Source: Acidobacteriota bacterium (GTDB lineage Bacteria; Acidobacteriota; Aminicenantia; JBFLYD01). Taken from it: a DNA stretch of 55,255 nucleotides. A model generated the notes under the pieces. The model was not told the origin of the DNA and did no database searches. It saw only the letters and a list, made by a program, of their open reading frames with translations. Below are positions 1 to 55,255 of the stretch, piece after piece (the stretch's first letter is position 1; each line of letters begins with the position of its first letter). The position numbers were made by a program, and so were the translations under genes. The DNA is taken from contig JBFLYD010000014.1 of the NCBI GenBank assembly GCA_040756905.1, positions 1 to 55,255 of the forward strand, read 5' to 3'.

Positions 1-50
1 CGAGCATCTAAATACCTAAGAAACAGCAAATTCTAAACACTGAACATAAA

Positions 51-218
51 AGAGTGAGCAGGAAGGGTGGCGGAGAAAACCGTCACGAATGCGGAGCGGG
101 CATGGTTTCTCTCCCGATGGATATCGGGAGAGAAGAGCGAAGCATGAGTGCCGAGCTGTTATTTTCCTCGCTGGGGAAAATACAGCGTGTTTTTGAAGTC
201 ACCCTTGCTGATCACTCT
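51..218. repeat. Composite fold-back element A0
   Basis: Imperfect terminal inverted repeats lie at 51-69 and 200-218 (16 of 19 positions match; left arm AGAGTGAGCAGGAAGGGTG). Inside are the recurrent core AACCGTCACGAATGC (78-92) and a perfect 12-bp stem with a 4-nt loop at 107-134 (TTCTCTCCCGAT paired with its complement). A further small stem is at about 162-181. A trailing arm related to the D repeats (GATGGTTGACTTCT) follows at about 239-252. The same core recurs inside E1, D2 and A3, which have different arms. Nothing coding is visible in 1-272. Confidence 0.7.
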
Positions 219-272
219 AAAACTTCTGAGTAAAGGGGATGGTTGACTTCTTATTCTTTGCTGACTAAACTA

Positions 273-1178
273 TTATGTCCCTAAGGAATTATATCCCACT
301 TTAGCTAAATATATTCCGATAAATATTATTAAAGCCCCTAAAAACTGTATTAATGTCAATCTTTCTGAAAGAAGTAAAAAAGCAAAAATCACCGCAAAAA
401 CAGGCTGAAGATAAGAATAAATTGCAGTTCTGCTATTTCCAACCTTTTGAACAGAATAATACCATATGACAAAAGCAAAGACTATAGCAAGGAAAGTTGA
501 GTATAGAAGTCCTCCATAAGCCTTTAATGAAATACTTTGCCAGTGAATATTCCGCATATCCTTCATTGACACAGGAATAAAAAATAGAGTGCCGATTCCC
601 ATTGTAATTGCAGTAAGTTTCAGGGGTGAATATCTTTTCAACAAAGGACGGCAGGAAACTGTGTAATATGACCAGAGAATCGATGCCAACAATATTAACA
701 CATCACCCTTAAAATAAGATGAAGAAATTTTAAACCCACCTGATTTTCCAAGGATTATTAAATATACTCCAAAAAAAGAGACAAAAATTCCTATCCATCC
801 AAGCCAGTGAGTCTTTTCATGTTTGTAAAACGAACTGAGAAGAGAAACAAAAATTGGAGATGTTGCAAGAATAATTGAGGTATTAGAAGCAGTTGTTTTG
901 TTAATTCCGTTTATAAAAACAAATTGATAAACAGTATGGCTTACAACTCCTATAAAAATAATCTTTATAAAATCCTCTTTTTGAACCTTTAAATTTTTTT
1001 CGAAAATATAAGTAAAGAAAAGAAGAGAAAAAGATGCTAAAATCAATCGAATTCCATTAAACGAAAGTGGGTTCATCTCTATAAGGGAATATTTAATTAA
1101 TGAAAGATTCAACCCCCAGATTAACATTATTGTAATCATCAAAAGATCAATTTTTGTAAAATTAACTCTTTCTTTCAA
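273..1178 (-). CDS. EamA/DMT-family drug/metabolite transporter
   Basis: This is a membrane exporter of the drug/metabolite transporter superfamily with two tandem EamA domains and about ten hydrophobic segments. The first segment carries the family-typical motif IWGLNLSLIKYSL, and the C-terminal half ends with the hairpin around FLLLSERLTLIQFLGALIIFIGIY. The 301-aa length is normal. The substrate cannot be told from sequence; relatives export amino acids, nucleosides or metabolites. The start used is a TTG at 1178 with a weak upstream GAAAG; an internal ATG (residue 14) is the alternative. Element B1 lies just upstream, and beyond it is an orphan start codon with a strong ribosome site, so the original 5' end may have been disturbed. 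Confidence 0.85.
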   Translation of the reverse strand: MKERVNFTKIDLLMITIMLIWGLNLSLIKYSLIEMNPLSFNGIRLILASFSLLFFTYIFEKNLKVQKEDFIKIIFIGVVSHTVYQFVFINGINKTTASNTSIILATSPIFVSLLSSFYKHEKTHWLGWIGIFVSFFGVYLIILGKSGGFKISSSYFKGDVLILLASILWSYYTVSCRPLLKRYSPLKLTAITMGIGTLFFIPVSMKDMRNIHWQSISLKAYGGLLYSTFLAIVFAFVIWYYSVQKVGNSRTAIYSYLQPVFAVIFAFLLLSERLTLIQFLGALIIFIGIYLAKVGYNSLGT

Positions 1179-1209
1179 TTTTATTCTTTCAGGTAACTGC
1201 TCAATTAAC

Positions 1210-1337
1210 TAATACAAAAGCAATAAATAATTTGTAGGGCAACCCTTCAGAGCCTGCCCCGAACTTGATTCGGGGGTTGCTTAATGCAAGGCTAAAGCCT
1301 TGCCCTACATGTCAATTTATTTAATTCGTTTGTATTA
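1210..1337. repeat. Fold-back element B1 (TAATACAAA termini)
   Basis: The 128-bp element is bounded by TAATACAAA (1210-1218) and its reverse complement TTTGTATTA (1329-1337). The inverted similarity extends inward through AT-rich sequence. The core is a palindrome, TGTAGGGCAACCC and AAGCCTTGCCCTACA, around a nested CCCCGAACTTGATTCGGGG hairpin. Near-identical copies are B2 (10422) and B3 (27650). Related termini around different cores are B4 (9629) and B5 (29079). Confidence 0.8.
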
Positions 1338-1386
1338 CTTTATCACTCCTGAAAACAAGTATTTCTTTCTCTTCAATCTTTGCCAT
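1321..1386 (-). pseudogene. Orphan 5' gene end cut by element B1
   Basis: A strong Shine-Dalgarno (GGGAGGAAATG on the minus strand) precedes two consecutive ATG codons (1387-1389 and 1384-1386). The frame reads MAKIEEKEILVFRSDKVI and then stops at a TAA inside the terminus of B1, about 21 codons in all. This looks like the start of a gene severed by insertion of B1. Beyond B1 on the same strand the DMT transporter begins after a short stretch with no good ribosome site. It is either the remnant of a small gene or the original start of an N-terminally longer transporter. The peptide resembles nothing I recognise. Confidence 0.4.
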
Positions 1387-1511
1387 CATTTCCTCCCTGT
1401 TAAAACTTTAAACTAAATTAATATTATTAATTAAATCTTAAATACAGCAATCAGAAATTTTCTAATATACCAGAAAGAAAGTTTTTCTCCAAATTTAATA
1501 CATAAGTTACA

Positions 1512-1709
1512 AGGGGTCAGATCTTCATTATTTAAGTTAAGAAGCCAACCATCTTCTGAGCCAAGGATTTAAGACCAGGAAGGTGGCCAAGAAACCGAAG
1601 GTTCCTGAAAACCGTCACGAATGCTGAGGGAGCATGGTTCTTTCCGCCCTCTTTAACTTCTACGAAATATAATAAGTAATCTCAGATGAGCAATGAAGAT
1701 TTGACCCCT
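1512..1709. repeat. Composite fold-back element E1 containing the A core
   Basis: Terminal inverted repeats of 18 bp with one mismatch lie at 1512-1529 (AGGGGTCAGATCTTCATT) and 1692-1709 (AATGAAGATTTGACCCCT). Inside are a D-like arm (GCCAACCATCTTCTGAGC, 1543-1560), the A core (GAAACCGAAGGTTCC then AACCGTCACGAATGC, about 1592-1624) and a degenerate inner inverted repeat containing AGTTAA. It lies downstream of the thioredoxin gene. No gene is visible between 1390 and 1721. Confidence 0.75.
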
Positions 1710-1721
1710 ATTCCTTCCTGA

Positions 1722-2042
1722 TTAAGTCAGGTTGGAAATCACAGAAATGAGTTTCGATTTGGGCTGGAATCCTGAAAGTGTCGATACTCTCTCTCCTTTT
1801 TTAAAAACCAATATCTGAGGAACGTTTATAACACTGTATTCTTCAGCTATTTCAGGAGATTCACCAACATCAAGAATTCCCACGATAATTTTTTCTTTAT
1901 ACTCCTCAGCGATTTCTTCTAAAACTGGCCTCTGTCTTTTACATGGAGGACACCACTCTGCCCCAAATTCAACCAAAACTAATCTTTCAGAATTTAAAAT
2001 TTGTTCTCTAAAATTAAAACTGTTAACTTTCAATATCTTCAT
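1722..2042 (-). CDS. Thioredoxin-like protein
   Basis: This is a thiol-disulfide oxidoreductase of the thioredoxin fold, about 106 aa and cytoplasmic (no signal peptide). The active site is WCPPC rather than the canonical WCGPC, followed by KRQRP. The cis-proline loop is INVPQILVFKKG, as in thioredoxins. I start at the ATG at 2040-2042 because AGAGG lies 6 nt upstream of it. The ATG 18 nt earlier (2058-2060) has no ribosome site. The gene follows HU on the same strand with a gap of about 70 bp, so the two may be cotranscribed. The CPPC active site suggests a redox potential different from that of the main thioredoxin, so the exact partner is open. Confidence 0.85.
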   Translation of the reverse strand: MKILKVNSFNFREQILNSERLVLVEFGAEWCPPCKRQRPVLEEIAEEYKEKIIVGILDVGESPEIAEEYSVINVPQILVFKKGERVSTLSGFQPKSKLISVISNLT

Positions 2043-2110
2043 TATTGCCTCTAAATTCATAAATGTTATGAAAAATGATTTTTAATCTATTTTATAAAAG
2101 GAATTAATTT

Positions 2111-2377
2111 CTATATTTTCTTGAGATTTTTCCCACTTTTAAACTTAATTCTTTTTCCTTCTTTAAGTTCTAAAGGAGTGTTATTTTGTAAATTTCTTCC
2201 GATTCCGGTCTTTTTCGCTACAACTTTAAACACTCCAAACCCCCTTAATTCAATTTTCTCTCCTGTTTTCAAGGTTTCTCTCATTATCTCAATTATATTA
2301 TTTACTCCTGATACTATATATTTTTTTTCTATCTCAGCCTCTGAAATAATCTTATTAATTATATCTGCCTTTACCAT
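2111..2377 (-). CDS. HU/IHF-family DNA-binding protein
   Basis: This is a small histone-like protein of about 88 aa that bends DNA as a dimer and helps organise the nucleoid. It has the N-terminal helix pair (MVKADIINKIISEAEI), the GFGVFKV hinge into the beta-arm, and the arm motif RNLQNNTPLEL (usual form GRNPxTGxxI/L) before the closing IKFKSGKNLKKI. I start at the ATG at 2375-2377 because AGGAGGAAAT sits directly upstream. A longer frame reaching 2431 is open but runs into repeat element C1, so its extra 18 residues are artefactual. C1 ends about 10 bp upstream of the start codon, so any promoter must lie inside or across C1. Confidence 0.9.
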   Translation of the reverse strand: MVKADIINKIISEAEIEKKYIVSGVNNIIEIMRETLKTGEKIELRGFGVFKVVAKKTGIGRNLQNNTPLELKEGKRIKFKSGKNLKKI

Positions 2378-2386
2378 ATTTCCTCC

Positions 2387-2587
2387 TATTGTCGTGTCAC
2401 TTAAATTTCTTTCATTATTCTTTTGTGACACGACACTTTCCCTATGGGAGAAAGATCTCCTTAGACGCTCCGCTGAGCACCCCCTCCCGAGCCATTGGTC
2501 TCGGGAGGAAGTACCTTCCCCATACTCCTTCAGTGTGCTTCATGAGAAGCTGTTTGTAATTTAAGATATTTATGGGACAGCACACTA
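2387..2587. repeat. Fold-back element C1 (TA-flanked, GTGT termini)
   Basis: TA dinucleotides flank the element (2387-2388 and 2586-2587). Inner terminal repeats are TTGTCGTGTC on the left and, as reverse complement, GTGTGCTGTC on the right. An 11-bp perfect inverted repeat (TGTCGTGTCAC, 2390-2400, with 2425-2435) opens the element. A central hairpin CCTCCCGAG/CTCGGGAGG follows at about 2484-2511. Copy C2 at 15182 shares both ends but has a different centre. The right-hand CTA supplies the TAG stop codon of the mutase small subunit. The left end abuts the HU Shine-Dalgarno. Confidence 0.8.
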
Positions 2588-3001
2588 TGATTTTTCTTTT
2601 TTCCTTTTTTCCTCTATTCTGGTTTTTATAGCTTTAATAATATCTTCTGTTGATGACCCTGGTAAAAAAATTTCCTCGATTCCAATACTTTTAAGGTAGG
2701 GGATATCATCCTCTGGAATTATTCCGCCTGCAAAAACTAAAACATCCTCCATCTCCTTTTCTTTTAATAAATCCATAATTTTTGGGAAAAGATAATTATG
2801 AGCTCCTGAAAGAATACTCAAGCCAATTACATCAACATCCTCCTGAAGAGCTGAACTAACAATCTGTTCTGGAGTCTGTCTCAAACCTGTATAAATAACT
2901 TCCATTCCTGCATCTCTCAGAGCACGGGCAACAACTTTTGCTCCTCTATCATGACCATCAAGACCAGGTTTAGCAATTAAAACTCTAATCTTTCTTTCCA
3001 T
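2585..3001 (-). CDS. icmB: B12-binding small subunit of acyl-CoA mutase (IcmB-like)
   Basis: This is the cobalamin-binding subunit of a B12-dependent acyl-CoA mutase (138 aa). It has the DxHxxG motif in GLDGHDRG, with His17 the expected lower axial cobalt ligand. The SxL motif (GLSILSGAH) and the GG motif ([10 protein letters not shown]) of the base-off B12 fold follow. Mutases with a separate small subunit of this size include isobutyryl-CoA mutase (IcmA about 566 aa, IcmB about 136 aa) and archaeal methylmalonyl-CoA mutases. The large subunit is directly upstream on the same strand, 53 bp away, and its active site decides the substrate class. The stop codon TAG lies in the terminal TA-flanked end of repeat C1. 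Confidence 0.88.
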
Positions 3002-3054
3002 TCTATCTATTTTTAAAATTTCTTCTCTTCACTGTCTACTCTTTTCTTTTTCAT

Positions 3055-4725
3055 TTAAAACTGTATCGGCTCCTGATAGCCCCCCCATATTTCTCTCAAG
3101 GAATCCATTATTTCTCCCAATGTGGCATAAGATTTAACACATTTCAAGATATAAGGCATTAAATTTTCATTATCAATGGCAGCTTTCTTCAATGTTTCAA
3201 GATTTTCTTTTACATAAGATGTATTCCTCTCGTTTTTTACATCTTTTAATCTTTGAAGTTGATGTTCTACCACTGCCTCATCCACAACAAGAGTTGGTAT
3301 TTTTTCATTTTCCATAATAAATTCATTAACTCCAACGATTATTTTCTCTTTTCTTTCCACAGCTTTCTGGTACCAGTATGAGCTCTCTTGAATTTCTCTT
3401 TGAGGGAAGCCAGCTTCAATTGCTCTAACCATCCCTCCTAAATCATCAATTTTCTTAATGTATTCATTTGCCTTTTCTTCAATCTCATCAGTTATTTTTT
3501 CCATGTAATAGGATCCACCTAAAGGGTCAATTGTGTTTGCAACTCCACTTTCATAGGCTAAAATCTGCTGAGTTCTCAATGCTATGGTTACTGCCTGTTC
3601 TGCGGGAAGGGCATAAGTTTCATCCATTGAATTTGTATGAAGAGACTGGGTGCCACCTAAAACTGCAGCTAAAGCCTGAATTGCGACCCTTACTATGTTG
3701 TTATAAGGTTGTTGTGCCATAAGCGATACACCAGAGGTCTGCGTGTGAAACCTCAACCACCAGGATCTCTCATTTTTTGCTTTAAATCTTTCTTTCATTA
3801 TTTTTGCCCACATTCTCCTCGCTGCCCTGAATTTTGCAATCTCTTCAAAAAAGTCATTATGAGAATTGAAGAAAAATGATAACCTCGGTGCAAACTCATC
3901 TACATTAAGTCCTCTTTTTATTGCCCATTCTACATACTCAATGCCATCTCTCAATGTGAAGGCCAGTTCCTGAACTGCAGTTGCTCCTGCTTCTCTTATA
4001 TGATATCCGGAGATAGAAATTGTATTCCACTGAGGAACTTCTTTAGAACCAAATTCAAATGTATCCACAACAAGCTTCATCGATGGCTCTGGCGGAAAAA
4101 CATATTCTTTCTGAGCTATGTATTCTTTAAGGATATCGTTTTGAATGGTTCCTCTTATAACTTTCGGGCTTACACCCTGTTTTTCCGCAACTGCTATGTA
4201 CATAGCCCAGAGAACTGCTGCAGGAGCATTGATTGTCATCGATGTGGATATTTCTCCCAGGTTTATTCCATCAAAAAGAACTTCCATATCTCTTAATGAT
4301 GAAATTGCCACTCCGCACTTTCCAATCTCACCTGTGGCAAGGGGATGGTCTGCATCGACTCCCATTAATGTAGGAAGGTCAAATGCTACAGACAAACCTG
4401 TCTGACCTTGAGAGAGTAAATATTTATATCTCTTATTTGTATCCTCAGGACTTCCAAATCCTGAGAATTGCCGCATTGTCCACAATTTTCCTCTATATAA
4501 CGTTGGATGAATTCCCCTTGTAAAAGGATATTCTCCAGGAAATCCTAATTTTTCTAAATATGAGAAATTATCAAGGTCGAGGGGTGTATAAAGTCTTTTG
4601 ATTTTCCTTCCTGAAACGGATGTAAATTCTTTTTGTCTTTCAGGAGACGATTTAACGTATGGCTCAAGGTTTTTTCTCTCCCAATCTTTTTTTTTATCCA
4701 TTAAACGTTTCTTATCCTCAGCCAA
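3055..4725 (-). CDS. icmA: Acyl-CoA mutase large subunit, isobutyryl-CoA mutase type
   Basis: This is the catalytic TIM-barrel subunit of an adenosylcobalamin-dependent acyl-CoA mutase, 556 aa, without the B12 domain (a separate gene follows). Family landmarks are [24 protein letters not shown] and SISGYH (His242). Counting against the Propionibacterium methylmalonyl-CoA mutase, its Tyr89 corresponds to Phe87 here (in TMRQFSGFG) and its Arg207 to Gln205 (in EYIAQKEY). The spacing of 118 residues is identical in the two proteins, and His244 corresponds to His242. Tyr/Arg bind the methylmalonyl carboxylate; Phe/Gln is the pair known from isobutyryl-CoA mutase (Phe80/Gln198 in Streptomyces IcmA). 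Automated annotation will probably say methylmalonyl-CoA mutase. The start is TTG at 4725, with GGAG 7 nt upstream. Valine or butyrate carbon metabolism is the likely context. Confidence 0.85.
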
Positions 4726-4747
4726 ACTTCATCTCCATTCACTTTTT

Positions 4748-4776
4748 TATATATATAAATTAACTTTTTTAGTCAA
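4748..4776 (-). promoter_or_regulatory. Sigma-70-type promoter for icmAB
   Basis: On the minus strand TTGACT (4771-4776) is separated by 17 bp from TATATA (4748-4753), 22 bp upstream of the TTG start of icmA. Confidence 0.6.
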
Positions 4777-4794
4777 ATGTCACTCCTATATTGA

Positions 4795-4838
4795 GAGAGG
4801 GCAATCATCTTCTGAGCGAAGAGGATGATTGGCCTCTC
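4795..4838. repeat. Fold-back element D1
   Basis: This is a 44-bp hairpin with 15-bp arms (GAGAGGGCAATCATC at 4795-4809 and GATGATTGGCCTCTC at 4824-4838, one mismatch). The loop TTCTGAGCGAAGAG is nearly the same as in D3 (21140-21183), which is also exactly 44 bp. There is no T tract after either end, so it is not a standard terminator. Confidence 0.8.
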
Positions 4839-4865
4839 GAAAAATTTAAACGCAATCTTAACTCC

Positions 4866-4917
4866 CTAAAAATAAAAAAGGCAGAAGATTTACTCCTGCC
4901 TTCTATTTTTTCTTTTT
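4866..4917. terminator. Bidirectional rho-independent terminator after mtrB
   Basis: The stem AAGGCAG (4878-4884) pairs with CTGCCTT (4896-4902). T-rich tracts lie on both sides: TTTTTATTTTT read on the minus strand, and CTATTTTTTCTTTTT on the plus strand. It sits about 65 bp downstream of the mtrB-like stop codon. Confidence 0.75.
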
Positions 4918-4970
4918 ACTGGTTTCTGTCTACTATTTACTATTCACGCTTTACGGTTCACTGTTTCTAA

Positions 4971-7220
4971 TTACCAGCTACAAATGAATGTAAGAAATGC
5001 AACATGATATTTATATGCTGGTTCAAGGGCTCCCAAATAAAGGGCATAACCTGTAGCAAGCATGTCGACTTTCCAGTCATTTCTTGTAATGTCTTCAAGG
5101 TCGTACTGTTCATACCAGTACCCTAAAGCAACTGAGAAACGGGGTCTTAGTTTCCAAAGTAATCTTGCTCTGATAGTTTGAAGCGTTGTTGTGTCAATTT
5201 TCTTTGTGAAATTTGCTGCTAAATCAGGTCCTGTTCCTTCTCTTCCAGGAGGTGAATATAAATCAGAAGTTCCATCAGCCTTTGAATATGTATAGGAAAG
5301 GTCAAAATTAATTTTATCCTTTTTTAGATATGTATTTAAACCTCCACCAAAAGTATCTACTGTATCTTTTAAGGTTGCAAACCAGTCGTTGAGAGTACTT
5401 GCAGAAATCTTATCATAGGGAGGGTTGGCAGTTTGTCTTGCACCCTGATAACCTTTATATTCTTCTCTCGAATAAAACCCATAAATTGCAGAATTTGCCC
5501 CAATAGAATATGACAAATCAAAAGAATACAACGAAAAGTCATCTGTTTTTAATCCATAATCAGACTTTGGATATTTATCTTTTCCTGACATATATGAAGC
5601 TGAAAAATCAAGGTTTTTAATTGGTGAAATTCCAACCAGGAAATTAATTCCTTCTCTGTCTCTATTCGCTTCATGGTATCTTCTGAAATTAAAGCTTCCC
5701 GGAAGTCTGAGAAGATAAAGATCTTTTTTGCCCTCTAAAGACCATTCTCTTTTAGCGCTTAGATAAGAGACTCTTAAAAGAAGCCAGTCAGTTAAATTGC
5801 TGTCAATAGAAGCTTTTAATGTTCCTTCATCGCTCTTTCCCTCATCTTCTTCTCCTAATTTTCTTTCAATGCTGTAAAAGGAGTAACCAACTTTGAACGA
5901 AGTGTTTTTTATCAGATTAAACGATAAATCCCCAAAATATCTTGATTGTACAAATTTATATGGCTCAACTGACACCGGAACCTCTTCCCAAACCTGATCA
6001 AACCTTGAATAACCGGGAAGATGCAATTCATGAGTTTGATTGTCAAAATTGTAGTATCTATATCCAGCATTCAAATATACGTTTTTAATAATTTTTGATA
6101 TAAGGGTAAAATCCATCGATGTTATATTTGCTTTTGCATTGGCTGTGTCAGCAGGAGAATTTAAAGCGCCTGAGTATTCATGTACTATCGCTGTATTTAT
6201 TGTATAGGGAAGAAGTTTTTCATTTTGAGAGAATGAGCCATAGGAAATTGAACCATTCAATCTCGTTGATTTTAATAACTTAAAGGAACTATTGATGTAG
6301 AATTTTTGAGCTGAATTTGAAGGCATCAGAGCCATCTGTCCTCTTACACTTCCATTTCCCCATACATACGCACCTACGGGAGCGTGATAACTTTGATCAG
6401 TAATTCTATATGGGTTATCCCAAATTAAAGTCTGAATATCATTTTCAAATGTAGAAGCATAATATCCTGCCCGGAGTGTTCCCCATTGTTTTGAATATTC
6501 TAAGTTCGCATCTACATTTGTAGTATTATAATCAATAGGCTCTTGAACTTCCACAACATGGCTGAATCCAAATGAAGCTCCAATAGGTCGTGTGCCTTTT
6601 CTTGCCTCTCTTGAAGCATTAAAGTTAATGCTTAAAGGAACGGATGGATTGTAGGTAAGGTCTAATGTTCCCTTGTTTCTGATAAGCCCAAGTCCAACAT
6701 CATGGGCTCCTGTTAGAAAGTCTGAAATCAGAGTCCTTGCTTTTCCAATATACCTGAGCGCATTCAGTCCGCCATCTCCAACAGCATTCTGAGCGTCCAA
6801 CTGAATCTGGTCTGATAATGTATAAACACCTGGTTTGAGTTCCCCATAAAGAGTCTTTCCTTCAAAGCTGAACCTGTGGGGAATCTTATCCCATTCAAAG
6901 TCTACATTATATTTTCCATAATCTCCTAATGAGAATCCATATTTTCCATCCTTCTGCCTTATCCTGTTTGCATAGAAATTTAAATATCTGTCTCCTCTTT
7001 CAACGGTTAAGTCAAAAAGATTGAAATAGAATCCTCTTGGAACATCTCTATATTCATAGTACTTTGAAGATTTAGCATCTGTCTGAATATCTTCTGCTCC
7101 TGTTACAGCTCTGCCCTTTACCTTTACCTCTTCTTTCTCTTTTTCTTCTGCTGAAACTGGCAAAATTGACAAACCAAAAATAATTCCAAAAATTAATATT
7201 AAATTTAATAATTTCCTCAT
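4971..7220 (-). CDS. MtrB/PioB-family outer-membrane porin of a porin-cytochrome conduit
   Basis: This is a predicted 749-aa outer-membrane beta-barrel that would sheath a multiheme cytochrome and carry electrons across the outer membrane. It has an N-terminal signal peptide (MRKLLNLILIFGIIFGLSILPVSA) and then alternating amphipathic strands rich in Tyr, Asn and Asp. It ends with an aromatic C-terminus (FICSW), typical of barrel insertion signals. The N-terminal CxxC of Shewanella MtrB is absent; the only cysteine near an end is the third-last residue. The gene follows the decaheme cytochrome by 12 bp, with GGAGG 6 nt before ATG, so the two form an operon. No surface MtrC-type cytochrome is in the window, so the outer partner is missing, elsewhere, or not needed. 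Confidence 0.85.
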   Translation of the reverse strand: MRKLLNLILIFGIIFGLSILPVSAEEKEKEEVKVKGRAVTGAEDIQTDAKSSKYYEYRDVPRGFYFNLFDLTVERGDRYLNFYANRIRQKDGKYGFSLGDYGKYNVDFEWDKIPHRFSFEGKTLYGELKPGVYTLSDQIQLDAQNAVGDGGLNALRYIGKARTLISDFLTGAHDVGLGLIRNKGTLDLTYNPSVPLSINFNASREARKGTRPIGASFGFSHVVEVQEPIDYNTTNVDANLEYSKQWGTLRAGYYASTFENDIQTLIWDNPYRITDQSYHAPVGAYVWGNGSVRGQMALMPSNSAQKFYINSSFKLLKSTRLNGSISYGSFSQNEKLLPYTINTAIVHEYSGALNSPADTANAKANITSMDFTLISKIIKNVYLNAGYRYYNFDNQTHELHLPGYSRFDQVWEEVPVSVEPYKFVQSRYFGDLSFNLIKNTSFKVGYSFYSIERKLGEEDEGKSDEGTLKASIDSNLTDWLLLRVSYLSAKREWSLEGKKDLYLLRLPGSFNFRRYHEANRDREGINFLVGISPIKNLDFSASYMSGKDKYPKSDYGLKTDDFSLYSFDLSYSIGANSAIYGFYSREEYKGYQGARQTANPPYDKISASTLNDWFATLKDTVDTFGGGLNTYLKKDKINFDLSYTYSKADGTSDLYSPPGREGTGPDLAANFTKKIDTTTLQTIRARLLWKLRPRFSVALGYWYEQYDLEDITRNDWKVDMLATGYALYLGALEPAYKYHVAFLTFICSW

Positions 7221-7232
7221 TTCACACCTCCA

Positions 7233-8150
7233 TTACCTTAAAAATGTCTTTCCAGAAGGATGATTAGAGCCATGAATTAAGGCATGGCAGTTTGTGCAAG
7301 AACGGTTGAATAATCTGTTAGAAAGGATCTGTGTTTGATCGTAAAGTGTGCCAGGGTGTCTTGTGTCTGAATGGCATCTCTGACAGAGAAAAGGTAACTT
7401 TGCTTTTAGCATTTTGAGATGATTCGTTCCGTGAGGTTCATGACATAATGAACAGTCTTCCCTCACAGGAACATGTTCCCATATAAAAGGACCTCTTTTT
7501 TCAGCATGGCATTCATAACATTTCTCAGTTATTGAATCAGCATCAATTAATTTGGCAGTCTGAGTTCCATGGGGATTATGGCAGTCTGAACAGTTAACCC
7601 TTCCCTCTCTAATTGGATGATGGGATGCTCTGTAGAATTGAGATTCTTTCTGTTTGTGGCATGAAAAGCAGAGTTCAGTCTCTTTCGCTTTAACAAGCTG
7701 AGCTTTTTCAGCTTTTGCATTATGAACACTGTGGCAGTTCTGACAGGCAAGTCCTCGTGCATCATGGGCACTTCCTAACCAGAACATTTTTCTTCCTCTT
7801 TCATGGCATTGAAGACACATATCGGATTTTTCTTCACTCGTAAGAGCTGCAACGGACTTTATTTTTGTTTTATCACCGCCAGCTTCCACATGAGCACCAG
7901 CAGGTCCATGACAGGTTTCGCATGCTTTGTCAGAACGAAGTTCAAATCCTTTCTTTCCATGAATTGTGTCTTTGAAGGCTTTAACCATTTCCTCATGGCA
8001 CATTTCACATTGTTCTATCCCTGCATATTCTGCTTCTTGCTGTGCAATCGCCCTCTCTGGTGATGAGAATAAAATTAATGAAAGTATTAATATGACAACA
8101 GGAATTAGAATAGTGAATGCCAGCTGATTAAATCTACTTTTAAACTCCAT
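7233..8150 (-). CDS. Decaheme c-type cytochrome, MtrA/DmsE family
   Basis: This is a periplasmic electron carrier of about 305 aa. An N-terminal hydrophobic export signal (residues about 10-38) is followed by exactly ten CxxCH heme sites: CEMCH, CETCH, CLQCH, CQNCH, CFSCH, CSDCH, CYECH, CSLCH, CQRCH and CTNCH. Repeated CSDCHNPHGT-like motifs fit the MtrA/DmsE/PioA family, which sits inside an MtrB-type porin. A GTG and an ATG are adjacent after AGGAGGAGG; I use the ATG at 8150. The porin gene follows immediately. The likely role is electron transfer to extracellular acceptors (iron or manganese oxides, humics, partner cells) or inward from donors; the direction cannot be told from sequence. 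Confidence 0.92.
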   Translation of the reverse strand: MEFKSRFNQLAFTILIPVVILILSLILFSSPERAIAQQEAEYAGIEQCEMCHEEMVKAFKDTIHGKKGFELRSDKACETCHGPAGAHVEAGGDKTKIKSVAALTSEEKSDMCLQCHERGRKMFWLGSAHDARGLACQNCHSVHNAKAEKAQLVKAKETELCFSCHKQKESQFYRASHHPIREGRVNCSDCHNPHGTQTAKLIDADSITEKCYECHAEKRGPFIWEHVPVREDCSLCHEPHGTNHLKMLKAKLPFLCQRCHSDTRHPGTLYDQTQILSNRLFNRSCTNCHALIHGSNHPSGKTFLR

Positions 8151-8254
8151 CACTGCACCTCCTCCTTTACATGAATTTTATAAATAATGCCACGCTTTTT
8201 TAAATTAAAATTCTATAAAAGTATAAATTTCAATAACATATAATATGAATTAAA

Positions 8255-8284
8255 TTTATAACGCATATTAAAAAATTTTGTCAA
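8255..8284 (-). promoter_or_regulatory. Promoter for the decaheme cytochrome-porin operon
   Basis: On the minus strand TTGACA (8279-8284), 18 bp, then TATAAA (8255-8260). This leaves a leader of about 100 nt before the cytochrome start. The rest of 8151-8401 is AT-rich with no other signal I can support. Confidence 0.6.
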
Positions 8285-8401
8285 GCATTTTTAGACATTA
8301 GTGAATATTAATAAATAAATCCCCATAAAAATTATACATAAATATTAATCTAATTTTTTTATTATCAATAAAATATTAATTTTTATTTATTGTATTAAAA
8401 A

Positions 8402-9550
8402 TTATTTCAAAGGACCGAGTATTTCTCTTGATATCACATATTTCTGAATTTCATTAGTTCCTTCGTATATCTGCATAAGTTTTGCATCTCTTACAAGTTT
8501 TTCCATCGGATAGTCTTTCATGTATCCATATCCTCCGAATATCTGGAGGGCATCAACTGTAATCTTCATCGCTACATCTGTAGCGAATAACTTTGCCATC
8601 GCAGCTTCTTTTGTTGCCTTCAGTCCATTATCAAGAAGCCATGCAGAATGATATACAAGATGTCTTGCTGCATTAATCTCGGTTGCCATTTCTGAAAGTT
8701 TAAAAGCAATATGTTGAAAAGAAGCGATTGGTTTTTCGAATTGCTTTCTTGTCTTTGAATATTCTAAGGCATGTTCATAGGCTGCTCTTGCAATCCCGAG
8801 TCCTCCTGCTCCAACAGAAGGACGAGCTTTATCAAGGGTCTTCATCGCGACGAGAAATCCCATACCTTCTTTTCCGAGCAAATTTTCTTCAGGAATTTTT
8901 ACATCATCAAAAAATATCTCTGCTGTATTTGATGCTCTATGTCCCATCTTATTTTCAATTTTTCCAATTTTAACTCCTGGGGTATCCATTGGAACTATAA
9001 AGGCTGTAATTCCTCTCGGACCTCTTGTTCTGTCGACTGTTGCAAATACCACTGAAAGCTTTGACACTCCTCCATTTGTTATGAAGCATTTTGAACCGTT
9101 TATTATATATTCTCCATTTGCTTTTTTGGCAGTCGTAGCTATTCCTCCAGCGTCTGAACCAGCCTCTCTTTCAGTTAATGCAAAAGAGGCAAAGCCCATT
9201 TCTTTTGTAAATGATGTAAAAAATTTCCTTTTTTGCTCATCATTTCCAAACAGAATAATAGGAGTAAGGGCGAGGGAGTTTGCCATTATCGATGTATACA
9301 TCCCTGCACAACCCCATGCTAGTTCCTCACATATAATAACAGTATCTAAAGTAGAAAGACCTCCTCCCCCATATTCTTGAGGAATCGAGGATGTCAAAAA
9401 TCCAACCTCAAAAGCTTTTTTCATAATTTCCCAAGGGAACTCGTCACTTTCATCATATTTTGCAGCATTCGGTCTTAATTCTTTTAAGGCAAATTCTCTT
9501 GCCATTTCCTGTAATGCTATCTGTTCCTCAGTTAATCTAAAATCAACCAT
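8402..9550 (-). CDS. Acyl-CoA dehydrogenase (short-chain type)
   Basis: This is an FAD enzyme that oxidises acyl-CoA to trans-2-enoyl-CoA and passes electrons to electron-transfer flavoprotein. Length (382 aa) and motifs are standard: CFITNGG, the substrate/FAD region FALTEREAGSDA, and the C-terminal QIFGGYGYMKDYPMEK. The catalytic base is in QIYEGTNEIQ at Glu363, the position used by butyryl- and other short-chain dehydrogenases (isovaleryl and long-chain enzymes use a different site). The start ATG has GGAGG 5 nt upstream. It precedes the cytochrome-porin operon and the IcmA-type mutase on the same strand. A butyryl-CoA or isobutyryl-CoA substrate would fit that context (inference). Confidence 0.9.
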   Translation of the reverse strand: MVDFRLTEEQIALQEMAREFALKELRPNAAKYDESDEFPWEIMKKAFEVGFLTSSIPQEYGGGGLSTLDTVIICEELAWGCAGMYTSIMANSLALTPIILFGNDEQKRKFFTSFTKEMGFASFALTEREAGSDAGGIATTAKKANGEYIINGSKCFITNGGVSKLSVVFATVDRTRGPRGITAFIVPMDTPGVKIGKIENKMGHRASNTAEIFFDDVKIPEENLLGKEGMGFLVAMKTLDKARPSVGAGGLGIARAAYEHALEYSKTRKQFEKPIASFQHIAFKLSEMATEINAARHLVYHSAWLLDNGLKATKEAAMAKLFATDVAMKITVDALQIFGGYGYMKDYPMEKLVRDAKLMQIYEGTNEIQKYVISREILGPLK

Positions 9551-9628
9551 TAGTTCCTCCTTCTATATCTATGATTTTAAAAAATAAAGTAACCATTTCA
9601 TCACTCTCTTTAAAACAAAAAACTCAAT

Positions 9629-9823
9629 TAATACAAACGAAATTAACAATGTTACATTTACCGTCATTCCTGCAAAAGCAGGAATCCAGACGTCGTCCCC
9701 GCGGAAGCGGGGAACTACATAAAGGAACTGGATTCCCACTTTCGTGGGAAACCCTGGATTCCCGCCTGCGCGGGAATGACAACACTAAATGTCTATGTCA
9801 ACTTACTTAATGCTTTTGTATTA
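9629..9823. repeat. Fold-back element B4 (B termini, GTCATTCC core)
   Basis: It is bounded by TAATACAAACG (9629-9639) and its inverted partner ending TTTGTATTA (9815-9823), the same termini as B1 and B3. The core is unrelated: a multi-palindrome of the widespread kind with CGTCATTCCTGC, GGAATCCAG, TGGATTCCCGC and GCGGGAATGAC (about 9663-9781). It fills most of the 292-bp gap between the acyl-CoA dehydrogenase start and the YjbQ stop. I see no gene in the gap. Confidence 0.8.
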
Positions 9824-9842
9824 ATTCTGTAATTGATTAATT

Positions 9843-10262
9843 TTATTCTCCGCTTATCTGAACTTTGATCTCTCTTCTTCGGGGCCGATTATCAAAATCA
9901 ATAAAAACTATCTGCTGCCATGTCCCAAGGAGCAGTTTTCCTTCTGATATTGGAACCACAAGGGAAGATCCTATTAGAGATGCTCGCAAATGGGAAAAAC
10001 CATTTCCATCTCCCCAGGTACTGTCATGATGATATGATTTAGAACTGGGGATAATTTTTTCTATAATTTCCTTAAAATCCTTTATTAAATTTGGTTCATA
10101 CTCAATGGTTGTTAATCCACCTGTTGATCCAGCAACAAAAATTAATACATGACCATTCTTTACTCCATATTTCTTTACAAGATCTGAAATTTCCTCTGTT
10201 ATATCTTTCACATCACAGAACCCTTTTGTCTGTAATGAAATCGAAGAATTAATTATTTTCAT
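9843..10262 (-). CDS. YjbQ/UPF0047 family protein
   Basis: This is a 139-aa single-domain protein of the YjbQ family. Members have weak thiamine-phosphate synthase activity in complementation tests, although their main role is not settled. The conserved motifs are present: STGGLTTIEYEPN, the His-containing YHHDSTWGDGNGFSHLRASL and the C-terminal GTWQQIVFIDFDNRPRRRE. The His/Asp/Asn residues of the WGDGNGFSH segment are probably the active site. No ribosome site is obvious before the ATG at 10262. Other thiamine genes are not adjacent; thiL is 5 kb away on the other strand. Confidence 0.88.
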   Translation of the reverse strand: MKIINSSISLQTKGFCDVKDITEEISDLVKKYGVKNGHVLIFVAGSTGGLTTIEYEPNLIKDFKEIIEKIIPSSKSYHHDSTWGDGNGFSHLRASLIGSSLVVPISEGKLLLGTWQQIVFIDFDNRPRRREIKVQISGE

Positions 10263-10322
10263 TTTTGATAAGACTCTTTATAAATTATTCTCGCTTAAAA
10301 ATCAACAATAAAATAACAAAAT

Positions 10323-10772
10323 GAGAGGCCAACCATCCCATTCGCTCAGAATATGATTATCCTCATACTTTATATAGTGACCAGCAAGGGTGACTTCGTC
10401 CCACACTAACTTATTATTACCTAATACAAATGCATTGAATAAATTGTAGGGCAACCCTTTAGAGCCTGCCCCGAACTTGATTCGGGGGTTGCTTAATGCA
10501 AGGCTAAAGCCTTGCCCTACATGTAACAATATTTTATGAGTTTGCTATAAATTAAGGAATTCATAATATCTCTCCTTCAATCACTTAATTTTTTTGGAAT
10601 AAATACAGTTAGTGCAGGAGCACTCATGCTTCGCTCCCCCTCACTTATCCCGCTTCGCATTCGTGACGGTTTTCAGGAACCTTCGGTTTCTCCGCCACCC
10701 TTCCTGCTCACTCCACTTCTTTATAGATTTTGATTCCTTTCGATATATCGTTAAGAAGATGGTTGGCCTCTC
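10323..10772. repeat. Composite element D2 nesting elements B2 and A2
   Basis: A perfect 15-bp terminal inverted repeat, GAGAGGCCAACCATC (10323-10337) and GATGGTTGGCCTCTC (10758-10772), bounds 450 bp. These are D-family arms. Within them lie B2 (10422 to about 10530) and an inverted A core (10613-10713, containing GCATTCGTGACGGTT, CCGAAGG and CCACCCTTCCTGCTCACT). The 10263-10820 gap between YjbQ and the flippase-like gene is almost entirely this structure. Open frames inside it are incidental. Confidence 0.8.
10422..10530. repeat. Element B2 (right end degraded), inside D2
   Basis: The left terminus TAATACAAATGCATTGAAT matches B1 and B3. The palindromic core TGTAGGGCAACCC to TTGCCCTACATGT is nearly identical to B1, including the nested CCCCGAACTTGATTCGGGG. 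The right TTTGTATTA terminus is not recognisable; the sequence diverges after ACATGTAACAAT. Confidence 0.7.
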
Positions 10773-10820
10773 TTTAAAAAATTGACTAATGCAACTTCTG
10801 ATGTTAAAATCCAGTTCACC

Positions 10821-11867
10821 ATGAAAAAAAGTTTTATAAAAATATTTCTTACCCTTCTGATTACCTTGCTTCTGCTCTTTTTCTTTTTTAAAAACACGGA
10901 TTTAAAAGAAGTCCATTATCACCTGAAAAAGATTTCCTCCATTTCAATTCTTTCTTTCATTTTATTTGTCTTTCTCTCTTTTGTTATAAGAGCTTTTCGG
11001 TGGAAATATATGTTGATTAATCAAAAAGAGAATATTAAATTTTCGAATCTCCTCTCAGCAATTATCATCGGCTTTGCAATATCTTATTCCATCCCTGGAA
11101 GAGTTGGCGAGGTTGTTCGTCCTGTCTTAATCGGCTATAAGGAAAACATAAACAAAAGCTTTGCCTTTGGAACAGTTGTAGTCGAAAGGCTTTTTGATAT
11201 CATCTCAGCAATTTTTTTGTATGGAACTTTTCTATTCTGGAGTCTCTTTGCCAATGATTCCCTCTATAAAGATAAAGAAGTATTCAAAATAATCAAGAAA
11301 GGAAGCATTTTTGCTTTCTCTCTTGTATTTTCTTTAATTTTTCTACTATTTATTTTCCATAAGAATAAAACTTTTCTAAGGTCTTTAATATTTTTTTTTA
11401 TGAAACCTTTCACCCCAAAAATAAAACAAAATGTATTAAACATCGGAGAAAATTTTCTTAATGGAATTAATTGTTTTTTCTACAATAAAAAAAATCTTTT
11501 CTTTATCATATTTTATTCAATATTTCTATGGACTTTTATTTCCTTTTCTTACTGGTTCTTTCTCTATTTCACTGGGATAAAAATTCCATTTTTCTATTCC
11601 TTTCCGTACATCCTTATCCTGATCGTTGGTGCTTCTGTTCCCACACCAGGAATGGTTGGCGGGTTTCATGCAGCAAGTAAAATTGGTCTGGTATCCCTGT
11701 TCTCACTGGATGAGAATCAAGCGATTGGAATAACATTAATCCTCCACATAATTGTGGTTGTAACAACAATATTTCTGGGTATTCTTTTTTCATGGAAAGA
11801 AGGATTGTCTATTTCAAAGTTTAAAAGCATTGAAAAAACCAAAAAATTAAAACAATATATTTTCTAA
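10821..11867 (+). CDS. Flippase-like integral membrane protein (LPG synthase TM/UPF0104 family)
   Basis: This is a polytopic membrane protein of about 348 aa with roughly eight hydrophobic segments. It is related to the N-terminal flippase domain of lysylphosphatidylglycerol synthase (MprF) and to AglD-type proteins. Family marks are [11 protein letters not shown] after the second helix, [15 protein letters not shown], and the late [15 protein letters not shown] motif. The C-terminal aminoacyltransferase domain of MprF is absent, so it would be a lipid flippase or unknown transporter only. I start at the ATG at 10821; a TTG at 10782 is in frame but touches the arm of D2, and neither has a good ribosome site. 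nrdR starts 2 nt after its stop, so nrdR is probably translationally coupled. Confidence 0.8.
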
Positions 11868-11868
11868 A

Positions 11869-12324
11869 ATGAAGTGTCCCCACTGCGGAGAAATCGAAGA
11901 CAAAGTAATCGATTCGAGAATAGCAAAAGATGGCACAACTATAAGACGAAGAAGGGAATGCATCAAATGTGGAAGAAGGTTTACAACTTATGAAAAAATA
12001 GAAGAATTGCCATTTATGGTTATTAAAAAAGATGGAAGAAGAGAGCCGTTTAACAGACAGAAACTTCTTCTGGGAATAAGAAAAGCTTGCGAAAAAAGAC
12101 CAATTTCTGTAAAAATAATAGAGGGAATAGCGAATGAAATAGAGGTTATGATGCAGGAAAAACAGGAAAGAGAGATTTCTACTTCTGAAATAGGTAAATT
12201 TGTGATGGAAAAGCTAAAAAAGCTGGATAAAGTTGCATATGTAAGATTTGCATCGGTCTACAGGGAATTTAAAGATGTCGACCAGTTTATGGATGAACTT
12301 TCTCAACTCTTAAAAGAGAAATAG
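11869..12324 (+). CDS. nrdR: Transcriptional repressor NrdR
   Basis: This is the zinc-ribbon/ATP-cone repressor of ribonucleotide reductase genes (151 aa). The zinc ribbon uses Cys3, Cys6, Cys31 and Cys34 (MKCPHCGE and [12 protein letters not shown]), with the basic segment RRRR between them. The ATP-cone follows from about residue 49 ([20 protein letters not shown]). The sequence is complete and typical. No ribonucleotide reductase gene or NrdR box was recognised in the window, so its targets lie elsewhere. It sits 2 nt after the flippase-like gene and 8 nt before hsp20. Confidence 0.97.
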
Positions 12325-12332
12325 GTGGATTT

Positions 12333-12773
12333 ATGAAGAAAATATTTCCGTTTTCTGAAATTATAAGGCTCGAAACTGAGATGATGAAAATTTTTGAAGA
12401 ATTCTTTCCTGTAGAAAAATCTAACGATATATTAAATGTCACCTGGGTTCCTAACGTTGATATCTGTGAAAAAAATGAAGAACTCATAATCAGAATAGAA
12501 CTACCAGGGGTAAACAAAAAGGATATTAAAATTTATCTTACCGGGAATAAGCTGGAAATATCAGGAGTTAAAAAAGAACCCTTAAAACAGGATGCTAAAG
12601 TCTGGTATCTTCTTGTCGAACGAGAATACGGGAGATTTTTAAGAAGAGTTTTTCTTCCAGTCACTGTGAATTCTGAAGGTGTAAAGACTGTATTTGAAGA
12701 TGGTATTCTTACGATAAAATTTACTAAATTTCAGGAAACTAAAAAAGGGCAGGTTGAAATAAAATTAGATTAG
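12333..12773 (+). CDS. Hsp20/alpha-crystallin small heat-shock protein
   Basis: This is an ATP-independent holdase chaperone of 146 aa. The alpha-crystallin domain runs from about residue 32 (WVPNVDICEKNEELIIRIE) to 140, with the typical ELPGVNKKDI turn, REYGRFLRRV (usually ERxxGxFxRxxxLP) and GILTIKF near the end. The C-terminal IxI anchoring motif may be the VEIKLD tail. GGTGG precedes the ATG. It lies between nrdR and lon with short gaps, so a chaperone-protease operon is likely. No CIRCE element is visible. Confidence 0.93.
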   Translation: MKKIFPFSEIIRLETEMMKIFEEFFPVEKSNDILNVTWVPNVDICEKNEELIIRIELPGVNKKDIKIYLTGNKLEISGVKKEPLKQDAKVWYLLVEREYGRFLRRVFLPVTVNSEGVKTVFEDGILTIKFTKFQETKKGQVEIKLD

Positions 12774-12785
12774 ATGGAGTGAAAG

Positions 12786-15176
12786 ATGCAAGAAGAAAAA
12801 GAAATTAAAGATGAAATCGGGATAGAAAATAACAGAGAAAAAATTCAGATTCCTCCTGAACTTCCTGTGCTTCTTCTCAGAGACATAGTAGTATTTCCTT
12901 TTATGGGAATCCCCCTTTATGTGGGAAGGGAAAAGTCCAAGAAAGCAATTGACCAGTCTTTAGTTTCTCACAGGCTTCTTTTTTTACTCGCTCAGAAAGA
13001 TCCTTCGGTGGAAGAACCCAAATTAGATGAAATCTATCATATTGGAACAGTGGGAAGCATCTTAAGGATGTTAAAGCTTCCTGATGGAAGAGTAAGAATT
13101 TTTGTTCAGGGAATGTTAAGGGCAAAGTTAGAATATTTCGACGACACACAAGCATTTTATTCCGCCAAGATTTCTTTTATTCCTGAGGAAGAAAAAGAAA
13201 AGTGGTCAATGGAAACAGAAGCCCTTATAAGAAATATAAGAACAGGTTTAGAGAAGGCTGCATCTTTAGGAAAGCCATTATCGCCTGAAATCTTAATAAT
13301 TGCCCAGAATTTAGATGACCCAGGGAGGCTGGCAGACCTTACAGCTGCAAATCTTGAATTGAAAGTGCCCGAAGCTCAACAGATTCTTGAATTATTCGAT
13401 CCCAATGAAAGATTAAAAAAAGTTCATGAACTCCTTCAAAAAGAACTGGGGGTTTTAGAAATTCAACATCAAATAAGTCTTCAGGCAAAGGGAGAGATGG
13501 ATAAAACCCAGAAGGAATATTTTTTAAGACAACAACTAAAAGCCATCCAGCAAGAACTTGGAGAAGGATCGGAGATTCAGGAAGAAATAAAGAACATGAA
13601 GGAAAAATTGGAAAAAATAAAAATGCCAAAGGAAGCAAAAGAAGAAGTGGAAAGACAGATAAAAAAATTGGAGAGGATGCATCCTGATTCAGCTGAGACA
13701 GCAGTTTTGAGGAACTATCTTGAATGGATGCTTGAACTTCCCTGGTCAAAGAACACAAAGGACAACCTTAATTTAGAAAAGGCTCATAAAATTCTTGATG
13801 AAGACCATTATGGTCTCGATAAAATAAAAGAAAGGATAGTTGAGTTGTTAAGCGTCAGAAAATTGAGAAACAGAGTTAAAGGCCCTATCCTCTGTTTTGT
13901 CGGACCCCCTGGAGTTGGAAAGACTTCTCTCGGAAAGTCCATTGCAAGGGCTTTGGGAAGAAAATTTGTAAGAATATCGATAGGCGGGATAAGAGATGAA
14001 GCTGAAATCAGAGGACATAGAAGAACTTATGTTGGAGCTCTTCCAGGAAGGATCGTACAGGGAATAAGACAGGCTGGCTCAAACAATCCTGTCTTCATGC
14101 TGGATGAGGTGGATAAAATAGGAGCTGACTACAGAGGAGACCCATCCTCTGCTCTCCTTGAAGTTTTAGACCCTGAACAGAATCATTCTTTTAGAGATCA
14201 CTATCTTGGTGTGCCATTCGATCTATCAAAGGTTATGTTCATTACAACTGCAAACATACTCGATACAATACACCCAGCATTTCTTGATAGAATGGAGGTA
14301 ATTCATCTTCCCGGATATTCAGAAGAAGAAAAAATAGAAATAGCTAAAAGACACCTGATACCAAAACAGATAAAAGAAAATGGGCTAAAAGAAAATCAGA
14401 TAAAATTTTCTGATGACGCCATAAAAAATATTATCTCTCTTTATACAAGAGAAGCGGGAGTTAGAAACCTGGAGAGAGAAATTGCTTCTGTCTGCAGAAA
14501 GGTAGCCAAGAATATAGCTTCTGGGAAAAAAGGTGAATTTAAAATAACCTCAGGTATTCTTGAAAAATACCTCGGACCACCAAAAATATTTAAAGACATG
14601 CTTTTAGAAAAAGACCAAGTTGGAGTTGCAACCGGAGTTGCCTGGACCCCTTATGGGGGAGACATACTTTTTGTTGAAACAACTGTAATGAAAGGAAAGG
14701 GAAATTTATTACTCACCGGCTCTCTTGGAGACGTAATGAAAGAATCAGCTCATGCAGCTTTAAGCTATGCAAAAGCTCACTCAAAAGAATTTAGCATAGA
14801 TGAAAATATCTTCTTTGAAAGAGATATCCATGTCCATATTCCTGAGGGAGCAACTCCAAAAGATGGACCTTCTGCAGGTATCACACTTGCTGCCTCATTG
14901 ATCTCTGTTTTCACAAACAAACCTGTAAAAAGAGATATAGCAATGACTGGAGAAATCACTTTGAGGGGAAATGTAATTCCAGTCGGAGGAATAAAAGAAA
15001 AAATATTAGCTGCAAGAAGAGCAGGAATAAAAAATATAATTTTACCAAAACAGAATAAAAAAGACCTCGAGGATATTCCCAAGGAAATCAGAAAGGAAAT
15101 GAATTTTATATTTGTTGGAGAAATTGGAGAAGCTATAAAATATGCCCTTATTGATGGTTATCCCTTAAAAAAGTAA
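12786..15176 (+). CDS. lon: ATP-dependent protease La (Lon)
   Basis: This is a cytoplasmic AAA+ serine protease for damaged and regulatory proteins, 796 aa. Domains in order: the LON substrate-binding domain (about 25-220), a coiled-coil linker, AAA+ with Walker A GPPGVGKTSLGKS and Walker B VFMLDEVDKIG, then the protease domain with catalytic Ser696 in PKDGPSAG and Lys739 in GGIKEK. The spacing of 43 residues equals that in E. coli Lon. The start ATG has GGAG upstream, 12 bp after hsp20. It is complete. Repeat element C2 begins 5 bp after the stop codon. Confidence 0.97.
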   Translation: MQEEKEIKDEIGIENNREKIQIPPELPVLLLRDIVVFPFMGIPLYVGREKSKKAIDQSLVSHRLLFLLAQKDPSVEEPKLDEIYHIGTVGSILRMLKLPDGRVRIFVQGMLRAKLEYFDDTQAFYSAKISFIPEEEKEKWSMETEALIRNIRTGLEKAASLGKPLSPEILIIAQNLDDPGRLADLTAANLELKVPEAQQILELFDPNERLKKVHELLQKELGVLEIQHQISLQAKGEMDKTQKEYFLRQQLKAIQQELGEGSEIQEEIKNMKEKLEKIKMPKEAKEEVERQIKKLERMHPDSAETAVLRNYLEWMLELPWSKNTKDNLNLEKAHKILDEDHYGLDKIKERIVELLSVRKLRNRVKGPILCFVGPPGVGKTSLGKSIARALGRKFVRISIGGIRDEAEIRGHRRTYVGALPGRIVQGIRQAGSNNPVFMLDEVDKIGADYRGDPSSALLEVLDPEQNHSFRDHYLGVPFDLSKVMFITTANILDTIHPAFLDRMEVIHLPGYSEEEKIEIAKRHLIPKQIKENGLKENQIKFSDDAIKNIISLYTREAGVRNLEREIASVCRKVAKNIASGKKGEFKITSGILEKYLGPPKIFKDMLLEKDQVGVATGVAWTPYGGDILFVETTVMKGKGNLLLTGSLGDVMKESAHAALSYAKAHSKEFSIDENIFFERDIHVHIPEGATPKDGPSAGITLAASLISVFTNKPVKRDIAMTGEITLRGNVIPVGGIKEKILAARRAGIKNIILPKQNKKDLEDIPKEIRKEMNFIFVGEIGEAIKYALIDGYPLKK

Positions 15177-15181
15177 TCTCC

Positions 15182-15552
15182 TAGTGTCATGTCACTTAAA
15201 TATCTTTCTTTATTCTTATGTGACATGACACTTTCCCTATGGGAGAAAGATCTCCTTAGACGCTTCGCTGAGCAGCACATAGGAGCCTTTCGGAGAACTG
15301 AAATATCAGAAGAATTAATCACTTCTCTTTTATCCGAAAGGCTCCTAGCACTGCCCTTAAGGGCAGTGTGTAAAAGGTCTTTATTTAAATTTAAATCATC
15401 TATTTCCATGCACCAGAATGGTGCATATAGGAGGGTGCGGAATACATATTCCGACACCCTCCTATGTTCGGGAAAGTTCCTTCCCCATGCCCCTTCAGTG
15501 TGCTTTAGGAGAAATTCTCTATTTACGAAGATATTTATGCGACAGTACACTA
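15182..15552. repeat. Fold-back element C2 with a chain of nested palindromes
   Basis: TA flanks both ends (15182-15183, 15551-15552), with termini GTGTCATGTC and, inverted, GTGTACTGTC. A 13-bp perfect inverted repeat (AGTGTCATGTCAC) opens it at 15183-15195/15220-15232. Inside follow AGGAGCCTTTCGG with its complement, the 20-bp palindrome CACTGCCCTTAAGGGCAGTG, GCACCagaatGGTGC, and AGGAGGGTG...CACCCTCCT. The outer 90 bp on each side match C1, whose centre is a different hairpin. It fills the lon-thiL gap, leaving thiL with no ribosome site. Frames inside are incidental. Confidence 0.82.
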
Positions 15553-15553
15553 A

Positions 15554-16531
15554 ATGATTTTAAAGGAAATCGGTGAAATAAAAATAATCGAATGGATAAA
15601 AAATAATTTTCAATTATCTTCAAAAAATGTTCTGGTGGGTATTGGAGATGATACGTCTGTTTTAAGACTTGGGAAGAATAATTTTCTCATCACCAAGGAT
15701 TTATTAATTGAAGATGTCCATTTTAAAAAAGAATTTCATCCGCCGTTCATCCTGGGTAAAAAATCTATTTCAGTAAATGTTTCTGATGTAGCCTCAATGG
15801 GAGGAACACCTCTTTATGCCTTATTGGGAGGAGGATTTCCTAAAGAATTAGAATGGGATTGGCTTGAAGATTTCCTAAACGGGATAAAATCTTCATTAGA
15901 TAAGTATAAAATTGAGCTGATCGGAGGAGATATATGCTTATCCGAAAAAATATTTATATCGATAACTCTTATTGGAAGATGTAAAAAATATTCGATGAGA
16001 AAAGGAGCAAAAACTGGGGATAAAATTTTTGTATCCGGTGAACTTGGAAACTCATCAATGGGTCTTGAATTGTTAATTTCCGGAAAAAGACTTGGTGAAG
16101 ATAAAATTGCTGATAAACTCATTAAATCCCATCTTGATCCAGAACCCCGACTTAAACTTGGAAAGTATTTAGTCAAAAATAATCTGGTTAATTCAATGAT
16201 TGATTTAAGCGATGGATTATCAAAAGATATTCATAATTTGTGCAGAGAGAGTGCCTGCGGAGCAGATATCTATCTCAATTCAATCCCTGTATCCAAAGAA
16301 CTTGAATATTTTTCGAAGTATCTTAATAAAGATAAATATTTTTACTCAATCCATGGTGGAGAAGATTATGAACTTCTCTTTACTTCTTCGAAAAATAAAT
16401 CAGATAAAATAAAAAAAATCTCAAAAAAAATAAAAATTATTGGCATAATAAAAGAAAAAGAGAAGGGAATAAATCTCATTAAAGATGGGAAAAAGATTCC
16501 ATTAAAGCCTGAGGGTTGGGAACACTTTTAA
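15554..16531 (+). CDS. thiL: Thiamine-monophosphate kinase
   Basis: This enzyme phosphorylates thiamine monophosphate to the active cofactor thiamine diphosphate (325 aa, PurM/ThiL fold). The start MILKEIGEIKIIEWI fits the family. VGIGDDTSVL and TKDLLIEDVHF contain the metal/ATP aspartates, SVNVSDVASMGG the helix cap, and IDLSDGLSKDI plus GGEDYELLFT the C-terminal motifs. The ATG lies 1 nt after the right end of repeat C2, and no Shine-Dalgarno is present. Expression would need a leaderless transcript or another initiation signal. The gene itself is intact. Confidence 0.95.
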   Translation: MILKEIGEIKIIEWIKNNFQLSSKNVLVGIGDDTSVLRLGKNNFLITKDLLIEDVHFKKEFHPPFILGKKSISVNVSDVASMGGTPLYALLGGGFPKELEWDWLEDFLNGIKSSLDKYKIELIGGDICLSEKIFISITLIGRCKKYSMRKGAKTGDKIFVSGELGNSSMGLELLISGKRLGEDKIADKLIKSHLDPEPRLKLGKYLVKNNLVNSMIDLSDGLSKDIHNLCRESACGADIYLNSIPVSKELEYFSKYLNKDKYFYSIHGGEDYELLFTSSKNKSDKIKKISKKIKIIGIIKEKEKGINLIKDGKKIPLKPEGWEHF

Positions 16532-16711
16532 ATACTGCGAACAGTAAATCGTGAACTGTAAACTGTAACTAATGAGAACGTATTTAATTTTAATATATTT
16601 TAAGGTCAATTGTCCTCCAAGGTGGACATACTAATTGATAAGGATCTACAATTTATAAGGATTTCTTAATGGTATGATTTTTGCTTAAAATTATAATGGA
16701 AGGAGGAAAAA
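16532..16711. other. Intergenic: tandem primer-like and B-like repeat debris
   Basis: It begins with an AACAGTAAA/GTGAACTGTAAACTG run, resembling the ACTATTCACG/GGTTCACTG run at about 4926-4961. A left terminus like that of B5 follows (CTAATGAGAACGTAT, from 16568), and a small TGTCC/GGACA hairpin at about 16609. The ribosome site GGAAGGAGG of the next gene is at about 16699. No promoter can be claimed with confidence. Confidence 0.4.
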
Positions 16712-18520
16712 ATGAAATACATAAAATTATCTTCGTTGATAATATTAATAATATTTATATTTGCATTAACTCTATTTTCTGAGGAACAATCCACTGGCAA
16801 TATGCAGGGTGGAATCGGCAGGCTAAGCTACATTCAGGGAAATGTTTACATACAGAGAGCTTCTGAGCTTGGATATGAGGAAGCCTCAATAAATTTGCCT
16901 GTTGTAGAAGGTGATAGAATTGGAACCTCTGATGGAAGAGCTGAAGTTTATTTAGGCAGATCAAATTATCTGAGACTTGATTATGATACAAAAATTGATT
17001 TTCTTTCTTTTCCTTCTGAAGATTATGGAAAGTTATCAATAAAATTATGGGCAGGAAGAACATTCTTAAGAGTTAATAATATTTATAATGAGAAGGAAAT
17101 CGAGATAACAACTCAAAATGTCACAGTCTATGTACTAAAAGAAGGTCTTTATAGAATCGATATAAATTATGAAGGAAATACAGAAGTCTCTGTTTTGGAT
17201 GGACTGGCTGAAGTTTCTTCCTATGAAGGCACCTATATTTTGAGAAGTAATCAGAAAATCGAAACTTATAATGGGAAATTTACCTCAAGACCTTTTTATA
17301 TTACTTTTGTTGAAGATAGTTTTTCAGATTTCAATAGAACAAGGGAAGAAATGATTCAGGCAAGAAAATACAGAAGAACTTACCTCCCTTCAGAGTTAAA
17401 CGATTATGAATGGGAATTTGACTATTACGGAAGATGGCACTATTTAAATCCTTACGGCTGGGTGTGGACTCCGGTGAGTGTTTATTATGGATGGAGGCCC
17501 TATTATTGGGGAAGATGGGGTTGGTATCCTCGATGGGGATGGACCTGGATTCCTTATGAACCCTGGGGATGGGCTGCTTATCATTATGGAAGATGGGGCT
17601 GGAACCTTTCATTAGGGTGGTACTGGATTCCTACCCCTATATGGGGTCCTGCCTGGGTATACTGGGGCTGGGGATATGACTGGATTGGCTGGTGTCCTAT
17701 CGACTATTGGGGATATCCTGTTGTAATAATAAACAATTTTTATTACAGAAATTATAACAACAATATTCCTTCAAATTCTTCAGCATGGACATTTATTCGA
17801 AAAGACCAGCTCCAGGCAAGAGATATCTCCAAGGCTGTTTTAAGCAAGGATAGAATAAAACAAATCGGCACAGTGCAGGTTACAAAAAATCAACCTGACC
17901 TTAAACCAGTATTTGGAAAGGTTCAGGCTCAACCTCTCAAAGGGAAAAAAGTATTTCTTAGAAATGAGCCCACAATTTCTCCTGAAAAAGGTTATGAATC
18001 AAGAACTATTGAAAAAAGATCTTCCAGAAGAATGGAAGAATTTCCCGCTTCCGAAAAAAATGCAATCGATAAAAATACATTTTCAAGAAGAAAAGAAATC
18101 CCGGAAACATCTCGAATAACAAGAGAGCCAAAGAGTGATGATTCAGCCTCAGTTCCATCAAGAGAAAAAATTATAAAGAAAAGAGATTATAAGAACGAAT
18201 ATCCATTCAGTGTTTTTAATGATTCAAGAACTAAATTTAGATCAAGAGATCGTCGTGAAAGAGAACCTGAGAATTTAAGAAAATATCAACCATACTCAAG
18301 AAGTGAGAGAAAGGAAAATAAATCTTCCATAAGAGAAATATTTAAATCATTTTCTGGAGGAGGCACTGTAAAAAGAGGAGTCTCCGAGAGAGGCGATGGA
18401 TCCTCTCGGGGAAGAATTACCAGAGACTCTCGTAGTTCCTCCTCCAGTTCATCCTCTTCAAGAGGAAGCAGTGGCAGAAGTAGCAGTGGAGGCAGAAAAG
18501 CAGTCAAGAAAAAAGACTAA
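16712..18520 (+). CDS. FecR-domain and DUF6600 exported protein with Arg/Ser-rich tail
   Basis: This is an exported 602-aa protein of unknown function. A signal peptide (residues 1-22) is followed by a FecR-like beta domain (about 35-190; GRLSYIQGNVYIQ, VVEGDRIGT, GRAEVYLG). Then comes a Trp/Tyr/Gly-rich block of short repeats (about 225-345, with YYGRWHYLNPYGWVW and WGWYWIPTPIWGPAWVYWGW) of the DUF6600 type. The last 200 residues are charged and low-complexity, ending in a Ser/Arg/Gly run (about 570-595) and KAVKKKD. FecR-like domains outside iron signalling often bind cell-wall or surface polymers. The aromatic repeats suggest carbohydrate contact, but this is inference. A strong GGAGG precedes ATG. 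No sigma factor or anti-sigma gene is adjacent. Confidence 0.75.
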   Translation: MKYIKLSSLIILIIFIFALTLFSEEQSTGNMQGGIGRLSYIQGNVYIQRASELGYEEASINLPVVEGDRIGTSDGRAEVYLGRSNYLRLDYDTKIDFLSFPSEDYGKLSIKLWAGRTFLRVNNIYNEKEIEITTQNVTVYVLKEGLYRIDINYEGNTEVSVLDGLAEVSSYEGTYILRSNQKIETYNGKFTSRPFYITFVEDSFSDFNRTREEMIQARKYRRTYLPSELNDYEWEFDYYGRWHYLNPYGWVWTPVSVYYGWRPYYWGRWGWYPRWGWTWIPYEPWGWAAYHYGRWGWNLSLGWYWIPTPIWGPAWVYWGWGYDWIGWCPIDYWGYPVVIINNFYYRNYNNNIPSNSSAWTFIRKDQLQARDISKAVLSKDRIKQIGTVQVTKNQPDLKPVFGKVQAQPLKGKKVFLRNEPTISPEKGYESRTIEKRSSRRMEEFPASEKNAIDKNTFSRRKEIPETSRITREPKSDDSASVPSREKIIKKRDYKNEYPFSVFNDSRTKFRSRDRREREPENLRKYQPYSRSERKENKSSIREIFKSFSGGGTVKRGVSERGDGSSRGRITRDSRSSSSSSSSSRGSSGRSSSGGRKAVKKKD

Positions 18521-18798
18521 GCCAAAAACCTGAGCGGGAAGGGTAACTCCTCAGAGGTCAACTTTTACTTACGGTGTCAGTTTTGACCCCGTAACCATAA
18601 TTTTATTCGACAAAAAAGTAGCGTGTCCCCTCTTTTCCCTTTTTCGGTTTTCTTGACCACCATTCCTGCCCTCTTCACACAAAACTTTAATTTAATTTAA
18701 AATTACTTCTTCTAAAATTTCGCTGTTTATTGTTTATTCAATTGTGATATAATTTTTTTTATGTGTCCGAAAAGAAATAAGCTAATTTCTCAAGTTCG
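18521..18798. other. Intergenic: degraded fold-back sequence and a -10-like box
   Basis: It holds a degenerate inverted repeat (GCGGGAAGGGT near 18535 and CCATTCCTGCCC near 18660) with a nested GAGGTCAAC...GTTTTGACCCC (about 18555-18593). TCGACAAAAAAGT at about 18607 recurs near 21929. TATAAT at about 18746 lies upstream of the PBP gene without a good -35. No gene was found. Confidence 0.4.
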
Positions 18799-21114
18799 AT
18801 GATATTAAAAGTAAAAAAATCTCATTTCAAACTTTTTATTTTCTCTGCATTCACACTGCTTGCAATTCTAACAGGTGTGGGTTCTGGTATTTTTCTTTCC
18901 TATGAAAGAGACCTCCCTAAAATTTCTCAGCTCGAGGATTACAGACCCAATACGATGAGCATTGTATATGGGATTAATGGAGAAAAAATTGGAGAATTTG
19001 CGATAGAAAAGCGAATCCCCATTGCTTACAGTTCTATTCCTGATGTTCTAAAATATGCAATTATTTCTGCCGAAGATAGCCGTTTCTTTAAGCATTGGGG
19101 AATTGATATATGGGGAATACTTCGAGCTATTAAGGAAAATATAATAGCAATCAGAGCAAAGGAGGGTGGAAGTACAATTACCCAGCAATTGGCCAGGCTT
19201 CTATTTCTCACCCCCGAAAAAACTCTAAAAAGAAAAATTAAAGAAATGCTGCTTTCTTTTCAAATTGAAAAAAATTACACTAAAGAACAAATTTTTACAT
19301 TTTACTGTAATCAAATTTATTTAGGTCACGGAGTTTATGGAGTTGAAGCTGCTTCCCAATTCTATTTTGGAAAAAGTGCAAAAGAATTAAATTTAGGAGA
19401 AGCTGCCCTCATAGCTTCCCTCCACAGATCTCCACAAAGATACTCTCCTTATATCAATCCTAACCTATCTGTTTCGCGAAGAAACTGGGTTCTGGACAGG
19501 ATGAAAAATGAAGGCTACATTACAAAAAAAGAGGCAGTAGCAGAAAAGAAAAAACCGATAATTTTAAATCCTTTTCCAAAGCAGATAAATGATTATTCTG
19601 CTTATGTCCTTGAAGAAATCAGAAAATACCTGGAAGAAAAATACGATACCAGAACAATATATGAAGGCGGATTAAAAATATACACAGGAATTGATCCCAT
19701 TGCCCAAAAATTAGCAGAAAAGTATATAAAAGATGGCATTCGAAAAATTGATAAAAGACAGGGCTGGAGAAAGCCCCAGATAAACCTCTTAGAAAATGGG
19801 GTTCATGATTTAGAAAATTATAAAATGTCCCCATGGCCGAGAAGATTTCAGGAGGGAGAAATATATCAGGGAATGACCCTTCTTTCCGAAAAAGATAAAG
19901 CCCTCATCAGGTTGGGAAACTTAACCGGAATTTTAGATAAAAAAGAAATACAATGGGCAGGCAGAGATAGTATTCAAAGATTAATAAAAAAGGGTGATAT
20001 AGTTTCAGTAAAGATTGTAACTATTGATGAAAAAAATAATTTAGCTATTCTCTCCCTCGAACAGGAACCAATTGTTGAAGGCGCTTTCATTGCATTAGAC
20101 CCCCGCTCAGGTGAAATAAAAGCTATGGTAGGAGGATATTCCTTTCACAAAAGTCAGTTCAATCGGGCTGTTCAAGCATTGCGACAGACAGGATCGGCTA
20201 TAAAGCCTTTAATTTATGCTGCTGCTTTGCAGGACGGATTTACTCCAGCTTCGATTCTTATCGATGAACCAATCACTTTTTTTGACAGATGGACAGGAAA
20301 ACCCTGGACTCCAAAAAACTTTAAAGATAGTTATAAAGGACTTGTTACATTGAGAAGAGGTCTGGAAGAATCAAGAAATGTCGTAACTGCTAAAATCGTT
20401 GAAAAAATAACTCCTGAGCGTACAATAGAATATATAAGAAAACTTGGAATTACCTCAAAGCTGGACCCTTTTATGAGCTTATCCCTTGGCTCTTTTGAAG
20501 TTTCCCTTTTAGAAATGGTTTCTGCCTTTTCTTCGTTCATCAATAATGGAATAAGGATGAAACCTTATATCATCAAAAGAATAGAAGATATGGAAGGAAA
20601 CATTCTCGAAGAAAACAATGTTGAAGCCCATGAGGTAATGCCTGCTGCATACGCTTATCTAATAACAAATTTAATGGAAGGGGTTGTAAAAAGAGGAACT
20701 GCCACAAAAGCTTTAGTTTTGAATAGACCGATAGCAGGAAAAACTGGAACAACCAATGAATTCACCGATGCCTGGTTCATCGGGTCAACTCCATCCCTGA
20801 TAGCTGGGGTCTGGGTTGGATTTGATGAAAAAAAATCTCTTGGAGAAAATGAGGTTGGAGCAAGGGCTGCTCTTCCGATCTGGATTGATTTCATGAAAGA
20901 ATATTTAGAGAATCAGCCTGTTGAGAATTTCACTGCTCCTCCTAATGTGGTTTTCATAAAAATCGACAGAATGACAGGACTTTTAGCAACGCCTTACTGT
21001 TCTCATGTAATTGAAGAAGCTTTCATTCCCGGGACAGAGCCAACAAAGTTCTGTTCTGAACAGGAACACTATAAAATTTCAGATTATTTCAAAACCATCC
21101 AGGCTATCGAATAA
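18799..21114 (+). CDS. Penicillin-binding protein 1A (bifunctional transglycosylase/transpeptidase)
   Basis: This class A PBP (771 aa) polymerises and cross-links peptidoglycan. It has a single N-terminal membrane anchor (about residues 10-35). The glycosyltransferase GT51 domain has catalytic Glu92 in SAEDSRFFKHWGID and the GGSTITQQLAR motif. After an OB-like insert, the transpeptidase domain has Ser466 and Lys469 in TGSAIKP, the SRN triad in EESRNVV, and Lys648 in KTGTT. The length and a C-terminal tail without a large extension fit PBP1A of Gram-negatives. No Shine-Dalgarno is visible before the ATG. Confidence 0.95.
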   Translation: MILKVKKSHFKLFIFSAFTLLAILTGVGSGIFLSYERDLPKISQLEDYRPNTMSIVYGINGEKIGEFAIEKRIPIAYSSIPDVLKYAIISAEDSRFFKHWGIDIWGILRAIKENIIAIRAKEGGSTITQQLARLLFLTPEKTLKRKIKEMLLSFQIEKNYTKEQIFTFYCNQIYLGHGVYGVEAASQFYFGKSAKELNLGEAALIASLHRSPQRYSPYINPNLSVSRRNWVLDRMKNEGYITKKEAVAEKKKPIILNPFPKQINDYSAYVLEEIRKYLEEKYDTRTIYEGGLKIYTGIDPIAQKLAEKYIKDGIRKIDKRQGWRKPQINLLENGVHDLENYKMSPWPRRFQEGEIYQGMTLLSEKDKALIRLGNLTGILDKKEIQWAGRDSIQRLIKKGDIVSVKIVTIDEKNNLAILSLEQEPIVEGAFIALDPRSGEIKAMVGGYSFHKSQFNRAVQALRQTGSAIKPLIYAAALQDGFTPASILIDEPITFFDRWTGKPWTPKNFKDSYKGLVTLRRGLEESRNVVTAKIVEKITPERTIEYIRKLGITSKLDPFMSLSLGSFEVSLLEMVSAFSSFINNGIRMKPYIIKRIEDMEGNILEENNVEAHEVMPAAYAYLITNLMEGVVKRGTATKALVLNRPIAGKTGTTNEFTDAWFIGSTPSLIAGVWVGFDEKKSLGENEVGARAALPIWIDFMKEYLENQPVENFTAPPNVVFIKIDRMTGLLATPYCSHVIEEAFIPGTEPTKFCSEQEHYKISDYFKTIQAIE

Positions 21115-21139
21115 CTGAAAAAAGACTACCTTTTTTCAA

Positions 21140-21183
21140 GAGAGGTCAACCATTTTCTGAGCGAAGGGGATGATTGACCTCTC
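21140..21183. repeat. Fold-back element D3
   Basis: This is a 44-bp hairpin between the converging PBP and tmk genes. The 14-bp arms GAGAGGTCAACCAT and ATGATTGACCTCTC have one C/T difference. The loop TTCTGAGCGAAGGGG matches D1. The flanks are T6 on the left and A7 on the right, so no U-tract follows the hairpin in either direction; it is not a classic terminator. Confidence 0.8.
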
Positions 21184-21197
21184 TAAAAAAATTTTTC

Positions 21198-21818
21198 TTA
21201 TTTATCCTCTCTGTTTTTAATAAGCCGGAAAACAATATCCTCTATTTCTGAATAAATTTCTTTAATAGTTTTTGACCCATTGACAAATTTGATGTTATTT
21301 GCTTTAAAACTTAAAAAATTTTCTCTCACTTTTTTTAAAAAATCTTCTTTTTCAAAGAGTCTTTCAAATTTCCTTACATTACTCACCCTCTTCAGACCTG
21401 TTTCCGGCTCAATATCAAGTATAATAACCAGATCAGGTTTAATCGCTATTTTTTTATTCAATCTCTCAATCTTCTTCTTATCGATTCCTTTTGCTCCCTG
21501 ATAGGCAATGTTTGAAAAATAGTATCTATCGAGGAGAACAATTTTTTTATTTTTAAGAGCAGGTTTTATGTTGTTTTCTACGTCAAACTTCCTGTCTTTT
21601 AGAAAACACTCGAGTTCCTCTTCAGGCGACAATGAAAATTCTTTTTTCGACAACTCTTTTATTTTTTTACCCCAATAGGAGTTGGAAGGTTCTCTGAATA
21701 AAACAGCATCAAACCCTCTTTCTTTTAATTTTTTCAGCATTATTTCTGCCTGGGTTGTTTTCCCAGAACCATCAATTCCCTCAAATACAATCAGTATCCC
21801 TTTTTTAAGTTTCATCAT
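21198..21818 (-). CDS. tmk: Thymidylate kinase
   Basis: This enzyme phosphorylates dTMP to dTDP for DNA synthesis (about 206 aa from the start used). The P-loop is FEGIDGSGKTTQ directly after the N-terminal strand. The DRY/substrate motif is LLDRYYFSNIAYQG, and a basic lid region follows TGLKRV. The frame is open for 23 more codons upstream, but these encode a hydrophobic stretch foreign to the family, so I start at the tandem ATG at 21813-21818. There is no clear Shine-Dalgarno. Many family members place a lid arginine differently (type I or II), and I cannot assign the type here. Confidence 0.9.
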   Translation of the reverse strand: MMKLKKGILIVFEGIDGSGKTTQAEIMLKKLKERGFDAVLFREPSNSYWGKKIKELSKKEFSLSPEEELECFLKDRKFDVENNIKPALKNKKIVLLDRYYFSNIAYQGAKGIDKKKIERLNKKIAIKPDLVIILDIEPETGLKRVSNVRKFERLFEKEDFLKKVRENFLSFKANNIKFVNGSKTIKEIYSEIEDIVFRLIKNREDK

Positions 21819-22281
21819 AAACAAAATTATTATTACTACATAAACCCCAAAAAATAAAGAAAAAACATAATTCCTCATAACTCTCACAGAAAGAGGTCAA
21901 TCATTTTCTGAGCGACATATCGACAAAAAAGTTTTAAATTCAAATATTTGGATTTATCATTTTATTTTTTGGATTTTCTAAAAATTTGAATTTGTAAGTT
22001 ATTGAAAAATAAATATTTAATTTTGGCACGATTTATGAATAAGTTACATTGAAAATGAATGAACTAAAAATATTGAAAAAAATATTTTTATTATCTATCA
22101 TAACAAAAAAATTGATGAAAAGAGTTGAAAAAAATATATTTTTTGATAAGATTAATGAGAATCAAAATCTAAAAAGAAAGGAGGTGTGAATTAAAAGAAG
22201 GAAAAAAATTTAACGTAATGGCTAATAATGATTAAGGGAAACAAGGAATAACAAAAAGTTAAAGGTTAAAAAGGAGGTTAA
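21819..22281. other. Intergenic upstream of the TonB receptor: D half-repeat and leader
   Basis: A half copy of the D repeat (AGAGGTCAATCATTTTCTG from 21893) is followed by GAGCGACATATCGACAAAAAAG. After an AT-rich stretch comes the receptor's putative promoter, then an extra strong ribosome site GGAGG (22180-22184) before a GTG-AAT-TAA mini frame (22186-22194), and finally the receptor's own GGAGG. No gene was seen. Confidence 0.5.
22125..22152 (+). promoter_or_regulatory. Possible promoter for the TonB-dependent receptor
   Basis: TTGAAA (22125-22130), a 16-bp spacer, then TAAGAT (22147-22152). This would give a leader of about 120 nt containing a second Shine-Dalgarno. Confidence 0.4.
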
Positions 22282-25098
22282 ATGAAAACCACAATTAAAA
22301 AATTTTTAATACTATTAATTCTGACCCTTATTCTATCTCCACTTTCCTTCTCACAGAGCAAAGAAACTGGAGCAATTCAGGGAACAATAGTTGATAATAC
22401 AGGAGTACCATTACCAGGTATTACAGTTACAATTGAGAGTGCTTTTGGAAAAAAATCTGTCATAACTGACACCAGAGGAGTTTTCAGATTTCCTGCAATT
22501 CCTCCAGCCATGTATTCATTAACCGCAGAACTTTCTGGATTTGTAACAGTTAAAAGAGAAAACATTAGGTTGCACGCAAACATCACTCTTACAGTGGATA
22601 TCACGATGGAACCAGCGAAAATCGCAGAAGAAGTAACAGTTATAGGAGAAGCACCTGTTGTCGACATAAAATCATCTGCTCCAGCAGCAAACGTTGTTTT
22701 AACTGATGAACTTTTAAGAAATGTTCCCAACACACAGTTCATGACAGCGATAATCACTTTGGCTCCTGGAGTTTCTGGATACAATGCATTTGGAGGAGCA
22801 GGTTCTTCTGCAAATATTTATGCAATCGATGGAGTGGATGTTTCTGACCCTGAAGGAGGTACACCCTGGGTATTCATGGATTATCAGACAATCGAAGAAG
22901 CTCAGGTCATAGGAATTGGATTACCGGCTGAATTCGGAGGATTTACAGGAGCAATTTTGAATACTGTAACAAAATCCGGAAGCAATAGACTTGAATCTTA
23001 CAACGAGTTCCTCTATCAGAACGAAAAATGGGCAACGGATAACACTAAAAAAATAAAAGATGAAGACTGGTATGTAGCATGGTATCAGAAAATTGAAAAT
23101 GTGAAAAAACCGCCAAAAGACAGATTTATCGATGCAAACTTCCATTTAGGAGGGCCATTCATCAAGGATAAACTCTGGTATTTTGGAGGAATTCAGTATT
23201 ACAGAATCTATCACTGGTATACTGGCTTTCCTGAAGCCAGAGATTATCGCCAGCCAAGAGCATTTTTCAAAACATCCTATCAGGCAACTGAAACAAACAA
23301 GTTCTCCCTCTCATTTGAACATGATCAGTATGGAGGAATCAACAGAATTCCATGGGGCACAGATTTTGCACCTAATACCTCACCCGAAGCCACAGTAACT
23401 CAAATATCTCCTGAATGGTATTGGAATGTAACCTGGACAAAGGTATTTGGGCCAAAAACATTTTTAGATGCAAAATTTGCAGGATTCTGGGGTTATTATT
23501 ACTTAGAGCCAAGAAGTGGGAGGGATAAAAATTCTCATATTGACTTAGCAGATTTTAGCTTCACAAAGAATTCTCCTTACTGGTATATGGCTGATAGAAT
23601 AAGAAGACAGCTGAATGTGAACCTTTCTCATTATGCTGATGAATTCATAAAAGGCTCCCACGATTTCAAATTCGGAATGGAAATCGAGCGTAACTATAAC
23701 AGGTCAAGGTATGCATACACAGGAAAGAACAACATGGTTTACTGGGATTATTATGGTGAACCATACCTTGCCTATCAGTGGGAAGGATATGACCAGAGAA
23801 TAGGCATGACAAGATACACACTTTTCGGACAGGATTCCTGGGCTGTTTCAAAAAGATTGAACATCAATGCAGGTCTAAGATATGACATAATCAGAGAATC
23901 AATCCTTGATGAAGCAAATGATACTTTCTTTCCAAAAAATAAACAGGCAGGTTTTGGAGATAGAAAACCTCGTGGAACACAGTATGTGGATGTAATATAT
24001 AAACCAACAAATTTAGCTCCTCGAATTGGGTTCTCTTTCGATATTCTTGGTGATAGAAAAAATGTCCTAAAAGCTCACTGGGGGAAATACTATGAAGGAA
24101 TATTTGCAGCGACCATAATGAGAATGGATCCCCGTTATGCAGATTACATCGGCTATTACTGGGATGGAGCTGAATGGGTAGAATTCTATCGCTCACCCCT
24201 ATCAGAGAATATCTATGATATTGATAAAGACATAAAACATCCTTACATGGAAGAATTCACAGTCGGTTTCGAAAGAGAACTTTTCAGAGATGCATCAATT
24301 GGTTTCACATACATCGACAGAAGATGGAAAAATATAATAGGAGCTGTAAATACCGCAGGAATATATGAGCCTAAAACATGGCTAGATCCAGGACCTGATG
24401 GAGTAACAGGAACTGGAGATGACAGAACAGTTCAAGTTTATAATCAGCTAAATCCAGGAAAAGATTTTTATCTAATCACGAATCCTACCAAAGGTATGAA
24501 AAATGTTTACATTGACCCGTACAGAAGCTATAAGGGATATGATTTCAGGTTCAACAAAAGATTCTCCAACAGGTGGCAGTTATTGCTTTCGTATATCTAT
24601 GTGGATAATAAAGCCAACATAAACAATACGTGGTCAACAAACACTGGATGGACAGGTCTTTTTACCGATCCAAACTATCAGATAAACACAGAGGGAAAAG
24701 CTGAATATGTTCCAAAGCATGTTTTGAAATTATACGGAACAGTTATTCTTCCCCTTGATGTAAATTTAACTGTCTCCTACCAGTATATAAGTGGATATTA
24801 CTACACGAGACTGTTCAGAGACACAAGAAGAGGAATGGCGCTGGGACAGGGAAGACCATGGATAAATGCTGAACCTATGGGTTCAAGAGAATATGATGCA
24901 ATCAATAACCTGGATCTACGACTTGAGAAGACTTTCAAATTGGCAAACGGCAGATTGGGATTTGTTGGTGATATATTCAATGTTTTCAATTCAGATACAG
25001 TTAGATCTCGCTATAATCGCACAGGAGCTTCTTTCAATAAGATTCGAGGAATTGTCACACCAAGAGCATTAAGATTGGGTATCAGATACTTCTTCTAG
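22282..25098 (+). CDS. TonB-dependent receptor with carboxypeptidase-regulatory N-terminal domain
   Basis: This is a 938-aa outer-membrane receptor of the Oar-like/CarboxypepD_reg type common in Acidobacteriota and Bacteroidota. A signal peptide (1-25) is followed by a carboxypeptidase-regulatory-like beta-sandwich (about 28-112; GAIQGTIVDNTGVPLPGITV). Then come the plug (about 125-235, with NIYAIDGVDVSDPEGGTP and a GLPAEFGGFTGAILN segment) and a long barrel ending in LRLGIRYFF, an aromatic C-terminus. Substrates of such receptors are usually oligosaccharides, peptides or chelates; nothing here fixes it. GGAGG lies just before the ATG. A strong terminator follows the stop, so it is transcribed alone. 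Confidence 0.92.
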   Translation: MKTTIKKFLILLILTLILSPLSFSQSKETGAIQGTIVDNTGVPLPGITVTIESAFGKKSVITDTRGVFRFPAIPPAMYSLTAELSGFVTVKRENIRLHANITLTVDITMEPAKIAEEVTVIGEAPVVDIKSSAPAANVVLTDELLRNVPNTQFMTAIITLAPGVSGYNAFGGAGSSANIYAIDGVDVSDPEGGTPWVFMDYQTIEEAQVIGIGLPAEFGGFTGAILNTVTKSGSNRLESYNEFLYQNEKWATDNTKKIKDEDWYVAWYQKIENVKKPPKDRFIDANFHLGGPFIKDKLWYFGGIQYYRIYHWYTGFPEARDYRQPRAFFKTSYQATETNKFSLSFEHDQYGGINRIPWGTDFAPNTSPEATVTQISPEWYWNVTWTKVFGPKTFLDAKFAGFWGYYYLEPRSGRDKNSHIDLADFSFTKNSPYWYMADRIRRQLNVNLSHYADEFIKGSHDFKFGMEIERNYNRSRYAYTGKNNMVYWDYYGEPYLAYQWEGYDQRIGMTRYTLFGQDSWAVSKRLNINAGLRYDIIRESILDEANDTFFPKNKQAGFGDRKPRGTQYVDVIYKPTNLAPRIGFSFDILGDRKNVLKAHWGKYYEGIFAATIMRMDPRYADYIGYYWDGAEWVEFYRSPLSENIYDIDKDIKHPYMEEFTVGFERELFRDASIGFTYIDRRWKNIIGAVNTAGIYEPKTWLDPGPDGVTGTGDDRTVQVYNQLNPGKDFYLITNPTKGMKNVYIDPYRSYKGYDFRFNKRFSNRWQLLLSYIYVDNKANINNTWSTNTGWTGLFTDPNYQINTEGKAEYVPKHVLKLYGTVILPLDVNLTVSYQYISGYYYTRLFRDTRRGMALGQGRPWINAEPMGSREYDAINNLDLRLEKTFKLANGRLGFVGDIFNVFNSDTVRSRYNRTGASFNKIRGIVTPRALRLGIRYFF

Positions 25099-25113
25099 AA
25101 ATTAATTTTTAAA

Positions 25114-25156
25114 ATGGAGGAGAGAATTTATTTCTCTCCTCCATAGAGTTTTTTTA
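25114..25156 (+). terminator. Terminator after the TonB-dependent receptor
   Basis: A perfect 13-bp stem, ATGGAGGAGAGAA (25114-25126) with TTCTCTCCTCCAT (25132-25144), has a 5-nt loop and is followed by AGAG and a T7 run. It begins 15 bp after the receptor stop codon. Confidence 0.85.
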
Positions 25157-25280
25157 AAGATTTAATTAAAATTTAAATTAAAAAATATTTCTTTAATAAA
25201 ACCTAATAAAGAAATTAATTAATATTTTCTTCCGTATAAAAAGGATAAATCACTTTTTAAAAAGTTTTAAAAGCATGTAA

Positions 25281-25368
25281 AGTTTTGTAGTAAGAGAATT
25301 TATCTTTTCTGAGCTGGAAGAGTGGTCTGAAAACCGTCACGAAAAAAATTTCTCTTGCTTCCAAAACT
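25281..25368. repeat. Fold-back element A3
   Basis: Imperfect arms at 25281-25301 (AGTTTTGTAGTAAGAGAATT) and about 25346-25368 (its inverted relative ending GCTTCCAAAACT) enclose TTCTGAGC, as in the D loop, plus the A core AAAACCGTCACGAA (25330-25343). The arms are unrelated to those of the other A-core carriers. Apart from this and the terminator, the 25099-25421 gap shows nothing. Confidence 0.65.
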
Positions 25369-25421
25369 CTCTTTTTTAAATAGAATATGAAATTTTTTTA
25401 TGTTATCATATTTTATCGAAA

Positions 25422-27611
25422 ATGAGTCTGAGATTTATAACTACATTTTTTTTCTTATCATTGATATCTCACAATCTCATCTCCAATGAATTAACAATCT
25501 TCTCCAATACTTCTAATAAAATAAATAATTTCTATAATTTTCAAGACTCAATAAATTCATTAATTTTAAAAAACTCATTTTACCCAATAAATCCTGCAAA
25601 CTTATTAAATTACAATAATTCAGTAGATCCAACTAATTCAAAGGATTCAAAAAATTCTCTGAGCGAAAAATGGAAAAAATGGCTTGAGGAAGAGGTTGTT
25701 TATATAACTTCACCAAAGGAAAAGGAAATATTTTTATCCTTGAAATCTGACAGGGAAAGGGAAACATTTGTTGAGGCATTCTGGCTCCAGAGAGACCCAA
25801 CTCCTGGAACTCCAGCAAATGAATTCAAAGAAGAGCATTACAGAAGGATTGAATACGTAAATAAATTTTTAGGAAGGGATACTGTAAGACCAGGATGGAT
25901 GACAGATAGAGGAAGGGTTTACATTGTGCTTGGAGAGCCCATGGAAATTCAAAGATATGAAACTTATCAAAATATTTATCCTGCCGAACTATGGTATTAC
26001 CATGGCGATACTTCATTGGGGTTTCCTCCATATTTTTATATTTTGTTCTATAAAGACAAAGGGATTGGAGAATACAAGCTTTATAGTCCAGCTGGAGATG
26101 GTCCTGAAAAACTGATCGTTCCTTCTCTATCACTCAATTCTCAGAATAGGGCTGAAATTTATTATGAGATAAAGCAAGTTTCTTCTGAATTAGCAAGTGC
26201 TTCTCTAAGCCTCATTCCAGGAGAGGGAGTCGATCCAGCAGGAATGTTTCAATCTTTATCTTCTGACATTCTTCTTTCAAATGTATTTCATTCTCCAATT
26301 AAAAAAATTGATAGCCAGTGGGCTGAAAAATTTCTTAAATACAAGGAAATTATTACCACGGATTACTCTGTTAAATATGTAAGAAGTAATCACTCTACAT
26401 TTCTTCATCAAATGGACGGAAAAAATTTTCTCCATATTATTGTAGAGCCCTACACCCTGAATCTAAATCAGTATGAAAATAAAGTTTTTGCTCCATTGAA
26501 AATAAACATTAAAATAACTGATTTGAATGGAAAGATAATTTTCCAGGATGAAAAAGATTTTTCGGTTGAATTTACAGAAGAAAATTTTAAAAAGATTGAA
26601 AGAAGAATCCCGGCTCTTGGAGATTTAATTCCCATAATAGATGGAAATTTTACCTTAAATTTTCTTATAAGAAATACGGCATCAAAAGAATTTACATCAT
26701 TTGAAGAAAAAATATACTCACCGAAAAAATCTCCTTACTCAATCATAAGCCCAGTATTATTCTTATACAATGAAAAATCCCTCCAGAAAAAGAACAACAA
26801 TCTGATCCCCTTTAATATTAATAATTCTCAACTCTATCCCAATTCTCAGAAAAATTACACTCCCGATGAAGAGCTAATTTTTTTCTTTGAAATTTATAAT
26901 TTCAATGAGGACATAAAAAATAAGGAGATGAGAATCCAGATAGAAAAAGATGGAAAAGTATTGAAAGATATTTATGAAAGAATAAGCGGTTCGCCTATTT
27001 TCCTGAAAAAAATTCCTCTTAAAGAATTCCCACCATCTGAGTATAAATTAAAAATTTCTGTTCTTGATAAAAATAATGAAATTCTTTCTCAGTTAGCTGA
27101 TTTTAATGTATTACCGGTAGCAAGCGTTCCAAGACCATGGAATTATTCAAAAATATATCCAGATATAAACCATCCCTATTTCTCACTTATTAGAAGTTAC
27201 CAGCTAATTAACTCAGGAAGGTATGATGAGGCTATTCAGGAAATCGAAAAATTTTATCGAAAAGAAAAACCCCATCCTGATATTGCCATATGCCTATCAA
27301 AAGCATACTTCTATAAAAATAATTTTGAAAAAACAATTCAAACCCTGCTCCCCTTAAAAGAAATGGAAAACCTTGAATTAAACATTATACTGGGGAAATC
27401 TTTTCTGAATTTGAAAAATTATAATGAAGCAATTTTTCACTTTAAAAAAGCAATAAACATTGGAGGAGAAACAATTGAACTTCTTAATTCTCTGGGAATC
27501 TGTTTTTATGAAACAGGAAAAAAGGACGAATCAATAAAATATTTTCAAAAATCTTTATCTTTAAACCCTGATCAGAAAGAAATCAAACTTTTTTTAGAAA
27601 AAATCAAATAA
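25422..27611 (+). CDS. GWxTD domain protein with C-terminal TPRs
   Basis: This is a 729-aa exported protein (hydrophobic N-terminus MSLRFITTFFFLSLISHNLI). Residues 30-75 are low-complexity, rich in Asn, Ser and Asp. The GWxTD domain (about 80-250) includes ERETFVEAFWLQRDPTPGTP and the signature GWMTDRGRVYIVLGEP. A beta-rich middle follows, and two to three TPR-like helical repeats close the protein (about 600-729, for example NYNEAIFHFKKAINIGG and DESIKYFQKSLSLNP). GWxTD proteins are typical of Acidobacteriota/Aminicenantes; their function is unknown. The gene stands alone, with no clear ribosome site before the ATG. Confidence 0.88.
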   Translation: MSLRFITTFFFLSLISHNLISNELTIFSNTSNKINNFYNFQDSINSLILKNSFYPINPANLLNYNNSVDPTNSKDSKNSLSEKWKKWLEEEVVYITSPKEKEIFLSLKSDRERETFVEAFWLQRDPTPGTPANEFKEEHYRRIEYVNKFLGRDTVRPGWMTDRGRVYIVLGEPMEIQRYETYQNIYPAELWYYHGDTSLGFPPYFYILFYKDKGIGEYKLYSPAGDGPEKLIVPSLSLNSQNRAEIYYEIKQVSSELASASLSLIPGEGVDPAGMFQSLSSDILLSNVFHSPIKKIDSQWAEKFLKYKEIITTDYSVKYVRSNHSTFLHQMDGKNFLHIIVEPYTLNLNQYENKVFAPLKINIKITDLNGKIIFQDEKDFSVEFTEENFKKIERRIPALGDLIPIIDGNFTLNFLIRNTASKEFTSFEEKIYSPKKSPYSIISPVLFLYNEKSLQKKNNNLIPFNINNSQLYPNSQKNYTPDEELIFFFEIYNFNEDIKNKEMRIQIEKDGKVLKDIYERISGSPIFLKKIPLKEFPPSEYKLKISVLDKNNEILSQLADFNVLPVASVPRPWNYSKIYPDINHPYFSLIRSYQLINSGRYDEAIQEIEKFYRKEKPHPDIAICLSKAYFYKNNFEKTIQTLLPLKEMENLELNIILGKSFLNLKNYNEAIFHFKKAINIGGETIELLNSLGICFYETGKKDESIKYFQKSLSLNPDQKEIKLFLEKIK

Positions 27612-27649
27612 AATAAATAAAATAGGGACAGCGACTATTTTTTATTACT

Positions 27650-27752
27650 AATATAAAAGCAATAAATAATTTGTAGGGCAACCCTTCAGGGTTGCTTAAT
27701 GCAAGGCTAAAGCCTTGCCCTACATGTCAATTTATTTAATTCATTTGTATTA
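27650..27752. repeat. Fold-back element B3
   Basis: It is bounded by TAATATAAAAGC and its inverted partner ending TTTGTATTA. The core TGTAGGGCAACCC to TTGCCCTACA is as in B1, but the nested CCCCGAACTTG hairpin is missing, giving 103 bp instead of 128. It occupies the GWxTD-DUF72 gap. The rest of 27612-27891 is AT-rich and empty. Confidence 0.8.
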
Positions 27753-27891
27753 ATAAATCTTCATCACAATATAAAATTTTCAATCGAGAAATAAATCTCA
27801 ATTGATAAAAAGAAATTTAAAAAAATGAGAGACATCCAAATTTAAAATTTTCCTTGTAAAAGAGCTTTTTGTCAATTAAAATTGAAACAAG

Positions 27892-28653
27892 GTGGCAGGA
27901 AATAAAATATATATAGGAACGAGCGGTTGGAACTACAATCACTGGAAGGGAAGATTCTATCCTGAAAAATTATCCCAGAAAAAATGGCTTGAATATTATC
28001 AAAATTTCTTTTCTACGGTTGAAGTCAACATGACTTTTTACAGATTCCCAAAAAGAGAAATATTTTCTCAATGGAAAAAAGACCTGAAAAAAAATTTCTT
28101 GTTTTCTCTTAAGGCAAATAGAATTATCACCCATATAAAAAAATTAAAAGATGTAGAAAATTTAGTTAAAAATTTCATAGATATTTCCTCAGAGCTTGAA
28201 GCGCATTTAGGTCCCATACTCTTTCAACTGCCGCCCTCGTGGAATTTAAACATTCAAAGGTTCAAAGAATTTTTAGTTTCTCTAAAACATTCAAAAGCAT
28301 CTTCCAATTTAAAATTCGTTATAGAACTAAGGGATGAAAGATGGAAAAATAAAGAAATTTATGAAATCCTCAGGAATGAAAATATTTGTTTATGTTTTTC
28401 AGACCATCCCGAATGTGCCGTAGATGGTCCAGTCACAAGTGATATCGTTTACATCAGAAAACATGGGCCAGGAAGCCTTTATTCTTCCTGTTACTCTTTA
28501 AAAGAAATCTACGAACTCTCGGAGGAAATAAAGAAATTTGTTAAAGATGGAAAAATTGTCTACGTCTATTTCAATAATGATGCAAACGCATGGGCAATAA
28601 AAAATGTCCTGGAACTTAAAAATAATTTAAAAGAATTCTTTAGCAACAGATGA
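27892..28653 (+). CDS. DUF72 family protein
   Basis: This is a TIM-barrel-like protein (253 aa) of the DUF72/YecE family. It starts with the typical IYIGTSGWNYNHWKGRFYPEKL, with the middle motif FSLKANRIITH, PILFQLPPSW and the C-terminal YVYFNNDANAWAIKN (family form YxYFNNdxxGxA). The biochemical function is unproven; the fold resembles sugar-phosphate or metal-dependent isomerases. The start codon is GTG at 27892. The stop overlaps the start of the NUDIX gene (ATGA), so the two are co-translated. Confidence 0.9.
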   Translation: MAGNKIYIGTSGWNYNHWKGRFYPEKLSQKKWLEYYQNFFSTVEVNMTFYRFPKREIFSQWKKDLKKNFLFSLKANRIITHIKKLKDVENLVKNFIDISSELEAHLGPILFQLPPSWNLNIQRFKEFLVSLKHSKASSNLKFVIELRDERWKNKEIYEILRNENICLCFSDHPECAVDGPVTSDIVYIRKHGPGSLYSSCYSLKEIYELSEEIKKFVKDGKIVYVYFNNDANAWAIKNVLELKNNLKEFFSNR

Positions 28654-29075
28654 AAACAGAATTACAATTTTCTGCAGGTGGTGTTATCTTCAGGAAAACA
28701 AATAATACTGTTGAAATTGCTCTTATCTCTCCGAAAGAAAATATATGGTGTCTTCCAAAAGGAATCGTTAATAAAGGGGAAAAACCTGAAGAAGCTGCAA
28801 AAAGAGAAATTAAGGAAGAAACAGGCTTGGAGGGAAGACTTATCGATAAAATCGATAAAATTGAATACTGGTATGTTGACAAAAAAAACCTCATTAGATA
28901 TCACAAGTTTGTTTATTTCTTTTTGTATGAATTTGAGAACGGCGACATAAAAAATCATGACTGGGAAGTTATAGATGTAAAATGGTTTTCTACAGGTGAA
29001 ATCTTTAATTTTATGAGCTATAAAAATGAGAAAGAAATTGTAAAAAAAGCAATTGAAATTATAAATAAAATTTAA
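28650..29075 (+). CDS. NUDIX hydrolase
   Basis: This is a 141-aa NUDIX-fold pyrophosphohydrolase. The full NUDIX box is at residues 38-60: GIVNKGEKPEEAA followed by KREIKEETGL, with the expected REUxEE glutamates binding the metal. The preceding segment (SAGGVIFRK, WCLPKG) is typical of the diadenosine-polyphosphate/MutT branch. The substrate is not predictable beyond that. It overlaps the DUF72 gene by 4 nt. Repeat B5 begins 3 nt after its stop codon. Confidence 0.93.
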   Translation: MKTELQFSAGGVIFRKTNNTVEIALISPKENIWCLPKGIVNKGEKPEEAAKREIKEETGLEGRLIDKIDKIEYWYVDKKNLIRYHKFVYFFLYEFENGDIKNHDWEVIDVKWFSTGEIFNFMSYKNEKEIVKKAIEIINKI

Positions 29076-29078
29076 ATC

Positions 29079-29223
29079 TAATGAGAATGTATCTAATTTT
29101 AATACATTTCTGCCCCTCACCCTCCCCTCTCCCCCTAAGGGGAGAGGATTAAAGCTTGCCCCGTACTTGATGCGGGGTGAGGGGTAAAAATAGAATGTAA
29201 CAAATATTTGTGCGTTTGTATTA
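29079..29223. repeat. Fold-back element B5 (B-like termini, CCCCTCACCC core)
   Basis: The right terminus is CGTTTGTATTA (29213-29223), as in B1. The left terminus TAATGAGAATGTAT is a diverged form, also seen near 16569. The core is a palindromic CCCCTCACCC...GGGGTGAGGGG enclosing CCCCTAAGGGG and CCCCGTACTTGATGCGGGG. It fills the gap between the NUDIX stop (29075) and the radical SAM ATG (29229). Confidence 0.75.
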
Positions 29224-29228
29224 CATTA

Positions 29229-29978
29229 ATGAAAATAAAAGAAACTAACTCAAAGAAAATATTGAACAGATCTAAAATAGAAGGGGTCGACTACTGCATT
29301 AACCCTTACATCGGATGTTTTCATGGTTGCAAATACTGTTATGCCGAGTTTATGAAAAAATACACATTCCACACAGAAAACTGGGGAGAATTTGTAGACA
29401 TAAAAATTAATTCGCCTGAGCTTCTTGAAAAAGAAATTAAAAGTATGAGGAAAGGATTGATAATGATTAGTTCTGTGACAGACCCATATCAGCCTATCGA
29501 AAAAAAATATGAAATAACAAAAAGGATTCTTGAAATTCTCTTAATCTATCAATTTCCAGTTGAGATTCTCACAAAATCTTCCCTGATTTTGAGAGATATA
29601 GAAATTCTTAAAAAATTTAATGACCTATGCGTGGGGCTTACAATCACAACTGACAATGAATACATAAAAAAAATCTTTGAGCCTCGCTCTTCTTCGATTT
29701 CAGAAAGAGTAAATACAATAGAAATATTACACAAAAACGGGATAAGAACTTTCTGCTTTGTAGGCCCTATCCTTCCGATGAACCCTGAAAATCTTTTAAA
29801 TATGATAATCGATAAAGTAGATTTTATTTATTTAGACAGGATGAATTATTGCAATAAAGTGACATCGATTTATAAAAAATACGGACTTGCAAAATATCTC
29901 AGCGATGAATATTTTGAAAATGTTAAAAATTTTTTTCTTAAAAATGTGGACATAAAAAAAATTGAAGCATTTATTTAG
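29229..29978 (+). CDS. Radical SAM protein, spore-photolyase-like (SplB/Rv2578c) subgroup
   Basis: This is a radical S-adenosylmethionine protein of about 249 aa with the cluster motif CX3CX2C at Cys30, Cys34 and Cys37 (YIGCFHGCKYCYAEF). It is followed by the MISSVTDPYQPIE stretch typical of the small stand-alone family near spore photoproduct lyase. No extra cluster domain is seen. The reaction is unknown. The ATG at 29229 fits the family. An in-frame TTG at 29208 lies inside the terminus of repeat B5 and would add seven residues. There is no Shine-Dalgarno, and B5 ends 5 nt upstream. Confidence 0.85.
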   Translation: MKIKETNSKKILNRSKIEGVDYCINPYIGCFHGCKYCYAEFMKKYTFHTENWGEFVDIKINSPELLEKEIKSMRKGLIMISSVTDPYQPIEKKYEITKRILEILLIYQFPVEILTKSSLILRDIEILKKFNDLCVGLTITTDNEYIKKIFEPRSSSISERVNTIEILHKNGIRTFCFVGPILPMNPENLLNMIIDKVDFIYLDRMNYCNKVTSIYKKYGLAKYLSDEYFENVKNFFLKNVDIKKIEAFI

Positions 29979-30043
29979 TTTATTTGATTAATTTTGTTTT
30001 TAAAAAATGCGAGAGCATTAAACGAAAGGGTAAAGAAGTAGAA

Positions 30044-31054
30044 ATGCTTAAAAATATTTTAATAGAAAGAATAAAGAAAAAAGGGAAGATTCCTTTCGAT
30101 GAATTCATGGAAGTTGCCCTTTATCATCCTCAATATGGTTATTATATGATCAAAAGAGAAATAGGGAAAAAGGGAGATTTTTTCACTTCACCATCGGTTT
30201 CAAGCCTTTTTTCCCTTACGATTGCAAAATTTATTGAGAGGAATAATGAAAAATTCCTGCAGGATGAAAAAATCCAGATTTTGGAGATAGGAGGAGGAAA
30301 GGGTTATTTAATGAACGGCCTGATTGAATATTTCGATGAAAATAATCCAACTCTTTCGAAGAAGATTGAATTTCTATTCCTTGAACTTAAACCTTTGCTT
30401 TTTAATAAAAGAATAAAATACATAAAAGAATCTGACTTAAAAGAAAAATCCATAAATGGGTGGATAATTTCCAATGAATTTTTTGACGCCCTTCCTTTTA
30501 AAAGGATATTGAAGAAAGATGGAAAAATTTATGAAATCTTCATTGGTGAAAAAAATGGAAAACTCTTTGAGATTATTGATAATCCAACTTCCGAAGCCAC
30601 TGAATTCATCAAAAATTTCCATTTAGACTCCAAAAAATTCGAGGAAACAGAGATAAATATTCAAGCTTATAATTGGATAAAAATACTTGGAAGAGCACTT
30701 AATAAAGGCTACATGTTAACAATTGATTACGGAGAAGAAAGGGAAAATAAAAATTTTCTTAGAAAAACTTCCAGGTCATTTAAAAGACACAGAATATCTG
30801 ATGATTTATTTGATGATTTAGGAAATAAAGATATCACTTCAGATGTGGATTTCTCCACTCTTATAAAGGGAGGGGAAGAAATAAGACTAAAAAAGATATT
30901 TTTATGGACTCAGGAGAAATTTCTCCTCGAAAATAGGATATTGGACTTCAAAATAAATAATGATATTTCAAAAATCAATCAACTAAAAGTTCTTCTAAAC
31001 CCTGAGTTTATGGGAGAAAAATTTAAAGTTTTATTTTTAAAGAAAATTACTTAA
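30044..31054 (+). CDS. MidA/NDUFAF7-family SAM-dependent methyltransferase
   Basis: This is a class I methyltransferase of the SAM_MT/DUF185 family (about 336 aa), homologous to mitochondrial NDUFAF7, which methylates an arginine of complex I. The N-terminus matches the family (GKIPFDEFMEVALYHPQYGYY, with KKGDFFTSPSVSSLF). The SAM site is ILEIGGGKGYLMNGL, and WIISNEFFDALPFKR and TIDYGEERENKNF follow. I start at the ATG at 30044. A TTG at 29984 is open in frame but adds 20 basic residues not found in the family. The bacterial substrate is unknown. It converges on the AMMECR1 gene, overlapping 8 nt at the 3' end. Confidence 0.88.
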   Translation: MLKNILIERIKKKGKIPFDEFMEVALYHPQYGYYMIKREIGKKGDFFTSPSVSSLFSLTIAKFIERNNEKFLQDEKIQILEIGGGKGYLMNGLIEYFDENNPTLSKKIEFLFLELKPLLFNKRIKYIKESDLKEKSINGWIISNEFFDALPFKRILKKDGKIYEIFIGEKNGKLFEIIDNPTSEATEFIKNFHLDSKKFEETEINIQAYNWIKILGRALNKGYMLTIDYGEERENKNFLRKTSRSFKRHRISDDLFDDLGNKDITSDVDFSTLIKGGEEIRLKKIFLWTQEKFLLENRILDFKINNDISKINQLKVLLNPEFMGEKFKVLFLKKIT

Positions 31055-31601
31055 TTTCTCTATCGGAAAATACCTCTCCTGAGAAAATTTCAACCTTAAT
31101 TCCTCTTTTCCATTCATCACCCTTTAAACCTGCTTTCATGCAACCGTGAGTCAAATAAGTTTCAAGATCCCAGTTGTATTCTACTGGAACCTGAGGTAGA
31201 AGAAGTCCCTGGAAAGCTCCTTTTGAGACTATTATCCCATGTTTTCCGATTTCAATCTCATCGTATGATTTTATCTCTTTCGGTATAGATAGGATTGTAA
31301 TTTCTATTTCAGTTTCATCCAGTTCCTCAACTGACAAAGGCTCGAATCTGAAATCAGAGGTTGCTGCTGAAATTGCTACATCTATTATTGTTTCATAAAG
31401 AGATTTATATGGAAGTGGATATCCTATACACCCCCTAAGGTTTCCTCCGACCTTCAATGTAACAAACGCTCCTTTCTTCTCTTTAAGCCAATTTTCTTTG
31501 ATTTCCGGAGAAATAGTGTTTCCTTTTTTGAGATATTCCTCTATTGCTTTTCTTGCTAAGTTTAATAAAAACTTTTTCTTTTTAGTATTCAATTCATTCA
31601 A
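31047..31601 (-). CDS. AMMECR1-domain protein (AmmeMemoRadiSam protein A-like)
   Basis: This is a 184-aa protein consisting of one AMMECR1 domain. It has the strictly conserved LRGCIGY motif, TSDFRFEPLS, IGKHGIIVSKG and LLPQVPVEYNWD, with HGCMKAGL near the end. In many genomes it occurs with a Memo protein and a radical SAM enzyme. Neither partner is adjacent here, although a different radical SAM gene lies 1.1 kb away. The start is TTG at 31601 with GGAGG 8 nt upstream, inside the end of the preceding gene (8-nt overlap). The two minus-strand genes are therefore co-translated. Confidence 0.88.
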   Translation of the reverse strand: MNELNTKKKKFLLNLARKAIEEYLKKGNTISPEIKENWLKEKKGAFVTLKVGGNLRGCIGYPLPYKSLYETIIDVAISAATSDFRFEPLSVEELDETEIEITILSIPKEIKSYDEIEIGKHGIIVSKGAFQGLLLPQVPVEYNWDLETYLTHGCMKAGLKGDEWKRGIKVEIFSGEVFSDREIK

Positions 31602-32016
31602 TAACTTCCTCCTGTTTTTTAATTATCTTAATAAAAACATTTTTTACTTCCATTTTGTTTTCATTCTCATCGAATTCAAATAAATATCCAAAAATTGATT
31701 CATCTTTCTCTGAGTCGACTCTGACTAAAATATCTCCTGCAGTGTTTATTTTTATCCATCGCTGAGGAAAATCAGCTTTGGAAATATAAAAATAACCGAC
31801 TAATTTTCTGTCAAATAATCTTTCAATCTCTTCTTTTTTCTTAAAGTATTTTTTCTCATTCTGTAAAAATTTTTCCTCAACTCTTAAAGCCTTTTCCACT
31901 ATAAAAACCCTTCCCCTTTTATGACCTAAAAGTGCTCCGAATATATTTCTTCCTTTGAACTCTTCCGTATGAAACTTTATTATGTTGTAAACCTCTTCAA
32001 GAATCCATATCTCCAT
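31594..32016 (-). CDS. Hypothetical protein, degenerate JAB/MPN-like
   Basis: This 140-aa protein is not confidently recognised. The N-terminal half (IIKFHTEEFKGRNIFGALLG, then VFIVEKALRVEE) and LVGYFYISKADFP have the strand-helix layout of JAB1/MPN-like proteins. The metal-binding HxH...SxxD residues are not there: the expected WxHxHP segment reads YFYISKADFP. If this is an MPN domain it is catalytically dead. There is no signal or membrane segment. A TATAAT lies 8 nt before the ATG, with no Shine-Dalgarno, suggesting a leaderless transcript. It is translationally coupled to the AMMECR1 gene. Confidence 0.6.
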   Translation of the reverse strand: MEIWILEEVYNIIKFHTEEFKGRNIFGALLGHKRGRVFIVEKALRVEEKFLQNEKKYFKKKEEIERLFDRKLVGYFYISKADFPQRWIKINTAGDILVRVDSEKDESIFGYLFEFDENENKMEVKNVFIKIIKKQEEVIE

Positions 32017-32093
32017 TTTATTAAATTATATCACACCCTCAATCAAGCGAATAGAAATTCTTGAAACGAAACAAAAATATAAATTCAATTAAT

Positions 32094-32121
32094 TTGCAGA
32101 AATAAATTTTTTCATTATAAT
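32094..32121 (+). promoter_or_regulatory. Promoter of the RAM-domain gene
   Basis: TTGCAG (32094-32099), 16 bp, TATAAT (32116-32121), 18 bp before the ATG at 32139, with GGAGG in between. Confidence 0.55.
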
Positions 32122-32138
32122 TTAAATGGAGGTAAAAA

Positions 32139-32375
32139 ATGAGTGTATGTGCATATGTACTGATTGAGGCAATGCCTTTAAAGTCAGGAAATATTGCTAA
32201 GAAAATTTTAGAGATAGATGGTGTAAAAAGTGCTTTTAGTGTCACAGGCCCATTTGATGTAATTGCTTTTGTGGAGAAAGAAGATTTGAATTCGCTGGGA
32301 AAGACAATAGCAAATGAAATACAATCGGTTGAAGGTATTGTAAGAACAACAACCTGTGTAGTAATGGAAATTTAA
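32139..32375 (+). CDS. Stand-alone Lrp/AsnC ligand-binding (RAM) domain protein
   Basis: This 78-aa protein is the effector/oligomerisation domain of Lrp/AsnC regulators without the DNA-binding helix-turn-helix. Typical strands and turns are AYVLIEAMPLKSGNIAKKI, VTGPFDVIAFVE and IQSVEGIVRTTTCVVM. Stand-alone RAM proteins form rings, bind amino acids, and may modulate full-length Lrp proteins or enzymes. GGAGG precedes the ATG and a promoter is visible. No full-length Lrp gene is in the window. Confidence 0.9.
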   Translation: MSVCAYVLIEAMPLKSGNIAKKILEIDGVKSAFSVTGPFDVIAFVEKEDLNSLGKTIANEIQSVEGIVRTTTCVVMEI

Positions 32376-32598
32376 AACTTATTATTAGTCATTAAGCAAA
32401 GTAAAGTTAGTTCTTTTACCCTATGTGAAGTGAATTTTTTTATTATTAAGAATATTTGAAGGATTCCCTAAAATAACATTTGCCCTACAATTTATATTTT
32501 TTGGAAAAATGTAGGGTAAATCTCCAAGAAGCAAGGACTCATTATTAAGGTTGGATGTAAACATCCCTATTGAAACTTAGTTATTAAATCTATGGTAT
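32376..32598. other. Intergenic with a B-core hairpin remnant
   Basis: The only structure is a hairpin at 32478-32521: ATTTGCCCTACA and TGTAGGGTAAAT match at 11 of 12 positions. Its arms echo the TTGCCCTACA/TGTAGGGCAA core of the B elements. No B termini are present. No gene was found. Confidence 0.5.
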
Positions 32599-32766
32599 TT
32601 AAAGTTCTTTTAAGTCCGGGTTTTTCATTACAACTACGAAAGTAACGAGAGAATTGAAAACTTTCCATTCTCCTGCTGCATTAAAATCAAATGTCAAACC
32701 TGAAATCCTTTCTTTAAACATGAGGAAAGCTGGCTGAACGTTTGTTGTATATATCTTTTGGTCATA
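32599..32766 (-). pseudogene. C-terminal gene fragment, unidentified
   Basis: A 55-codon open stretch without a start codon ends at TAA (32599-32601). It reads in part PAFLMFKERISGLTFDF then NAAGEWKVFNSLVTF and MKNPDLKEL, with normal coding character. A stop codon lies directly upstream in frame. It looks like the 3' end of a decayed gene; I do not recognise the family. Confidence 0.35.
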
Positions 32767-32805
32767 TCATTTAACTTAATTTGCTTATCGAATATTTTTC
32801 TTGTT

Positions 32806-33594
32806 TCATATTACTTCGCGCAATTTACTAAATCTTTCAAATATATCTTTCCTTAAATCGTCTATATATTCATCTGGGCCGTTTTCTTTCTCTACCATAA
32901 GGCAGCCTTGGCTTGTCTTTCTTTCAAAATATTTGCTAAGATTTCGCGGTATTTCTTTGAAATAACCTTCTTTCTTATATAGCTCAACTTCCTTAAGAAT
33001 AATCTCCCGGTCTGGTGCATATCTCAATATGAAATACATATAGTGCAAATCCTTAGCCTGTTTTTGTTTATCTTCTCTATCAATAAATGTGGCTGCCTTA
33101 TGATATAAAAAAGCTGATGGCTTAGGGCAATTGATTTTGTAGCTCAGTTTCCTCTTTTTATCTTTAATATTAAGAGCGATTTGGTGTTTAAGAAGAAAAT
33201 CAAATTTATCAATTTTATTGATATCAATCTGTCTGCCAACTAATTTTTCTATAATTTCTTCTTCTATTTCTTTAGGAGCGATAAAATCTATACGTATCTT
33301 TCCCTCTTTATACAAAATTACCGGATACAGTCTATCCATTTGAGGGTGGCGTTCTTTGTAATTCAAGGAAGAAAGCAACTCAAAAATCGTCCGCGGATAA
33401 ACCTTTGGCTTGTTTATCCCTATACCAAAATCAATGTCAGTGGTGGTCACTGGTCTTATGGAAAGATTATTCCACAAAAAACGGGAATACACATAAGGTA
33501 TCCATCCGCCAACCAAGGTTAAGTCATCAAGATAATCCTTAAGGTCTGTCAAGACTTCAAAAAATTTTGACTCAATGTATTCAAGTTCAGTCAA
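32806..33594 (-). CDS. Nucleotidyltransferase-fold toxin, AbiEii/GSU2403-like
   Basis: This is a predicted toxin of a type IV AbiE-like system (262 aa). The nucleotidyltransferase signature is Gly29-Gly30 (TLVGGWIPYVY), then Asp53 and Asp55 in TTDIDFGI, the two metal-binding aspartates. RIDFIAPKE could be the third acidic strand. AbiEii toxins transfer nucleotides (to tRNA acceptor stems in studied cases) and stop growth. The downstream half is helical and lysine-rich, without recognised motifs. It overlaps the upstream antitoxin-like gene by 8 nt, the usual antitoxin-toxin order. Family placement (AbiEii versus a GSU2403-type relative) is uncertain. Confidence 0.75.
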   Translation of the reverse strand: MTELEYIESKFFEVLTDLKDYLDDLTLVGGWIPYVYSRFLWNNLSIRPVTTTDIDFGIGINKPKVYPRTIFELLSSLNYKERHPQMDRLYPVILYKEGKIRIDFIAPKEIEEEIIEKLVGRQIDINKIDKFDFLLKHQIALNIKDKKRKLSYKINCPKPSAFLYHKAATFIDREDKQKQAKDLHYMYFILRYAPDREIILKEVELYKKEGYFKEIPRNLSKYFERKTSQGCLMVEKENGPDEYIDDLRKDIFERFSKLREVI

Positions 33595-34267
33595 AATGTT
33601 TTCCTTTCTCTTCTAAAAGCTTCTTAAGATACTCAGCATGTTCTCTTCCACGCGGCTGGAAGTTATACAGGTCAAGATAAAGTTGCAGGTTGGAAACTAC
33701 TATAAATCCTTTTATTTTTTGCCTATTAAAGAATACGCTGGTTTTATAATAGGGCTGAATTACATGAATGTTACCACCCCTTACCAGTTCTTTTAACTCC
33801 AATTTCTGCCTCAAAGCCAGAATATCCTTATCCCAATTCGCAAGTTTAAGATAAATAAATATCTCTTCTGTCTTTACAAAAGAGGTGATAAGATTAGCAC
33901 CTGTATGTAGCGTTAGGGCATATTGACCTTCTTTTAAAAGATTTTTAATTTTCTTGAGGATATCTTTATCTGGACTATAGTAAGAATCAATTGTGTTTAA
34001 GTCGAACTGATAATCTTTTAACCAGTCGGCAATAAGCATATCTTTATTGGTAAGAAGCGTGTAGCTCTCAGGTCCCTTTTTGACTCTTTCCACATATCCC
34101 TTTTTTGCCATTGCTTCAAGGATTGCTTGAGCCATTCCTAAACTTACACCTTCAGAACCTGTAAAATCCCGTACCACCCATTCTCTTTTTGGGTCTTTAA
34201 GCATTTTTCTCGCTATAAGGGTAGCTTTGTCACCAAAAATATTTTTCATTTTTTGATTTCTTTCCAT
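33587..34267 (-). CDS. AbiEi-like antitoxin/repressor
   Basis: This 226-aa protein has an N-terminal winged helix (about 5-85: AQAILEAMAKKGYVERVKKGPESYTLL) and a C-terminal domain (about 95-226) like AbiEi antitoxins, with LTLHTGANLITSF and VVSNLQLYLDLYNFQPRGREHAEYL. AbiEi proteins repress their own promoter and neutralise the toxin. I start at ATG 34267 because GGAAGG lies upstream and a palindromic operator sits directly beyond. The frame is open for 30 further codons, but these run through the operator and promoter. The DLYNFQPRGREHA motif near the end is typical of this family. Confidence 0.8.
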   Translation of the reverse strand: MERNQKMKNIFGDKATLIARKMLKDPKREWVVRDFTGSEGVSLGMAQAILEAMAKKGYVERVKKGPESYTLLTNKDMLIADWLKDYQFDLNTIDSYYSPDKDILKKIKNLLKEGQYALTLHTGANLITSFVKTEEIFIYLKLANWDKDILALRQKLELKELVRGGNIHVIQPYYKTSVFFNRQKIKGFIVVSNLQLYLDLYNFQPRGREHAEYLKKLLEEKGKHFD

Positions 34268-34282
34268 AATGTTTACCTTCCT

Positions 34283-34312
34283 TATATTGTTCACTAAATA
34301 GTGAACAATATA
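34283..34312. promoter_or_regulatory. Palindromic operator of the toxin-antitoxin operon
   Basis: A perfect inverted repeat with 14-bp arms and a 2-bp centre: TATATTGTTCACTA, AA, TAGTGAACAATATA. It covers the -10 box of the operon promoter and ends about 15 bp before the antitoxin start codon, as expected for autorepression. Confidence 0.85.
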
Positions 34313-34335
34313 TAATAAATGAACATTATTATCAA
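34307..34335 (-). promoter_or_regulatory. Promoter of the toxin-antitoxin operon
   Basis: On the minus strand TTGATA (34330-34335), 17 bp, TATATT (34307-34312). The -10 box is inside the palindromic operator. Confidence 0.7.
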
Positions 34336-34474
34336 GCCATCTAAAATACTTTCTCACGCTTACGATTCACTCAACTAAATAATTTTATATGATATTATTA
34401 ACATGATAAACTAAAAACATAAATTGTTAATAGAGAAGGCTAGATCTTCTAAAATATATTAAAAAGAATTTAAA

Positions 34475-34927
34475 ATGAAAAAGGAAAGAATCCCTACGAT
34501 GAAAGTGAAAAGAAGAATTATAGTGAAAAATGGAAAAATATTTGGAGTAAGTCAAAAATTAGACAAATTGATTAAAGAAATATCAAAAAAATTATAAAAA
34601 AGAAGTTCACTTTTATGATATTAGAAATTTTTATAATAAAGATCCTAATTTAATGGGTTTCCATATCGCAACTAAGAAAAATGATAATGGAAGAGAAATA
34701 TATTTAAACCCAAAAAAGTATTTGGATCGTTTCCTGGATTTACTGGACAATCTTGGTCTGATTTTGTTGAGACAAGTTCAAAGGCAGCAAATTACATATT
34801 AGCTATTGAAAGATTAGCTGCTGGATTTGCATTACCTGTTGTGATTGGTGGATTCTTTGTACTTTTTTCAGCATTTAAGAAACGGGAGAAAATGGGTTTG
34901 GTACTATATGTTGTTAGTTGGCCATAG
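34475..34927 (+). pseudogene. Decayed gene with at least two frameshifts, unidentified
   Basis: Three consecutive coding-like pieces lie in different frames. 34475-34597 is a complete small frame of 40 codons (MKVKRRIIVKNGKIFGVSQ). Next comes a stretch from about 34584 with VHFYDIRNFYNKDPNLMGF and IYLNPKKY. Last is a piece ending at TAG 34927 with FPGFTGQSWSDFVETSSKAA, a hydrophobic segment (FALPVVIGGFFVLFSAF) and KKREKMG. Joined with frameshifts they read as one protein with one membrane helix. Alternatively the first piece is a real small gene. Confidence 0.4.
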
Positions 34928-34944
34928 AGGGAAGCTTATTCTTT

Positions 34945-35170
34945 TTATACTTTTAACAACCACTTCAACAATGGAATAAATTTTATTTTTTTCCCCTGAT
35001 GGAGTTCCACTCCCTCATTAATCATCTGCTATAACCAAAAGGTTAGTGCATTTTAATTCCTGACTTGCCTTAATTAAAGATCTTATTTCTCTCTCCTTTG
35101 TTTTAAAATCTTCCACATGATAGGATACCTGAATTAACTCTCTTACTTTCAAGTTCCCTTTTGATTTCTG
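34945..35170 (-). pseudogene. Remnant of an AAA/DUF4143 ATPase (C-terminus)
   Basis: The minus strand reads KVRELIQVSYHVEDFKTKER, then EIRSLIKASQELKCTNLLVIADD, then after a frameshift GKKIKFIPLLKWLLKV and stop at 34945-34947. This is the characteristic C-terminal end of DUF4143-containing AAA ATPases (IQVxYD, REIxALxKA, IPLWKWLL). An upstream piece (AEIKREL) is again in another frame. The ATPase and DUF4143 core are missing. Such ATPases are often found among mobile or defence genes. Confidence 0.65.
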
Positions 35171-35366
35171 CTAATCACATACTTTTTATTAAAGTTTGTG
35201 ATTTATATTCACAATTTCAACATTAATTTTTGTGATTTGCAATAAAAAATTTGGAAGCTTTCTTTTTAAATTCCTGTCTTCTAATACTTCTATAAATATT
35301 CATTTTTCATTATTTAAGGATTGGAATGATTGACTTTAAAAGAAATTTAATTTAATTTCTGAGTAA
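35171..35366. other. AT-rich spacer beside tRNA-Ala
   Basis: It contains repeated TTTGTGATTT motifs (about 35205 and 35238) around TTCACAATTTC, but no open gene. Confidence 0.35.
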
Positions 35367-35441
35367 GGGCGGTTAGCTCAGAGGGAGAGCGTCCCGGTCG
35401 CAACGGGAAGGTCGGGGGTTCAAATCCCCTACCGTCCACCA
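35367..35441 (+). tRNA. tRNA-Ala (anticodon CGC)
   Basis: A complete cloverleaf of 75 nt including an encoded CCA. The acceptor stem GGGCGGT/ACCGTCC contains the G3-U70 pair that identifies alanine tRNAs. The D stem is GCTC/GAGC with a short loop. The anticodon stem TCCCG/CGGGA holds the 7-nt loop GTCGCAA (U33 present, anticodon CGC). The T arm is GGGGG-TTCAAAT-CCCCT. The discriminator base is A73. The remnants on its 5' side suggest past integration near this locus. Confidence 0.93.
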
Positions 35442-35447
35442 TGAATT

Positions 35448-37526
35448 TTATTTTTTCCCTATAATCTCATCAACTAACTCAAAAGCACCATACACTTTGA
35501 TAAGGGCTTCGATAATTCCCTGAGAATGAACCATTACAGAACGGGCAATTTCATCTGTGTATACAAAGCGATTTGGCAGTGATTGAATGTTTCCATCAAA
35601 AAGCACTCCAACAAGCTCAGCTTTTGTATTTATCACAGGACTTCCTGAATTCCCCCCAATTGAATCCAGAGTTGATACAAAATTTAAAGGCACATCAAGG
35701 TTTAATGCAGATTTTTTCTCAATGAAACTTTTTGGCAATTCCCATGGAGGTTTATTTCCATGCTTATCAGCCCATTCATATAATCCTCTGTATGTTGTTT
35801 GAAAATGAATTTTCTTTCCATCTTCGACATAGCTCTTAACTGGTCCGAAGCTTAATCTCAAAGTTCCAGTTGCATCAGGAGGAATTGAAGTCCCTCTAAG
35901 TTTAAACATTGCTTTTGCAATCAATGCACCGTTCTTTGTCTCAACACTCTCAACTTCCTTTTCATATCTATCGCGTAATTCTCTTGAAACAGGGTCAATC
36001 AATAAAGCAAGTTTTATCATCGGATCCTCTGATTTATTTACAGCTTCAATACCTCCATCGATGTATTTCTTTCTTTCTTCTACATCTTTCAGCTTAGTTC
36101 CTTTGATCAATTCATTTGCAACTTCTTCTGCTGAACGACCTTTGAAAATCTTTTCTGTCAACTCTGGATACTCAGTACATTCCTCTTTCAGTTGAGCCAA
36201 CGAATTCGTTAGAGTTACAACTTCAAGTTCATCGTATATGGGAGCTTGGGATAGGATACTTCTTGTAATTGAAGGAAGGTTTGATTCTCTAAATTCTCTT
36301 AGCCTTTCCTCATTTGGCTTCGGTTTTTCCATTGCTATTCGAACGAGGGTTTTTGCAATTCGAAAATATGTTGTGCGGAATCCTCCTGCCCGTTCTAACA
36401 ATGAAAGGGACTTGTAAAATGTAACAAGGCTTTTCTGGGCTTTCTCAATCTCGTCCCAGGCTTTACCAAATTCTTTTTGCATTTCAGAGTCTTTATTGAT
36501 TTCTTCTCTAAAGGCTTTTTCTTCCTTCTGTTTCTTTTCCATGATTTTTTCATCAAGGAGTCCAGACTGATAACCAGTTATAGCCTTTAAACTATTTTCA
36601 ACTCCGAATAAACTTCTCTGAGCAATACGGGCATGTTCTTCACTCTTTTTGCTGAACTCAGTTAAGAGAGCTCTCTGACGTTTCAGGTTTGCAATTGAAT
36701 ATGGATAACTAAAATCACGAAGATATTTAAGTTGAGTCATTGTGAGTAAGCGGCCAGTGGAACCAGGGTTACCTGAAGCAAAAACAAGCTCTCCTTCTTT
36801 CACCCCTTCTGTGGACCATTTAAGATAATCAGGTGATTTTATCGGTTTATCATTCTCATAAACCCTGAAGAAGCAAACATCCAAATCATATCGAGGGTAT
36901 GTAAAATTATCAGGGTCTCCTCCAAAAAAGGCAATTGGAAATTCTGGTGCAAAAACAAGACGCACATCTGTGTAACGCTTAAACTTATAAAGATGAAACA
37001 TACCACCGGAGTAAAGGTTTATTACCTGGCAGAAAAGACCTGTTTTTTCAGAGCATTCTTTTTCAATCGAAGCAATCTTTTTCTGCTGGGCTTCATTTGC
37101 CTCCGAAGATGTCATCTGAGGAGTTACTACGCTGTTTACTAAATCAGTCACATCCTCAATTTCCATCAGAACATGTATTTCTACTCCTGGGCATTTAAGC
37201 TCTTCTGCTTTTGTCTTTGCATAGAAACCTGTCTTCATCAAATCTCTATCTTTTGTGCTTAGATTCTGAATTGCACCAGAGCCAACATGATGGTTAGTAA
37301 GAACAACCCCATCTGGAGAGACAAAAGAAGCAGAGGCTCCTCCAAAGCGAATGGAGGAAAGCTGGACATGTTTCAGCCATTCGGATGTAATTTCAAACCC
37401 ATATTTTTTCTTGAGATAATCAGTCGGAGGTTTGTTGAATAACCACATTCCTTCATCAGCAAATATGAAGGATATAATGGTAAAAATAAGGAGAGAAAGA
37501 AAAAATATGAACCTGTTTCTTTTCAT
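35448..37526 (-). CDS. S46-family dipeptidyl peptidase (DPP7/DPP11-like)
   Basis: This is a periplasmic serine exopeptidase (692 aa) releasing dipeptides from peptide N-termini. A signal peptide (1-23) is followed by the conserved ADEGMW start. The catalytic His is in GVVLTNHHVG (about residue 80). The nucleophile Ser is in SIGGNSGSPV (about 627), and NFTYPRYDLD probably holds the Asp. The usual GDPDNFTYP signature is present. DPP7 versus DPP11 specificity depends on one C-terminal residue that I cannot place safely. GGAGGA precedes the ATG. It suggests protein or peptide feeding. The stop is 7 bp from tRNA-Ala on the other strand. Confidence 0.95.
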   Translation of the reverse strand: MKRNRFIFFLSLLIFTIISFIFADEGMWLFNKPPTDYLKKKYGFEITSEWLKHVQLSSIRFGGASASFVSPDGVVLTNHHVGSGAIQNLSTKDRDLMKTGFYAKTKAEELKCPGVEIHVLMEIEDVTDLVNSVVTPQMTSSEANEAQQKKIASIEKECSEKTGLFCQVINLYSGGMFHLYKFKRYTDVRLVFAPEFPIAFFGGDPDNFTYPRYDLDVCFFRVYENDKPIKSPDYLKWSTEGVKEGELVFASGNPGSTGRLLTMTQLKYLRDFSYPYSIANLKRQRALLTEFSKKSEEHARIAQRSLFGVENSLKAITGYQSGLLDEKIMEKKQKEEKAFREEINKDSEMQKEFGKAWDEIEKAQKSLVTFYKSLSLLERAGGFRTTYFRIAKTLVRIAMEKPKPNEERLREFRESNLPSITRSILSQAPIYDELEVVTLTNSLAQLKEECTEYPELTEKIFKGRSAEEVANELIKGTKLKDVEERKKYIDGGIEAVNKSEDPMIKLALLIDPVSRELRDRYEKEVESVETKNGALIAKAMFKLRGTSIPPDATGTLRLSFGPVKSYVEDGKKIHFQTTYRGLYEWADKHGNKPPWELPKSFIEKKSALNLDVPLNFVSTLDSIGGNSGSPVINTKAELVGVLFDGNIQSLPNRFVYTDEIARSVMVHSQGIIEALIKVYGAFELVDEIIGKK

Positions 37527-37706
37527 ATATTCCTCCTTTTTAGAATCATATTAAAAATAAATCATATACCATTTAATTAAATATTTTAAATTTAATTTTA
37601 TTATTATTTCTAATGCAGTTATGACTTGATATACTTAAAATTAAAAACTCAGGAACAGTATAAATACAATGAAAATCTATCAGAAACACGGAAGAAAAAG
37701 GAAGTG

Positions 37707-37742
37707 ATCTCTCAAAATAAATATGAATTTATTTTGAGAGAT
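37707..37742. repeat. Perfect 16-bp hairpin in a divergent promoter region
   Basis: ATCTCTCAAAATAAAT (37707-37722), loop ATGA, then the exact complement (37727-37742). It lies between the divergent S46 peptidase and plsY genes, 52 bp before the plsY -35 box. No T tract follows on the plus strand. It could be an operator or a small fold-back element. The remaining 37527-37855 sequence is AT-rich. Confidence 0.7.
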
Positions 37743-37793
37743 AAAGTTCTTATCAAAGGAAACTTATATAATCTAAACAGCTATTAAAAATAT

Positions 37794-37822
37794 TTGACAT
37801 CAGATCTAAGCATTGGTATAAA
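37794..37822 (+). promoter_or_regulatory. Promoter of plsY
   Basis: TTGACA (37794-37799), 17 bp, TATAAA (37817-37822), 33 bp upstream of the plsY start codon. This is close to the sigma-70 consensus. Confidence 0.75.
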
Positions 37823-37855
37823 TTATGGAAAATGAAAAACAAAAAACGAAAATAA

Positions 37856-38515
37856 ATGAATGAAATAATGTTTATCCTTCTTGTAGCAATAACAAGTTAT
37901 CTTGCAGGCTCTTTCCCGACAAGTATTATAATGGGAAAGCTTTTAAGAAGTATTGACATAAGAAATTATGGAAGTGGAAATCCAGGTGGAGCAAACACCT
38001 TTAGAGTTTTAGGTTGGAAAGCAGGAATTGCAGTCTTAGTAATTGATGTTTTCAAAGGGTTTGCTGCAACCCATTGGTTCTCAAAAATTGCTTTGAATCA
38101 AATTCCCTCTACCTATTTAGTCCCAATTCAAATATTAGCAGGATTTTCTGCTGTTCTGGGACATAGCTTTACAATCTTTGCCGGGTTTAGAGGTGGAAAA
38201 GGCATTGCCACTGGTGCTGGAATACTCATATCTCTTTTTCCGTTAATAATTCCATTTTGCGGTTTAATATTTTTTTCGATTTTAGTTCTTACAGGTTATG
38301 TTTCTTTGAGTTCGATTGGAGCTTCTATCTCTTTTCCCATTCTTACAACGACTCTTTATCTCATGGGGAAACCTGTAGATTCGACATTTCTTGTCTTCAG
38401 CTTCTTTATCCCATTTTTTATTCTTTTTACGCATAGAAATAACATCAAAAGACTTCTTTCAGGAACTGAAATTCGTTCAGTCAAATTAATGATTTTTAAG
38501 CCAAAGGAAAAGTAG
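37856..38515 (+). CDS. plsY: Glycerol-3-phosphate acyltransferase PlsY
   Basis: This integral membrane enzyme (219 aa) acylates the sn-1 position of glycerol-3-phosphate with acyl-phosphate in phospholipid synthesis. The three family motifs are present: SYLAGSFPTS, GSGNPGGANTFRVLG with DVFKG, and GHSFTIFAGFRGGKGIATGAG. About six membrane helices are predicted. The first ATG (37856) is used; a second ATG lies four codons in. The partner plsX is not in the window. Confidence 0.95.
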   Translation: MNEIMFILLVAITSYLAGSFPTSIIMGKLLRSIDIRNYGSGNPGGANTFRVLGWKAGIAVLVIDVFKGFAATHWFSKIALNQIPSTYLVPIQILAGFSAVLGHSFTIFAGFRGGKGIATGAGILISLFPLIIPFCGLIFFSILVLTGYVSLSSIGASISFPILTTTLYLMGKPVDSTFLVFSFFIPFFILFTHRNNIKRLLSGTEIRSVKLMIFKPKEK

Positions 38516-38528
38516 CCTCTCCTTTTTT

Positions 38529-39011
38529 CTATGATTTATAGCCAATCTTTCGAAGAAATTCTTTTCTTTTATTAATATCTTCCTCTGACTCAATTCCTTT
38601 CGATTTTTGCCCATCTATAACGCCCAGTATTCCCCTACCCTCTTCAGTTTCAGCAATTATCACTCCCACTGGGTTTGCAGTGGCACAATAGATATTACAG
38701 ACTTCCTGACAGTTTTTTACAGCATTCAAAACATTAATCGGAAAGGCATTTTTTAAAAATATGATGAAAGCGTGTCCGCATCCTATATTCAAACAGTTCG
38801 TTTTTGCGAGTTCAATTAGTTCATCGTCATTCCCGGCAATTCTTATAAGACAGGGCCCTGAGGATTCTGCAAAAGCAATTCCAAATCTTATTCCAGGCAT
38901 TGAAGATACAAGTATTTCATAAAGGTCTTCAACGGTTTTTATAAAATGCGATTGACCTAAGATAAAATTCATATCATCCGGTTTTTGAATTCTTACTGTT
39001 TTTATCTCCAT
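38529..39011 (-). CDS. Adenosine-specific kinase (PF04008-type)
   Basis: This small cytoplasmic protein (160 aa) belongs to the family named adenosine-specific kinase, known mainly from archaeal and thermophile structures. Characteristic pieces are DMNFILGQSHFIKTVEDLYE, IRFGIAFAESSGPCLIR, NIGCGHAFIIFLKNAFPINVLNAVK and CNIYCATANPVGVIIAETE, with GRGILGVIDG near the end. The assigned activity rests on few data. AAGGAGG precedes the ATG. Confidence 0.88.
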   Translation of the reverse strand: MEIKTVRIQKPDDMNFILGQSHFIKTVEDLYEILVSSMPGIRFGIAFAESSGPCLIRIAGNDDELIELAKTNCLNIGCGHAFIIFLKNAFPINVLNAVKNCQEVCNIYCATANPVGVIIAETEEGRGILGVIDGQKSKGIESEEDINKRKEFLRKIGYKS

Positions 39012-39144
39012 TTTTCCTCCTTAAAGACATATTATAAATTATTTTTTTGTAAGTGCTAAAAACATTGTTGCAGGAGAAATTAATTTAATATTTTTCTTTA
39101 TTTTTTATTGATTGGATTTTGTTTTTTCAATAATATTTATTGTT

Positions 39145-39621
39145 GTGGGAGAGAAAGAACAAATTAAATTTGTTGTTGACTGCATGCTTGGAAAGCTTGC
39201 AAAATGGATGAGAATACTTGGATTTGATGTTGTTTATTTTAAAACAGCAAACGATGAAGAAATATTAAAATTGTGTCTTAATGAAGGAAGAATTATTCTG
39301 ACAAGGGATAGAAATCTTTTCAACATTGCAAAAAAATCAAGGGCTTTTTTAGTAAAATCAGACCAATGGGAGGAGCAGGCAAAGGAAGTAATTGATAATT
39401 ATAATCTGTGGGATAAAATCTCTCCTTTCTCAAGATGTCTAAATTGTAATTATCCTCTTAAAATAATAGAGAAATCTTCAGCAAAAAACCTCGTTCCTCC
39501 TTTTCCCTATGAAACTTTCGATGAATTTGCTGTATGTCCTGAATGTGGAAAAACATACTGGCCTGGAACCCATTTTGATGTCATGCGCCTAAAAATAACA
39601 AAGCTTATAAATGATAATTGA
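39145..39621 (+). CDS. Mut7-C RNase-domain protein with zinc ribbon
   Basis: This protein of about 158 aa has a Mut7-C PIN-fold RNase domain (FVVDCMLGKLAKWMRILGFD, then EGRIILTRDRNLF). A C-terminal zinc ribbon follows (CLNCNYPL and CPECGKTYWPGTH). PIN acidic residues are present (Asp in VVDCML, Asp in LTRDRN). The role is unknown; archaeal and bacterial homologues are stand-alone as here. The start is uncertain: GTG at 39145 fits the family N-terminus, and a TTG at 39112 would add a hydrophobic stretch. Neither has a Shine-Dalgarno. Confidence 0.85.
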   Translation: MGEKEQIKFVVDCMLGKLAKWMRILGFDVVYFKTANDEEILKLCLNEGRIILTRDRNLFNIAKKSRAFLVKSDQWEEQAKEVIDNYNLWDKISPFSRCLNCNYPLKIIEKSSAKNLVPPFPYETFDEFAVCPECGKTYWPGTHFDVMRLKITKLINDN

Positions 39622-39664
39622 AAAAAAGATATAAAAATAAAGCCCACTTTAATAATAATTATAT

Positions 39665-39693
39665 TTAACTTGGAAGGGAAATTTTCGTATAAT
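39665..39693 (+). promoter_or_regulatory. Promoter of the ABC exporter operon
   Basis: TTAACT (39665-39670), 17 bp, TATAAT (39688-39693), 18 bp before the ATG, which is preceded by GGAGG. Confidence 0.5.
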
Positions 39694-39710
39694 TTAAAGA
39701 TGGAGGATAA

Positions 39711-40625
39711 ATGCAGGAAAATGGAATGAGCATCGAAATTTCAAACGTTTCCAAAAGGTTCGGAGACCTTCAGGCAGTTTCAAACATTTCTCTTCAGATA
39801 CCAAAAGGCTCAGTATATGGAATTCTCGGTCCTAATGGAGCTGGAAAAACCACAACGATAAGAATGATACTTAACATCATATCTCCTGACGAGGGCGAAA
39901 TAAAAATAATGGGAGAATCCATGAACGAAGAAATGAAGAATGCAATAGGATACCTTCCGGAAGAAAGAGGACTATACCCAAAAATGAAGGTCAAAGAACT
40001 CCTCATATACTTTGCCCAGTTGAAGGGAATAAATTACTCAAAAGCTTTAAAGAACTCCGAGTACTGGCTCGCTAAAGTTGAACTTCTTTCATGGAAAGAA
40101 AATAAAGTGGAAGAACTCTCAAAAGGAATGCAGCAGAAACTTCAGTTTATTATTACATTGATTCATGAGCCTGAAATTATAATTCTTGATGAGCCCTTTG
40201 CTGGACTAGATCCGATTAACACTGAAGTTCTTAAAGATATTATGCTTGACCTAAAGAGAGGAGGTAAAACAATCCTTTTTTCAACCCATCTGATGGAACA
40301 TGCAGAAAAGCTATGCGATTATGTTACTCTAATAAATAAAGGAAAGAAGATGATCGATGGAAAATTATCAGACATAAAAGCCATGTTCGGGAAAAATATT
40401 CTTGTTCTTGAATTTGAAGGAGATGGAAATTCCCTCAAAACTCTCCCGGGTGTTAGAAGATATTACGATTTTGGAAAATGGGTTGAACTTGAACTGGATG
40501 AAAAAGCTGATGTCAATTTCATTCTAAGGAAATCTATGGATACAGTAAATTTGAGAAAGTTCGATATTGTTGAGCCATCATTAAATAATATATTCATAAA
40601 GGTGGTAAAAGGAGAAAACCAATGA
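39711..40625 (+). CDS. ABC transporter ATP-binding protein (NatA-like)
   Basis: This is the ATPase of an ABC-2 type exporter (304 aa). Walker A is GPNGAGKTTT, the signature is ELSKGMQQKLQ, Walker B is IIILDEPFAGLD, and the switch His is in FSTHLMEHAE. The C-terminal 80 residues form the DUF4162-like extension typical of NatA and related exporters. It overlaps the permease start by 4 nt (ATGA), so the two make one transporter. NatAB exports sodium in Bacillus; the substrate here is not known. Confidence 0.95.
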   Translation: MQENGMSIEISNVSKRFGDLQAVSNISLQIPKGSVYGILGPNGAGKTTTIRMILNIISPDEGEIKIMGESMNEEMKNAIGYLPEERGLYPKMKVKELLIYFAQLKGINYSKALKNSEYWLAKVELLSWKENKVEELSKGMQQKLQFIITLIHEPEIIILDEPFAGLDPINTEVLKDIMLDLKRGGKTILFSTHLMEHAEKLCDYVTLINKGKKMIDGKLSDIKAMFGKNILVLEFEGDGNSLKTLPGVRRYYDFGKWVELELDEKADVNFILRKSMDTVNLRKFDIVEPSLNNIFIKVVKGENQ

Positions 40626-41875
40626 AAAAGCTTTTTCATATAATAAAAAGAGAGTACCTTAAGATTGTTAAAAGAAAGACCTTCCTCATCAGCACTGTAT
40701 TAACCCCTTTAATCATGGGCGCTCTTATCTACCTTCCAACTTATGTGGCGAAAATTTCTGAGGAAAAACAGAAAAATATTTTTATAATAGATAATTCAAA
40801 ACAAATCTTTTCTGATTTAAAGTTAAAGCTTGATAGAAGGCTAAAAGATAGTTCTCCTGCCTATAAACTTGAAAAAATTGACTCTGAAAACAAAGAGAGT
40901 ACGAAAGAAAATTTAAAAAAATTGGTTGAAAAAGATGAAATATTTGCCTTCATAATACTTCCTGAAGATATAATTATTAAAAGATATGCAGAATTCTATG
41001 CAAAAAATGTATCAGACCTCAAAACAATAAACGAAATTGAAGATAAACTCTCAAACATCATCTCAGAAAAAACTCTTCTCTCTGAGGGAATGAACCCTGA
41101 AAAAGTGAGATTATTGATAAGAAAAGTTAGTATGAAAACTGTAAAAATTGCAAAAGGAGAAGAAAAGAAATCCGGTTTTATGTCAGAATACCTCGGCTCC
41201 ATATTCTTCATAACAATTCTTCTCACAATGATATTGGGATACGGTCAGGTAATAATGAACGGAGTTCTGGAGGAAAAAAACAACAGAATAATTGAAATAA
41301 TGCTATCTTCTGTCAGTTCATTCCAGCTTATGGCTGGTAAAATCATAGGAATTGGCGCTGCCGGTATAACTCAGCTTTTAATCTGGATAAGCGTTGCCAT
41401 CTATCTTTTAGGAGGAAGTTCATTTTTAATGAAAGGGATGCAGGTTGGTTTCCTTGATTTCTCCACGATGATTTATTTCACAATTTTCTTCCTGCTTGGA
41501 TACTTCCTCTATTCAACAATGTTTGCCGCTATTGGTGCCATCTCAGGAACTCTCCATGAAGCCCAACAACTCATGGCTCCGATAACTTACTTTTTAATAA
41601 TTCCTTTTATCTTAGGAATCGCAGTAGCCCAGAATCCAAACACCATGCTTGCAACGCTCTTTTCCCTTTTTCCACTGTTCACTCCCACTCTTATGTTCAT
41701 GAGAATTACATTTACACCTCCTCCTGGTATTCAGATTTTTATTTCAATTGTTCTTTTGATGATCGCTACTCTTTTCACTACATGGGTTTCTGCAAAGATA
41801 TTCAGAACCGGAATATTGATGTATGGGAAAAGGCCAAATTTTAAAGAAATCCTAAGATGGATAAAAGCAAAATGA
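40622..41875 (+). CDS. ABC-2 type permease (NatB-like)
   Basis: This is the membrane subunit of the same exporter (417 aa). It has one N-terminal membrane helix (KTFLISTVLTPLIMGALIYL), a large extracytoplasmic domain (about 40-180), then five to six helices. The conserved VLEEKNNRIIEIMLSSVSSF segment, the coupling region of ABC-2 permeases, precedes the helices. Together with the ATPase it resembles NatAB. The DUF488 gene starts immediately after its stop codon. Confidence 0.92.
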   Translation: MKKLFHIIKREYLKIVKRKTFLISTVLTPLIMGALIYLPTYVAKISEEKQKNIFIIDNSKQIFSDLKLKLDRRLKDSSPAYKLEKIDSENKESTKENLKKLVEKDEIFAFIILPEDIIIKRYAEFYAKNVSDLKTINEIEDKLSNIISEKTLLSEGMNPEKVRLLIRKVSMKTVKIAKGEEKKSGFMSEYLGSIFFITILLTMILGYGQVIMNGVLEEKNNRIIEIMLSSVSSFQLMAGKIIGIGAAGITQLLIWISVAIYLLGGSSFLMKGMQVGFLDFSTMIYFTIFFLLGYFLYSTMFAAIGAISGTLHEAQQLMAPITYFLIIPFILGIAVAQNPNTMLATLFSLFPLFTPTLMFMRITFTPPPGIQIFISIVLLMIATLFTTWVSAKIFRTGILMYGKRPNFKEILRWIKAK

Positions 41876-42328
41876 ATGAACTCTATAGAAATTTTACCGC
41901 AGAAGAACACTAGAATTAGAAGAAATTTCAGAATAGTGGAAATCTGGGATATAGGGCATTCGACCTTAACGATTGAAGATTTTATTAGAAAACTTATTAA
42001 AAATAATATTCAGCTCCTTGTAGATATAAGGAGATTTCCTGGGTCAAAAAAATTTCCCCATTTTTTTAAAGACTCACTGAAAAATTTTCTTTCAGAAAGG
42101 AGAATTGATTATCTCTGGCTTGGAAATGAGCTTGGCGGGTTCAGAAAAGGAGGATATGAAAAGTGGACAGAAACTTCTGAATTTAAAAAAGGAATTGAAA
42201 TGCTTGAACAGATTGCTGCTGAAAAAAGAACAGCTTTTATGTGCGCTGAGGGGTATTACATGCGCTGCCATCGTAGATTCATCATAAAGATTCTAGAGGA
42301 AAAAGGATGGACAATACACCATATTTAG
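41876..42328 (+). CDS. DUF488 family protein
   Basis: This 150-aa protein belongs to the DUF488 family, whose function is unproven. It has the family's WDIGHST start, LLVDIRRFPGSKKFPHF, YLWLGNELGG, and the Cys/His motif FMCAEGYYMRCHRRFII near the end. The Cys and His may bind metal or form the active site. The start ATG directly follows the permease stop (TGAATG), suggesting co-translation with the exporter. A functional link with it is only inferred from position. Confidence 0.88.
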   Translation: MNSIEILPQKNTRIRRNFRIVEIWDIGHSTLTIEDFIRKLIKNNIQLLVDIRRFPGSKKFPHFFKDSLKNFLSERRIDYLWLGNELGGFRKGGYEKWTETSEFKKGIEMLEQIAAEKRTAFMCAEGYYMRCHRRFIIKILEEKGWTIHHI

Positions 42329-42360
42329 AGAATAAAAATAAAAGAAAAAATTTAATTGCT

Positions 42361-42389
42361 TTGTAAAACAGAATTATTTTGTCTATAAT
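42361..42389 (+). promoter_or_regulatory. Promoter of the B12-radical SAM/methyltransferase pair
   Basis: TTGTAA (42361-42366), 17 bp, TATAAT (42384-42389), 23 bp before the GTG start at 42413. Confidence 0.6.
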
Positions 42390-42412
42390 AGCGGATTAAG
42401 GAATTTTATATA

Positions 42413-43795
42413 GTGAAAAAACTTTTATTAATAAACCCAGTAGGACAAAGAACTGGTTATCTATTAAGCAAACTCTCCACATTACCACCATTAAACTTGG
42501 CCTACATAGCTGCAGTAACTCCTTCTACCTGGGATGTCGAAATAGTGGATGAGAATTTTAATAAATTTGAGTTTGAGGAAGCAGATTTAGTAGGCATTAC
42601 TGCCTTTACCAGTAATATCAACAGAGCTTATGAAATTGCCCGGATTTACCGGGAGCGGAAAATCAAAGTAATCATGGGAGGAATTCATGCATCTATGATT
42701 CCAGAGGAAGCCTTGCAGTATGCTGATGCAGTTGTGGTTGGCGAGGGAGAGCGTATCTGGGAAAGGGTAATTCAGGATTTTGAGAATAACACGCTGTTAC
42801 CCAAATATATAGGCCCTCAAGTTGATTTGACTCAATTCAAAATCACTCCTCGTCGTGATTTGCTTGACCCTAAATATTATTGGCAATCTGTCCAAACTTC
42901 TCGTGGCTGTCCGTTTAATTGTAATTTCTGCTCGGTTTCCAAATATCTGGGTAAAGAGTTCCGTCAACGTAAAACTAGAGACATCCTGGATGAGCTCGAA
43001 GAAATAAAAGATGAACATATAGTATTCGTGGATGATAATCTTATTGGCTATAGCCAGGAGAGTAAAAAAAGGGCAATCGAATTATTTGAAGGTATGATAA
43101 ATCGTGGGATAAGAAAAAAGTGGTGGATGCAGGCTTCAATTAATGTAGCTGACGATGAACTAGTGATCAAATTAGCAGCTGAGAGTGGCTGTATATTTGT
43201 ATTCATTGGATTTGAAACTATTAACAAGACAATACTTAACAAAATGAAAAAAGGGATTAACCTGAAAACTGGTGTAGAAAACTATAAAAAAGTAGTAGAT
43301 ACATTACATAAATATGGAATTGGAGTGTTGGGTGCATTTATCATCGGCAATGACTATGAGTCCCCTCAATACTATAAAGAATTGGCGGATTTCTTGGTTA
43401 ATTCTGGCATCAGTAGCGTCCAGATTACTGTACTTACTCCCCTTCCTGGCACCAATTTAATGGAGCAAATACAAAAAGAGGAACGGTTAATCTACAAAGA
43501 TTTCCCTCATGATTGGGATAAATACCGCTTCTCTTATATGGTTCATCAGCCGCAAGGAGTGGATATAGATACTATATATATCGGAAACAATTATATAAAA
43601 GACCGTATTTATTCCTTCCCCACATACCAATTCCGACTCCTTAAATCCCTTTATAAACTAAAAAACATTTCTAACTTCTATACTATCTACAAATTTAACC
43701 AAGCCCTTAAAAGGAATTGGATTAATTCCCATTATTACGGAAAATATCCAAGAAAATTTAAAAGCCAATTGAGCTTTAACAATCTGGAGATATAA
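42413..43795 (+). CDS. B12-binding-domain radical SAM protein
   Basis: This 460-aa protein has an N-terminal Rossmann-like cobalamin-binding domain (about 1-130; LPPLNLAYIAAVTP, VGITAFTSNINRAYEIAR, KVIMGGIHASMIPEEAL). A radical SAM domain with Cys166, Cys170 and Cys173 (TSRGCPFNCNFCSV) follows, and a C-terminal tail lies beyond residue 360. The DxHxxG motif is absent, as in most of this class, where B12 is bound without a His ligand. Members do radical methylations, cyclisations or ring contractions; the substrate is unknown. The start is GTG. The sequence looks less AT-biased than its neighbours. A SAM methyltransferase gene follows 2 nt after the stop. Confidence 0.88.
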   Translation: MKKLLLINPVGQRTGYLLSKLSTLPPLNLAYIAAVTPSTWDVEIVDENFNKFEFEEADLVGITAFTSNINRAYEIARIYRERKIKVIMGGIHASMIPEEALQYADAVVVGEGERIWERVIQDFENNTLLPKYIGPQVDLTQFKITPRRDLLDPKYYWQSVQTSRGCPFNCNFCSVSKYLGKEFRQRKTRDILDELEEIKDEHIVFVDDNLIGYSQESKKRAIELFEGMINRGIRKKWWMQASINVADDELVIKLAAESGCIFVFIGFETINKTILNKMKKGINLKTGVENYKKVVDTLHKYGIGVLGAFIIGNDYESPQYYKELADFLVNSGISSVQITVLTPLPGTNLMEQIQKEERLIYKDFPHDWDKYRFSYMVHQPQGVDIDTIYIGNNYIKDRIYSFPTYQFRLLKSLYKLKNISNFYTIYKFNQALKRNWINSHYYGKYPRKFKSQLSFNNLEI

Positions 43796-43797
43796 TC

Positions 43798-44607
43798 GTG
43801 GAAGAAATTGAATACCTGATGGAAAGCGAGGAAGAAGCTTTCCGTCTGGATATAAAAACAGATAGCGAAGCTGTTGAAAAACAGGCTCTCTGGGCTGGCA
43901 TAAAACCAGGTATGCGTGTCGCTGATATCTGCTGTGGCTCAGGAAAAACTACATTTACGCTGCATAAACTGGTTCAACCCCGCGGGAGAGCAGTAGGAGT
44001 GGATTTTTCAGAAAAAAGAATTGAATATGCAAAAAAGCACTATGGCCTTAAAGGAATAGAATTTATACGTATAGATATACGGAAGCCCCTTAAAGACCTT
44101 GGAATGTTTGATTTCATCTGGGTGCGTTTTGTCCTTGAATATCACTTATCCGAAAGTTTTCATATAGTCAAGAACATATCCAACATTGTAAAACCAGATG
44201 GTATCTTGTGCCTCATCGATTTGGACTACAACTGTTTGACTCATTTCGGTCTTTCGAAAAAGTTAGAAAAAACCCTCACTGATGCAATAAAAAATTTAGA
44301 GAAAAAGGCAGATTTCGACCCGTATGCAGGAAGAAAACTCTATTCTTACCTCTATAACCTTGGTTACCAGGATATAGATGTGGACGTAAGAGCTCATAAT
44401 CTTATATTCGGTAAATTGAAAGAAAGAGATGCCTTTAACTGGATGAAGAAGATTGAAGTTATCTCAAAAAAGATAAATTTTCAACCTGGAAAATTTAAAG
44501 GAGGATTCGAAGAGTTCCTCGAGGAATTTAAAAGATATTTTTATAACCCTGGACGATTCACTTACACTCCAATCATCTGTTGTCGGGGTCGTAAGCCTGC
44601 CATCTGA
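43798..44607 (+). CDS. Class I SAM-dependent methyltransferase
   Basis: This 269-aa methyltransferase has the SAM-binding motif I VADICCGSGKTTFTL, the acidic end of strand 2 (AVGVDFSEKRIEYA), FIRIDIRKP, and the post-motif WVRFVLEYH. The last third is helical. It starts with GTG 2 nt after the radical SAM gene, so the pair is very likely an operon acting on the same unknown substrate. Its stop is 2 bp from the convergent HD-GYP gene. It cannot be assigned to a reaction (C-, N- or O-methylation). Confidence 0.85.
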   Translation: MEEIEYLMESEEEAFRLDIKTDSEAVEKQALWAGIKPGMRVADICCGSGKTTFTLHKLVQPRGRAVGVDFSEKRIEYAKKHYGLKGIEFIRIDIRKPLKDLGMFDFIWVRFVLEYHLSESFHIVKNISNIVKPDGILCLIDLDYNCLTHFGLSKKLEKTLTDAIKNLEKKADFDPYAGRKLYSYLYNLGYQDIDVDVRAHNLIFGKLKERDAFNWMKKIEVISKKINFQPGKFKGGFEEFLEEFKRYFYNPGRFTYTPIICCRGRKPAI

Positions 44608-44609
44608 TT

Positions 44610-46559
44610 TTATTTCTTAAGACTAACTGAGTAGGTAATTCTATTATTATATTCTTTATTATAGTACCTGATAAATGCCTCAACAACCTCTTTATCAAAG
44701 TGCACACTACTGTTTTCTTTGAGAAGTTTAAATGCTTTATCAATGGGCATTGCAACCCGGTAGTGACGTTTTGATGTTACAGCTTCAAAAAAGTCAGCCA
44801 CAGCTATTATTCTGGCTCCCAGGGGAATCTCTTCTCCTTTAAGATTTTTTGGGTAGCCACTTCCATTAGCTTTTTCGTGATGAGCCCCTGCAATCTCAGG
44901 AATCTTTTTATAAATTCCTTCAAATTCTATCTTTTCCAATATGTTTTTGGTTTTTTCCACATGACTTTTTATTTCTTCATATTCTTCGATGTTGAGCTTA
45001 CCCTTTTTTTTCAAGATATCATCCCTTATACCTATTTTGCCATAGTCATGTAATAATGAAGCTACTCGAATTACTTCACAGTAATCCTTTGACATACCCA
45101 TCTCATAACATATTCCTACAGCATATTCAGTAACCTTTTCAGAATGTCCTGCAGTCAGTGGATCACGGGCATCGATGCTTGCTGCTAAAGTCTGTAATAT
45201 TGAGTTAAATTGACGCTCCTTAGCCTCCATAAGCATAGCATTACGAATGCTTATCCCGATTTCAGGTGCTATACCCATGAGCAAATTCATATCGGTCTGA
45301 AGCAATGGTCTTTTCGTTTTTATATTATCTACTGCAAGGATTCCCAATGACTCTTCCTCGGAGGTTATGGGACAGCAGATAAAAGACCTTGCACCCATTT
45401 TCTTTGCAAATTCAACACTACGAGGTGAAAGGTCTTCTTCTATCTCATCTATGTTATTTATCAAAAAAGGTTTCTGTTCACGGAAAGAGACAACAAATAC
45501 TCCTCTTGATTCAGGTCTATCTAAATGGAAACTGGCATTTTCCAAGATATTCAATTGATCATCAGTGTATCCAAAGCCTGCTCTGAACTCGAGTCTTGTC
45601 TTATCTTTATTTGCTAAAAGAATCATTCCCCGGTCATAATCGAGCCGTTTTTCTAATATTTGTATAACTTTCCATAAAATACTATCAATGTTTATATCCT
45701 TGCTAAGGGCAAGCCCTATCTCATTTATCAAAAGAGCACTATTGTAATTTACATTAATCTGGTCCAAAAGTTTATCAGTCGAATCTCTAATGTTGTTTAT
45801 GGCAGCATTTAATTCCCTTTTTTCTATATTTTTAGCGTACAGGGTCAATAGTAAAATGAGATAAATCGAAACTGGTAAAGCCACGAAAAGTGCAACCTCT
45901 GAATACATGGAATAAAAACCGAAGCAGACTGCAGAGAAAAATAAAGCTGCATAATTTCTCATTTTTTTCCAGAAAACAGCCTGTGATTCTTTCCAAGAAA
46001 CAATGTAACGGCATACCTTTCCTCCTTTGAAGAGACACTCAGGATGTTCTATCCTCGGCAACCGAGAGCTAAATCCCAAAGCAATGGCTTCAAAATATCC
46101 GATTCTATTTTCACACTGAAAGGGTTTCTCGTTAACTCCCTCGTAAGGTGTAACAGTTATTTCAATCTTGTTGGAACTTATCTTCTTTGATTCATAAACT
46201 GATGATTTAGTGAAATTAGAGGCAACTTTTCTTACTATCTCATAGACTTTTAATGGGCCGAGTAAACCTAGGATATACTGTCTCATTACCCCTATTGCAT
46301 CTGGCGATGCTGAGTACCTGCCTGCTTCTCTTGCGATGTTTTCGTTTCGAGTCAGTTTTACCAGCCTTTCATAGAATAGGTCGACTTGTTCTTGTGTAAA
46401 CCAATGTCCTTCATCTTCAACCTGATAAGGCTCTATCTTTGCATAATTTAACAATTCAGAAACATTTGCATAACTATATTTTATTTTAATAAGCTTGATA
46501 AATGTATTTATTATTCTACTGTTGTATAAAGGTTGATTATCTCTCTTCAATGATTCCAT
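44610..46559 (-). CDS. HD-GYP phosphodiesterase with GAF and V4R-like sensor regions
   Basis: This is a predicted membrane-anchored c-di-GMP phosphodiesterase (649 aa). The N-terminal 200 residues form a sensor-like region with a Cys/His-containing V4R-type end (HPECLFKGGKVCRYIVSW). Two membrane helices follow (about 210-250), then a coiled segment, a GAF domain (about 270-430) and the HD-GYP domain. The HD motif is HDYGKIGI (His504-Asp505), and the second half has HHEKANGSGYP (about 560-570) in place of HHExxDGxGYP. The key metal residues appear intact, so it should hydrolyse c-di-GMP. It converges on the methyltransferase gene. A PilZ-domain gene is next upstream on the same strand. Confidence 0.87.
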   Translation of the reverse strand: MESLKRDNQPLYNSRIINTFIKLIKIKYSYANVSELLNYAKIEPYQVEDEGHWFTQEQVDLFYERLVKLTRNENIAREAGRYSASPDAIGVMRQYILGLLGPLKVYEIVRKVASNFTKSSVYESKKISSNKIEITVTPYEGVNEKPFQCENRIGYFEAIALGFSSRLPRIEHPECLFKGGKVCRYIVSWKESQAVFWKKMRNYAALFFSAVCFGFYSMYSEVALFVALPVSIYLILLLTLYAKNIEKRELNAAINNIRDSTDKLLDQINVNYNSALLINEIGLALSKDINIDSILWKVIQILEKRLDYDRGMILLANKDKTRLEFRAGFGYTDDQLNILENASFHLDRPESRGVFVVSFREQKPFLINNIDEIEEDLSPRSVEFAKKMGARSFICCPITSEEESLGILAVDNIKTKRPLLQTDMNLLMGIAPEIGISIRNAMLMEAKERQFNSILQTLAASIDARDPLTAGHSEKVTEYAVGICYEMGMSKDYCEVIRVASLLHDYGKIGIRDDILKKKGKLNIEEYEEIKSHVEKTKNILEKIEFEGIYKKIPEIAGAHHEKANGSGYPKNLKGEEIPLGARIIAVADFFEAVTSKRHYRVAMPIDKAFKLLKENSSVHFDKEVVEAFIRYYNKEYNNRITYSVSLKK

Positions 46560-46595
46560 ATAAGCACCTTCTAAATAACATACTATATCTCAATT

Positions 46596-48665
46596 TTATT
46601 CTAATTTATTGTGAGTGATTAAATCTTCCATATATTTTAAGTAATGCTCTCCTGCTACTGGAACATTCAAGACCCAAAGATTATATATTTTGTCAGAGGA
46701 GATGGATTTTGCTTCAATATCCTTAACAGGATAGAGGAGTATTGGTATTTCATCTTGCTCATAATATTTGGATAGCTGTGAGAGGCCTGAAAAGAGTATA
46801 TTATGAGGAAGACCTTCCGAATCAAGGATAATAACATGTATACAATTAGTCAGGCTCGACATGTTCAAACCAACATCCGAAATGGTTACCAGGAAAATTG
46901 CTTTAAGAAGCCCATCTCTCTTCAACGAAAAAAGATGCCTTTCCCTCTTAAAACCAAGCTTTTGATATTCTTTGCTTAGTTCATCACTATCAATCATATC
47001 TGGTTCTAAATCCAGTGCATTAAGCATAAGGCCTCCAGATATGTATTCATAAAAACCACTTAGTTCTACTAAGTCATCAGGCTGAGTTTTTTCTAATGAC
47101 CATGCTCCTGAAAAAGTTTTCTGATCAAACTGATCAAAAGCTCTTAAGAAATGGAGATAAGCAAAAATGTCATGAGAACACCCTTTTGGGTTATCTAAAT
47201 ATTTGGTAAAGCCTCCAAAAACACGATTTGGAAACTTGTTGTCAGGTCTGAAGTAACAGATTATAAAATTCATTCTGGTTGAATATAGGCGATAAAAATC
47301 ATTTACATAACGACCAATCTGATTTAGCACAACCAGACCTGCCCTGTTAAACTCTGACCGGTTAGCTGCGTGGTGATGAAATAACCATGTATTTTCATAA
47401 AAACGGAGCATGGATATATGACTATAAATTATTCCTTTATCTTGATAGATGAAATGTCTTGCTATTGTCGGATTCTGAACATAAAGCTTCATATAAGTCT
47501 CTTTAAACTTCTCCTTGCTTGCATGGATAAATGTATATTTTTCAGGATAGATAAAGCCTGACTCAAAAAAGAACTTCCACAGAGCCTCCAAATCCACTAC
47601 ATTACAGACATAGGATTTTCTATTCGTTAATTGATGCAGAAAGCTTGAAATCTTAACCTGATCCTGAATATCAATATCTAAGATTGCCATACCACATTTT
47701 ACAAAAGCTCTTTTCTCATCGGTTTTATATACATTACTATAAACAACTTGAACCTTGCACCTGATCATAAAATTATTTGCAAATTCTAAGTAGAGTTCTG
47801 GAATAATCATCCCAGGTAAAAGTACAGAACTATCGTAATATTCTTCTACTGAAAAGCCAGAGCCAGACAGATCATCAACTTCAAGAGTAATCATTTTATT
47901 TGTAAAAGGATGCCTGAAAAATACATTTGGCGAAGGCATTAATTTATGTCTTGAACTCCGGATTTCTTTAGGATTAAACCTTATTATATTATTTTTTATA
48001 GGTTTTAATACAAAGATCCTTGTTTTTTTATTAAAAGTTTGTCTGATTATCCTGCATTCCCCTGAATAAAGAGTCTCCTGATCATTCTTAAAGATTACAT
48101 AAACTGGATGTTCAGGGTTAACCCATTGAAATGATTGGGGTGGTTCAGCTGATACCTTTACGCTAAAAGAGACGGCACTAAATTCAAGAAGAATCCCATG
48201 AAATACTACACCATTCTGAATAAATTCAACCTTAATACCTTCGCAAGGATGTCTTTTCACCTTTCGAGAACTAACTTCGTAACAAATTTCAGGAAGGTCA
48301 AAACTAATACCTTCTTCTGTTATTTTTTTAACTTCTGGTTTAACAAGAATCAATTTCATACCGTCATTTAAGATGAAATTTATAAATTTATATAAATTAA
48401 TTTTTTGGGAAAGCCCTGTTTTGCTAACCCAGTAACAATCTAAGTTATTTCCCACACATGGCTTGGGCTTGGCTTGAAGTGAAATAATATTACCATATTT
48501 CAAGTTTTTAAAATTTACAAAGATAGTACCGTCTTGAAAATTAATGTAATTTAGAGTGTTTATTAAATGCTTTTTACTGATTTTTTTTCCTTCTTCTAAT
48601 TTGCTTCTCTGGTTATCGGGATCAAACAATTGAGCAATTTTTTGTAGATTACTCATTCTCATCAT
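46596..48665 (-). CDS. Protein with two PilZ-like domains and a GNAT-like domain
   Basis: This is a 689-aa cytoplasmic protein. The first PilZ-like region has RxxxR at Arg134-Arg138 (SRKVKRHP), but its DxSxxG is degenerate (EFSAVSF). The second has an arginine pair (IRSSRHK, about 236-239) and a full DxSxxG in VDDLSGSGFSV (Asp265, Ser267, Gly270). A C-terminal region (about 370-560) resembles a GNAT-fold acyltransferase (FIHASKEKFKETYMKLYVQN, ISMLRFYENTWLFHHHAANR). PilZ domains bind c-di-GMP, so this could be an acyltransferase regulated by c-di-GMP, next to the HD-GYP enzyme that degrades it. The exact start among several ATG codons (48657-48665) is unclear. It was not recognised as a named protein. 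Confidence 0.7.
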   Translation of the reverse strand: MMRMSNLQKIAQLFDPDNQRSKLEEGKKISKKHLINTLNYINFQDGTIFVNFKNLKYGNIISLQAKPKPCVGNNLDCYWVSKTGLSQKINLYKFINFILNDGMKLILVKPEVKKITEEGISFDLPEICYEVSSRKVKRHPCEGIKVEFIQNGVVFHGILLEFSAVSFSVKVSAEPPQSFQWVNPEHPVYVIFKNDQETLYSGECRIIRQTFNKKTRIFVLKPIKNNIIRFNPKEIRSSRHKLMPSPNVFFRHPFTNKMITLEVDDLSGSGFSVEEYYDSSVLLPGMIIPELYLEFANNFMIRCKVQVVYSNVYKTDEKRAFVKCGMAILDIDIQDQVKISSFLHQLTNRKSYVCNVVDLEALWKFFFESGFIYPEKYTFIHASKEKFKETYMKLYVQNPTIARHFIYQDKGIIYSHISMLRFYENTWLFHHHAANRSEFNRAGLVVLNQIGRYVNDFYRLYSTRMNFIICYFRPDNKFPNRVFGGFTKYLDNPKGCSHDIFAYLHFLRAFDQFDQKTFSGAWSLEKTQPDDLVELSGFYEYISGGLMLNALDLEPDMIDSDELSKEYQKLGFKRERHLFSLKRDGLLKAIFLVTISDVGLNMSSLTNCIHVIILDSEGLPHNILFSGLSQLSKYYEQDEIPILLYPVKDIEAKSISSDKIYNLWVLNVPVAGEHYLKYMEDLITHNKLE

Positions 48666-48878
48666 TATTTATCACTAATTTCTCTATAATTCAAGCATTC
48701 TTTTAATAGAGTTTTCTAAGTTTTTCGTTAGTCGAATTTTTTGCCTTTGAAATAATTAAATACATCAGAAAATAAATGGAAAGAATCCTTTCTCTTAAGA
48801 CTTTATAATGAAAATAAATTGAAAGAAAGCGAAAAATAGAAATAAAAATTGGAGAAAGCTTAACTCATTTAAATTGAT
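48666..48878. other. Intergenic spacer
   Basis: AT-rich, with no repeat element, hairpin or gene that I can support. Confidence 0.4.
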
Positions 48879-49949
48879 TTATTTTCTTTTAAATAGATAT
48901 GCTGAGTCTTTTATTCTATTTTCTTTCCCATCATGAACCACATAGCTTGAGCCACTCCAGATAGCAGCGCCTGCATATTCCCCTTTTTTATTCAATGTAT
49001 AAAAATTCAGATTAAAATTAGGTCTTCCATTGCTATCTAAAAGATGGGGTTGTTTTTTCGATGTGTATGCAATTCTTTCAAGTGTTTTTAAACATGCTTC
49101 TTCAGGAGATAGTCCATTTCTCATATATTCCACCACTGTAAAGCTTCCTAAATTTAAAATATTTGTCTCTCCCCTTCCAGTGGAACCGGCAGCTCCCACA
49201 TCATTGTCCACATAAAGACCGGCTCCGATTATAGGAGAATCTCCAACCCTTCCAGGTATCTTAAAAGCCAAACCGCTTGTTGTGGTAACACCTCCAATGT
49301 CTCCTTTAGAGTCAATAGCTAAACAGTTTATCGTCCCGTAATGTTCCACATACCGTCTTATTTCCTCTTCAATCTCTTGTTTCTTTGGGGGAAACCAGTC
49401 ATCCTTATCTGAAAGGGTTTCCTTCCAGTAGAGCCATATCTTTCTTGATTTTTCTGTTAGCAAATTCTCTTCTTTAAAGCCATGGGCTTTTGCAAATTTT
49501 AAAGCTCCTTCTCCCACAAGCAAAACATGGTCTGTTCTTTCCATCACAAGTTTTGCAACCTTTGATGGATTTTTAATGTTTCTCAATGAAGCCACAGCAC
49601 CAGCATTATGGGTAGGACCATGCATAACAGATGCATCCAGCTCAACCACTCCTTCCTCATTTGGAAGCCCCCCATATCCAACACTGATATCTTCTGGATC
49701 GTCTTCAATAATATTAATCCCTGCAATAACTGCATCCAGTGGATCAGCACCAGCTTTTAACATTTCCATAGCTTTCTCAGTTGCCCTCAATCCATTTCTG
49801 CTTGAAATGGCTAAAGGACCACCTGAATGTACTATTTCTTTTTTTGTATTATTAAACCCAAAAATGTTTGATCTGTTCAAAAGACTGACTCCAGCTGTAA
49901 TACCAGCGATTGATTTAATAAAATTCCTTCTTGAAAAATCCTTAGACAT
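48879..49949 (-). CDS. Glycosylasparaginase/isoaspartyl peptidase family Ntn hydrolase (Tat-exported)
   Basis: This is an exported N-terminal-nucleophile hydrolase (356 aa) of the N4-(beta-N-acetylglucosaminyl)-L-asparaginase group. It carries a Tat signal (SRRNFIKSIAGITAG). The precursor is expected to cleave itself before Thr206 in EHYGTINCLAID, exposing the nucleophile. The second-chain motif VTTTSGLAFKIPGRVGDSPI, with GAGLYVDNDVGAAG, is typical of the bacterial glycosylasparaginases. It cleaves Asn-linked GlcNAc, so it may use glycoproteins. AGGAGG precedes the ATG. Confidence 0.9.
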   Translation of the reverse strand: MSKDFSRRNFIKSIAGITAGVSLLNRSNIFGFNNTKKEIVHSGGPLAISSRNGLRATEKAMEMLKAGADPLDAVIAGINIIEDDPEDISVGYGGLPNEEGVVELDASVMHGPTHNAGAVASLRNIKNPSKVAKLVMERTDHVLLVGEGALKFAKAHGFKEENLLTEKSRKIWLYWKETLSDKDDWFPPKKQEIEEEIRRYVEHYGTINCLAIDSKGDIGGVTTTSGLAFKIPGRVGDSPIIGAGLYVDNDVGAAGSTGRGETNILNLGSFTVVEYMRNGLSPEEACLKTLERIAYTSKKQPHLLDSNGRPNFNLNFYTLNKKGEYAGAAIWSGSSYVVHDGKENRIKDSAYLFKRK

Positions 49950-50053
49950 AATTGTCCTCCTACATTAAAATAAATTAAACACAATTTAAAATCAATTTAA
50001 CCCTCAGATCAAGAGAAAATAAATTGATTATAAGTGAAAAAATGATTTTATTT

Positions 50054-50272
50054 CTATTTTATTTTTTGCTTTTCTTTGGGGGGAGGTAACTTTGATAGAT
50101 AAGACTTAACATTTTCAAATGCAAGAGTAGATTTTAATAAATTAGTCCTCTCGATATTTTTAATCTCTCTATTCACATTTTCGATTCTCTCTGATGGAGA
50201 TGGATGTGTTGAAAGAAATGTTTCAAGCTTACTAATTTCTTGCCCTTTAATGCTTTTAAATTTTTCAATTTT
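50054..50272 (-). pseudogene. C-terminal remnant of an M48 metallopeptidase
   Basis: An open stretch of 72 codons without a start ends at TAG (50054-50056). It contains KLETFLSTHPSPSERIENV, the hallmark end of M48 (Ste24/HtpX-type) peptidases, then SYLSKLPPPKEKQKIK. The zinc-binding HExxH part is missing; the frame is closed by a stop directly upstream. The rest of 49950-50319 holds only AT-rich sequence. Confidence 0.6.
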
Positions 50273-50319
50273 TTAAATGATAAAAATGAAAATAGGCATA
50301 CTTCAATATAGAATGAAAA

Positions 50320-51915
50320 TTAATCTGCCTTTTTTCCATAAAGAATCATTCCTGGAAATTTCCGGGTATGATTTCCATTCTCTGCAACAATTTCTCCGTT
50401 TACAAATACATATTTGATACCTTCAGGATATCGATGGGGAGAACTGAAATCAGCTCTGTCCTTTATCCTCTCTGGATCAAATATTACTATATCTGCAAAA
50501 TATCCTTCTTTTATCATCCCTCTTTTCTCAAGTCTTAATGTCTGGGCTGGAAGGGATGTCATCTTTCTTATTGCATCTTCAAGCTCTATCATGTTTTTTT
50601 CTCTTACGTACTTGGAGAGAATTCTTGGAAATGTCCCATACGAACGAGGATGGGGAAATCCCTCTCCATATTTTATAACTCCTCCATCCGAGCCGATCAT
50701 GTTAAAAGGAAGCTTCATAATCTCTTCCACATCTTTTTCATCCATCTGAAAAAATATTGCCTGAGCTCCACCGTTTTTTTCAATTTCAATAATTAAATCT
50801 GCTGCATTTTCTATAGTGGGCTTTTTTCCAATCATATCCAGTATTTCTTCCAAATTTCTTCCCTCAAAAGCTCTGTCGTATGGATAACTGACTATGTAAA
50901 TCCCCTGGAGCTTGTTTATTCCTCTCTGGGATGTCAATCTGTTATTTATAATAGTATCTCTTATTCTCTTATAATTCTCATTATCTTTGATTCTCTCGAT
51001 AAATTTCTCCCTTCCTCCTTCAAGAGCCCAGGATGGAAAACTGCTGGAAAAACCACTGCTCGTTGCTGTATAAGGATACTGGTCTGTTGTTACTTCGATC
51101 CCTCTTCTTCTTGCATTTAAAATTGGTTTGAGAATTTTGTCAATTTCACCCCACACCACTTCATCGGCAAGCTTAACATGAGATATTTCAACAGGAATCT
51201 TATTTTTCTCCCCTATCAGTATAGCTTCTTCAATTGCCTGTTCAATGTATTTTCCCTGGTTTCTTATGTGGGAGGCATATATTCCATTGTGTTTTGCTAC
51301 TACCATCCCCAGCTTTACCAATTCCTCAGTCTTTGAATAAACTCCTGGCATATATGCCAGACCTGTAGACAAACCAAGAGCTCCTGATTTCATTTCTTTT
51401 TCTAAAAGCTCCATCATTTTATTCATTTCCTCTTCTGTCGGGTCAGCCATTTTCAGTCCCATAACCTCTTTTCTTATTGTGTTGTGCCCCACTAAGGATC
51501 CGAAATTTAATGATATACCTGTGTTTTTTATTTTTTTAAAAAATTCTTTAAGGGGAAAAACAGAACCTCCACAGTTTCCGCCTATTACTGATGTAACTCC
51601 CTGTAACACATAATTATAAGCGGTTGGCACTTCAAGTATTCCTCTATCAGCATGTGTATGGATATCTATAAAACCAGGACAAACTATAAGGTTTTTAGCA
51701 TCTATAATTTTTTTTGCTTTCTTTTCGGAAATCACACCAACTTTTTTTATTTCTTTATCGATAATCCCCACATCACCCATAAACCAGGGATTTCCAGAGC
51801 CATCAATTATCAATCCATTCTTGATAACAAAATCATATTTTCTGGAAAAAATGATCCATCCAGAAAAAAGGGAGAAAGAATACATTAAAATGAACACATA
51901 TTTAGTTAACCTCAT
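50320..51915 (-). CDS. N-acyl-D-amino-acid deacylase family amidohydrolase
   Basis: This is a 531-aa amidohydrolase of the D-aminoacylase type. An N-terminal hydrophobic segment (MRLTKYVFILMYSFSLFSGWIIF) suggests export or anchoring. The metal motif is GFIDIHTHADRG; the family marks VLQGVTSVIGGNCG and EISHVKLA follow, with SDGG (NMIGSDGGVIKYG) late. The C-terminus has ADIVIFDPERIKD and VFVNGEIVAENG, as in urease-like amidohydrolases. It releases acyl groups from N-acyl-D-amino acids or related amides. GGAGGGG precedes the ATG. It would suit peptide and cell-wall amino-acid recycling. Confidence 0.88.
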   Translation of the reverse strand: MRLTKYVFILMYSFSLFSGWIIFSRKYDFVIKNGLIIDGSGNPWFMGDVGIIDKEIKKVGVISEKKAKKIIDAKNLIVCPGFIDIHTHADRGILEVPTAYNYVLQGVTSVIGGNCGGSVFPLKEFFKKIKNTGISLNFGSLVGHNTIRKEVMGLKMADPTEEEMNKMMELLEKEMKSGALGLSTGLAYMPGVYSKTEELVKLGMVVAKHNGIYASHIRNQGKYIEQAIEEAILIGEKNKIPVEISHVKLADEVVWGEIDKILKPILNARRRGIEVTTDQYPYTATSSGFSSSFPSWALEGGREKFIERIKDNENYKRIRDTIINNRLTSQRGINKLQGIYIVSYPYDRAFEGRNLEEILDMIGKKPTIENAADLIIEIEKNGGAQAIFFQMDEKDVEEIMKLPFNMIGSDGGVIKYGEGFPHPRSYGTFPRILSKYVREKNMIELEDAIRKMTSLPAQTLRLEKRGMIKEGYFADIVIFDPERIKDRADFSSPHRYPEGIKYVFVNGEIVAENGNHTRKFPGMILYGKKAD

Positions 51916-51945
51916 TCTTCCCCTCCATCCTTAATCATATAATTT

Positions 51946-52860
51946 TTATGATTTTTTTTCTCTGATTCTTTGGAGGATTTTACTGAGATAAGAAAAGGCT
52001 ATACCTTTATCGATGCCATCAATTACTCCTATTAAATGTTTTCTGTATTTTACTACATAAACCTCTCTGTGATAAGGATCTCTGCTGAAGAAAGCCTCTT
52101 CTCCTAATCCGGATATTTTTTCAGCAAAAATACCTTGGAGACTTAAATTATTTTTATAATCACTAAACATCTTCTCTATTTCTTTGATATTATCTGAAAA
52201 GATAATAAAAACTCGGAATTGCTTTCCATTGTATTTATAATTTGCTATAAAACCCTCCTTTAAAAATAAATAACCTAAAACTCCCTTATTAATGAATATC
52301 TCGCTATTTTTTATCTTATTCTGCTCAGGAAAAAGAGAAATTATAGGAGGATTCTCATTCTTTCCGGGTAATTTATTTGCAATAACTTTTGCGCTTTTAA
52401 TAAGTACATTCTTAAATTCATCTCCCGCATCAAAAGTAAGAATTTTGATGTAGAATCGATCTTTCCAGAAATTTAGTATAAATTCTTCAAAATAACCCTC
52501 AGCTCCAACCTCTATAAAATTGGCTTCCGGAGGCCTCTCATTGCTATAAATTCCAAAAGCATTATTAACATCCTTCATCTCATACAAATCTACAATAAAC
52601 GTATATCTGGATTTTCTCTTAAATTCATACTCAACGTTAATAACTTTTTTAAACCCATAAGAATTGTAAACTTCAGCTGCTCCATTTATATATTCGTAGA
52701 GATTTTTAGGATAAAAATATCTAAGTTTTTCAACGATTCGAAGCCCCGGTATATCTTTTTCTAAAGGAAGATAATCCTTCAAATCAGTTAATTTCTGTGG
52801 GAACAAACACAGAACAGTAAAAATTACAAATAACATTATAAGAATTTTTAAAAAGTTCAT
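51946..52860 (-). CDS. DUF6599 family exported protein
   Basis: This 304-aa protein has an N-terminal hydrophobic signal (MNFLKILIMLFVIFTVLCLF). The DUF6599 signature YPKNLYEYINGAAEVYNSYGF is followed by AFGIYSNERPPEANFIEVGAEG and WKDRFYIKI. The function is unknown. I start at the ATG at 52860 with GGAG 8 nt upstream; a TTG 12 nt earlier overlaps that ribosome site. It sits between moeA and the D-aminoacylase, all on the minus strand with gaps of 30-105 bp. Confidence 0.85.
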   Translation of the reverse strand: MNFLKILIMLFVIFTVLCLFPQKLTDLKDYLPLEKDIPGLRIVEKLRYFYPKNLYEYINGAAEVYNSYGFKKVINVEYEFKRKSRYTFIVDLYEMKDVNNAFGIYSNERPPEANFIEVGAEGYFEEFILNFWKDRFYIKILTFDAGDEFKNVLIKSAKVIANKLPGKNENPPIISLFPEQNKIKNSEIFINKGVLGYLFLKEGFIANYKYNGKQFRVFIIFSDNIKEIEKMFSDYKNNLSLQGIFAEKISGLGEEAFFSRDPYHREVYVVKYRKHLIGVIDGIDKGIAFSYLSKILQRIREKKS

Positions 52861-52965
52861 TCTTTTCTCCAAATATTCCTTTTACATATATAATTTAGTG
52901 TTGCATTTTCGATCTGCAGAAATTTTTCTTATTTTTTTTAAATTTTTTTAATAATAAAAGGAAAA

Positions 52966-54198
52966 TCAAATCAGCAAACAATCAATTTTTTCGCCATGGG
53001 GGATAAATTTAACATCTTCGGGAATAACGATTAAACAATTTGCAAGAACCATTGATTTCAAGATTCCTGATCCTTGAGGTCCTGTTGTTTTTACAAATGC
53101 TCTATCGCCGTCAAACCTTATGATTCCTCGCAAAAAATGTCTCCTCCCTCCTTTTTTCTTTATCTCTTCTTCAAGAATTGCTTTTACGATCGGTAGATTT
53201 TCTGGTTTTTTCCCCATCATTTTTAATATGGCAGGTCTTACGAATAAGAGAAATGAAGTAATGTTTGAAACAGGATTTCCTGGAAGTCCAAAGAGAGGCT
53301 TTCCATGAACCTCTCCGAAGACAAGGGGTTTTCCTGGCTTGACAGCAACCTGCCAGAAATAAATATTTCCATTTATAGAAATTAAGGCTTCCCTTACAAA
53401 ATCATATTCTCCAACCGAGACCCCTGCTGAGGTCAAGATTAAATCTGATTTCATGATTGCATGATTTATCTTATCTTTTATCTTGGCTAAATTATCCCGT
53501 GCAATTCCCATATTTATAGGAATTCCAGAATATTTCTTTATTAAAGAAGCTAAAGCATAGAGATTTGATTCATATATCATGAATTCTTTTAGTTTTTTCC
53601 CAGGCTTAACCAATTCATTCCCCGTAGCAATTACAGCAATTTTAGGCTTTCTTATAACTTTCAATTTAGTAAGACCAAGGGAAGCAGCCATTCCAATCTC
53701 AGCTGGACCTAATACCCTTCCCTTTGACAAGATTAGCTCTCCTCTTTTAACATTTTCTCCTGCCAATCTTATGTTCTCTCCTGGGCTTTGCGAGACAAAA
53801 ATTTTTACATATTCTTTTCTATCTACAATTTTTTTAGTATCTTCCACTTTTACAACTGTATCTGCTCCTTCTGGGATAGGAGCTCCTGTCATAATTTTTA
53901 CTGCTTTTCTTTCCCCAATTTTACATTTAGTTTTTTTACCTGCCCATAACTCCTCAATCACCTCTAAAACTACTGGTTTTTCAAAAGAAGCCCTTTTAAT
54001 GTCTTCACTTCTGACAGCGTATCCATCCATGGCAGAATTATTGAATGGTGGTATGTCTATGGGGCTGATTACATCTTCCTGAAGAACTAAATCAAGGCAA
54101 TTCAAAAGTTCAGTTTCTTTGGATTCCAACGGATTGATTTTACTCAATATTATGCTCAAAGCTTCTTCAAAAGAAACCATTCTTCTTTCCACAGTCAT
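52966..54198 (-). CDS. moeA: Molybdopterin molybdenumtransferase MoeA
   Basis: This enzyme inserts molybdenum into molybdopterin-AMP to finish the molybdenum cofactor (410 aa). The domain I/II start has ISPIDIPPFNNSAMDGYA. IMTGAPIPEGADTVVKVED follows. The MoCF-binding domain contains IATGNELV, SAGVSVGEYDFV and GKPLVFG...GLPGNPVSN. The C-terminal domain IV is present. No other moa/mob genes or molybdoenzymes are nearby. It is transcribed divergently from the Rrf2 regulator. Confidence 0.95.
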   Translation of the reverse strand: MTVERRMVSFEEALSIILSKINPLESKETELLNCLDLVLQEDVISPIDIPPFNNSAMDGYAVRSEDIKRASFEKPVVLEVIEELWAGKKTKCKIGERKAVKIMTGAPIPEGADTVVKVEDTKKIVDRKEYVKIFVSQSPGENIRLAGENVKRGELILSKGRVLGPAEIGMAASLGLTKLKVIRKPKIAVIATGNELVKPGKKLKEFMIYESNLYALASLIKKYSGIPINMGIARDNLAKIKDKINHAIMKSDLILTSAGVSVGEYDFVREALISINGNIYFWQVAVKPGKPLVFGEVHGKPLFGLPGNPVSNITSFLLFVRPAILKMMGKKPENLPIVKAILEEEIKKKGGRRHFLRGIIRFDGDRAFVKTTGPQGSGILKSMVLANCLIVIPEDVKFIPHGEKIDCLLI

Positions 54199-54256
54199 CT
54201 CTTATAATAAACAAAGCTTTTTTTGTCAAATCAGCTCAAAAAAATAAAATTTCCTC

Positions 54257-54286
54257 TTGACAAATAAATTTTACTAAAAATAAAAT
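54257..54286 (+). promoter_or_regulatory. Promoter of the Rrf2 gene
   Basis: TTGACA (54257-54262), 18 bp, TAAAAT (54281-54286), in the divergent moeA-rrf2 gap. It lies about 90 bp before the TTG start. Confidence 0.45.
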
Positions 54287-54375
54287 ATTACTGAAATGGT
54301 CATATTTTTTATTATAATTAAAAAATGTAAGAAATACAATCTTTTATCAACTAAAGATTTAAGGAGTATTAATAA

Positions 54376-54819
54376 TTGAAATTAAGTAAAGAAACTGAAT
54401 ATGGGATTCGAGGGCTCATTTTTTTAGCTAACTATCAAAACGAAGGCCTAGTCCAGGTTAAGAAAATAGCTCAAGAAGAAGGTTTGCCTCAGCCACTGCT
54501 TGCAAGAACTTTCCACCAGCTGGCACGCGCAGAAATTGTGACCTCTTTTAAGGGAAGAAAAAAAGGATTCAGTCTATCTAAACCTCCTGAAGAAATTTTT
54601 TTGACAGATATTATTACTGCAATAGAAGGCCCTGATATATTCAACCGGTGTATCTTCTGGAGTGAGAATTGCTATGGTCCTGAAAATCCATGTCCTCTCC
54701 ATTTTACCTGGTCAAGAATAAAGGAATCATTCGTAACATTTTTTCAAAGGATTACTCTGGCAGATTTAGTAAAGATAAATTTAGAAAAACAATCTTTCTC
54801 AAAAAAGAAGGGACTTTGA
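54376..54819 (+). CDS. Rrf2-family transcriptional regulator
   Basis: This 147-aa winged-helix regulator has an N-terminal helix-turn-helix (KLSKETEYGIRGLIFLA, then QPLLARTFHQLARAEIVTSFKGRKKGFSL). Three cysteines sit in the C-terminal loop (NRCIFWSENCYGPENPCPLHFTW), the position where IscR, NsrR and RirA hold an Fe-S cluster. It is likely to sense redox, nitric oxide or iron-sulfur status. The start is TTG at 54376 with AAGGAG upstream. It probably controls the following cupredoxin gene, which starts 44 nt after its stop codon. Confidence 0.9.
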   Translation: MKLSKETEYGIRGLIFLANYQNEGLVQVKKIAQEEGLPQPLLARTFHQLARAEIVTSFKGRKKGFSLSKPPEEIFLTDIITAIEGPDIFNRCIFWSENCYGPENPCPLHFTWSRIKESFVTFFQRITLADLVKINLEKQSFSKKKGL

Positions 54820-54863
54820 AATTATATGATTCAATTCTTCTTTTTATTTTTATGGAGTTAGAC

Positions 54864-55157
54864 ATGAAAAAATTAATTTCAGAAATTATAGCACTTTTCC
54901 TTGTATTGATTGCATCCTTAGGCGTTATACTTGGAACAATTTTGTTCAAAAACAATTCAAACCCAGAAATAGAGCTTCTTGCAAGAGCTCCTGAAAGAGG
55001 AAACTGGTATCCAAAAAAAATCAAAGTTGAGAAAGATAAAGAAGTAAATATTTTGATAAGGAATGTGGATACGGTTTCCCATGGTTTTTATCTCCCTGCG
55101 TTCGATATAACAGCAGGAGAAATTAAAGCTGCATATTCCGATGAATCTGGCCACTGA
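54864..55157 (+). pseudogene. Membrane-anchored cupredoxin-like protein, 3' end lost
   Basis: The 97-residue reading frame has one N-terminal membrane helix (LISEIIALFLVLIASLGVIL) and then a cupredoxin-like start: RGNWYPKKIKVEKDKEVNI, and IRNVDTVSHGFYLPAFD, where the His would be the first copper ligand. After GEIKA the family sequence should continue to the Cys/His/Met copper site, but the frame changes to unrelated residues (AYSDESGH) and stops. The break coincides with foreign-looking sequence from about 55125. The family resembles cytochrome oxidase subunit II or nitrous-oxide reductase cupredoxin domains. I start at the second ATG (GGAG 6 nt upstream). Confidence 0.6.
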
Positions 55158-55255
55158 TTCTGATTGAAACCGGCCACCTGTCGGAGCGAAGTGACGCTGA
55201 ATTTTCATTATACCTCAGAGTGGCTGGATTGAGTCAAGGATGACTTTCTTTTCCT
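55125..55255. mobile_element. Putative end of an insertion sequence (IS21-like style), partial
   Basis: From about 55125 the sequence stops matching the cupredoxin gene and becomes more GC-balanced. It holds repeated CTGGCCACTGA and CCGGCCACC motifs and TCGGAGCGAAGTGACG. CTGGCCACnGA-type subterminal repeats are familiar from IS21-family ends, but there is no transposase within the window, so the assignment is tentative. It runs past the window edge. Confidence 0.35.

Follow-up and report, generated by a model that had tools for sequence, protein, structure and literature searches.

Common TA-flanked termini enclose exchangeable REP-type palindromes in an Acidobacteriota genome

A 55,255-nucleotide stretch of an Acidobacteriota bacterium genome, hereafter the window, contains five repeat elements (B1 to B5) in which similar ends surround palindromic cores of three different kinds. 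This raises the question of whether a single mobile frame has captured several repeats, or whether cores and frames have come together in some other manner. A sequence-only reading had proposed one set of termini around three cores, namely CCCTACA/GTAGGG, GTCATTCC and CCCTCACC. The positions of the five elements were verified in the sequence (Table 1), and by the list of open reading frames all five are intergenic, with none covered by a gene-like ORF.

The terminus of these elements, TAATACAAANGNA (F1), is 13 bp long and has 49 + 67 = 116 exact matches in the 2.56-Mb genome, as compared with 3 + 3 = 6 for a reversed control pattern. When up to one mismatch is allowed, the window has 10 matches against a mean of 2.9 and a maximum of 8 in shuffled sequences, and the termini are thus more common than chance in AT-rich DNA would provide. 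We listed 100 of the 116 exact termini, read the stretches surrounding them and paired their ends. A core motif lies within 62 nt on the inward side of 90 of these 100 termini and on the outward side of 5, and among the remaining 10 several carry degenerate versions of these cores, are interrupted by an insertion or match by chance. Chance or convergence in AT-rich DNA could be invoked for a terminus that is simple and AT-rich and that does have some chance copies, such as the six reversed-pattern matches and the coreless matches at C12:21411 and C48:2711. We nevertheless rejected this explanation as having next to no credibility on the basis of the genome-wide count, the window shuffles and the inward position of the cores. 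Additionally, the similarity of the arms extends beyond the search pattern, and in most of 40 genomes from the same class the terminus is at or near the background level of the control. The latter makes orthologous comparison impossible. An entire collection of viral contigs contains six matches.

The extent of the common sequence depends on the class of core. Elements with GTAG and CGTC cores (CCCTACA/GTAGGG and GTCATTCC, respectively) have arms of ~30 bp in common, and the outer ~13 bp are common to all three classes. Over arm positions 14-32, which lie outside the search pattern and for which mononucleotide shuffles served as the null, the comparison of GTCATTCC with GTAGGG elements gives 13.0 versus 8.1 +/- 0.9 for shuffled arms. 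The corresponding value for the CCCTCACC elements is 8.5 versus 7.5 +/- 0.9, which is not significant. These elements, whose core reads CCCCTCACCC (CTCA), have only the terminal 13-14 bp and a TTACAT motif in one arm in common with the other classes. The proposal of shared termini is therefore supported by the terminus counts and by the inward cores, but "one set of termini" is valid over the outer 13 bp for three classes and over ~30 bp for two, with the CCCTCACC class sharing the outer bases only.

Table 1. Repeat elements of the window (window positions) and chimeric elements elsewhere in the genome (contig positions)
Feature	Position	Strand	Description
B1	1210..1337	.	F1 ends on both sides, TAATACAAAAG / TAATACAAACG; GTAG-REP dimer core 1234-1308; fold z -6.6
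M1 module in B1	1251..1274	+	24-bp hairpin AGCCTGCCCCGAACTTGATTCGGG in the loop of the left GTAG hairpin; missing from B3
B2	10422..10549	.	Hybrid: left F1 TAATACAAATG, right F2 TATAGCAAAC; GTAG-REP dimer core 10446-10520; within a larger repeat
B3	27649..27752	.	104 bp; GTAG-REP dimer core 27673-27723, without M1; three-way hairpin fold
B4	9629..9823	.	F1 ends; CGTC-REP dimer core about 9662-9780, additional nested hairpin; fold z -8.7
B5	29079..29223	.	F1 ends, left degenerate and right good; CCCTCACC palindrome core 29113-29184, M1-like hairpin
Chimera	C8:6331-6548		GTAG to CTCA via modules
Chimera	C21:30916-31056		CTCA to GTAG
Chimera	C34:45571		F1 arm to F4 arm via GTAG hairpin
Chimera	C65:73854-73975		CTCA core bearing GTAG-type arm

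Two of the window elements differ from their earlier description. B2 had been considered half-degraded, but it ends on the right in an intact terminus of a second type and measures 128 bp in all, a form that is present in at least 12 copies. GTAG elements with F1 on one side and F2 or F2b on the other number 17. B5 had been assigned the shared termini, which is correct for its right end, while its left end, TAATGAGAATGTA, has three mismatches. The single-strand folds of B1 to B5 are far better than those of shuffled DNA (z -4.5 to -8.7), and the predicted fold of B3 is a frame stem topped by two REP hairpins.

Paired elements number 45 with the CCCTACA/GTAGGG core, 5 with GTCATTCC and 9 with CCCTCACC (plus 2 with an insertion), and these numbers rise once degenerate ends are counted. 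Most REPs fall into two superfamilies that are tagged with GTAG or CGTC (PMC3733652). The CCCTACA core is an inverted, REPIN-like dimer of GTAG REPs. It has GTAG at the foot of a stem in the 7-20 bp range with a short loop (GTAG-G-GCAACCC-TTCA-GGGTTGC and GTAG-G-GCAAGGC-TTTA-GCCTTGC), the inverted dimer occurs in B1 to B3, and a RAYT gene is located at C35. CGTC REPs are characterized by a CGTC/TGTC tag, a stem of 8-9 bp starting with AT, a loop of 4-5 nt, a CCA tail and inverted dimers, and the GTCATTCC core is such a dimer. In B4 the hairpin at 9662 reads CGTC-ATTCCTGC-AAAA-GCAGGAAT-CCA, with an AT-starting 8-bp stem, a 4-nt loop and an inverted partner that carries a TGTC tag. The CCCTCACC core has neither the GTAG nor the CGTC tag and was assigned to no known family. 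A further element with B termini, at C36:5326-5423, has a fourth interior, GATGCTGAAATGAGTTCAGCACTTGTTTCGGAATC, and is joined to a GTAG-cored element via a common TA.

Additional frames were sought by searching for the cores themselves and then reading in context those that lacked a good terminus. This yielded the frames F3 (TATAGTGAACG), F4 (AATTACGCAAGG), F5 (TTAGTTGCATAA) and F8 (TATACTAATGGC), and a few cores were left without a recognised frame. Among cases with a frame on both sides, the GTAG core occurs in F1 (23), F1/F2 (17), F3 (4), F4 (4) and F8 (1), the CGTC core in F1 (5), F4 (2) and F5 (5), and the CTCA core in F1 (11) and F1/F2 (3); the motif thresholds that define these frames were set in this analysis, and F2 and F3 may be related to F1 and have diverged. 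Frame F4 is directly readable around both GTAG and CGTC cores. Since cores occur in several frames and frames contain several cores, core and frame vary independently. The idea of a single frame consequently does not hold, as the same cores are present in at least five types of terminus.

We also considered whether the cores are widespread in other phyla, as had been suggested from their resemblance to common repeats. This is the case for GTCATTCC and CCCTCACC, which occur there without B termini, but not for the exact CCCTACA core. A scan for the CGTC hairpin matched at least 120 stretches. Those among the matches listed come from records labelled Proteobacteria, Desulfobacterota-type groups, Nitrospirae, Bacteroidetes, Chloroflexi, Planctomycetes, Gemmatimonadetes, Latescibacterota, Armatimonadota, Acidimicrobiia, Binatia and Patescibacteria, although many of these records are MAGs in which mis-binning is possible. 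B termini were absent from the CGTC stretches of other phyla that were read. In 11 of 40 CGTC dimers from other phyla, complementarity between the two flanks exceeds the 95% level of shuffled pairs, and some of these dimers therefore lie in other inverted frames. The CCCTCACC...CTCTCCCC palindrome is abundant in Chloroflexi, Binatia, Nitrospirae, Syntrophaceae and one Bacteroidetes MAG, with a control count of zero, and is almost missing from 20 genomes of the same class. None of 60 other genomes and no plasmids contained the exact CCCTACA core; viral contigs have it only as single hairpins in two contigs, and a looser form, GTAGGGGCAACCC, is present at one neighbouring locus (L321). An Rfam search of the window returned one tRNA only, and a literature search by repeat sequence returned unrelated papers only.

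Within the cores there is a second level of variation. The left GTAG hairpin has an inner loop of 6, 30 or 54 nt (16, 17 and 12 copies of exactly these lengths), which corresponds to steps of 24 bp. The first step is CCCGAATCAAGTTCGGGGCAGGCT and the second, CCCATGAAACAAGTTCAGGGCAAG, is sited in the loop of the first module. The CTCA core exhibits the same steps (0, 22-23 and 47 nt) with homologous modules. These quantised classes confirm the gain or loss of modules that had been deduced from the lack in B3 of the hairpin nested in B1. The hairpin of the first module has many matches in viral contigs, with the total being a lower bound. At C43:11183, tandem copies of CCCATGAAACAA are located inside the second 24-bp module.

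Four elements are chimeric, and in two of them the joints fall in shared modules or in a shared GTAG hairpin. These chimeras, together with the fact that no core-less frame was found among the 100 listed exact termini, are what would be expected if recombination alone were responsible, with pre-existing composite repeats having swapped arms or cores by homologous recombination or by template switching in shared hairpins. However, GTAG and CGTC cores have no common sequence that would explain the presence of both in F1 and of both in F4. The 24-bp steps resemble discrete loop insertions or deletions, and CGTC dimers of other phyla tend to lie between complementary flanks. We regard recombination as the sole process as possible but rather doubtful.

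Evidence for mobility comes from the larger repeat in which B2 resides (GAAAACACGCTGTATTTTCCCC ... GGAGCACTCATGCTTCGCTC, window about 10330-10700). B2 is present in most copies of this repeat, and related tracts occur in the window at 75-107 and 1607-1639. A search with the joined flanks of the larger repeat revealed one element-free copy, at C9:46462-46546. The empty site reads ACC-TA-AGTTAAGG and the filled site reads ACC-TA-(ATACAAACG...CGTTTGCTA)-TA-AATTAAGG, so that the TA is precisely duplicated, as a check for target-site duplications had called for. This pair represents either an insertion into a TA target with TA duplication or a precise excision. It is the sole empty site for any B element and concerns the hybrid F1/F2 type. 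Additionally, tandem neighbours have one TA in common (TTTGTAT-TA-ATACAAA). The elements also resemble MITEs in being short (about 90-330 bp), non-coding and bounded by terminal inverted repeats, with at least 62 paired copies. The 69-contig draft genome, searched with the DDE_3 and DDE_Tnp_1 profiles, gave no match for an autonomous partner with the same ends. The lack of any DDE_3 match in the same genome does not favour an assignment to the MITEs of the IS630/Tc1 family, and no transposase of the IS630 or IS4/IS5 type was found in the draft genome. An element may still be a MITE when its partner is missing from the genome in which it resides.

Other mobile sequences are found in association with these elements. 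A second TA-flanked family, TA-TTGTCGTGTCAC...GCACAC-TA, lies inside three CCCTCACC-type B elements at an identical TA, with TA on both sides. Members of this family (TTGTCGTGTCAC...GGGACAGCACAC) are also located in the window at 2383-2587 and 15178-15552 and at C44:68199, C46:5074 and C20:7868. A gene for an IS110-family transposase occupies C23:45-1103 (PF02371, 80 bits; PF01548, 56 bits) and has another copy at C8:28268-28394. Both copies, in different contexts, start immediately after TAATACAAACGCAT and reach contig ends, and this insertion sequence seems to target the B terminus.

The presence of GTAG hairpins raises the possibility that REP/RAYT activity is sufficient, with the frames being variable outer stems of REPINs that are moved whole by the RAYT. 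The genome has four Y1-transposase genes, and that on C35 is a RAYT (NF047646, 108.8 bits, cut-off 80). Directly upstream of it are three near-identical GTAG hairpins (GTAGGGCAAGGC-TTCA-GCCTTGC) that match the B cores, and long terminal inverted repeats are known to flank some RAYT genes (PMC3733652). F1 termini are nevertheless absent around all four Y1 genes, the same termini surround cores that have no GTAG tag, and an exact TA duplication suits a DDE-type rather than a HUH enzyme. An origin from REP/RAYT activity only is consequently unlikely. The Y1 genes at C43:44212 and C45:813 have flanks of the GGGGTCAGGTCTCA type, which match GGGGWSAS, a motif that has been reported in terminal inverted repeats bordering genes of this kind (PMC3733652), and the product of the latter gene has a DnaA-like C-terminal domain.

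The reading that we consider probable is that B elements are MITE-like carriers with a TA target and an exchangeable REP-type palindrome at their centre, moved by a cut-and-paste transposase supplied in trans. Such an enzyme would recognise the terminal 13-30 bp, move the entire unit and duplicate the TA. The centre could be occupied by a GTAG-REP dimer, a CGTC-REP dimer or the CCCTCACC palindrome, and the loops of the central hairpins would gain or lose 24-bp modules. This reading joins the observed common termini, core-by-frame matrix, duplicated TA of the one empty site, steps of 24 bp and chimeras; the existence of the transposase, the way in which insertion proceeded and any activity at present are the parts that we infer. 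Core and frame would have been joined more than once, by insertion of a REP dimer at the centre of an inverted repeat, by recombination in shared modules or by both. Dimer insertion at a palindrome centre is favoured by the existence of several frames, by the steps of 24 bp and by the symmetric flanks seen in other phyla, recombination is favoured by the chimeras and the missing core-less frames, and both may be acting. The notion that common repeats were captured within a mobile frame therefore stands as far as the mobile character is concerned (empty site, TA duplication), while capture of the core by the frame would be one possible direction, given the missing core-less frames and the chimeras, which indicate recombination as another way of bringing cores and ends together.

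Movement of CGTC repeats was left open by the survey that found no transposase accompanying them (PMC3733652). The fact that both types of dimer, CGTC and GTAG, have one TA-flanked frame in common here and turn up again in further frames makes two mechanisms testable, namely hitch-hiking in MITEs and insertion at hairpin centres. It suggests that repeats without a mover of their own could travel inside frames with interchangeable cores. The 24-bp steps in two cores and the partly symmetrical flanks of CGTC dimers in other phyla suggest a general route by which bacterial repeats are built up. A more tentative proposal, to which we give limited weight, is that GTAG and CGTC REP dimers and the 24-bp modules constitute one cross-phylum system that inserts into palindrome centres and loops, with MITE frames carrying and thereby spreading CGTC repeats. 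If true, CGTC repeats, which have no known transposase, would spread within DDE-type elements.

Several known systems share features with the B elements. By description, the Correia elements (CREE) of Neisseria, which are recognised by their terminal sequence and an IHF site, are comparable in being TA-flanked, similar in size and bounded by inverted ends, but they differ in terminal sequence and have a conserved core that is not exchangeable. The small dispersed repeats of cyanobacteria, reportedly described by Elhai et al. in 2008 as very small, hairpin-nesting units some 24 nt in length, are likewise similar by description. GTAG REPs and REPINs with their RAYTs (PMC3116915, PMC3733652, PMC6006769) have the same GTAG at the hairpin foot, inverted dimer and RAYT-adjacent hairpins, whereas most of the dimers found here have TA-flanked terminal inverted repeats around them, and these repeats surround cores of other types as well. 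CGTC REPs, including dRS3 of Neisseria and RPE-4/-6 of Rickettsia (PMC3733652), have the same CGTC/TGTC tag, AT-starting 8-bp stem, 4-nt loop, CCA tail and inverted dimer, but here one MITE-like frame is common to CGTC and GTAG dimers. QMITE2 of Coxiella burnetii (PMC5896051) is a MITE with a GTAG REP as its core and is an IS1111 target, but it has direct repeats of 7-11 bp instead of TA and a single core. Longer inverted repeats with a REP dimer at their middle are known from A. variabilis GTAG-15, H. neapolitanus CGTC-1 and T. roseum GTAG-23, and for the first two of these species, as for the present genome, a dimer-free palindrome was not found (PMC3733652). In those three species there is one REP type per frame, whereas the present genome has three cores in one frame and several frames for one core.
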